A DNA stretch of 41,788 bases, taken from an uncultured Burkholderiales bacterium. Lineage in GTDB: Bacteria > Pseudomonadota > Gammaproteobacteria > Burkholderiales > Burkholderiaceae_C. Each line of letters opens with the position of its first letter. Positions within the stretch are counted from its first letter, which is position 1. This document shows, piece by piece, positions 1 through 41,788 of this stretch. The position numbers and the translations under genes are program-made. The notes below the pieces were generated by a model. That model made no database searches, was not told where the DNA came from, and was given only the letters and a program-made list of their open reading frames with translations. The stretch lies in contig CAJCDH010000085.1 of the NCBI GenBank assembly GCA_903961095.1, positions 1 to 41,788 on the forward strand. The letters run 5' to 3'.

Positions 1-546
1 GACCAGTTCTTGGTTGCGGTTGTGGTTGGCTTGCGCAATCGACAATTCAGCTTTGGACTGGGCCATTTGAGCAGCCGGCAATTGATCGTCAAACTGAACC
101 AACACCTGTCCCTTTTTAACCTTCTGACCATCCTTGAACAAGACCTGGCTCACGCGGCCACCAACTTCAGGGCGCAGCATCACACCTTGAAAAGAACGCA
201 AGCTGCCCACAGATTGGGTCTCGTCAACCAACAGGACTGATTCAACTTTGGCAAGCTCCACTGCAGGCGGTCTTTGAGGGCCGCCAAGGCCTGGAGCTGC
301 GCTTGGAGCTGCGCCAGAAGTTGCGCCAGAAGTTGCGCCAGAAGGTGCGCCAGAAGGTGCACCAGGTGGGCCACCTGGAGCGGCCACTTGCGCACCAGCG
401 GGCTGGGAACTGTTTGGAGCATTTCCTGCTGATGCTGAAACCTCTGCACCTGGGGCTTTAGGTTTATTTTGAAGCCACCATGCGGCCCCTGAAGCAGCGG
501 CCACACCAACGAGTGCAATTGCGAGATAAGGTTTTTTAAAAGACAT
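1..546 (-). CDS. HlyD/RND-type periplasmic adaptor subunit, N-terminal part (runs off the window start)
   Basis: Minus-strand frame from ATG at 546: MSFKKPYLAIALVGVAAASGAAWWLQNKPKAPG...VELAKVESVLLVDETQSVGSLRSFQGVMLRPEVGGRVSQVLFKDGQKVKKGQVLVQFDDQLPAAQMAQSKAELSIAQ; N-terminal membrane segment plus lipoyl/hairpin motif typical of membrane fusion proteins. Open to the window edge, so absent from the ORF list. Confidence 0.85.
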   Translation of the reverse strand, partial: MSFKKPYLAIALVGVAAASGAAWWLQNKPKAPGAEVSASAGNAPNSSQPAGAQVAAPGGPPGAPSGAPSGATSGATSGAAPSAAPGLGGPQRPPAVELAKVESVLLVDETQSVGSLRSFQGVMLRPEVGGRVSQVLFKDGQKVKKGQVLVQFDDQLPAAQMAQSKAELSIAQANHNRNQELV

Positions 547-697
547 CAATGAATCCGAACAGTATTCAAACAGTTTTGAAATGTAACAGTTGTTGAGGGC
601 AGTCTGTATTGGCAAAAACCTCAGACCAGCCTGACAAAAACTCTTACTTTATGTTCACTTTACAAATCGCGCACCTTAGCTTCGCAAATAGGCCAAC

Positions 698-1147
698 CTA
701 TGACCTGCCAAGGGCTTGATCGACCCCTCGATTAGCAAGTGCATCGGCTCTTTCATTGCCAGGGTCACCCGCATGGCCTTTAACCCATCGCCATTCAATT
801 TGATGGCCTGAATTTGCAACCAAAAGGTCTAGTTTTTGCCATAGATCGGCATTTTTGACTGGTTGCTTCGAGGCAGTTCGCCAGCCCTTGGCTTTCCAGC
901 CATGGATCCATTCCGTGATCCCCTTGCGAACATACTCACTGTCCAAAAACAATGTGACCTTGCAAGGCCGCTTCAATGCCAACAAAGCCTCAATCACAGC
1001 CGTCAATTCCATGCGGTTGTTGGTGGTGTCCAGTTCGCCCCCAAAAATTTCTCTGACATGCTCAGCAGAACGCATCAATGCGCCCCACCCTCCGGGCCCT
1101 GGGTTGCCCTTGCAGGCACCATCGGTATGAATTTCAACGTGGTTCAC
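698..1147 (-). CDS. rnhA: Ribonuclease HI
   Basis: [25 protein letters not shown]...[15 protein letters not shown]...[20 protein letters not shown]; RNase HI motifs. Confidence 0.96.
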
Positions 1148-1934
1148 ATTTGCTCTTTCTTTGGGCCCCAGTGTCCCCTTGAATTTCGTTTTGGCGTCGG
1201 GCCAGTGTCACTGCTGCCTTGGCAGAAGGTGCGCGATGCTTCCAAGTTGCCCCCAAAATGCGCCCTCCTTGCACCTTTTTGACGGCCACAATGACGTAAG
1301 CACCCCCCAAGATGGGCCACCACTGAGCCCCCAATTTGTCCATGAATGACCAGCGCTCAAACCATTTCGGATTGTCGAATGCAGGCCGCCAGCAGCCAAA
1401 TCTGCTTACTTTCACCTCAAAGCCCAACAAACGAAGCCAATCTCGTAAACGCCAATAGCCGATCATTTCGTCACACGGTGGCGCAGTCAGCCCCTCAAAA
1501 CCCCAGCGCTGGTACCACTGTGATCGTTTGTGTCGCCAACCCCAAAGGCTGGCGGGATTGAGCCCGGTCATGACCAAGTGCCCCTCTGGCATCAAGACCC
1601 GCTCGGCTTCCCGCAGGCTAGCATGGGCATCCAAGCTCAACTCTAAACTGTGAGGCATGACCAACAAGTCCAAACTGTCTGCCTGAAATGGCAGCGCAAT
1701 GCTGTGAGCGGCGAATTGAAAGTTGAGTGCTTCGGGCGCGCCCTCTGTTTCTGAAAGAGCAAGCCATTGGTGCGGCATTCGATTGGCCCTTAAGCCATTC
1801 AGCTCTGGCATTCCCAGCTGAAGTGCGTGGTAGCCAAAGATATCTGAAACCAGCTCATCCATCTGAGACTGTTCCCAATTCAACAAGAAATAACCCGCCG
1901 GCGAAGTGAGCCATTGGCGCCAATATTGCGTCAT
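1134..1934 (-). CDS. Class I SAM-dependent methyltransferase (methyltransferase type 11-like)
   Basis: ORF 1134..1964; internal Met at 1934 ([22 protein letters not shown]) is the likelier start. Contains [47 protein letters not shown]. Overlaps rnhA by 14 nt. Confidence 0.8.
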
Positions 1935-1962
1935 GGAGGTGGTTTCTATAATAGGAGCTGTC

Positions 1963-2736
1963 ATGAACCTTATTCCGCTACCCGCATTCTCCGATAATTA
2001 CATTTGGCTATTGCAACACCAAGGCCTCGCCTTGGTTGTTGATCCAGGTGAATCTTTGCCTGTCACCCAGTGGCTGACAGAAAACAATGTCCGCTTGGAC
2101 TGCATTTTAGTCACGCATCACCATGGCGACCACACTGGGGGCGTGAGTGCCCTTCAGCGCGATTGGGGTGTCAGCGTCTATGGCCCCGCCAACGAGAAAC
2201 TAGGTTTTGATTACCAAGCGATGACGCAGGGCAGCCAATTGAGCTGGCAAGGTTTGCAATTTCAAACGCTCGACGTACCCGGTCATACTGCAGGACACGT
2301 TGCCTATTACGCCGAGCCAAATCAGCAAACTCCTTTGCTTTTTTGTGGTGACACTCTTTTCTCGGGTGGTTGCGGCCGCTTGTTTGAGGGCACGCCCGAA
2401 CAAATGCTGAAGTCGATGGACAAATTGGCTGCATTGCCAAGCTCAACACGAGTCTGCTGCGCTCACGAGTACACCTTGAGCAATTTGAAATTTGCCAATG
2501 CTGTAGAACCTGACAACTTAAAGTTAAAAGACTACACCAGCAAATGCGAAAAACTCAGGTTCCAAAACTTACCCACATTGCCAGCAGAGCTTGGCAATGA
2601 ATTAGAAATAAACCCTTTTCTGCGAACTCGCAAGTCAACTGTGATCAATGCGGTCAAAAAAATGGCCCCGCAAGTCACAGACAATGAAGCCGATATTTTT
2701 GCACAATTGCGAATCTGGAAAAACGATTACAAATGA
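1963..2736 (+). CDS. gloB: Hydroxyacylglutathione hydrolase (glyoxalase II)
   Basis: MNLIPLPAFSDNYIWLLQ...ILVTHHHGDHTGG...DVPGHTAGHVAYY...FCGDTLFSGGCGRLFEGTPEQM; metallo-beta-lactamase fold motifs. Confidence 0.95.
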   Translation: MNLIPLPAFSDNYIWLLQHQGLALVVDPGESLPVTQWLTENNVRLDCILVTHHHGDHTGGVSALQRDWGVSVYGPANEKLGFDYQAMTQGSQLSWQGLQFQTLDVPGHTAGHVAYYAEPNQQTPLLFCGDTLFSGGCGRLFEGTPEQMLKSMDKLAALPSSTRVCCAHEYTLSNLKFANAVEPDNLKLKDYTSKCEKLRFQNLPTLPAELGNELEINPFLRTRKSTVINAVKKMAPQVTDNEADIFAQLRIWKNDYK

Positions 2737-4382
2737 ACCACATCACATTGGCCAAGGCCCTGAAACTTCCCATCGGTTTGTGCCTTGCATTGTTTCTTGT
2801 TGGATGTGCCAACTTAGAGCCCAAAACACCGTCGATTGAGAAGACTGCTGAGCTTGTCACCGAGCCCGCCCAGCCTACTTTGGCGGCCACCCCCGCTGCA
2901 ACTGCCGAAGCCACAACAGGCAATGTCGTCAACGCCAAGGTGGCACCGCCTGTGCTTGCTGTCCAACCCAGCATTGAGGTGCGTAACGAACCACCAGCAG
3001 ACATTTGGGTTCGCATTCGCCAAGGCTTTGCCATGCCTGATTTGGAACATGAATTGGTCAAAGATCGCGAAGATTGGTATGCCGCAAGACCAGACTACAT
3101 GGTTCGCATGACCGAGCGTTCGCGCAAGTACTTGTTTCACATCGTTGAAGAACTCGAGCGCAGAAACATGCCCACCGAGTTAGCGCTGTTGCCATTTATT
3201 GAATCGGCCTTCAACCCTGAAGCAGTCTCCTCCGCCAAAGCTGCAGGCATGTGGCAGTTCATGCCCGCCACTGGCAAGTACTTTGATTTGAAACAGAATG
3301 TCTTTAGAGATGAGCGCCGTGGCGTGATTGAGTCAACGCGCGCTGCACTGGACTATCTGCAAAAACTCTATGGGATGTTTGGCGATTGGCACTTGGCTTT
3401 GGCCGCTTACAACTGGGGAGAAGGTAGCGTGGGTCGGGCCATTGCCAAGAACAAGGCCGCTGGCTTGGGCGTGACCTACACAGATCTCAAAATGCCCAAT
3501 GAGACACGCTACTACGTCCCTAAGTTGCAGGCAGTGAAAAACATCATTGCCCAACCGCAAAATTTCAATGCTCGCTTACCGCTCATTCAAAATCACCCCT
3601 TCTTTAAATCTGTCAACATCACGCGAGACATCGATGTCAAGCTTGCTGCCAGTTTCGCAGGTGTGAGCATGGATGATTTCAAAGCATTGAATCCCTCTAT
3701 GAGTCGGCCCGTCATTTTGGCAGCAGGCACTCCCGAAATTTTGCTTCCCTGGGACAATGCCGATCGATTCCAACGCAAATTAGACGACCATGCACAGAAG
3801 CCTCTGGCCAGTTGGACTGCATGGTCTGTGCCCAAGACCATGAGGGTTTCTGAGGCGAGCAAACTGGTCAACATGTCCGAAAACGACTTGCGCTCAGTCA
3901 ACCAAATTCCAAAAGGCATGCAGGTCAAACAAGGCTCAACTTTATTGGTTGCCAGGCAAGGCTCACTCGATGCAGATGTGACCGAGCATCTGGCAGATAA
4001 CGCGCAGATAGCCTTTGCCCCAGAAATTGTTTTGCGCCGACTGCTGGTGAAAGTTCAAAAGGGCGACACACTGGCCTCGCTGGCCAGCCGATACGACGTG
4101 ACACCCAGTAGCATTGCTGCTTGGAATAAATTGAAAATGCCCGTGGCGCTCAAACCAGGACAATCGATCGCTATTTTGGTGCCCACCACTGCAAGCTCTA
4201 GAGGCAGCAAAACGACGGGCAAAAAGACCAGTACCAAACCTGGTGTGAAGGCATCAGCCGCCTCATCCAGCACATCAAAGTCCAAGGCCAAGGCCAAGTC
4301 CACGTCCACGTCCACGTCCAAGACCACAGCCAAGGCCAAGCAACCTGACAAAAATAGCGGCAAGCCTAGCCCCAACAATTAG
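2733..4382 (+). CDS. mltD: Membrane-bound lytic murein transglycosylase D with LysM domain and Lys/Ser/Thr-rich tail
   Basis: Lipobox LVGCANLEP; ELALLPFIESAFNPEAVSSAKAAGMWQFMPATGKYF (SLT catalytic motif); LysM-like VQKGDTLASLASRYDVTPSSIAAWN; C-terminus KTSTKPGVKASAASSSTSKSKAKAKSTSTSTSKTTAKAKQPDK. Confidence 0.92.
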   Translation: MNHITLAKALKLPIGLCLALFLVGCANLEPKTPSIEKTAELVTEPAQPTLAATPAATAEATTGNVVNAKVAPPVLAVQPSIEVRNEPPADIWVRIRQGFAMPDLEHELVKDREDWYAARPDYMVRMTERSRKYLFHIVEELERRNMPTELALLPFIESAFNPEAVSSAKAAGMWQFMPATGKYFDLKQNVFRDERRGVIESTRAALDYLQKLYGMFGDWHLALAAYNWGEGSVGRAIAKNKAAGLGVTYTDLKMPNETRYYVPKLQAVKNIIAQPQNFNARLPLIQNHPFFKSVNITRDIDVKLAASFAGVSMDDFKALNPSMSRPVILAAGTPEILLPWDNADRFQRKLDDHAQKPLASWTAWSVPKTMRVSEASKLVNMSENDLRSVNQIPKGMQVKQGSTLLVARQGSLDADVTEHLADNAQIAFAPEIVLRRLLVKVQKGDTLASLASRYDVTPSSIAAWNKLKMPVALKPGQSIAILVPTTASSRGSKTTGKKTSTKPGVKASAASSSTSKSKAKAKSTSTSTSKTTAKAKQPDKNSGKPSPNN

Positions 4383-4386
4383 CACA

Positions 4387-5424
4387 TCAAGTGCTGAATT
4401 TGCGTTTCGCAATGAGCGCAAATTCGTTGGTGTAGGTTTGAGCCAAGGTGGTCCAATTGGCTCGATCGGTGCTCACTCTGCTTGCTCTTGCACGCCATGC
4501 AGTTTGCAAGGATGCTGCAGAAAAAACACCGTCTAAGCTGTAGCTGTCGCGCACTTTTTCCAAGGCCCCCAAATAGATGGCGCGATCACCCATCCAGTTG
4601 GCAGACGGCATTGTTTTGAGAATATCCGATGGCCCCGCTGTCTTGAGCCACTGCAAGGCACGCACCACGCCCATTGTCAAAGCGAGCCCCACATCTGAGC
4701 GTTTTTGCAAAAACTCTGCTTTGCCAATCAAGCATGAGGACAACATAGGCCCGCCAAACACCCTTTGAGAACTAAGGAGTGTTCGGGCTTCAGTCAAAAG
4801 CCGCAGTTCATTTTTTTGCTCAAGATAATGCATGATGGGATCGACATAGCACAAAGCGTCTACCGCGCCTGTTCTGACGGCCTCAATCACATTGGCTGTG
4901 TTGGCCCCTAACTCAACAAATTGAATGTTCTCAGCGGGCATATTGGCCTTTAACAACCAATGTTGTGCAAACCAATGTGTACCTGATCCCAAGGCGGTAA
5001 TGCCCAAGCGCAAAGATTTCAAATCGGCCAAAGACTTCACGTTGTTGGCCTTGCGACTGACCAATCCAACACTCATTTGGGGCGCGCGGCCTTGTAAAAC
5101 AAAAGCTCGGAAATTTAAGCCGCGGGCCTGTAGGTCAAGCGCATGCTCGAACGCAGCCGAGATGACCTCGGCTTGGCCATTGATACACATATTCACCGCT
5201 TGAAGGCCAGATTCACACTCAAGCCAATCAATCTGTAAGTTTTCAGTTTTAAACATGCCCAATTGATCGGCCAAGACCAGAGGCAAGTGATAAAGGCTGC
5301 TTTTGGCGGCCAATGCAATGCTGACCCTTTGAGGCGTTGCTGCAGCTTTTGACAAAACAGGCGACAGCAAGACACCGGCCATGGCCATTGCTGAAAAATC
5401 ACGCCGCCGCATCCTATCAAACAC
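4387..5424 (-). CDS. ABC transporter substrate-binding protein, NMT1/SsuA-like, with Tat-like signal
   Basis: MFDRMRRRDFSAMAMAGVLLSP...RVSIALAAKSSLYHLPLVLADQLGMFKTENLQIDWLECESGLQAVNMCINGQAEVISAAFEHAL...LRLGITALGSGTHWFAQHWLL; nitrate/sulfonate-type SBP signature. No permease or ATPase adjacent. Confidence 0.8.
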   Translation of the reverse strand: MFDRMRRRDFSAMAMAGVLLSPVLSKAAATPQRVSIALAAKSSLYHLPLVLADQLGMFKTENLQIDWLECESGLQAVNMCINGQAEVISAAFEHALDLQARGLNFRAFVLQGRAPQMSVGLVSRKANNVKSLADLKSLRLGITALGSGTHWFAQHWLLKANMPAENIQFVELGANTANVIEAVRTGAVDALCYVDPIMHYLEQKNELRLLTEARTLLSSQRVFGGPMLSSCLIGKAEFLQKRSDVGLALTMGVVRALQWLKTAGPSDILKTMPSANWMGDRAIYLGALEKVRDSYSLDGVFSAASLQTAWRARASRVSTDRANWTTLAQTYTNEFALIAKRKFST

Positions 5425-5564
5425 GTCAATACCTCTTGATTAGTTCCCATTGAAGATGAGTTAAGCATACAAAGGTATCGATCTGGGCGCATTGGGATAC
5501 ATCCCAAGCGGGTAATTACGTAATGATGAACACTAGTCATTCAGGTGCTTCATAGACAAGTTGT

Positions 5565-6161
5565 CTAGCGACGATCAAGCAATGCATGGGCGATCGTGCC
5601 CAAATCGACGTATTCCAGCTCACTGCCAGCCGGAACGCCTCTGGCCAGTCTTGTGACGCGCAACCCACGCTTTTTCAACATTTCGGCAATGACGTGCGCA
5701 GTGGCCTCGCCCTCTCCAGTGAAATTGGTGGCCAAAATGACTTCTTGCACCTGCCCGTCATTGCACCGCTCTGACAACTTGGCAAAGCCTAAGTCTTTAG
5801 GGCCAATGCCATCAAGCGGGCTGAGCTTTCCCATCAGCACAAAATACAGGCCCTTGAATGTAGAGGTGCGCTCAATCGCCGCTTGGTCTGCTGGTGTTTC
5901 AACCACGCAAAGTTGAGTTCGATCGCGCTCCGGGTCGGAGCACATGTTGCAAACATCTGACTCTGTCAAAGTGTGACACGCCGCACAATGTTTAACGTGG
6001 TCACAAGCATGCTCTAAAGCTTTCGCCAGATGAATGGCCGCAGAACGCTCATGCTGCATGAGGTGAAAAGCCATGCGTGATGCCGATTTAGCCCCCACAC
6101 CAGGCAATACCCGCAGCGCTTGGATCAAGGCATCTAAAGCATGGGCATTGGATTTTTGCAT
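5565..6161 (-). CDS. recR: Recombination protein RecR
   Basis: [18 protein letters not shown]; zinc finger [18 protein letters not shown]; Toprim [14 protein letters not shown]...[16 protein letters not shown]. Confidence 0.96.
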
Positions 6162-6175
6162 GGCGTTTGAATGAC

Positions 6176-6499
6176 TTAAAAGGGCAACTTCATACCTGGC
6201 GGTAAACCAGCAGTGAGTTTGCCCATTTTTTGTTGCGACACTTCCTCAGCTAGGCGCACAGCATCATTGAAGGCTGCCGCCACCAAGTCTTCCAACATGT
6301 CCTTGTCATCTGCCAACAAGGAGGGATCTATCGTGACGCGTTTCACTGCATGCTTGCAGGTCATCAATACTTTGACCATGCCGCTACCTGATGAACCTTC
6401 AACTTCGACAAAAGCCAATTCATCTTGGGCTTTTTTCAAATTGTCTTGCATGGCTTGGGCTTGCTTCATCAAGCCAGCGAGTTGACCTTTGTTAAACAT
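6176..6499 (-). CDS. YbaB/EbfC family nucleoid-associated protein
   Basis: [62 protein letters not shown]...GMKLPF; position dnaX-ybaB-recR. Confidence 0.95.
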
Positions 6500-6518
6500 A
6501 ATTTTCCTTCAGTGAAAT

Positions 6519-8243
6519 TTAGGAGATGAGCTTGATTGTGCCTGGCACTATTTTCGCGCCAAAATTTTGGATCATGGCTTGAACCAATGGATCTGAATGA
6601 ATCAATTCTTCGGCAGCCTTTTGCTTTTCTGCCAAAAAAGCGGCATTGCGTTGAGCAGGGGAATCTGTGACCTTGCCAATTTCAACTACCAGCTTGACCG
6701 CAAAACCCGCTGCATTCAGGGCTGCTTGAAGCCGCTCGCGAGCTGTGCCTTGGTTCAATGATTCGCTCTCAATTCTCAATTGCCACTGATCGGTGTCGCG
6801 CGCTATCAATTGCGATTGCAAGGCCAACTCACGCACCAAGGCCGTGACAGCCTCAGCGGCTACCAATTGGCGAACCGTCTGACTCCAAAAATGTCCCTCC
6901 TCCGTGGCGACCAACACTTTAGGTGCTGTCCTTTCAGAGGGCTCAGTGGCTTCCCGGATGGGTAAATTCCTAACCACAATAGGCGCTGCCACAGGCTGCG
7001 CAGGCTGCTCAAGCTTGGGCTTTGCATCTGGCTTGAGCAATCCAGGTGGCGAAGACTCAGTTGCATCAATCTGACTGGTTGGTGCTGCCGTTAAAGTTTT
7101 TTTTTGAGCCGCAGGCGCTGCGGCCTGTTGAACTTGATGGGCCTTGGGTTTGAAGGCCAGTAGCCTGAGCAAGACCATGGTGAGCGCCGCATACTCATCG
7201 GGTGCCAAGCCCAGTTCTGTTCGACCGTGCAAACACAAGCTGTAGAGCAGTTGCGTTTCATCGGCGGGCATGGCCTGAGACAAGCGCCACATGTCATGTT
7301 GGTCTGGGTCGTCTGACTCAGTCACTGCGCTGGGGACAGCTTGCAATACTGCCATACGTTGCAAAACCATCGACATGTCTTCTAAGGCAGACGCAGCTGA
7401 CAAACCATTGATTCGCAAGCCCTCTGAAATTGCAACCACTGCGGCGCCGTCACTCCTTGCAAGTGCATCAATGAGGCCTATCACATGACTTCTGTCAACG
7501 CTGCCCAACATCAACCGAACAGTAGCCTCTTGCAGCTGCCCGCTACCAAATGCAATAGCCTGATCTGCGAGACTTAGCGCATCACGCATAGAGCCTCTTG
7601 CAGCTCGCGCTAACAGCTTCAAAGCCATGGGCTCGGCCGGTAGATTCTCTTGTGCCAAGACTTGCGTCAAATGTTCAAACACAGTTTCTGGCGCCATCGG
7701 CCGCAAGTTAAATTGCAAACAGCGCGACAAAACTGTGACAGGCACTTTTTGCGGATCTGTGGTGGCCAAGACAAACTTAAGGTACTCGGGTGGCTCTTCC
7801 AATGTTTTCAACATGGCATTGAATGCCGTGTTGGTCAACATGTGAACCTCGTCAATCATGAAGACCTTGAATCGGCCCTGCACAGGCTTGTAAACGGCCT
7901 GTTCTAGCAAACTTTGTACCTCATCGACGCCGCGGTTGGAGGCTGCGTCAAGTTCTGTGTAATCTACAAACCGACCTGCATCGATGTCTCTGCATGCTTG
8001 GCAGACACCGCAGGGCTCAGCTGTAATGCCGCCTTGCCCATCAAGGCCTTGGCAGTTAAGTGATTTGGCCAAAATGCGAGACACTGTGGTTTTACCGACG
8101 CCTCGCGTGCCCGTGAATAAATAGGCGTGGTGCAACCTTTGTTGCACAAGGGCATTGGTCAGGGCCTGCACAACGTGCTCCTGCCCCACCATTTCAGTGA
8201 AGTTGCGAGGACGGTATTTGCGTGCCAGAACGAGATAAGACAT
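6519..8243 (-). CDS. dnaX: DNA polymerase III subunits tau/gamma
   Basis: MSYLVLARKYRPRNFTEMVGQEHVVQALTNAL...HAYLFTGTRGVGKTTVSRILAKSLNC...CGVCQACRDID...VHMLTNTAFNAMLKTLEEPPEYLKFVLATTDPQKVPVTVLSRC. Contains an A9 run at codons 380-383. Confidence 0.97.
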   Translation of the reverse strand: MSYLVLARKYRPRNFTEMVGQEHVVQALTNALVQQRLHHAYLFTGTRGVGKTTVSRILAKSLNCQGLDGQGGITAEPCGVCQACRDIDAGRFVDYTELDAASNRGVDEVQSLLEQAVYKPVQGRFKVFMIDEVHMLTNTAFNAMLKTLEEPPEYLKFVLATTDPQKVPVTVLSRCLQFNLRPMAPETVFEHLTQVLAQENLPAEPMALKLLARAARGSMRDALSLADQAIAFGSGQLQEATVRLMLGSVDRSHVIGLIDALARSDGAAVVAISEGLRINGLSAASALEDMSMVLQRMAVLQAVPSAVTESDDPDQHDMWRLSQAMPADETQLLYSLCLHGRTELGLAPDEYAALTMVLLRLLAFKPKAHQVQQAAAPAAQKKTLTAAPTSQIDATESSPPGLLKPDAKPKLEQPAQPVAAPIVVRNLPIREATEPSERTAPKVLVATEEGHFWSQTVRQLVAAEAVTALVRELALQSQLIARDTDQWQLRIESESLNQGTARERLQAALNAAGFAVKLVVEIGKVTDSPAQRNAAFLAEKQKAAEELIHSDPLVQAMIQNFGAKIVPGTIKLIS

Positions 8244-8274
8244 GTGGAGATTCTAAGGGTGTCTTACAATAACC

Positions 8275-8373
8275 CTCGACGGGCCTTCCCGCATGGTAAA
8301 GCGGCCAACCGAGTCAGGTGGGGAACCAAGCAGCTCTAACTGCAGAGCCAGTGCCGGGGTCAAGGCTCGTCAC
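8275..8373 (+). ncRNA. ffs: Small (4.5S-type) signal recognition particle RNA
   Basis: Core gtcaggtggggaaccaagcagc...gagccagtgccggggtcaaggctcgtc matches the bacterial SRP RNA apical core (GUCAGGnnnGGAAnnnAGCAGC). 5' gacgggcctt (8278-8287) pairs with 3' aaggctcgtc (8362-8371) with one G-U. Divergent from dnaX. Ends are estimates. Confidence 0.9.
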
Positions 8374-9700
8374 CTTTCATTTCAGCATGCAAAGACTGTG
8401 CAGCCTTATAGCCGGTGGCCATGCAGGCTGTCATCAAATAGCCACCCGTTGGCGCCTCCCAATCCAACATTTCTCCGGCGCAATAGACGCCTGGCAAAGC
8501 TTTGGTTTGAAGCCCCGAGTCCAGACCCTCCCAAGCTACCCCACCCGCAGTGCTAATGGCTTCATCAATAGGTCTGGGGGCCGTGAGTCTGATGCTCAGG
8601 CCTTTGATGGCCAAGGCCAGTTGCGCCGAGTTTTGCAAGCTCGCATGGGATAAAAGTTCGTTCAAAAGAGCCATCTTCACACCCTCAATGCCTAAACGGC
8701 CCTTTAAATGCGATGACAAACTGCGCGAAGCTCTGGGGTGCGAAACGGCTTGAGTCACTTTCTCCAAAGTCCAGTCTGGCAGTAAATCTAATTTAAGTTC
8801 AGCAAATCCTTGTGCTTGAATGCTTTTGCGCAAATCAGCAGAAGCTGCATAGATCAAACTTCCCTCAACGCCGTAGGCGCTGGCAACAAACTCGCCCTGC
8901 CGCCTTGCATTCTGCCCATTCGGTCGTGACCAATCGATAGCGACCGATTTCAAGGGAAAGCCTGCAAAACGAGACGAAAAAAAGTCTGTCCATCCAAGAC
9001 CATCGCGACCAGCCACATGAAAGCCACAATTTGAGGGACTGAGCGCATGAACGGGTATGCCCCTTGCCTTGAGCCATGGCACCCAAGCGCCGTCAGATCC
9101 AAGGCGAGACCAGCTGCCGCCCCCCAGAGCCAAAACAACAGCACTTGCTGAAAATGAGCGCGACTCAATTTTGTCCGATGAAAGTTGGCGAACTTCAAAA
9201 TCCAATTCGATGTGGGGCTGTTCCGAATGGGGGCTAGAACGAGCCTGCAAGCCGTTCAAACGGTGGCGCATGTGAAATTCAACGGGCTTGCCCATCAATG
9301 GATGCCGCAAACGCTGTAACCAAGCCCTTAGCAATGGGGCGGCCTTCATTTCTTGCGGAAAAACCCGACCCGAGGTACCAATAAAAGTTTCAACTCCCAA
9401 CTCCTTCGCCCATGAACGCAACTGGTCTGCACCCCACTCACTCAAGATTGGTTTTAAATGGGTCTCTTGTTCATCGTATCGTTGCACAAAACTTTCAAAA
9501 GCCTCTGAATGAGTGAGGTTGAGACCACCACGTCCAGCCAATAAGAACTTTCTCCCCACCGATGGCATGGCATCAAAAAGGTGCACCGAATACCCAAGAC
9601 CCGACAAGACTTGGGCCGCCATGAGTCCTGCAGGGCCGCCGCCAACAACCGCCACTGACTTACTCCGTGGCTTTGAAGACTGAAGGGAAATGTTGCTCAT
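8360..9700 (-). CDS. NAD(P)/FAD-dependent oxidoreductase, BaiN/HI0933-like flavoprotein
   Basis: [53 protein letters not shown]...[14 protein letters not shown]...[31 protein letters not shown]. Confidence 0.88.
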
Positions 9701-9818
9701 TGTGTTAAAAAATAAGGGGCAGCCCTGTCATCAAAGCGGCTTTGTGTGTTTCTGTCAAAATACAGGAAGTTTACAAAGACAATTTAGCTGTAATTTCAAT
9801 CTCTCTAAGGAAAAGGCC

Positions 9819-10151
9819 ATGGCCAGCGATTTGATCAAACACACAACCGACGCCACTTTTGACAACGACGTCCTCAAAGCCGACAAGCCAGTCATCGTCG
9901 ACTTTTGGGCCGAATGGTGCGGGCCTTGCAAAATGATTGCACCCATTTTGGACGAAGTTGCAACCGGCTATGAAGGCAAGTTGCAAATTACCAAAATGAA
10001 TGTTGATGAAAACCGCGACATTCCCGCCAAGTTTGGCATCCGTGGCATTCCCACTTTGATGGTTTTCAAGGACGGCCAATTGACCGCTACCAAAGTTGGC
10101 GCCATGAGCAAATCTCAACTGACCGCCTTTATTGACCAACAATTGGCTTAA
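9819..10151 (+). CDS. trxA: Thioredoxin
   Basis: [48 protein letters not shown] (WCGPC). Confidence 0.96.
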
Positions 10152-10195
10152 TCCAAGCACGCTCAAAGCATGCGCCCAGCACTTTGCAAGCGCTC

Positions 10196-10220
10196 GCGCG
10201 CCAGGAAACTGGCGCGTTTC
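10196..10220 (+). terminator. Putative trxA terminator hairpin
   Basis: CGCGCCAG-GAAA-CTGGCGCG: 8-bp GC-rich stem with GNRA-type tetraloop, followed by TTTC, about 45 nt after the trxA stop. Confidence 0.55.
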
Positions 10221-10483
10221 ACCAACCACTTCACGCCATTCATTTCAAACTATTGAGGTGTTACTTGCGACACCTCAAAATTTCCTGTCATAATTCACCC
10301 GTTGCACCCCAAAAGGGTTACAACACAGTTTCAAGATAGAAACTTTTAAAAGCCCCTGCGTCTATTGAAGCTACTTGGCGCATCTTTCTAGGCTTTGGTT
10401 TCTAGACGTTTGAAATTTCGGTTTCCATCCTCCCCCAGATTTTTGACATCAACCCTTCAGGGTTGCTTTACGCAGGTAAATCC

Positions 10484-11746
10484 ATGCATTTAAACGAACT
10501 CAAGGCACTGCATGTGTCTGAAGTCCTCAAGCAAGCCGATGCGCTTGAGATTGAAAACACAGGCCGCATGCGCAAACAGGAGTTGATGTTTGCCATCATC
10601 AAAAAACGGGCTCGCGCTGGCGAACAAGTGTTTGCGGACGGCGTTTTGGAAATCTTGCCCGATGGCTTTGGCTTCTTGCGCAGCCCCGACACCAGCTACA
10701 CCGCAAGCACCGACGACATTTACATCAGCCCCAGCCAAGTGCGCCGATTTAACTTGCACACTGGCGACATGATTGAAGGCGAAGTTCGCATTCCCAAAGA
10801 TGGTGAGCGTTACTTTGCTCTCACCAAGCTTGACAAAGTCAATGGCGATTTGCCAGAGAACAACAAGCACAAAATCATGTTCGAGAACTTGACACCCTTG
10901 TTCCCCAACATTCAAATGCGCCTAGAGCGCGACATCAAGGCCGACGAAAACATCACCAGCCGTGTGATTGACATCATTGCCCCCATTGGCAAAGGCCAGC
11001 GCGCATTGATCGTGGCCCAGCCCAAGTCAGGAAAAACCGTGATGATGCAGCACATTGCGCATGCCATCACCGCCAACAACCCCGATGTTCACCTTATGGT
11101 GTTGCTGGTCGACGAGCGACCTGAAGAGGTGACAGAAATGCAGCGCACTGTGCGCGGTGAAGTGATTGCATCCACCTTTGACGAACCTGCTGCACGCCAC
11201 GTGCACGTCGCCGAAATGGTGATTGAACGCGCTAAGCGCTTGGTCGAATTGAAAAAAGACGTTGTCATATTGCTTGACTCCATTACCCGTCTGGCTCGCG
11301 CCTACAACAATGTGGTGCCAAGCTCAGGCAAGGTCTTGACCGGCGGTGTCGATGCCAACGCATTGCAACGCCCCAAGCGTTTCTTTGGAGCAGCTCGCAA
11401 TGTGGAAGAAGGCGGCAGCCTGACCATCATTGCAACAGCACTGGTCGATACCGGCAGCCGCATGGACGAGGTGATCTTTGAAGAATTCAAAGGCACAGGC
11501 AATTGCGAAATTCATTTGGAACGCCGTCTGTACGAAAAACGCGTTTTCCCAGCCATCAACTTGAACCGCAGCGGAACGCGCCGGGAAGAGTTGTTGTTGC
11601 AGCCGGAAGTCCTTCAAAAAACTCGCATTCTGCGTCAGTTCATGTACAACATGGACGAAATTGAAGCCATGGAAATGGTTCTCAAGAGCATGAAAGCCAC
11701 GAAGAGCAATGTCGAGTTCTTCGACATGATGCGTCGCGGCGGCTAA
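10484..11746 (+). CDS. rho: Transcription termination factor Rho
   Basis: [41 protein letters not shown]...[14 protein letters not shown]...[29 protein letters not shown]. Confidence 0.97.
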
Positions 11747-11875
11747 AAAAGTAGCTTGACAAGCCCATTATTTGGCATGCAAGTCATTGATTTCATGCCA
11801 TAATCTCGTGTTTCGCGAAAAGTACTCCAGAATGGTCTGTGGGCGGCTGTCGCAACTGAACTCAAGGAATAGATC

Positions 11876-12136
11876 ATGAAAGAAGGCATTCACCCTAACT
11901 ACCGAGAAGTTTGCTTCTTGGACTTGTCTAACGGCTTCAAGTTCGTCACACGTTCTTGCGTCAATGCCAAAGAGATGGTGAAAATGGACGACGGCCGCGA
12001 ATTGCCTTTGTTCAAACTCGATACCTCCAGCGAATCACACCCCTTTTACACAGGCACCCAAAAATCTGTCGACAACATGGGTGGCCGCGTCGAAAAGTTC
12101 CGCAACCGTTTCGGCAAAACATCCGTTACCAAGTAA
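11876..12136 (+). CDS. rpmE2: 50S ribosomal protein L31 type B (non-zinc form)
   Basis: [80 protein letters not shown]; no CxxC zinc ribbon. Confidence 0.94.
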
Positions 12137-12167
12137 TATTAAAATTACGTCACTTTGTGACCATCAC

Positions 12168-12203
12168 AGGGCAGCCCGGGCAACCGGCCTGCCCTTGTTT
12201 TTT
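12168..12203 (+). terminator. Intrinsic terminator after rpmE2
   Basis: AGGGCAG (12168-12174) pairs with CTGCCCT (12189-12195), inner CCGG/CCGG; followed by TGTTTTTT. Confidence 0.75.
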
Positions 12204-12266
12204 GCATGCCCTGCTCAGTTCGCATGCCCTTGTGATTGAGATACCGACTCTGCTATCGTCTGAATT

Positions 12267-14030
12267 GTGACTTCCTACTCATCAGATACCTCTGCCAATC
12301 CAGCCATCGTGGCCCAAAGTGCCGTTCGGCGTTTGCCGAGGTGGGTGTTGTGGTCGCTTTGCTTGGCCTATGTATTGCCTGGCTTTATTGGCCGTACACC
12401 TTGGAAAGCCGACGACATGGAAGCCTTTGGCTTCATGCGCAATTTAGCCCTCTCGCTCGGAGCTGACAGCATTTCATGGTTAAAGCCCACACTGCTTGGC
12501 CAGGCTGACCACCACGCGGCTCTATTGCCTTATTGGCTTGGTGCATGGGCCATTCAATTGGCACCCACAGGTTTTCCCTCTGACACAGCCGCCCACTTAC
12601 CCTTCATTGCTTTGTTAGGTCTGACGCTTGTAGCCACTTGGTACGCGGTTTATGCTTTAGCGCGCGCACCCTCAGCACAACCCGTCAGCTTTGCCTTTGG
12701 CGGAGAAGCCAAACCAGCAGACTATGCTCGGGCCATTGCAGATGGTGGGCTACTTGCTTTGCTAGCCTGTTTGGGTTTGGCCAGACTTTCTCACGAAGCC
12801 ACGCCTGCACTTGCACAACTGGCTTTTTCTGCGCTCCTCTTTTTTGCATTAGCCAACTTGGCTCGAAAACGAATTCCAGCTTTATTGGGCGCGGCCTTGA
12901 GCATCTTTGGCTTGGCACTCTCAGGTGCACCTGCTCTGGCAATGATATTGGGTGCTGGTGGCGCCATCGTGATTGCCCTTGATTCACGCAAGCCGCACTC
13001 TCTGCAAGTCAGACGGGTCGACGTCGCTTGGGTTTTGATCTTCTGTCTCGCTGGCGCAGCCATCGCCAGTGCACTTGACTTGTGGCGCTGGCGCGTCGGC
13101 TTCTCCCACGTCTTAGAAATGAAGTCCATGGCCAGGTTGCTATTGTGGTTCACATGGCCCGCCTGGCCACTTGCGCTGTGGACGCTTTGGCGCTGGCGCT
13201 ACCAGCTGAAAAGTATTTCAGCCAATCCCCATTTGTCATTGCCGCTCTGGTTCATGAGCGTTGCCATCGCAAGCACCTGGTTATCTGGCTTAAGTGATCG
13301 TTCGCTACTCATCGGCTTGCCCGCATTGGCCACCTTGGCCGCGTTTGCATTGCCCACACTCAAACGCAGCGTGAGTGCTTTCATTGATTGGTTCACTCTC
13401 TTGTTCTTCAGTGTGGGGGCTTTGATCATTTGGACAGTCTGGATTTCCTTGCAAACCGGCTTTCCTGCACAACCAGCGATCAATGTTTCAAGGCTCGCGC
13501 CTGGTTTTGAGCCCGAGTTTTCAATGAGCGCTTTCATCCTTGCTGGCTTGGCAAGTTTGGCATGGGCGAGTCTAGTGAAATGGCGTGCTGGCAGACACCG
13601 CTCAGCACTCTGGAAGAGCATGGTGCTACCAGCAAGTGGTGCCAGCTTGTGCTGGCTTTTGGTCATGACCCTCTGGTTGCCGCTCATAGATTTTGGTAGA
13701 AGCTATGCACCCCTTGTTCACAAAGTTAGAAACATGATGGGTGAAACAGATTGTGTTCAGTACTATGGACTGACGAAGGCCCAAGGTGCAGCCTTTGAAT
13801 TTCACGGCAATCTCAAGCTACATGCAGTAGTAACACCATCTAAAAAATCAAGCGCAGATTCAAAGCCATGTGCGTGGCTGATTGTCGATACGCAAGCTCT
13901 AACTTCATTCAGTCAAGAAGTTGATGCCAGCATGTGGACGCAACACGCCACCGTGCGCCGCCCCACAGACAACAACGAAGACATTGTTTTGTTCAGAGCT
14001 GTAGCCTCCAACAGCACGGCCAAGCCCTGA
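12267..14030 (+). CDS. Polytopic membrane protein, ArnT/PMT (GT39)-like glycosyltransferase
   Basis: RTPWKADDMEAFGFMRNLALS...WLKPTLLGQADHHAALLPYWLGAWAIQLAP followed by many hydrophobic segments. Confidence 0.65.
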   Translation: MTSYSSDTSANPAIVAQSAVRRLPRWVLWSLCLAYVLPGFIGRTPWKADDMEAFGFMRNLALSLGADSISWLKPTLLGQADHHAALLPYWLGAWAIQLAPTGFPSDTAAHLPFIALLGLTLVATWYAVYALARAPSAQPVSFAFGGEAKPADYARAIADGGLLALLACLGLARLSHEATPALAQLAFSALLFFALANLARKRIPALLGAALSIFGLALSGAPALAMILGAGGAIVIALDSRKPHSLQVRRVDVAWVLIFCLAGAAIASALDLWRWRVGFSHVLEMKSMARLLLWFTWPAWPLALWTLWRWRYQLKSISANPHLSLPLWFMSVAIASTWLSGLSDRSLLIGLPALATLAAFALPTLKRSVSAFIDWFTLLFFSVGALIIWTVWISLQTGFPAQPAINVSRLAPGFEPEFSMSAFILAGLASLAWASLVKWRAGRHRSALWKSMVLPASGASLCWLLVMTLWLPLIDFGRSYAPLVHKVRNMMGETDCVQYYGLTKAQGAAFEFHGNLKLHAVVTPSKKSSADSKPCAWLIVDTQALTSFSQEVDASMWTQHATVRRPTDNNEDIVLFRAVASNSTAKP

Positions 14031-14044
14031 TCTGTCAATGCAAG

Positions 14045-15385
14045 ATGTTTGAAGCGCGCACCATCATTCGTCACGCCGGTACGGTTTTGGTGGGGCAATT
14101 GGCAGTCATGGCTTTTGGTGTTGTGGACACCCTGATTGCAGGCCAGTACAGCACCTCCGCACTTGCCGCGTTGTCGGTGGGCTCTGCCATCTACATCAGC
14201 ATTTATGTGTCCTTGAATGGCTTGATCACTGCAATGCTGCCCGTATGGTCAGAACTGCGCGGTGCTGGCGCTCACGCAGCCCTTGGCAAATCGGTTCGAC
14301 AAGCTTTGTATCTGTGTCTGAGTGTGATTGTCTTGGGTACCCTTGCCTTGCTGTTTCCAGATCCCTGGCTCAAGGCAACAGGCGTTCCGGACAACCTGCA
14401 AAATGATGTTCGAGATTACCTGCAGGTTTTGGCGATTGCTGTGGGGCCGTCACTGCTGTTTCGCATGTACTCAACGCTCAACCAAAGTCTGGGCATGCCG
14501 CTATGGGTTACCGTTCTCCAAATTATGGCACTGGGCATCAAAATCCCTCTTTCAATTTTGTTCACTCTTGGGGGCTGGGGTCTAGAGGGTCAAGGTGTGG
14601 TGGGTTGCGCTTGGGCTACTTTGGTAGTCAACACATGGTTGATGCTCATGGGCATTTATTTCTTGCGGTCTCAAAAGGTCTACCAAGAATTCAAAATATG
14701 GCAATCGATGGAAGCGCCCAATTGGAAAGTTCTCAAAGAGTTTTTGCGCTTAGGCATTCCGGCAGCCCTGTCAGTGTTGGTAGAAGTGACTTCCTTCACC
14801 ATGATGGCACTTTTCATTTCAAGACAAGGCATGGTGGCATCGGCCAGCCACCAAATTGCAACCAGCAATGCCACCTTGCTCTACATGATTCCCCTTGCGC
14901 TTGGTATTGCTTGCAGTGCTCGGGTTGGTTATTGGCTTGGCGCCAATGAAGCTAGGCAGGCTGAAAAGGCCGCCCACACAGGTTTGAAATTGACGCTGAT
15001 TTTGGCCTTGATTTTTTGTACTGCGCTGGCTTTAGGCAAAGAAGCTGTCGCGGGCTTATTTTCTGCAGATACCGCAGTTGCACTGGCTGCTGCGACAGTT
15101 CTGGGTTGGGTCGCCATTCATCACTTGGTAGATGCCTTGCAAACCGTTTGTGTCTTTATTTTGAGGTGCTACCGAATGACACTGCTGCCCCTTGTGATCT
15201 ACAGCGTCATCTTATGGGGCGTCGGACTTTGGGGGGCCTTTGTCTGGGCCTATCAAGGCATAGGTCCTTTGCATGTTCGACCAGAAGTCAGTACTTTTTG
15301 GGCAGCAGGCAGTTTTGCTTTGTGCATCGTCAGCCTTGCCTTTGTTGCACTGGTTTTATGGGCTGCCAAACAGCGCCGACTTTGA
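14045..15385 (+). CDS. MATE family efflux transporter
   Basis: MFEARTIIRHAGTVLVGQLAVMAFGVVDTLIAGQYSTSALAALSVGSAIYISIYVSLNGLITAMLPVWSELRGAG...; 12-TM MatE pattern. Confidence 0.88.
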   Translation: MFEARTIIRHAGTVLVGQLAVMAFGVVDTLIAGQYSTSALAALSVGSAIYISIYVSLNGLITAMLPVWSELRGAGAHAALGKSVRQALYLCLSVIVLGTLALLFPDPWLKATGVPDNLQNDVRDYLQVLAIAVGPSLLFRMYSTLNQSLGMPLWVTVLQIMALGIKIPLSILFTLGGWGLEGQGVVGCAWATLVVNTWLMLMGIYFLRSQKVYQEFKIWQSMEAPNWKVLKEFLRLGIPAALSVLVEVTSFTMMALFISRQGMVASASHQIATSNATLLYMIPLALGIACSARVGYWLGANEARQAEKAAHTGLKLTLILALIFCTALALGKEAVAGLFSADTAVALAAATVLGWVAIHHLVDALQTVCVFILRCYRMTLLPLVIYSVILWGVGLWGAFVWAYQGIGPLHVRPEVSTFWAAGSFALCIVSLAFVALVLWAAKQRRL

Positions 15386-15488
15386 TTTCAGCATTTAATT
15401 TGCCACAATACTGTTTTAGAAATATTTCGATTGTTACCCCTCAGCGCGCATCAATCACCTCTTTCATTGCCACCAAACTAGGAACATC

Positions 15489-15788
15489 ATGATTCTTGAA
15501 TTAGCAGACATTCGCATCAAACCCGGGCAAGAAGTAGCCTTTGAAGAAGCCATTGCTCGTGGTCTTCAAACTGTTATCTCAGGGGCCAAGGGCTTTCAAG
15601 GTGCTAAGGTAAACAAAGGTATAGAAAGCCCAGACCGATTTATTTTGCAAATTTTCTGGGACACATTGGAAGACCACACCATTGGGTTTAGAGAGTCGGC
15701 TTTGTTCACAGAATGGCGCGCTATCGTTGGACCGTTTTTTGCAGCGCCACCTGTTGTGGAGCACTTTGTACTGACCTACAAAAGTTAA
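15489..15788 (+). CDS. Antibiotic biosynthesis monooxygenase (ABM)-family small protein
   Basis: MILELADIRIKPGQEVAFEEAIARGLQTVISGAKGFQGAKVNKGIESPDRFILQIFWDTLEDHTIGFRES. Confidence 0.75.
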   Translation: MILELADIRIKPGQEVAFEEAIARGLQTVISGAKGFQGAKVNKGIESPDRFILQIFWDTLEDHTIGFRESALFTEWRAIVGPFFAAPPVVEHFVLTYKS

Positions 15789-15846
15789 AAAAACCAAATG
15801 CTTGTGCCAGGTTTCAGTGGCTGAGAAATTTTTTAATTTCGATTGA

Positions 15847-16290
15847 TCACATCTCTTGAGTTTCATGGCCAGCCACCAACTTGGCAAGCAAGCCCACCAG
15901 TTGTTGGGCTTCTTCTTGGTTTAAAGGTTTGAGTAAATTGTCTTGTACGCGCTCAACGGCATTTTTCATGAGCAGCGTCGATTCTTCACCCAAGGGCGTT
16001 AACCACAAAAGTTTACGTCTGCGGTCCACCTGGTCAGGCTCGCGCTTGATCCATCCTTTGGTTTCCAAACGTCCAATCACCGAGCCTGAGGTTGCCGCAT
16101 CAAAAGCCACGCGTCCGGCCAAAGTAATTTGATCAATGCCAGGCGTGTCCATCACAGCATTCATAATGGCAAATTGAACAGGCGTGACATCTTCCGCCGC
16201 CAATTCGGTCATGAACAAGGCCACAGCAATTTGTTGCGCACGCCGCACCAAGTGTCCTGGTGCATGCGCAAAATCAAAACTCTTCTCCAT
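15847..16290 (-). CDS. MarR family transcriptional regulator
   Basis: LVRRAQQIAVALFMTELAAEDVTPVQFAIMNAVMDTPGIDQITLAGRVAFDAATSGSVIGRLETKGWIKREPDQVDRRRKLLWLTPLGEE. Confidence 0.93.
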   Translation of the reverse strand: MEKSFDFAHAPGHLVRRAQQIAVALFMTELAAEDVTPVQFAIMNAVMDTPGIDQITLAGRVAFDAATSGSVIGRLETKGWIKREPDQVDRRRKLLWLTPLGEESTLLMKNAVERVQDNLLKPLNQEEAQQLVGLLAKLVAGHETQEM

Positions 16291-16330
16291 ACAACTATGA
16301 TTGCGTGTTGGTGACAGAATCGTCAGTTAA

Positions 16331-16342
16331 TAAGTATACTTA
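16331..16342. promoter_or_regulatory. Candidate MarR operator, perfect 12-bp palindrome TAAGTATACTTA
   Basis: Palindrome in the intergenic region between divergent marR and the FAA-hydrolase gene. Confidence 0.5.
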
Positions 16343-16390
16343 CGAAAAATCTTTTTGGGTTGTTTCTTTTTCTTTGTTTGAAAGGTCGTT

Positions 16391-17095
16391 ATGAGCTTTG
16401 TTTTCCCTCCAGCCGCGCTTGCATCAGTTCCAGTCTTGGGACAAGCAGAACGCTTTCCAGTTCGTCGCATTTACTGCGTTGGACGCAATTACGAAGAGCA
16501 CGCCAAAGAAATGGGCTTTACAGGACGCGAGCCACCTTTCTTCTTTATGAAGCCTGCTGACTCACTTGTGGTTGTCAATGATGGCGAAACTGGTCACATG
16601 CCCTACCCCAGCTTGACTCAAAACTTCCACCACGAAATTGAGCTGGTCGTGGCCATTGGCACAGGCGGTCGAAACATCAAAGCGGCTGATGCCGAAAAGC
16701 ACATCTATGGCTATGCAGTAGGCTTGGACATGACACGCCGTGACTTGCAAAATGATATGAAAAAACAAGGTCGCCCATGGTGCATTGGCAAAGCCTTTGA
16801 CCATTCAGCACCGATTGGCCCCATTACCCCTAAAGCCAAGGCAGGTGAAGTCAACCATGCCGAAATAGATTTGCTGGTCAATGGCACGGTGCGTCAAACC
16901 AGCACCGTTGCCAAACTCATTTGGAACGTGGCAGAAACCATCGAGCATCTTTCGGCCGCTTGGGAACTTCAGCCTGGCGATTTAATTTACACAGGAACCC
17001 CAGAGGGTGTTGCCGCTGTGGTGGCAGGTGATACATTGGTTGGCCGTGTTGCTGGCCTTGGTACATTGACCGTGAAGGTCGATCCTGCCAAATGA
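16391..17095 (+). CDS. Fumarylacetoacetate hydrolase family protein (fumarylpyruvate hydrolase-like)
   Basis: FPVRRIYCVGRNYEEHAKEMGFTGREPPFFFMKPADSLV...HHEIELVVAIGTGGRNI...YGYAVGLDMTRRDLQ...GDLIYTGTPEGVAAVVAGD. Confidence 0.9.
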   Translation: MSFVFPPAALASVPVLGQAERFPVRRIYCVGRNYEEHAKEMGFTGREPPFFFMKPADSLVVVNDGETGHMPYPSLTQNFHHEIELVVAIGTGGRNIKAADAEKHIYGYAVGLDMTRRDLQNDMKKQGRPWCIGKAFDHSAPIGPITPKAKAGEVNHAEIDLLVNGTVRQTSTVAKLIWNVAETIEHLSAAWELQPGDLIYTGTPEGVAAVVAGDTLVGRVAGLGTLTVKVDPAK

Positions 17096-17103
17096 GCAAA
17101 ATC

Positions 17104-17128
17104 AACGGGGCTTAAGGCCCCGTTATTT
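17104..17128 (+). terminator. Hairpin between FAH-family gene and TRAP genes (weak terminator/attenuator)
   Basis: AACGGGGC-TTAAG-GCCCCGTT, 8-bp perfect stem, then ATTT only. Confidence 0.45.
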
Positions 17129-17139
17129 GGAAATCAAGA

Positions 17140-17628
17140 TTGAAAATACTCGAAATACTGGCCAAGTTTTGTAGCGTCTTATCAGGTGCTTTGCTCACAT
17201 TCATCACGTTCATGACTTGCTACAGTCTGATTGGCCGTAACACGACCGGTCAAACCATTGTCGGAGACTTTGAGTTAACTGGTGTTGCAACAGGTGCAGC
17301 CATTGCCTTGTTCATGCCACTTTGCCAATTCAAAAAAGCCAACATCGTGGTTGACTTTTTCACAGCCAAAGCCAGCGCAGCCACCATCGCCCAACTCGAC
17401 AGATTGGGAGCACTTTTCATGGCTGCAGCTTTTGCTTTGCTCACATGGCGCACTTTTTTAGGGGGCTTGAATGCATGGACTTCGCAATCAGGCTCCATGA
17501 TGCTGGGCTTTCCAGAGTGGATTGTTTATGCGGCCATGACACCCCCTTTGGCGCTCAGCGCGGTCATTGCTTTTACCCAAGCTTTGTGGGGTGAGAACTC
17601 GTCAAACTCTGAGGGCGCATCTGCATGA
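17140..17628 (+). CDS. TRAP transporter small permease (DctQ-like)
   Basis: ILAKFCSVLSGALLTFITFMTCYSLIGRNTTGQTIVGDFELTGVATGAAIALFMPLCQFKKANIVVDFF; TTG start; directly before DctM. Confidence 0.85.
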   Translation: MKILEILAKFCSVLSGALLTFITFMTCYSLIGRNTTGQTIVGDFELTGVATGAAIALFMPLCQFKKANIVVDFFTAKASAATIAQLDRLGALFMAAAFALLTWRTFLGGLNAWTSQSGSMMLGFPEWIVYAAMTPPLALSAVIAFTQALWGENSSNSEGASA

Positions 17629-18944
17629 GCGCGCTCACCCTTTGCTTGATTATTTTTGGCGTCATGCTGGCCCTCATGGCCATCCGTGTGCCTATCGCTG
17701 TGTCCATGTTTTCAGCGGGCACCTTGGGTTATCTCATTCAAACCGGATGGGGGCCTTACTCCAGCTTTCTGAACAATTTAGCTTTTGCCAGGTTTGCAAG
17801 TTATGACTTGTCGGTCATTCCACTTTTTATTTTGATGGGCCACTTTGCAACCCAAGGTGGCATCAGCAAGGCTTTATTTCAGTTTGCCGCCAGCGTCATG
17901 GGGCGCTTCAAAGGTGGCCTGGCCATGGCTGCTGTTTTGGCCAGCGCGGCCTTTGGTTCTATTTGCGGCTCCTCGGTTGCCACGGCTGCCACCATCACGG
18001 GTGTTGCACTGCCAGAAATGAAGCGGCATGGCTATTCGGGCCGTCTGTCTACAGGCACCTTGGCTGCAGGGGGTACTCTGGGCATCTTGATTCCGCCTTC
18101 GGTGCCGTTGGTCATTTATGCCATCTTGACGGAACAAAATATAGCCAAACTGTTTGCGGCCGCCATGGTACCAGGCCTCATTGCCATGTTGGGTTACATC
18201 ATTGCCATCGCCATTTATGTGCGTGTGGTGCCTGGTCAGGCACCTGAGGTGGATGACAACATCGAGAAATTCTCTTTGGCTGCACTTGCAGGCATTGTGC
18301 CCATCGCCACTATTTTCATCATTGTCTTTGGCGGCATCTACGGGGGGTTTTTCACACCAACCGAAGGGGCAGGCGTAGGCGCTGCCTCAACCTTTGTGGC
18401 AGCCTTGCTCAAGCGTGAAATGACTTGGCCTAAATTTAAGCAGTGCTTTTATGCAACAGCTGAAAGCTCGGCCATGATCTTCATGATTTTCATTGGCGCC
18501 GATGTCATGAACTCATCGCTGGCATTGACGCAAGTTCCGAATCAACTCGCCACCGTCGTCAGCAGTTGGGGCCTTTCTCCTTTGATGATTGTGACCGCCA
18601 TCTTGCTGTTTTACGTGGTGCTTGGCGCAGTCATGGACGAGCTCAGTATGATTTTGCTGACCATTCCTATTTTCTTTCCCATGATCATGGGCCTTGACTT
18701 TGGGATGGCCAAAGAACCCACCGCCATTTGGTTTGGCATCATGGTGCTCATGACCGTGGGATTTGGCTTGTTAGCACCACCGGTCGGTTTGAATGTTTAT
18801 GTGGTCAATAGCATGGCCAAAGATGTTCCTATTTCTGAGAGTTACAAAGGCGTGATGCCTTTTCTCATCAGCGACACCATTCGAACCACCTTGTTGCTCT
18901 TCTTCCCCGGGATTTCCCTATGGTTGATTCAATACATTGCTTGA
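17625..18944 (+). CDS. TRAP transporter large permease (DctM-like)
   Basis: Polytopic; GRFKGGLAMAAVLASAAFGSICGSSVATAATITGVALPEMKRHGYSGRLSTGTLAAGGTLGILIPPSVPLVIYAILTEQNIAKLF. Confidence 0.93.
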   Translation: MSALTLCLIIFGVMLALMAIRVPIAVSMFSAGTLGYLIQTGWGPYSSFLNNLAFARFASYDLSVIPLFILMGHFATQGGISKALFQFAASVMGRFKGGLAMAAVLASAAFGSICGSSVATAATITGVALPEMKRHGYSGRLSTGTLAAGGTLGILIPPSVPLVIYAILTEQNIAKLFAAAMVPGLIAMLGYIIAIAIYVRVVPGQAPEVDDNIEKFSLAALAGIVPIATIFIIVFGGIYGGFFTPTEGAGVGAASTFVAALLKREMTWPKFKQCFYATAESSAMIFMIFIGADVMNSSLALTQVPNQLATVVSSWGLSPLMIVTAILLFYVVLGAVMDELSMILLTIPIFFPMIMGLDFGMAKEPTAIWFGIMVLMTVGFGLLAPPVGLNVYVVNSMAKDVPISESYKGVMPFLISDTIRTTLLLFFPGISLWLIQYIA

Positions 18945-19007
18945 TTTGGAGACTCTTTAACAAGCTTTCATCCGTTAACATTTAGGCATCATCCATTGGA
19001 GACACTC

Positions 19008-20081
19008 ATGATCAAACGTCGCTCACTTTTAAAGTCAGGTGCAGCCGCCGCCATTGCAGCGCCAGCCCTAACTGGTTTCGCCCAACAAACTGTCACATTG
19101 AAGTTTCACACCTTCATGGCACCACAGTCGAATGTATGGCTCAACATGCACAAAGCATGGATGAACAAAGTGGAAAAAGATTCTGGTGGCCGAATCAAAT
19201 TTGAAGCCTATCCTGCCATGCAACTCGGCGGTACGCCCGTTCAGTTGTACGACCAGGCGCGTGATGGAGTGGTTGACATCATTTGGACTTTGCCTGGCAA
19301 CACAGCGGGTCGATTCCCCCGTGTCGAAGTGTTTGAGCTGCCCTTCATGATGAGCAATGCAGAAGCCACTTCCAAAGCTTATTGGGAGTATGTGCAAACC
19401 ATGGCACCCGATGAATTCAAGGAGACGCATTTGATCGCCTTGCAAGTTCACGGCCCAGGCGCTATTCACACAGTCGACAAGCCTGTGAAAAGTGTGGCGG
19501 ACATGAAGGGCTTGAAAATGCGAGCCCCTACCCGCCAAGTGACAAAGTTAATGGGCGCCTTGGGCGCCATCCCTGTTGGCATGCCTTTGCCCGGTATTCC
19601 AGATGCTTTGTCCAAAGGCACCATCAATGGCGCCGTCATCCCTTGGGAAGTGGTGCCAGCAGTGAAGGTTCAAGAGCTGACCAAGTTTCATGCTGAGTTT
19701 GATCCTGCCGGCGGTTGCCTTTACACCACCACATTTGTGATGGCCATGAACAAAGCCAAATACAACTCGTTGCCACCCGATTTGAAAAAAATCATCGACG
19801 ACAACAGCGGTCTGGAAACCTCAGGTTGGTTGGGCAAAGTTCAACAAGAAGGCGATGTGCCCGGTCGCAAAACTGCCAGCGATCGCAACAATGCCATCTT
19901 CACAGTGGGCCCAGCAGAAGCACAAGAATTCCGCCGCAAATCACGCGCGCTTGAAATTGAGTGGATTGAAGACATGAACAAACGTGGTTATGACGGTCGC
20001 AAGTTAATCGACACAGCGCGATCGCTGATCGAAAAGCATTCCAAAGCGCCCGCCGCTAAAGCACCTGCGAAGAAGGCTTGA
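19008..20081 (+). CDS. TRAP transporter substrate-binding protein (DctP-like), Tat-type signal, Lys/Ala/Pro tail
   Basis: MIKRRSLLKSGAAAAIAAPALTGFAQQTVTLKFHTFMAPQSNVWLNMHKAWMNKVEKDSGGRIKFEAYPAMQLGGTPVQLYDQARDGVVDIIW; ends HSKAPAAKAPAKKA. Confidence 0.92.
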   Translation: MIKRRSLLKSGAAAAIAAPALTGFAQQTVTLKFHTFMAPQSNVWLNMHKAWMNKVEKDSGGRIKFEAYPAMQLGGTPVQLYDQARDGVVDIIWTLPGNTAGRFPRVEVFELPFMMSNAEATSKAYWEYVQTMAPDEFKETHLIALQVHGPGAIHTVDKPVKSVADMKGLKMRAPTRQVTKLMGALGAIPVGMPLPGIPDALSKGTINGAVIPWEVVPAVKVQELTKFHAEFDPAGGCLYTTTFVMAMNKAKYNSLPPDLKKIIDDNSGLETSGWLGKVQQEGDVPGRKTASDRNNAIFTVGPAEAQEFRRKSRALEIEWIEDMNKRGYDGRKLIDTARSLIEKHSKAPAAKAPAKKA

Positions 20082-20629
20082 GCTATCAACGTCAATTGAT
20101 CAAACACTGCCGAGCCTGTGGCTCGGCAGTGTTGTATCGACTACCCGATGATGGCGATACCAAGCAACGCGCTATTTGCACCGAATGTCAACTGGTGCAC
20201 TACGAAAATCCCCTCAATGTCGTCGGCACGATACCCTACTTGGGCAATCGAGTTTTATTGTGCAAGCGAAACATAGAGCCCCGCAAAGGCAAGTGGACTT
20301 TGCCAGCAGGCTTTATGGAATTAGGGGAAACCACCGCAGAGGGTGCAGCGCGCGAAACTTCCGAAGAAGCGGGTGCTCATTTTAAAATGGGACAACTGCT
20401 GACTGTCATGAGCGTGCCACGCGTCGGCCAAGTGCATCTGTATTTTTTGGCTGAATTAGAAAATGAAAACTTTGAACCTGGCTTTGAAACCCAGGAGGCC
20501 AAAATGTTCACCGAAGAGGAAATTCCTTGGAGCGAATTGGCTTTTAGAACCGTTCAAGAAACTTTGCAACATTATTTCGCAGACAAAAAAGCCGGTCAAT
20601 TTGGTGTCCATACTCTGAACATTGATTGA
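20078..20629 (+). CDS. NUDIX hydrolase with N-terminal zinc ribbon
   Basis: IKHCRACGSAV...CTECQLVHYENP...GKWTLPAGFMELGETTAEGAARETSEEAG (Nudix box); TTG start overlapping the preceding TGA. Confidence 0.88.
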   Translation: MSYQRQLIKHCRACGSAVLYRLPDDGDTKQRAICTECQLVHYENPLNVVGTIPYLGNRVLLCKRNIEPRKGKWTLPAGFMELGETTAEGAARETSEEAGAHFKMGQLLTVMSVPRVGQVHLYFLAELENENFEPGFETQEAKMFTEEEIPWSELAFRTVQETLQHYFADKKAGQFGVHTLNID

Positions 20630-20691
20630 AATCATCAATCAGGCAGTCAATAACCATGTATCCTTGACATGTTTTTTTAAAAGGAAATTAC

Positions 20692-20919
20692 ATGTACAAA
20701 ATCATCCTTGCTAGTTTTTTAAGCCTTGCGGCATTGGCATCTGTCGCCCAAACTGCGGCGCCTACGGCACCTGTGGTTCCTGCAGCACCCGCCGGAGCAC
20801 CTTCTGCTTCACCAACGACACCCCCTGCTGCTGCATCCAAACCAGCCGCAGAAGTCCCTAAAGCTGCCAAAAAAGCAGCTAAAAAGAAAAAAGCAAAAGC
20901 CAAAAAACAAGCTGCCTGA
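20692..20919 (+). CDS. Small predicted secreted Ala/Pro-rich protein with polylysine C-terminus
   Basis: MYKIILASFLSLAALASVAQTAAPTAPVVPAAP...AAEVPKAAKKAAKKKKAKAKKQAA; upstream AAAGGA SD; followed by an intrinsic terminator. Confidence 0.65.
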   Translation: MYKIILASFLSLAALASVAQTAAPTAPVVPAAPAGAPSASPTTPPAAASKPAAEVPKAAKKAAKKKKAKAKKQAA

Positions 20920-20941
20920 TTTTTCAGAAAGTCTAGCAAAG

Positions 20942-20965
20942 CCCTGCAATGCAGGGTTTTTTTTT
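20942..20965 (+). terminator. Intrinsic terminator after the small secreted ORF, upstream of dnaG
   Basis: CCCTGC-AAT-GCAGGG followed by T9. Confidence 0.85.
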
Positions 20966-21001
20966 GTTCAAGGAAGCCTCAACTTGGGCGAAAATACGAA
21001 C

Positions 21002-23032
21002 GTGGCCATTCCTCAGTCTTTTATTCAAGAACTTCTATCCCGCATTGATGTGGTGGAGGTCGTTGGCCGCTATGTTCAATTGAAAAAAGGTGGCGCTAAC
21101 TTTATGGGGCTTTGCCCCTTTCATGGTGAAAAATCTCCCAGCTTTACAGTCAGCCCCACCAAACAATTCTTCCATTGCTTTGGCTGTGGAAAAAATGGCA
21201 ATGCCATTGGTTTTCTAATGGACCATGCAGGCATGACCTTCATTGAAGCAGTCAAAGATTTGGCTCAGCAAACAGGCATGGTGGTACCCGAGGAAGAACT
21301 CTCACCCCAAGACAGAGCAAAAGCTGCGGCCCAAAAACAAAAGCAAACCAGTTTGAGCGATATGTTGGAAAAAGCAGCAAATGCTTATCAACAGCAACTC
21401 AAAATTGCGCCAAAAGCGGTGGCCTACTTAAAAGGACGAGGTCTGTCCGGGCAAATTGCAAAACGTTTTGGCTTGGGCTTTGCACCTGAAGGTTGGCGAA
21501 GCTTGGCAAGTGTTTTTCCCGATTACGAAGATCCACTTTTGGCAGAGAGTGGCTTGGTCATTGTGAATGAAGAGGATGGCAAAAGATACGACCGCTTTAG
21601 AGATCGTGTGATGTTTCCAATCCGAAGCATCAAAGGTGATTGCATTGGCTTTGGTGGGCGCGTGATGGGTGATGGCACTCCCAAATATTTGAACTCTCCC
21701 GAAACACCCGTGTTTCACAAAGGCCGTGAGCTTTACGGTTTGTTTGAAGCAAGAGACAGTATTCACAGTGCGGGCTATGTCTTGGTCACTGAAGGCTACA
21801 TGGATGTCGTGGCATTGGCTCAATGGGGCTTCCCCAATGCTGTCGCAACACTTGGCACTGCGTGCACGCCAGACCATATCCAGAAGCTTTTTCGATTTAC
21901 TGATTCTGTGGTGTTTGGTTTTGATGGCGATGCTGCTGGCCGCCGAGCAGCGCGCAAAGCACTCGATGGTGCGCTGATTTATGCAACTGACGTCAGAAGC
22001 ATCAAGTTTTTGTTCTTACCTCAGGAACACGATCCCGACAGTTACATCCGAGAAAAAGGCTCAGAGGCCTTTTCCGATTGCGTCGCCAAAGCCACACCTC
22101 TTTCCAAATTTTTAATTGAAGTGGCTGCAGAAGCATGCGATTTGAATTCTGCAGAAGGACGAGCGCACCTCTCTAGCAACGCAAGCCCGCTCTGGCGCGC
22201 CCTTCCTGATGGCGCTTTAAAGCGCCAATTGCTGTCAGAGCTGGCTCAAATGATTCAGCTTGATGCCTCGGAGTTGGCTGGACTTTGGCTTCAGCAAGCG
22301 GAGGCTGCTGCAGCGCGCAGCGCTCCTCGAGGAACTGCCAGTATTGGGCAAACAAGCAGCACCGCAGCCATTTCAGCCGGTGCAAACACGCCAAGTTCGT
22401 CAGCTTTTGACCCCGAAGGTATGCCCTCGCCCTTTGAGCCCGCCAGAAGCCAAGGCTATCAAAAGACCTCAAGGGCAAGGCCAGATGGCAAAACTTGGCA
22501 AAAAGATGCATCTGGAAAATGGCGGTTATCGAGCAATGGCGACGTCAGGCCAGTCTCTGATCTAGGTCCTAGAGTTCAACCCGCAAGCCGAGCAGATCAT
22601 GCAGTGAGGCTGATTCTCACCAACATGGCGCTGTGGGATGGTTTGTCTTCAGAAGACCATGCCATGCTGTCTGACTTGCCCAGTCAGCATGGGCAAACAA
22701 TGCGTTGGATTGAAAGTCAATTTCACGATCACGGCCCCCTCGCTTGGGGCACCTTACAAGCTGAGTTAAAAAATCTGCCATTTAGCAGCCTCGCTGAAAA
22801 ACTCATGGGGTCTCATACCCCCAACGAGCCAGAAGGCCAAGCAGACCTTGAGCCAGGAGAGGCTTACAAAGAACTGAGGCAACTTCTCAATCTGATGCTC
22901 ATCGATCAGCTCAAAGAGCTTGAAACAGTTGCCCTGCAGAATGCTGAAAATTCGAAGAGTCCGGAGGCTTTTCAACAATGGCGCGAAATCCATCAACGGC
23001 GCAGGGCCCTCATGAGCGCTGAAATTTTGTAG
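21002..23032 (+). CDS. dnaG: DNA primase
   Basis: GTG start; (M)[72 protein letters not shown] zinc motif; Toprim [26 protein letters not shown]. Confidence 0.96.
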
Positions 23033-23051
23033 ATTTTCACTCTTGTTTGGG

Positions 23052-23057
23052 TATAAT
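23052..23057 (+). promoter_or_regulatory. Candidate -10 element (TATAAT) for rpoD
   Basis: gggTATAATcc about 20 nt after the dnaG stop; implies a leader of about 240 nt before rpoD. The -35 element is unclear. Confidence 0.5.
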
Positions 23058-23301
23058 CCACTTTTCAGGCAAGAGCGACAGCAGCACCTCCGGACCCGGC
23101 CAACGCCACAGCGCACCTCCCTCCATGGGACGGCCAATATATCCGCAAGGACTGCACTCCAAATGTTCGCCCACATATCTTGCCTATAAGTCCTTGCAAA
23201 TGAAGTCACCTGCCCCCAGGTGTTTGTTTGCATTTCCTCTAGCGCCAGAAGTTTGTGGCGCAGCGTTTGTTTCCATTCAGTTTGAAGTATTGAGGTCCAT
23301 C

Positions 23302-26061
23302 ATGCCCGCTCAAAAGCCGAAGAAGCCCGTTAAAGCACAAGCCACGTCTGGCGCCAAAAAACCTGTCAAACCCGTTGCAAAGCCAGTCGCTAAGTCGACC
23401 AGCAAATCAGTGGCTAAACCGGCCCCTAAACAGGCCTCAAAACCAGCCCCTAAAGTAACGGCCAAAACAAGTCCGGTCAAAGCCAAAGCGCCAGTCAAAG
23501 CACCGGTCAAAGCACCTGTCAAAGCGAATGCCAAAACCACTGCAAAACCAGTGGTCAAAGCTGCCGCTAAGCCAGTTGCTAAGCCCGTTGCCAAACCTGC
23601 AGCCAAAGCAACAACACCGGCCAAGAAAGCCATTTCAGTGCCCGTATCCAAAAAAACAGTCGCCGTGAAGGCCCCCACTAAAACGCCCGTCAAGGCAGCA
23701 AAACCTGAAGCCCCCAAGGAGAAGTCCAAAGTTGTGGCTAAAACAGCGGTAAAAACAGAGGTAAAAGCAGTCACAAAAGCTGCCGAAAAACCTGCAGTGA
23801 AACTTGCTGAAAAGCCAGTTGCAAAGCCAGTTACAAAACCGGTCGCTACTGAAGTTGCCAAAGTAAGCGATAAAAAGGCAACGAAGCCTGAAGAAAAAAC
23901 TTCTTCCAAAAACAAAACAGATACTTCGGCTGGCACCAAAGCCCCAGCCGTCAAGCCAAGCAAAACAAGCACCCCAGACGAAGATACCAAGTCAAGCGGT
24001 GTCAAGCGCGGCCGTAAACCTAAGGCAGAAGCTGAAGCCATTCACGAAGACTTAAGTGACATCGAAGAGGATTTGGTTGGAGAACCAGTTGCAGAATCCA
24101 CAGAGAAAGTTAAACCACTTCGCATGAAGATCAGCAAGGCCAAAGAGCGCGCCTTGATGAAAGAGTTTGGCCTAGACGAAACTGTTTTGTCTGAAGAAGA
24201 CATGGCCAAACGCCGTCAGCGCCTCAAGGCATTGATCAAATTGGGCAAGACGCGTGGTTACCTCACACACGGCGAAATTTCTGACCACTTGCCCGACAAG
24301 TTGGTGGACGCCGAAACTCTCGAGGTGGTGATCGCCACTTTGAACGATTTGGGCGTGGCTGTTTACGAGCAAACACCCGATGCAGAAACTCTGATCATTA
24401 CCGACAACGCACCCACAGGCTCCACCGAGGAGGAAGCTGAGGAAGCAGCTGAAGCAGCGCTTTCTACCGTGGACAGTGAGTTTGGCCGCACAACCGATCC
24501 AGTTCGCATGTACATGCGCGAAATGGGCACTGTTGAATTGCTCACCCGTGAAGGCGAAATTGAAATTGCCAAGCGGATTGAAGGCGGCTTGATGGACATG
24601 ATGACGGCCATCAGCGCATCACCCGCCACCATTTCTGAAATTCTCCGCCTAGCAGGCGAGATTCGCGATGGCAAAGTGGTTATTTCTACTGTGGTCGATG
24701 GTTTCTCCAACATCAACGAAGCCGACGACTATGTGGCCGAAGAAGACTTCGATGAATTTGACGAGTCAGACGATGACGATGGCAAAGGTGGCTCTAAAGC
24801 GCTGACCAAGAAATTGGAAGAATTGAAGAATCAAGCTTTAGAACGTTTTGATCGCATTACAGAGCTCTTTGAAAAAGTTCACACAATTTCTGCCAAAGAG
24901 GGTTGGGGCACACCCGCCTACATCATTGCGCAGAAGGAATTGTCAGAAGAGTTGATGACCATCCGATTTACGGCCAAGACCATTGAAAAGCTTTGCGATA
25001 TGGTGCGTGGACACGTAGACGATGTCCGCAAAAAAGAACGCGAACTGCGTCGCATCATTGTGGACAAATGTGGTTATCCGCAAGATCAGTTTATTCTTGA
25101 ATTCTCAGGACGTAACAAAAACAACCAGCGAATTCCCTCTCACTTACTCGATTTGCAGTGGATTGAAAAACAAGCTGCTGCAGGCAAACCTTGGAGTTCG
25201 GTCATGGGCCGAAACATTCCACCGGTTCAAGATTTGCAGCAAAAACTCACCGACTTGCAAACCCGCGTTGTGGTGCCTTTGGATGAACTCAAAGACATCA
25301 ACAAGCGCATGAATGCAGGTGAACGTTCTTCGCGTCATGCCAAGAAGGAAATGATCGAGGCCAACTTGCGCTTGGTCATTTCAATTGCCAAAAAATACAC
25401 CAACCGTGGCTTGCAGTTTCTCGACTTGATTCAAGAAGGCAACATCGGCTTGATGAAGGCCGTTGATAAGTTCGAATATCGCCGTGGTTATAAGTTTTCA
25501 ACTTACGCCACATGGTGGATTCGCCAAGCCATCACGCGTTCAATTGCCGATCAGGCTCGCACCATCCGTATTCCGGTTCACATGATTGAGACCATCAACA
25601 AGATGAACCGTATTTCTCGCCAGCACTTGCAGGAGTTTGGCTTTGAGCCCGATGCCAGCATCTTGGCCGAAAAGATGGAAATCCCTGAAGACAAGATTCG
25701 CAAGATCATGAAGATTGCCAAAGAGCCTATCTCCATGGAAACGCCAATTGGTGACGACGACGACAGCCACTTGGGCGACTTCATCGAAGACAGCGCCAAC
25801 ACAGCGCCTATCGATGCAGCCATGCAAGCTGGTTTGCGCGATGTGGTGAAGGACATCCTAGACAGCCTGACACCCCGTGAAGCCAAGGTGCTGCGCATGC
25901 GCTTTGGCATCGAGATGTCAACCGACCACACCCTTGAAGAAGTGGGCAAACAATTTGACGTCACACGCGAGCGCATTCGTCAAATTGAAGCCAAAGCACT
26001 GCGCAAACTCAAGCATCCAAGCCGCAGCGACAAGCTACGCAGTTTCATCGATACGATGTAA
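23302..26061 (+). CDS. rpoD: RNA polymerase sigma-70 factor RpoD with long Lys/Ala/Pro/Val-rich N-terminal extension
   Basis: Canonical regions: [12 protein letters not shown]...[80 protein letters not shown]...[55 protein letters not shown]-terminus [32 protein letters not shown]... Confidence 0.96.
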
Positions 26062-26086
26062 GTCAACTGCTAACTGATCGCCCATC

Positions 26087-26125
26087 AAAAAAGCCTTCCA
26101 GTGATTTAACTGGAAGGCTTTTTTT
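26087..26125. terminator. Bidirectional intrinsic terminator between convergent rpoD and the minus-strand unknown gene
   Basis: AAAAAAGCCTTCCAGT-GATTTA-ACTGGAAGGCTTTTTTT; long perfect stem with A- and T-tracts on either side. Confidence 0.9.
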
Positions 26126-26138
26126 GTAGTTGCTTTAT

Positions 26139-26594
26139 TTATTCGCTGGCCATGACAATGGCAGCACTCATCGCCAAAACCCCACCTGGTAGAACCCAAG
26201 TTGACTTCTCCTGCGGCTGGTCAGTGGTGACAGGGTCTAAATTGACTGACAATTTTGGACGGCGTGCATCGACCACTCTTGCAGCACCAACCTCACCCCG
26301 CACTTGTTTGGTGAACTCAATGAGCGCGCCTTGAACTGTTCTGACTGAAACTTTGTTGCCCAAATTCTCTAGCAACTGAACAAGTGCTTCAGTATTGTCG
26401 CGGGTCCATTCTTGACGCCATTTGTTTTGGGCGGTTCGCGTAAGCCAACGACCAGTGTGGCGATTCAATCTTGGCGGACACCCAATCAGAATCCAATTGG
26501 CTGTGTCACTTTGAGACCCGCTGGCAGGGAGCATTGGAACGATTTGTTGGAGTGCATATTGCTTGTCATCGATGTAAACAATGAATGTTTCCAT
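26139..26594 (-). CDS. Uncharacterised protein, about 151 aa, C-terminal hydrophobic segment
   Basis: METFIVYIDDKQYALQQIVPMLPASGSQSDTANWILIGCPPRLNRHTGRWLTRTAQNKWRQEWTRDNTEALVQLL...; SD AGGAG upstream; 27 nt downstream of the terC stop. Confidence 0.75.
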   Translation of the reverse strand: METFIVYIDDKQYALQQIVPMLPASGSQSDTANWILIGCPPRLNRHTGRWLTRTAQNKWRQEWTRDNTEALVQLLENLGNKVSVRTVQGALIEFTKQVRGEVGAARVVDARRPKLSVNLDPVTTDQPQEKSTWVLPGGVLAMSAAIVMASE

Positions 26595-26621
26595 ATTTTT
26601 TTCTCCTGGGTTAAAAAAAAT

Positions 26622-27329
26622 TTAAATTGATTGCGTGTCAGTTGTTTGCGTCCCTTGACGTTTGGTTGTCCACCAGCCTAAGCCCAATACACCGACAATC
26701 GCAAGTATGTAAGTTGCAGCACGGGCTAAGTTGTTGATCATTTCACCGCCATCAAAAATGGGGTCTAGAAGTTTTTCATTGATGACCATCTGAGCAGCAG
26801 TGAAGGCCAAGACTGCAGCGCCCAAGTGAATGATCACTGGCCATTTTTCGACCAAGCGCAAAACCAATTTGCTGCCCAGCACCACAATTGGAATGCTGAT
26901 GAGCAAGCCAATGACAACCAGCGTAAAGTCGCCATTGGCAGCACCGGCTACGCCCAATACGTTGTCGACACCCATCAGTGCGTCGGCCACAATAATGGTT
27001 TTCATGGCACCCCAGAAAGTGGTGGCACCGCCGCCTTCGTGTTCGTCCTCTGAGGTATCGGCTATGAGCTTGTAAGCAATCCATAAAAGGCCAAGGCCAC
27101 CAATCAACATCAGGCCTGGAATTTTAAGAAGCCATACAACGCCGACGGTCATGGCAGAGCGAACGACGATGGCACCCACAGTGCCCCAAATAATGGCTTT
27201 TTGTTGATGTTCTGGAGGGAGGTTGCGCGCAGCAAGCGCAATGACAATGGCGTTGTCGCCAGCTAAAACTAAATCTATAAGAATGATGGCGAGCAAAGCT
27301 GACCACCATGGCACTGAAAACAATTCCAT
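26622..27329 (-). CDS. TerC family integral membrane protein (YjbE-like, probable metal/Mn-related transporter)
   Basis: MELFSVPWWSALLAIILIDLVLAGDNAIVIALAARNLPPEHQQKAIIWGTVGAIVVRSAMTVGVVWLLKIPGLMLIGGLGLLWIAYKLI; TerC signature LAGDNA. Confidence 0.92.
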   Translation of the reverse strand: MELFSVPWWSALLAIILIDLVLAGDNAIVIALAARNLPPEHQQKAIIWGTVGAIVVRSAMTVGVVWLLKIPGLMLIGGLGLLWIAYKLIADTSEDEHEGGGATTFWGAMKTIIVADALMGVDNVLGVAGAANGDFTLVVIGLLISIPIVVLGSKLVLRLVEKWPVIIHLGAAVLAFTAAQMVINEKLLDPIFDGGEMINNLARAATYILAIVGVLGLGWWTTKRQGTQTTDTQSI

Positions 27330-27390
27330 GAAAGACCTTCAATAACGATCCGAACAAGCTGCCGTGTCAAATGACCACGGCAACACGAGA

Positions 27391-27535
27391 GATCGAAGGT
27401 CTTGCTTTGCTTGTTATATATCAGTTATGTGCCCAACAAACCGGAAGTCATAAACTCCGTAATGACGATTTGTTGATCTCTTCGTGCGCCTAATGGCTGA
27501 ACTGAGCACGAAGAAATTGAGCTACTCCCCATCGA
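27391..27535 (-). promoter_or_regulatory. yybP-ykoY-type manganese riboswitch upstream of terC
   Basis: Minus-strand RNA contains GGGGAGUAGC (27530-27521), UUCGUGC...GCACGAAG helix, AUCAACAAAUC...GGUUUGUUGGGC, and terminal GCAAGACCUUCGAUC (ending 27391), matching remembered yybP-ykoY landmarks; sits before a TerC gene, a classic host. Boundaries estimated. Confidence 0.82.
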
Positions 27536-27623
27536 TGTGGGGATTAGAATTCATGTCAGCTCAATATCGAATTCAAGCTCTGTTTAGGCCTAGATTTTGT
27601 AGGGGATTTGGCTGCATATTGGC

Positions 27624-29669
27624 TCATCCCTTTTTGGCAACCAAAGTCAGAATGTCGTAGCTCGCCACCAACTCTTGGGCTTGGTTGGTCACTTCCACAT
27701 CCCAAGCCACAACGCCTTGCCCCTGGCCGTTGGCGTCCTTTTTGTTGCGGTCAATCTTGCGTTTGCAAGTAAGCCTTACTTGGATGCTGTCACCCAAACC
27801 CACAGGCTTCACAAAACGCAAGGTGTCCAAGCCATAGTTGGCCAAGACAGGTCCAGGTTCGGCCACCACAAACAATCCAGCCGCATCAGATAAGACCAAG
27901 TAGCCATGTGCAATGCGTTTGCCAAAGGCGGAGGCTTTGGCTGCTTCGTCGTCAAAGTGCATGTAGAACATGTCACCCGTGAGTTCGCCAAAGGCTTTGA
28001 CGTCTGCCTCAGCAATGAGCTTTGTGGGCGTCAACAAAGATTCACCTACTTGCAACTCTTCAAAGAAGCGCTTGAAGGGATGAGTGCCTGTTTCAATGAG
28101 CTTAGCGCCGCGTGCATATTCGCGCGTGATGGCTGTCAACATGGTGGGGGAACCTTGAACTGCCGCACGTTGCATCATGTGCGTCACAGCCCGAATGCCG
28201 CCCAACTCTTCACCACCACCGGCGCGTCCAGGGCCGCCGTGCTTCAGGGACGGCAATGGCGATCCATGGCCCGTTGATTCACCAGCAGACTCTCGGTCTA
28301 GCACGTGCAGGCGGCCATGGTTGGCAGCCAAACGGGGTACAAGTTGCGCGGCAAGGGCAGGCGTCTTGGTGATCAAGGAGCCCACCAAGCTACCCTGCCC
28401 GCGCTTGGCCAAGGCCATGGCTTCTTCGATGCCTTCGTACGGCATCAGAGTGCTAACCGGGCCAAAGGCTTCAATGTCATGCACGCTGTGCTTGCTGAGA
28501 GGGTTTTGACACACGAGCAAGGTAGGTTGGAAGAACGCGCCGTTGGCCACGCCCTCTCCCACCAAGCTGAAATTGGCTTCGCCGCCAAACACCAACTCTG
28601 TACTTTGGCGCAACATGGCCACTCGCTCAGCAACGTCTGATTGCTGTGACTTGGAGGCCAAAGCGCCCATCTTCACGCCTTCGACGGAAGGGTCGCCAAC
28701 CACCACTTTGGCCAAGCGAGCTTTGATTTTTTCGGCAACCGCATCCAAGTGTTTGCGCGGCACAATGGCGCGTCGAATGGCTGTGCATTTCTGTCCGGCT
28801 TTCACCGTCATTTCGCGCACCACTTCTTTAATGAACAAATCAAATTCTTCGTCATCGGGATTGACATCATCGGCCAAGATGGCGCAGTTTAAGGAGTCGG
28901 CTTCTGCATTGAATGGAATGCTGTTGCGAACCAAATTGGGGTTCACGCGCAGCTTGGCTGCAGTGTCAGCTGAGCCGGTAAAAGTGACCACATCGGCTAC
29001 ATCCAGGCGGTCCAGAAGATCACCCGTGCTGCCAATGACCAATTGCAATGCGCCTTTGGGCAAGATGCCAGATTGGTCAATCATTCGAACCAAGGCTTCT
29101 GTGAGGTAGCTGGTAGCAGTAGCAGGCTTGCCGATGCAGGGCATGCCCGCCAAAAATGTGGGGGCAAATTTTTCCAAAAGACCCCAAACAGGGAAATTGA
29201 AAGCATTGATGTGAACAGCTACGCCACCACGGGGCACCAAAATGTGCGTGCCGGCAAAGGTATTTTTCTTGCCCAAGGAAGCAACAGGCCCCTCATGAAT
29301 CAAATTGCCGCTTGGCAATTCGCTAGCAGCCATGCCGGCATATGCAAACAAAGTGCCTGTGCCGCCTTCAATGTCGACCCACGAGTCAACGCGAGTGGCA
29401 CCGGTGTGGGCAGAAATGGCGTAGAGCTCTTCTTTGCGTTCGCCCAAGTATTTGGCCAACGCACGCAATGCAGCAGCGCGCTGCTGAAAGTCCATGGCCA
29501 GCATACCTTGTAGACCAGTGGAGCGGCCAAAATGCAAGGCCTCCTCAAAGTCTAGGGTTTCAGCATGCGAATAGGCAACTTCTTGGCCATTGATGGCACT
29601 GTGCAGAGCTTGAGCGGGTTGTGAACCGACCCAACGGCCCGCAACAAAACTTTGGAGAATGGGTGTCAT
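27624..29669 (-). CDS. paaZ: Bifunctional PaaZ-type protein: aldehyde dehydrogenase plus MaoC-like enoyl-CoA hydratase (phenylacetate ring opening)
   Basis: MTPILQSFVAGRWVGSQPAQALHSAINGQEVAYSHAETLDFEEALHFGRSTG...; ALDH core plus C-terminal FEELQVGESLLTPTKLIAEADVKAFGELTGDMFYMHFDDEAAKASAFGKRIAHGYLVLSDAAG. Met at 29669 preferred over 29699. Confidence 0.92.
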   Translation of the reverse strand: MTPILQSFVAGRWVGSQPAQALHSAINGQEVAYSHAETLDFEEALHFGRSTGLQGMLAMDFQQRAAALRALAKYLGERKEELYAISAHTGATRVDSWVDIEGGTGTLFAYAGMAASELPSGNLIHEGPVASLGKKNTFAGTHILVPRGGVAVHINAFNFPVWGLLEKFAPTFLAGMPCIGKPATATSYLTEALVRMIDQSGILPKGALQLVIGSTGDLLDRLDVADVVTFTGSADTAAKLRVNPNLVRNSIPFNAEADSLNCAILADDVNPDDEEFDLFIKEVVREMTVKAGQKCTAIRRAIVPRKHLDAVAEKIKARLAKVVVGDPSVEGVKMGALASKSQQSDVAERVAMLRQSTELVFGGEANFSLVGEGVANGAFFQPTLLVCQNPLSKHSVHDIEAFGPVSTLMPYEGIEEAMALAKRGQGSLVGSLITKTPALAAQLVPRLAANHGRLHVLDRESAGESTGHGSPLPSLKHGGPGRAGGGEELGGIRAVTHMMQRAAVQGSPTMLTAITREYARGAKLIETGTHPFKRFFEELQVGESLLTPTKLIAEADVKAFGELTGDMFYMHFDDEAAKASAFGKRIAHGYLVLSDAAGLFVVAEPGPVLANYGLDTLRFVKPVGLGDSIQVRLTCKRKIDRNKKDANGQGQGVVAWDVEVTNQAQELVASYDILTLVAKKG

Positions 29670-29709
29670 GTGGGAGGTGCCCTTAATGAGCTGCATCAAT
29701 CAAATAAAA

Positions 29710-29749
29710 CAAGCGGTTTTGTTAAAAAATGTAATTAACCGACCGCTTG
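29710..29749. promoter_or_regulatory. Candidate operator: inverted repeat CAAGCGGT...ACCGCTTG upstream of paaZ
   Basis: Perfect 8-bp arms (29710-29717 and 29742-29749) about 32 bp centre to centre. Confidence 0.4.
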
Positions 29750-29908
29750 GACTGGAAATATTATGCATGTTTCAAGATTTGAAAGCGATCCAATAATTTA
29801 AGGGTAAACCCTATTATCTGGGTAATTTGTAGAAACGCGCTCATTTTTCTAAACTTGTTCAAAGGGCACACCAAGCATCCAAAGCAAGTGAGTGCCACAA
29901 TTCTGAGC

Positions 29909-30295
29909 ATGCAATTGATTCATCTTCATTTGACTCTTCTCACCTTTGTGCTGATGGGTCAGACTTCGTTGGCCACTGCGGGTCAAGCTTCACGCGCGCA
30001 ATTAACTTTTGACATCATGACCAATCAACAATTGGGAAATTGCGTGGCATGTCATGACATGCCAGGCATCACAGGACATTCAAGCAACTTTGCGCCAAGC
30101 CTCAAGGGCGTTGGCGCTAGATGGACGAGAGAAGAGCTGATGAAGTGGGTGACCGATGCCAGAATGATCAAGTCAGACACCCTCATGCCGCCCTATGGCA
30201 GCCTTCAAGGTCTGGTGAAAATCAAACCAACTCGAACAGTTTTGACGACAGAACAAATCAAGGACGTGGTCGATACCTTGGAAACATGGCGATAA
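29909..30295 (+). CDS. soxX: SoxX-like c-type cytochrome (monohaem)
   Basis: ORF from 29855; likely start 29909 (MQLIHLHLTLLTFVLMGQTSLATAG). GNCVACHDMPGITGHSSNFAPSLKGVGARWTREELMKWVTDARMIKSDTLMPPYGSL...LTTEQIKDVVDTLETWR. Confidence 0.8.
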   Translation: MQLIHLHLTLLTFVLMGQTSLATAGQASRAQLTFDIMTNQQLGNCVACHDMPGITGHSSNFAPSLKGVGARWTREELMKWVTDARMIKSDTLMPPYGSLQGLVKIKPTRTVLTTEQIKDVVDTLETWR

Positions 30296-30354
30296 ACCGC
30301 AGCCCAAAATTCATGACAACTTCTCAACTGCAACGCTTCATGCTTTGAATTTGC

Positions 30355-31146
30355 ATGATGATTTCTTTAAAGCATTGCCTCCTTCCGCTGCTTCTTTGGC
30401 CGCTAGCAACAGCGGCTCAAAGCAGCAGCCCCAGCATGCCTTCAGCGCATCAACTCAGTGGCAACGCTTTTTTAAGTCCGTCTTTGAAAAACATGCAAAG
30501 TGATGCCAGCCTTAACCCAGTCAGCTTGTGGCTAGATCAAGGACGCAGTTTATGGGGCGGTGTTGCAGACCCCAACTCATGTTTTCAATGTCACGGCGCC
30601 CCCCAAACACTTAAGTCGGCAGCGACGCAGCATCCAAAATGGTCGCCCCGCCTGAATCGCCTTGTCAATTTGGAAGATCAAATCATCGCTTGCTCTGCCA
30701 GAACACCTCGCCCATTCAGTGGCTTGGAAAATCCTGAGGTCTTGGCGCTCAGCGCACTCCTGCACAGCAGCAGCCAAGGATTGCCTTTTCAAGTCAGCGC
30801 TCCCATTCATCATGCAGCGCAATGGCAAGCCGAATTGAGTGCTGGCGCCCAATTGTTCACCACTCGAATGGGGCGAATGAACCTAGCTTGTACGCATTGT
30901 CATGATGTGAATATTGGCAAACAAATGCGTGCCGACGTGATCTCGCCAGCTCACCCCACTGGGTTTCCTATTTTCAAAATGAGTTGGCAAAGCATGGGCT
31001 CCATCGACAGACGATTGCGCGCATGTTTTTCTGGCGTTCAAGCCGAAGTACCCGCTGCGGGCAGCTTTGAGCTTCGGCGCTTGGAATTATTTTTGAAATC
31101 ACGTTCGCAAGGATTGCCCCTAGACGGGCCTTCCTTGCGACGTTAG
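30355..31146 (+). CDS. soxA: SoxA-like dihaem c-type cytochrome
   Basis: Two CxxCH motifs (SCFQCHGAP, LACTHCHDVN); SPAHPTGFPIFKMSWQSMGSIDRRLRACFSGVQAEVPAAGSFELRRLELFLKSRSQGLPLDGPSLRR has SoxA C-terminal features including the Cys after RRL. Confidence 0.82.
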   Translation: MMISLKHCLLPLLLWPLATAAQSSSPSMPSAHQLSGNAFLSPSLKNMQSDASLNPVSLWLDQGRSLWGGVADPNSCFQCHGAPQTLKSAATQHPKWSPRLNRLVNLEDQIIACSARTPRPFSGLENPEVLALSALLHSSSQGLPFQVSAPIHHAAQWQAELSAGAQLFTTRMGRMNLACTHCHDVNIGKQMRADVISPAHPTGFPIFKMSWQSMGSIDRRLRACFSGVQAEVPAAGSFELRRLELFLKSRSQGLPLDGPSLRR

Positions 31147-31153
31147 ATATCAA

Positions 31154-32164
31154 TTATTCGGTGAAAAACTCAGTATCCACTTCAGAATTGGATTGCGCGC
31201 TGTAACGATTTCCATGAACCGTTTTTTCATTGATCAAGCTTTCCAGTTGCTTCAGCAAATCAGAACTCAAATGAATTTCCGATGCACCCAAGTCATCCAT
31301 CAGGTGTGGCACGCTGGTTGTTCCGGGAATGGGAATGATGTGCGGCGCTTTGTGCAAAAGCCAAGCCAAAGCCAGTTGGGCAGGAGAACAGCCAGCTTCG
31401 TTTGCCAATTGCTGGTACGGCAAAAAAAGTTTGAAATTGGCGGCGTAATTCTCGGCTGAAAAGCGTGGCATACCTTTGCGAATGTCTTTGGCATCCAAGG
31501 CAGCAATGTCCAAAGGACCACACAAAAACCCTCTGGCCACTGGGCTAAAAGCCACCAGGGTGGTGCCCAACTGCGCGCAAGCCTGCAGTACAGCAATTTC
31601 AGGGTTGCGCGTCCACAAGGAGTATTCTGTTTGCACCGCAGTGATGGGATGCACAGCATGCGCTTTGCGCAAAGTACTGGCAGAAACTTCCGACAAACCG
31701 ATACTTTGAATTTTGCCTTGACGCACCAAATCACTGAGCGCACCCACACTGTCCTCGATAGGTACTTTTTTGTCCCAACGGTGCAAGTAATACAAGTCGA
31801 TCACGTCAGTTTGCAAACGCTTCAAGGCATCCTCACAGGTCTTTCGGATAGTTTCGGGTCGGCCATCAATGACGCGAACCAATTTGCCATCGCCATTGAG
31901 ATCGACCCCGGACATGCCACATTTACTGGCCAAGGTGAACTTCTGACGGTGCGACTTGAGGAACTTACCCACCAAGGTTTCGTTGGTGCCAAAGCCGTAA
32001 AGCGCTGCTGTGTCAAAAAAAGTGACGCCAGCATCTAAGGCCGTTAGCAAGACTCTTTCTGCTTGAGTTTCTGAGACCGGTGCACCATAGGCATGGCTCA
32101 AATTCATACAGCCCAAGCCAATTTCGCTGACTTGAAATTGACCGAGTTTTCTATTTTTCATCAT
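31154..32164 (-). CDS. Aldo/keto reductase
   Basis: MMKNRKLGQFQVSEIGLGCMNLSHAYGAPVSETQAERVLLTALDAGVTFFDTAALYGFGTNETLVGKFLK...IDLYYLHRWD...IPIPGTTSVPHL. Confidence 0.9.
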   Translation of the reverse strand: MMKNRKLGQFQVSEIGLGCMNLSHAYGAPVSETQAERVLLTALDAGVTFFDTAALYGFGTNETLVGKFLKSHRQKFTLASKCGMSGVDLNGDGKLVRVIDGRPETIRKTCEDALKRLQTDVIDLYYLHRWDKKVPIEDSVGALSDLVRQGKIQSIGLSEVSASTLRKAHAVHPITAVQTEYSLWTRNPEIAVLQACAQLGTTLVAFSPVARGFLCGPLDIAALDAKDIRKGMPRFSAENYAANFKLFLPYQQLANEAGCSPAQLALAWLLHKAPHIIPIPGTTSVPHLMDDLGASEIHLSSDLLKQLESLINEKTVHGNRYSAQSNSEVDTEFFTE

Positions 32165-33051
32165 GCGCCTTTGTTTGAAGATTGAGCCCAAGCGGGCAAT
32201 GGTGCTGAACGATGCAACACATCCTGATGCAGCCATGTTGCGCTTTTGCGTGCACGCTCTGCGACAGTTTCGAGAGGCAGTTGTTGGTAATCGTCATTGA
32301 AAACTTCAAAACTATAGTCGCCCCGATAGCCAATGCGCTCTAGGCTTTGTACCAAGTCCGCCAATTGCTGGCTGTGAACGCCCTCACCTGGAAACACTCG
32401 AAATGTACGCGCAGTGGTCATGCGTTCTTCAAACGACGGCGTTTCATGCCACATGAAATCTGACAATTGAGCCAAATAAATTCGATCGGGGTCGATGTCC
32501 TCGATGGCATCAAGGGGCGTCTTGGCTGCAAAGATATGAAACGAGTCAATACCGATGCCCAAATTGGGACAGTCAGCTCGGCAGACGACATCCCAACTGC
32601 TGGTAAATTCATTGACGGTGCGGCCCCAAGACAAAGCTTCGTAGGCAACTTTAATACCCAAGGGAATGGCCATCATGGCCAATTTTTTGAGATCCTTGGC
32701 AATTTGATCCAAATCATCCGTTGCATGACGCGAGGTGGAAGAACAAGCCAACAGAACTTTGCTGCCTGTTGCTGCGCACATTTCGAGCATCGATTTGGCG
32801 ATGTCCACCTTGTAACTGTGCAAGTGACCCGACAAGCCTTCAAAGTCGCGCAAGACTTGAAAACCTGTGGGGCGCAACCCGCTGCTTTGAATGGCTTTGA
32901 CTGCTGCCTTGACACCACCGGGGTGTCCCACCAGATCACGCGCCATGAGCATGACCTGTGAAAAACCCGCACTTTTCATGGCCTCTAATTTGGCTTCCAG
33001 TGGGCCCGCCATTGTGATGGTGTCCATGCCATAAGCGTCGAGCAAATTCAT
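32161..33051 (-). CDS. TIM-barrel sugar phosphate isomerase/epimerase family, candidate 3-dehydroshikimate dehydratase (QuiC N-domain-like)
   Basis: GPLEAKLEAMKSAGFSQVMLMARDLVG...YKVDIAKSMLEMCAATGSKVLLACSS...GIKVAYEALSWGRTVNEFTSSWDVVCRADCPNLGIGIDSFHIFAAKTPLDAIEDIDPDRIYLAQLSDF. Confidence 0.75.
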   Translation of the reverse strand: MNLLDAYGMDTITMAGPLEAKLEAMKSAGFSQVMLMARDLVGHPGGVKAAVKAIQSSGLRPTGFQVLRDFEGLSGHLHSYKVDIAKSMLEMCAATGSKVLLACSSTSRHATDDLDQIAKDLKKLAMMAIPLGIKVAYEALSWGRTVNEFTSSWDVVCRADCPNLGIGIDSFHIFAAKTPLDAIEDIDPDRIYLAQLSDFMWHETPSFEERMTTARTFRVFPGEGVHSQQLADLVQSLERIGYRGDYSFEVFNDDYQQLPLETVAERARKSATWLHQDVLHRSAPLPAWAQSSNKGA

Positions 33052-33060
33052 TTCAATTCC

Positions 33061-33942
33061 TCAAGGCGTTTGGTGAACCAACTCAAAAGACACAGAGCCC
33101 AATGCGCTGCGCGTCAAGGCACCTCGGTCTTCGGGGTGCAGCTCTTGGGACTCAACAAATTCAACGCCGTTTGTCTTGAGAGTTTTGACGGCTTGTGCCA
33201 CATCTTTCACACCAAAACCAATGCGCTTTAATGATTCTGGTGCAAGGTCGGCTTCCATCCAAGGGTCTGGCTCAATCAGTTGCCAAAGGAATTGACCACA
33301 GGGACTTTTCATCAATTTGCCTTTGGGCAAAATACCAAAACGCTCTTCATCAGGAATCAGGGTGAAATCGAACATATGTTCGTAATACGCCATCCAGTCT
33401 TCGCTGCGAGCAGCGCCAATGTACTGCACCACTCCAAAGTAGGACATGCCTTCCACTGAGGCAGGCTGTTGGTCTACCGTGGGTATCGGTTTAAAGTCAA
33501 TGTCGTAAATGGAGAACTCTTGCCAACGATCGACAAAGTAATAGCGTGTGCCACCAGGGCCGTGTATGGCGGGAATGTGTAACTCCATGGCCTGCGCATG
33601 ACTGGCCACGGACCAAGCCCCTAAATCCATGCAACGGGTATGTGCCTTCAGTGCATCTTGCACCCGAAAAGCCACGGCTGAAATTTCAACTTGACCATCC
33701 GCTGTGGCACTCACGCGTGCATCGTCTGGGTTGGCATTGACCACCAAATTCATACCGCCTTGGCGGTACAAAGTGACCTCGCGCGAGCGATGGCGAGCAA
33801 TGGGACGGAACCCCATGGCTTCCAGCACCTGACCCAAAGCTTGAGGGCGATTGGTGGCATATTCAATGAACTCAATGCCTTGAATGCCCAGCCGATTTGG
33901 CATTTCTGGAACGGCTTCGCGGTCAGTTGTCCGTAAATTCAT
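33061..33942 (-). CDS. 4-hydroxyphenylpyruvate dioxygenase-like (VOC) protein, QuiC C-domain-like
   Basis: NRLGIQGIEFIEYATNRPQALGQVLEAMGFRPIARHRSREVTLYRQGGMNLVVNANP...DIDFKPI...GMSYFGVVQYIGAARSEDWMAYYEHMFDFTLIPDEERFGILPKGKLMKSPCGQFLWQLIEP. Confidence 0.75.
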   Translation of the reverse strand: MNLRTTDREAVPEMPNRLGIQGIEFIEYATNRPQALGQVLEAMGFRPIARHRSREVTLYRQGGMNLVVNANPDDARVSATADGQVEISAVAFRVQDALKAHTRCMDLGAWSVASHAQAMELHIPAIHGPGGTRYYFVDRWQEFSIYDIDFKPIPTVDQQPASVEGMSYFGVVQYIGAARSEDWMAYYEHMFDFTLIPDEERFGILPKGKLMKSPCGQFLWQLIEPDPWMEADLAPESLKRIGFGVKDVAQAVKTLKTNGVEFVESQELHPEDRGALTRSALGSVSFELVHQTP

Positions 33943-33945
33943 GTG

Positions 33946-34797
33946 TCATGCCAATCTAGAAGTTGAGCCCAAACGGGCTGAATTGCGAAGCACTTCAGCG
34001 GTGGTCGTTTGGAACCCGAAGTACGACAAATAAGCTGGAATTTGTTCAAACAACATGTCAGAACCTACTTGCACCTGGCACCCTCTACTTTTGGCAGACT
34101 GCAGGAAAGCTGTCATCTCTGTGCGCATCACCACTTCACCCACAAAAGTTTCGGGTGCAATGCGTGAAACATCCATAGGCAGAGCGTCACCTTCATTCAT
34201 GCCCATCGGAGTGGCATTGACCACCAAATCGTGTCCATCGGGGTCGTTGGAGCCCGTGTCAACCTGAATCTGGGGGTATATGTTTTTGAGTCGTTGGGCT
34301 AAGCCCTCACATGAGGCCGTATTCACATCGAACAAACTGATGGTGGCAATTTTTTCGGCGGCCAACGAGGCAGCAATGGCCGAGCCAACTCCGCCGGTAC
34401 CGACAACCAACACTCTCTTGCCCGTCAATACCAATCCTTTACTCAGAACGCCACGCACAAAACCCACACCATCAAACATGTCGCCAACCAAGCGACCCTG
34501 CGCATCAAGCTTCACTGCATTGCATGCACCTGCTACTTTGACCGTGGGGGTCACTTCATCCAACAAACCCACCGTGCTGACTTTGTGGGGCATGGTGATC
34601 AAGGCGCCACGAATATTGGTGAGTTTGAAAACCGATTTCAAAAATGCGGGGTAATGCTCAGCTTGGCACCCCATGGGCACCACCAAAGCATTGATGCCCT
34701 GTTTTTCAAAGTAAGGGTTGTAAATCAAAGGTGATTTGAAGCTGTGAGTTGGATAGCCAATGTGGGCGATCAACTCTGTATTGCCATCGATGTTCAT
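33946..34797 (-). CDS. Shikimate/quinate dehydrogenase family (AroE-like, probably catabolic)
   Basis: ELIAHIGYPTHSFKSPLIYNPYFEKQGINALVVPMGC...GALITMPHKVSTVGLLDEVTPTVKVAGACNAVKLDAQGRLVGDMFDGVGFVRG...GKRVLVVGTGGVGSAIAASLA. Confidence 0.85.
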   Translation of the reverse strand: MNIDGNTELIAHIGYPTHSFKSPLIYNPYFEKQGINALVVPMGCQAEHYPAFLKSVFKLTNIRGALITMPHKVSTVGLLDEVTPTVKVAGACNAVKLDAQGRLVGDMFDGVGFVRGVLSKGLVLTGKRVLVVGTGGVGSAIAASLAAEKIATISLFDVNTASCEGLAQRLKNIYPQIQVDTGSNDPDGHDLVVNATPMGMNEGDALPMDVSRIAPETFVGEVVMRTEMTAFLQSAKSRGCQVQVGSDMLFEQIPAYLSYFGFQTTTAEVLRNSARLGSTSRLA

Positions 34798-34807
34798 GTT
34801 GAAGAAA

Positions 34808-34846
34808 TAAAAAAGCGAAGCTCCAAGACAAGCTTAGAGACTTCGC
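34808..34846 (-). terminator. Intrinsic terminator between dctP-like and aroE-like genes
   Basis: Minus strand GCGAAG-TCTC...GGAG-CTTCGC followed by TTTTTTA. Confidence 0.65.
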
Positions 34847-34894
34847 AATGTAATGACATAAAGGCTCTGCAGTAGGACCTTGTGAATGGTCAAA

Positions 34895-35890
34895 TTACTT
34901 GCGCAATTTGGCCAATTCAGTTTGCAACTCAGCCACAGTGGCGGCAATGGCTTCACCATGCTTGGCAATGACCGGCTTCATTTTGTCGCGCAAGATGGCC
35001 ATTTCTGCATCTGGCAAAGAGGTTACAGCCATGCCATTTTTCTTGAGGCCTTCCAAGGTGCCAGCTTCCAATGCTCGTGCAGTTGTGCGTTGAAATTTAG
35101 ACGACTCCGCCACAGCATCAGACACGATTTTCTTCTCGGCTGCTGAAAGGGTGTCCCAGAACTTCTTACTGATCACCACAGACTGAGGGTTGTATTGGTG
35201 GCCTGTCAAGGCCAAGTTTTTTTGCACCTCATACAGCTTAGCGCCGTTGATGGTCGCCACAGGATTTTCTTGTCCGTCAACGGCCTTTTGCTCAAGCGCT
35301 GCATACAACTCAGGGAACGGCAGTGGTGTGGGGTTGGCGCCCAGAGCCTTCACCCAATCAACGTTGATGGGGTTGGGGATGACGCGCAATTTCAGGCCGT
35401 CAATGTCTGAAACTTTGTTGATGGCGCGCTTGCTGTTGGACATGTGGCGAAAGCCCAATTCGTAGTAGCCCAAACCAATCAAACCTTTTTCTTCCAACTT
35501 GGCGTGCATTTTTTTACCAAAAGCACCATCCACCACCACATCAGCTTCTTTGCCGCTTGCAAACATGAAGGGGAAATCGAACACTGCAAAGTCTTTCACT
35601 TGGCTGGCAAAAATACCTGAATTCATGGCAGCCATTTCTAAAGCGCCCCCCTGAATGGCTGACACATTGGCCTGATCACTGCCCAATGCGCCACCAGGGA
35701 AAACATTGACCTTGATTTTTCCGCCAGATTGTTTTTCAACAATCTCTTTGAACTTTTCCATGCCTTGAACAATGGGGTGACCCACGGCATTTTGGTTGGC
35801 AAACTTAATGGTTTTGTCTTGCGCGGAAGCAACGCCCATGGCAGCCAAAGCAACGGCAGCCAGAACAGATTTGATAAAAACACGTTTCAT
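34895..35890 (-). CDS. TRAP transporter substrate-binding protein (DctP-like)
   Basis: MKRVFIKSVLAAVALAAMGVASAQDKTIKFANQNAVGHPIVQGMEKFKEIVEKQSGGKIKVNVFPGGALGSDQANVSAIQGGALEMAAM; start at 35890 rather than 36133. Confidence 0.93.
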   Translation of the reverse strand: MKRVFIKSVLAAVALAAMGVASAQDKTIKFANQNAVGHPIVQGMEKFKEIVEKQSGGKIKVNVFPGGALGSDQANVSAIQGGALEMAAMNSGIFASQVKDFAVFDFPFMFASGKEADVVVDGAFGKKMHAKLEEKGLIGLGYYELGFRHMSNSKRAINKVSDIDGLKLRVIPNPINVDWVKALGANPTPLPFPELYAALEQKAVDGQENPVATINGAKLYEVQKNLALTGHQYNPQSVVISKKFWDTLSAAEKKIVSDAVAESSKFQRTTARALEAGTLEGLKKNGMAVTSLPDAEMAILRDKMKPVIAKHGEAIAATVAELQTELAKLRK

Positions 35891-35990
35891 GTCAGTGTCT
35901 CCTGATGAAGTAGATGGTCGTACGCCGAACAAGGATTCCACGGTCTGGCGTACCCGAACAGACAGTGGAGAGAAAAATACAAACAATTTG

Positions 35991-37268
35991 TCAATAAAAC
36001 CACCGTGCTGGCACCATGACCAAAGCTGGGAAGGCCACCATGGCAAACATAATGATGAATTGAGCCACCATGAACGGCAGGACGCCCCTGGTAACTTCAT
36101 CCATACTGATCTTGCCAACACCTGCGACAGCATTGAGCACAGTACCGACGGGTGGCGTGATCAAACCAATCGCGTTGTTGATGATGAACAGAACACCAAA
36201 ATAAACAGGATCGATCCCAGCCGCTTTGACCACTGGCATTAACACGGGGGTTAACAACAAAATGGTGGGCGTCATGTCAAGCGCCGTGCCAACGATCATG
36301 GTGATGATCATGATGGTCAGCATCAGCAAGCGAGGGCTGTCTAACAAGGGTTGCAGCAAAGAAATCAATTGAGCTGGCAAATTAGCCACCGTGATCAGCC
36401 ATGCCGAGACCATGGCAGCAGCCACCAAGAACATCACAATGGCACTTGTTTTGGCGGCTGCAACAAACAGCGGCACCAGCGATTTCAAACTTAACTCTTT
36501 GTAGATGAAGATAGAAATGAACAAAGCATAAACAGCGGCTACAACAGCCGCTTCGGTGGGCGTGAAGACGCCAAACTTCAAACCAAATACAACAATCAAG
36601 GGCAATACCAGAGCCCACGTGGCTTCTTTGAGCGCAACGCCAATTTCAGCGATCGATTTGCGTGGCGGCACTTTCACGACTTCGCTTCTTGCAAGCCACC
36701 ACCATGTGACCCAAAGCGCAGCGCCCAACATGATGCCAGGGACGATTCCTGCCATGAAGAGCTTAGAGATGGACACATTGCCCGCCACACCAAAAATCAC
36801 GAAACCAATGCTGGGGGGTATCACTGGGGCAATGATGCCTGCCGAGGCGATCAGGCCTGCTGATCGAGCGCGGTCGTGGCCAGCGGCAACCATCATGGGC
36901 AAGAGCAACGAAGCCAAGGCCGCAGCGTCTGCCACAGCAGAGCCAGAGAGCGCGGCCATGATGACTGCCGCCATGATGGTGACATAACCCAAGCCACCTT
37001 TGATGTGCCCAACGCAAGCCATTGCGAAGTTAACAATGCGGCGCGAAAGTCCGCCGGCATTCATGATCTCTCCCGCCAACATGAAAAATGGCACTGCCAA
37101 GAGTGGAAAACTGTTGGAACCTTCAATTAAATTTTGGGCCAAAATTTGTGCATCGAACATGTTCAGGTGCAACATCAAAGCAACACCACAAATCAACAAA
37201 GAAAATGCAATGGGCACTCCCAATGCCATGGCACCTAACAAAGAGAGAACGAAGATGGTGATGGTCAT
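35991..37268 (-). CDS. TRAP transporter large permease (DctM-like)
   Basis: GHIKGGLGYVTIMAAVIMAALSGSAVADAAALASLLLPMMVAAGHDRARSAGLIASAGIIAPVIPPSIGFVIFGVAGNVSISKLFMAGIVPG. Confidence 0.93.
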   Translation of the reverse strand: MTITIFVLSLLGAMALGVPIAFSLLICGVALMLHLNMFDAQILAQNLIEGSNSFPLLAVPFFMLAGEIMNAGGLSRRIVNFAMACVGHIKGGLGYVTIMAAVIMAALSGSAVADAAALASLLLPMMVAAGHDRARSAGLIASAGIIAPVIPPSIGFVIFGVAGNVSISKLFMAGIVPGIMLGAALWVTWWWLARSEVVKVPPRKSIAEIGVALKEATWALVLPLIVVFGLKFGVFTPTEAAVVAAVYALFISIFIYKELSLKSLVPLFVAAAKTSAIVMFLVAAAMVSAWLITVANLPAQLISLLQPLLDSPRLLMLTIMIITMIVGTALDMTPTILLLTPVLMPVVKAAGIDPVYFGVLFIINNAIGLITPPVGTVLNAVAGVGKISMDEVTRGVLPFMVAQFIIMFAMVAFPALVMVPARWFY

Positions 37269-37289
37269 TTCTTAATCCTTACAAGTCAC

Positions 37290-37817
37290 TCAATGGGCGC
37301 CGTTGTGAGGCTTGTCTTCAGATTCTTGAAACATCGTGAGTTGGGTTTCCTGAGTTTGGCCACTCAGCAATAGGAAAAAATCCATGGCAATCATCAGACC
37401 ACCCAACACTGCAAAAATAATTCCGGGGAAATACACCCAACTCAATGAAGCTTCCATCACAGCACTGGTGCTGCTCCAGTTAATGACAGCTTGCTCATAG
37501 GCGCCCTGGAACAGCAATACGCAGATAAACATCATGAGCAGTTGAGAGATGCCCAGACAGATTTTTTTCCCCACGGGCCTTAAGCGCCCTATCAACATGT
37601 CAGTGCCCAAATGTTCGTGCTTGCGTAGCGCCACAATGGCACCCAAAAATGTCATCCACACAAACAACCAACGAGACAGCTCTTCTGAAAGCGTGATGCC
37701 AGAATTGAAACCATAGCGAAGCAGGACATTGCCAAACACCAACACAACCATGCCGGCCATGCATGCGGCAATCATGTATTCGATGGCTTTGCATGTGAAA
37801 TCAAAAAATCGATTCAT
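37290..37817 (-). CDS. TRAP transporter small permease (DctQ-like)
   Basis: MNRFFDFTCKAIEYMIAACMAGMVVLVFGNVLLRYGFNSGITLSEELSRWLFVWMTFLGAIVALRKHEHLGTDMLIGRL. Confidence 0.92.
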   Translation of the reverse strand: MNRFFDFTCKAIEYMIAACMAGMVVLVFGNVLLRYGFNSGITLSEELSRWLFVWMTFLGAIVALRKHEHLGTDMLIGRLRPVGKKICLGISQLLMMFICVLLFQGAYEQAVINWSSTSAVMEASLSWVYFPGIIFAVLGGLMIAMDFFLLLSGQTQETQLTMFQESEDKPHNGAH

Positions 37818-37951
37818 TCAGATTCCTAAGAACTGGGTTGAAGTCAATAATGTACGAACTAGTTAGTTTTTTAAGATGGGTAATTACCCTAGGTATTCAT
37901 TCAATGGAACGCTAGCAGTTATTACAAAAATGAATTTCTAAAGACCACCCA

Positions 37952-38605
37952 TTACAAACGCACATAGCAGTTGATCAGTTCGACAACTTGTGATTTCTTG
38001 AGGGTTTGGGCTTTGCCTTGGGCAGATTTACCTTTGAAAATCAAGCCAAAGGTATGCCGATTAGAGACGTTGAAAAATGTCAGGGCAGATATGGCAGAGT
38101 GAATTTCTAAAGGGGTCAGCCCCTTCTTGAATGCGCCCTGTTGAACACCACGGTCGTAGAGTTCTTGAATGGTTTGAAGCGCTGAGCCATTTAACTTCTG
38201 AATTTCATGGCTTTGGGCCAAGTACTCGCCTCTTTGCACATTTTCACTCATGACCAAGCGAATGAAGTCTTCGTTGCTTTGGTGGTGGTCGTAGGTGAAC
38301 TCTACCAATCGTTGCAAAGCTGCTGAGGGGTCCAAATCACTTAACTGCAAATCAGCTTCAATTTTGCGCATCCGACTGTAAGCAGCTTCTAGCACAGCGA
38401 CATACAAACCGTCCTTGCTACCAAAATAGTAGTAAATCATGCGCTTGCTGGTGCGTGTGGCGGCTGCGATTTCATCAATTCGAGCGCCCGCAAGACCTTT
38501 GGCTGCAAATTCAGAGGTCGCAATGGCCAGTATCTCGGCCATGGTCCGTTCTGGATCGTTGGTTCGCCCAACGCTTGGTGATTGATTTTTCGAAATTGTT
38601 GCCAT
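37952..38605 (-). CDS. TetR family transcriptional regulator
   Basis: RTMAEILAIATSEFAAKGLAGARIDEIAAATRTSKRMIYYYFGSKDGLYVAVLEAAYSRMR; TetR HTH. Confidence 0.93.
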   Translation of the reverse strand: MATISKNQSPSVGRTNDPERTMAEILAIATSEFAAKGLAGARIDEIAAATRTSKRMIYYYFGSKDGLYVAVLEAAYSRMRKIEADLQLSDLDPSAALQRLVEFTYDHHQSNEDFIRLVMSENVQRGEYLAQSHEIQKLNGSALQTIQELYDRGVQQGAFKKGLTPLEIHSAISALTFFNVSNRHTFGLIFKGKSAQGKAQTLKKSQVVELINCYVRL

Positions 38606-38702
38606 TTGAATAATGTACCAGTTGGTTAATTATCAAATGAACGAATCAGTTTCGTCAACTGGCAAGCAAAAAACTCTGCTTGCGAGTGAGCCAAGTCCAT
38701 TT

Positions 38703-39662
38703 TCAGGGCGCGTTAAGTTGTAACTCTAAGTTGTGCAAAACTTTGTAGCAAGGCAACACTTGAGCCACACTAGAGTTGGGTTCACGGCCTTCTTTGATGG
38801 CCGCAAAGAACTCACGATCTTGCAACTCGATGCCATTCATGGACACATCCACTTTCGACACATCGATTTGCTCTTCCTTGCCTGTGAACAAGTCGTCGTA
38901 ACGCGCAAGATAAGTGCCCGTGTCGCCAATGTAGCGAAAGTAGGTCCCTAGGGGCCCATCGTTGTTGAAAGACAAACTTAAGGTACAAATTGCGCCATTG
39001 GCAGCTTGCAATTGAATGCTCATGTCCATGGCAATTCCCAGTGCCGGATGAATTGGGCCTTGCACAGCATTGGCCTTCACAATGGGGCTGCCAGCTTGGT
39101 ATGCAAACAAGTCGACGGTGTGAGCAGCGTGATGCCACAGCAGGTGATCGGTCCAGCTGCGCGCTTGTCCCAAGGCATTCATGTTGGTGCGCCTAAAAAA
39201 GTAAGTTTGCACATCCATTTGCTGGATGTTGAACTTCCCAGCTTTGATTTGATGGTTGACCCACTGATGGCTGGGATTGAAACGCCGGGTGTGACCGCAC
39301 ATGGCCACCTTGCCAGCTTCTTTGGCAATGCGCACCACTTCTTCTGCATCCTTCCAGCTGTCTGCCAAGGGGATTTCTACCTGAACATGTTTACCGGCTT
39401 TTAAACAAGCGATGGACTGAGACGCATGCATTTGAGTGGGTGTGCACAATATGACGGCATCGACCTCGGGCAAAGCCAGGCTGGCAGCCAAGTCAGTTGT
39501 CACGTGGGGAATACCGTATTGGTGGGCCACCTCTTTGGTTTTGTCGAGTTCACGGCCAATCAATGACACCACTTCAACACCATCGATGTTCTTGATGCCA
39601 TCCAAGTGCTTGATGCCGAAAGCGCCAGCACCAGCTAGCGCAAGCTTGATCGTTTTTGACAT
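38703..39662 (-). CDS. pmdC: Gfo/Idh/MocA oxidoreductase, probable 4-carboxy-2-hydroxymuconate-6-semialdehyde dehydrogenase (LigC/PmdC-like)
   Basis: IKLALAGAGAFGIKHLDGIKNIDGVEVVSLIGRELDKTKEVAHQYGIPHVTTDLAASLALPEVDAVILCTPTQMHASQSIACLKAGKHVQVEIPLADS; next to ligBA-like genes. Confidence 0.85.
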   Translation of the reverse strand: MSKTIKLALAGAGAFGIKHLDGIKNIDGVEVVSLIGRELDKTKEVAHQYGIPHVTTDLAASLALPEVDAVILCTPTQMHASQSIACLKAGKHVQVEIPLADSWKDAEEVVRIAKEAGKVAMCGHTRRFNPSHQWVNHQIKAGKFNIQQMDVQTYFFRRTNMNALGQARSWTDHLLWHHAAHTVDLFAYQAGSPIVKANAVQGPIHPALGIAMDMSIQLQAANGAICTLSLSFNNDGPLGTYFRYIGDTGTYLARYDDLFTGKEEQIDVSKVDVSMNGIELQDREFFAAIKEGREPNSSVAQVLPCYKVLHNLELQLNAP

Positions 39663-39678
39663 GCTGATTTTCCTTTGT

Positions 39679-40990
<1,312 letters not shown>

Positions 40991-40991
<1 letters not shown>

Positions 40992-41788
40992 TAAATTTTC
41001 TCCTCAGGCCAATACAAACGCATGGGATTGTCGACCAGTAGTTTTTGTTGTTGCTCAGGGGTGGTCGCAATGTGCGGGATGAAGTCCACCAACAAGCCAT
41101 CGTCAGGCATGTGTTTCTTCAAATTAGGATGAGGCCAATCGGTGCCCCACAAAACTCGATCAGGAAATTCTTCAACAATGGCCTTGGCAAATGGCACAAC
41201 ATCTTGATAGGCATTTTGCTCGCCATTCAAGGCAGGCGCCCCACTGACCGACAATCGCTCGGGACAAGTGACCTTGCTCCAAACATTGGGATGCTCGCGC
41301 ATGAACTTCAAGAACAATTGAAACTGTGGGCCATCAACTGGCAATTTGACATCTGGCGTACCCATGTGATCGACCACCACAATGGTTGGCAAGCCCGTAA
41401 AGAAGTCCCACAGCTCGGGTAAATCAACGGCTTCAAAGTAGATCACCACGTGCCAGCCCAGTTTGGCAATGCGGCCTGCAATTTCCATCAAAGCGTCTTT
41501 GGGGGTGAAATCGACCAAGCGCTTTACAAAATTGAATCGAACGCCGCGAATACCCGCATCGTGCATCACTTGTAACTCTTCGTCGGTCACTTCTCGCTTG
41601 ACGGAAGCCACGCCTCTTGCCTTGCCGTTTGAATACAACAACGCATCAACGGTTGCGCTGTTGTCAGTTCCGTGACAAGTGGCACCCACCACAATGTTGC
41701 GTGAAAAGCCCAAATGATCTCGCAGTGCATATAGCTGTTGCTTGGAAGCGTCGCAAGGTGTGTACTTGCGCTCAGGTGCATATGGAAA
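40991..41788 (-). CDS. pmdD: 2-pyrone-4,6-dicarboxylate hydrolase (LigI/PmdD-like), 5' part outside the window
   Basis: Frame stays open to the window edge: FPYAPERKYTPCDASKQQLYALRDHLGFSRNIVVGATCHGTDNSATVDALLYSNGKARGVA...GVRFNFVKRLVDFTPKDAL...VVDHMGTPD...WGTDWPHPNLK. Listed start 41713 is an internal TTG. Confidence 0.9.

What the first reader, a model, noticed from the sequence alone, without database searches (positions are those of the whole stretch)
27327..27403. Mn riboswitch whose 3' aptamer strand can directly pair with the terC Shine-Dalgarno
In the minus-strand RNA the conserved CAAGACCUUCGAUC ending the aptamer has a perfect 9-nt complement, GAAGGUCUU (27340-27332), which contains the probable SD GAAGG six nt before the AUG (27329). 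A further GAUC/GAUC pairing (27394-27391 with 27350-27347) and an internal hairpin UGCCGUG...CACGGCA would sit inside. The same UUCGAU is needed for the aptamer's closing helix with AUCGA(U) at about 27536-27531. Hence SD sequestration and aptamer closure are mutually exclusive: a visible translational ON switch.
Basis: partly seen in the sequence, partly recalled or inferred. Interest (0 to 1): 0.6.

Follow-up and report, generated by a model that had tools for sequence, protein, structure and literature searches.

The report
Manganese riboswitch gripping terC's Shine-Dalgarno
Upstream of a probable manganese-exporter gene in the freshwater bacterium Limnohabitans, the strand that closes a manganese-sensing RNA can instead pair directly with the gene's ribosome-binding site; this is a real, conserved, lineage-specific wiring of a known riboswitch class, and its response to manganese is predicted but untested.

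Summary
On the minus strand, a yybP-ykoY (RF00080) aptamer (27536-27391) precedes a TerC/YjbE-family gene (26622-27329). Its 3' strand AAGACCUUC (27403-27395) is perfectly complementary to GAAGGUCUU (27340-27332), which contains the SD. None of 428 genes sampled from a sister genome matches this complement or duplex stability. In 23 close relatives the two strands are 100% and 96% conserved, while the spacer between them is 71% conserved and keeps a hairpin with compensatory changes in 8 of 9 pairs. The closing helix P1 and the SD helix share one strand, so they exclude each other; without ligand the predicted fold has the SD paired. This platform occurs in 33 terC leaders of Limnohabitans and near relatives, all with a mismatched P1; 45 other comamonad terC leaders mostly have an unbroken P1 core and another platform. 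An SD complement of this length was not seen in about 110 other RF00080 loci. A conserved promoter places the transcript start at the first base of P1. Best reading: a translational Mn2+-ON switch working like the add adenine riboswitch. Mn2+ binding and expression could not be tested. New variant of a known kind, moderate interest.

The parts
27566..27571 (-). Probable -35 element, TTCGAT in the window (TTGGCA in many relatives), 17 nt before the -10
   Evidence: Leader comparison; weak in the window, not found by the consensus scan
27543..27548 (-). Probable -10 element TCTAAT; implies transcript start at about 27536, the first base of P1
   Evidence: TCTAAT at this spacing in all 23 core leaders
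27391..27536 (-). yybP-ykoY (RF00080) Mn2+ riboswitch aptamer
   Evidence: RF00080 36.1 bits, E 2.9e-8; invariant L1/L3 strings and covarying P2
27529..27536 (-). P1 5' strand AUCGAUGG, partner 1 of the switch strand (one U.U mismatch)
27523..27530 (-). Conserved L1 string GGGGAGUA
   Evidence: invariant in the alignment
27476..27517 (-). P2 hairpin (AUUUCUUCGUGC / GCACGAAGAGAU)
   Evidence: six pairs with compensatory changes
27434..27475 (-). P3 with the L3 metal-site string UCGUCAUUACG (27468-27458)
   Evidence: the same string is in E. coli alx
27391..27403 (-). Switch strand AAGACCUUCGAUC: 3' strand of P1 or anti-SD
   Evidence: 100% conserved in 23 relatives
27358..27384 (-). Spacer hairpin GUUGCCGUG / CACGGCAGC
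   Evidence: 8 of 9 pairs with compensatory changes
27347..27350 (-). GAUC, pairs with 27394-27391 in the OFF form
   Evidence: invariant
27332..27340 (-). GAAGGUCUU, contains the SD GAAGG, partner 2 of the switch strand
26622..27329 (-). TerC-family (YjbE subfamily) gene, probable Mn2+ exporter
   Evidence: Pfam PF03741 E 6e-47; NCBIfam TIGR03717 218 bits over a cut-off of 134.8

Best explanation
A translational Mn2+-ON riboswitch with direct capture of the SD. Shown in sequence: the aptamer's last strand, AAGACCUUCGAUC, has two exclusive partners, the 5' strand of P1 or the SD region GAUC...GAAGGUCUU, and a conserved promoter places the transcript start at the first base of P1. Inferred: when Mn2+ is low, the weak, mismatched P1 opens as the SD is transcribed, the 9+4-bp SD helix forms over a spacer hairpin, and terC is not translated. 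When Mn2+ is high, metal binding at L1/L3 stabilises P1 before the SD emerges, the SD stays free and the exporter is made.
For: Perfect 9-nt complement beyond anything in 428 control genes; its conservation in 23 relatives across a fast-changing spacer hairpin with compensatory pairs; unliganded folds pair the SD with the aptamer strand in all 23 core leaders, partly in L039; in partial transcripts P1 is favoured (0.89) when its 3' strand has just emerged and is replaced by the SD helix (0.94) once the SD is made; no intrinsic terminator at the SD hairpin; TIGR03717 R_switched_YjbE gene. Published: Mn2+ stabilises the weak P1.1 against strand invasion (PMC6754395); E. coli mntP is a translational Mn-ON switch of this class (PMC11647493).
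Against: No Mn2+ binding or expression data. The SD helix does not covary. Forcing P1 costs 12.7 kcal/mol without ligand, so equilibrium switching is unlikely and timing during transcription must be invoked. In partial transcripts P1 is transiently lost between its completion and the SD. RF00080 is below the gathering score.
Confidence: 0.8

Rival explanations
1. The same two folds exist, but the main output is transcription: the untranslated OFF leader is cut short by Rho, and SD masking is the trigger rather than the end point.
For: In E. coli mntP, Rho terminates in the riboswitch region and Mn2+ restores coupling (PMC11647493); the B. pertussis Mn riboswitch transcript stops within the riboswitch region without Mn (PMC8546581).
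Against: No intrinsic terminator at the SD hairpin; conservation is centred on the SD itself. It does not exclude Rho acting downstream of SD masking.
Confidence: 0.12
2. The leader senses pH or transcription pausing rather than Mn2+ as such, as first proposed for E. coli alx.
For: The L3 string UCGUCAUUACG is identical in E. coli alx, whose leader was described as pH- and pausing-dependent (PMC3874183); the large energy gap implies kinetic control.
Against: The Mn-aptamer core is intact, and in E. coli mntP alkaline pH is reported to act by favouring tight Mn binding (PMC11647493).
Confidence: 0.05
3. The SD complement is a by-product: SDs are purine-rich and the invariant aptamer string ACCUU happens to match AAGG, so the pairing has no regulatory role.
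For: CCUU in the aptamer is complementary to any AAGG-type SD; the SD helix does not covary.
Against: The match runs past the SD core into GUCUU and GAUC, both conserved; 0 of 428 control genes, SD-bearing ones included, reach it; type B leaders with nearly the same aptamer strand lack it.
Confidence: 0.03

Closest known systems
yybP-ykoY Mn2+ riboswitch (Rfam RF00080), translational members E. coli mntP and alx
   Same: Aptamer strings and helices; placed before a Mn exporter / TerC-family gene; mntP is reported as SD masked without Mn and free with Mn (PMC11647493).
   Different: In mntP and alx the AGACC strand has only short or split matches at the SD, and in alx it folds into an adjacent hairpin. 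Here it is a perfect 9-bp antisense of the SD, and P1 is mismatched.
Transcriptional Mn2+ riboswitches (e.g. Xanthomonas oryzae)
   Same: A weak P1.1 stabilised by Mn2+ competes with strand invasion by a downstream segment (PMC6754395).
   Different: There the invader builds a terminator; here it is the SD region, with no terminator.
add adenine riboswitch of Vibrio vulnificus
   Same: Works like it: a translational ON switch with the SD sequestered until ligand binding (PMC3874183); that P1's 3' side is the anti-SD strand there is from general knowledge.
   Different: Unrelated aptamer and ligand; add is described as thermodynamically driven, while here a gap of about 12 kcal/mol suggests kinetic control.
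Mn2+ riboswitches of mneA (UPF0016) genes in Burkholderiales, including one in the window's own genome (L007)
   Same: Same aptamer class and strand AAGACC; GGCC beside the SD can pair with UGGC just before AAGAC.
   Different: The SD core itself pairs with the aptamer strand only 12% on average, against 75% in the terC leaders described here.

Membership tests
yybP-ykoY Mn2+ riboswitch (RF00080) | Significant match of sequence and structure to the covariance model | tested here: met
   36.1 bits, E 2.9e-8 over 551 nt, full model length
yybP-ykoY Mn2+ riboswitch (RF00080) | Rfam's automatic-inclusion score of 45 bits (a curation threshold, not a biological feature) | tested here: not met
   36.1 bits. 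Not used to exclude membership: the validated E. coli mntP element scores 41.6 and alx has no match at E 0.01
yybP-ykoY Mn2+ riboswitch (RF00080) | L1 GGGGAGUA, L3 CGUCA with adenosine metal site, closing GCAAGACC, four-way arrangement P1-P2-P3 | tested here: met
   Strings invariant in relatives; P2 and P3 paired 93-99% with compensatory changes in P2; P4 not resolved
yybP-ykoY Mn2+ riboswitch (RF00080) | Location in the 5' leader of a Mn homeostasis gene | tested here: met
   TerC family PF03741, TIGR03717 R_switched_YjbE
yybP-ykoY Mn2+ riboswitch (RF00080) | Mn2+ binding with submillimolar affinity | not testable with these tools
   Needs in-line probing or SHAPE
Translational ON riboswitch with direct SD capture | Switch strand shared between aptamer closure and SD helix, mutually exclusive | tested here: met
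Translational ON riboswitch with direct SD capture | Absence of an intrinsic terminator in the platform | tested here: met
Translational ON riboswitch with direct SD capture | Ligand-dependent translation initiation | not testable with these tools
   Needs a translational fusion or toeprinting

The most novel reading that the evidence does not exclude
Lineage-specific rewiring: Limnohabitans and close kin moved the Mn riboswitch of terC to direct capture of the SD, using an SD region that resembles the aptamer's own 5' P1 strand (AUCGUU in both), and weakened P1 with U.U mismatches to balance the new competitor. This would be a traceable case of an expression platform being exchanged on a fixed aptamer, with tuning of the switch helix.
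Probability: 0.5. Interest if true: 0.5.

Novelty: new variant of a known kind. Interest (0 to 1): 0.38.

Why it matters
Mn2+ riboswitches are widespread. Here is a simple translational platform in which one 13-nt strand has two exclusive partners, conserved across dozens of species with natural variants in both helices. It makes the balance between P1 strength and SD capture directly testable. It also shows that Rfam's gathering score leaves the sampled comamonad terC Mn riboswitches unannotated.

Tried and rejected
1) Intrinsic terminator at the SD hairpin: none found. 2) A 5' hairpin CCCC...GGGG seen by folding upstream of P1: rejected as part of the mRNA because the conserved -10 box places the transcript start after CCCC, and relatives lack CCCC. 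3) RF00080 gathering search as a test: uninformative for this subfamily. 4) Claiming that capture by the aptamer strand is unique among Mn riboswitches: softened after finding that mneA leaders can pair GGCC next to the SD with UGGC before AAGAC. 5) Covariation proof of the SD helix: not available, both strands are nearly invariant. 7) The primary papers on mntP/alx as Mn switches that were looked up are not held. 8) Order-wide survey limits: start codons were assigned automatically and several are wrong, and sampling was through RF00080, which misses weak members.

Full report
Observation. The minus strand between 27571 and 27327 was read directly. AAGACCUUC (27403-27395) and GAAGGUCUU (27340-27332) are perfect complements; in the whole window the 9-mer occurs only at these two facing places. 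GAAGG stands six nt before AUG 27329, which opens a 235-aa TerC/YjbE-family protein. The 96-nt platform folds into exactly this pairing with z = -3.9.

Aptamer identity. RF00080 matches over its full length at 36.1 bits, E 2.9e-8, under the gathering score of 45, so the default scan is silent. As a control, the experimentally established E. coli mntP element scores 41.6 and alx gives no match at E 0.01. Twelve type A relatives score 30.8-42 bits, so the low score reflects the model. The diagnostic strings GGGGAGUA, CGUCA in L3 and GCAAGACC are invariant in the close relatives, and P2 has six pairs with compensatory changes.

Is the SD complement more than chance? Against 428 genes from 400 kb of a sister genome (G006), the duplex of AAGACCUUCGAUC with the last 25 leader bases averages -4.6 kcal/mol, minimum -11.6, longest perfect complement 8; the window has -15.6 and 9. 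In 23 close relatives the aptamer strand is 100% conserved and the SD region 96%, while the spacer is 71% but keeps a hairpin by changes on both sides in 8 of 9 pairs. The SD helix is paired in 97-100% of cells but barely varies, so it is supported by conservation, not covariation.

Two platforms on one gene. The leaders of about 85 terC homologues fall into two main kinds, with a few lacking the switch. Type A (33 leaders, window included): P1 5' strand mostly AUCG[UA]UGG with one or two U.U mismatches, SD region with GAUCG and mostly GAAGGUCUU or a close variant; median duplex -15.6. Type B (45 measured): mostly an unbroken CGAAGG/CCUUCG P1 core, a hairpin straight after the aptamer, the aptamer usually ending 100-135 nt before the start codon; median -6.0. 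On a TerC protein tree 32 of 33 type A sequences fall in one weakly supported clade of 38, and 27 of them in a clade supported at 97. In type A the conserved UU of the switch strand is unpaired or half-paired in P1 but pairs with AA of the SD; in the two leaders where it has become AU (L044, L092), the full SD match is lost.

Wider survey. RF00080 searches of 250 genomes of the order and 184 of the class, with 114 loci analysed, found an 8-nt or longer SD complement only in Limnohabitans terC; automatic start-codon assignment makes this approximate. Many of the others precede mneA (UPF0016), where GGCC beside the SD can pair with UGGC just before AAGAC, but the SD core is on the aptamer strand only 12% on average against 75% in type A. 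In E. coli mntP and alx the strand has only short or split matches at the SD.

Mechanism. A conserved TCTAAT six nt before P1 in all 23 core leaders places the transcript start at the first base of P1. In partial transcripts of the window, the outer P1 pairs are favoured once their 3' strand is out (0.89); alternatives come and go; when the SD appears the fold flips to the SD helix (0.94, P1 0.00). Forcing P1 costs 12.7 kcal/mol without ligand, so the ligand probably acts while the RNA is being made. This agrees with published work showing that Mn2+ stabilises a weak P1.1 against strand invasion (PMC6754395) and that mntP is a translational Mn-ON switch (PMC11647493). Mn2+ binding, translation control and kinetics are inferred here, not shown.

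Verdict. The finding is real and correctly read. It is a member of the Mn2+ riboswitch class with a direct SD-capture platform that appears confined to terC of Limnohabitans and near kin in this sampling; it works like the add adenine riboswitch. Moderate interest.

Noticed in passing
L007 923-1674 (G000:C104), minus strand: A second Mn riboswitch in the window's own genome (77.9 bits) precedes an mneA/UPF0016-type gene and has a different expression platform.
   Followed up: partly
L003, L155-L168 and other mneA leaders: Many Burkholderiales mneA leaders have a GGCC motif directly before the SD that can pair with UGGC just before AAGAC of the aptamer, over a long hairpin: a second recurrent platform.
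   Followed up: partly
L023-L102 terC leaders: No sampled comamonad terC Mn riboswitch reaches Rfam's gathering score, and sampled type B leaders do not match RF00080 even at E 0.01 although their motifs are intact; the class is under-annotated here.
   Followed up: partly
L094, L098, L100, L068, L076: Some terC relatives (e.g. Rhodoferax lacus) lack the GGGGAGUA/AAGACC leader altogether, suggesting loss of the switch.
   Followed up: no
window 27330-27307: The start codon can form CAUGG...CCAUG with the first codons of terC, seen in the minimum-energy fold.
   Followed up: no
window 8278-8374 (+): Bacterial small SRP RNA, 58.8 bits.
   Followed up: no
window 23047-26061 (+): A 1004-aa frame that looks like the primary sigma factor RpoD with a long Ala/Lys/Pro-rich N-terminal part; not tested by profile.
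   Followed up: no
L032, L060: Metagenome bins titled Singulisphaera and Bordetella parapertussis carry Limnohabitans-like terC and leaders; the record names look wrong.
   Followed up: no
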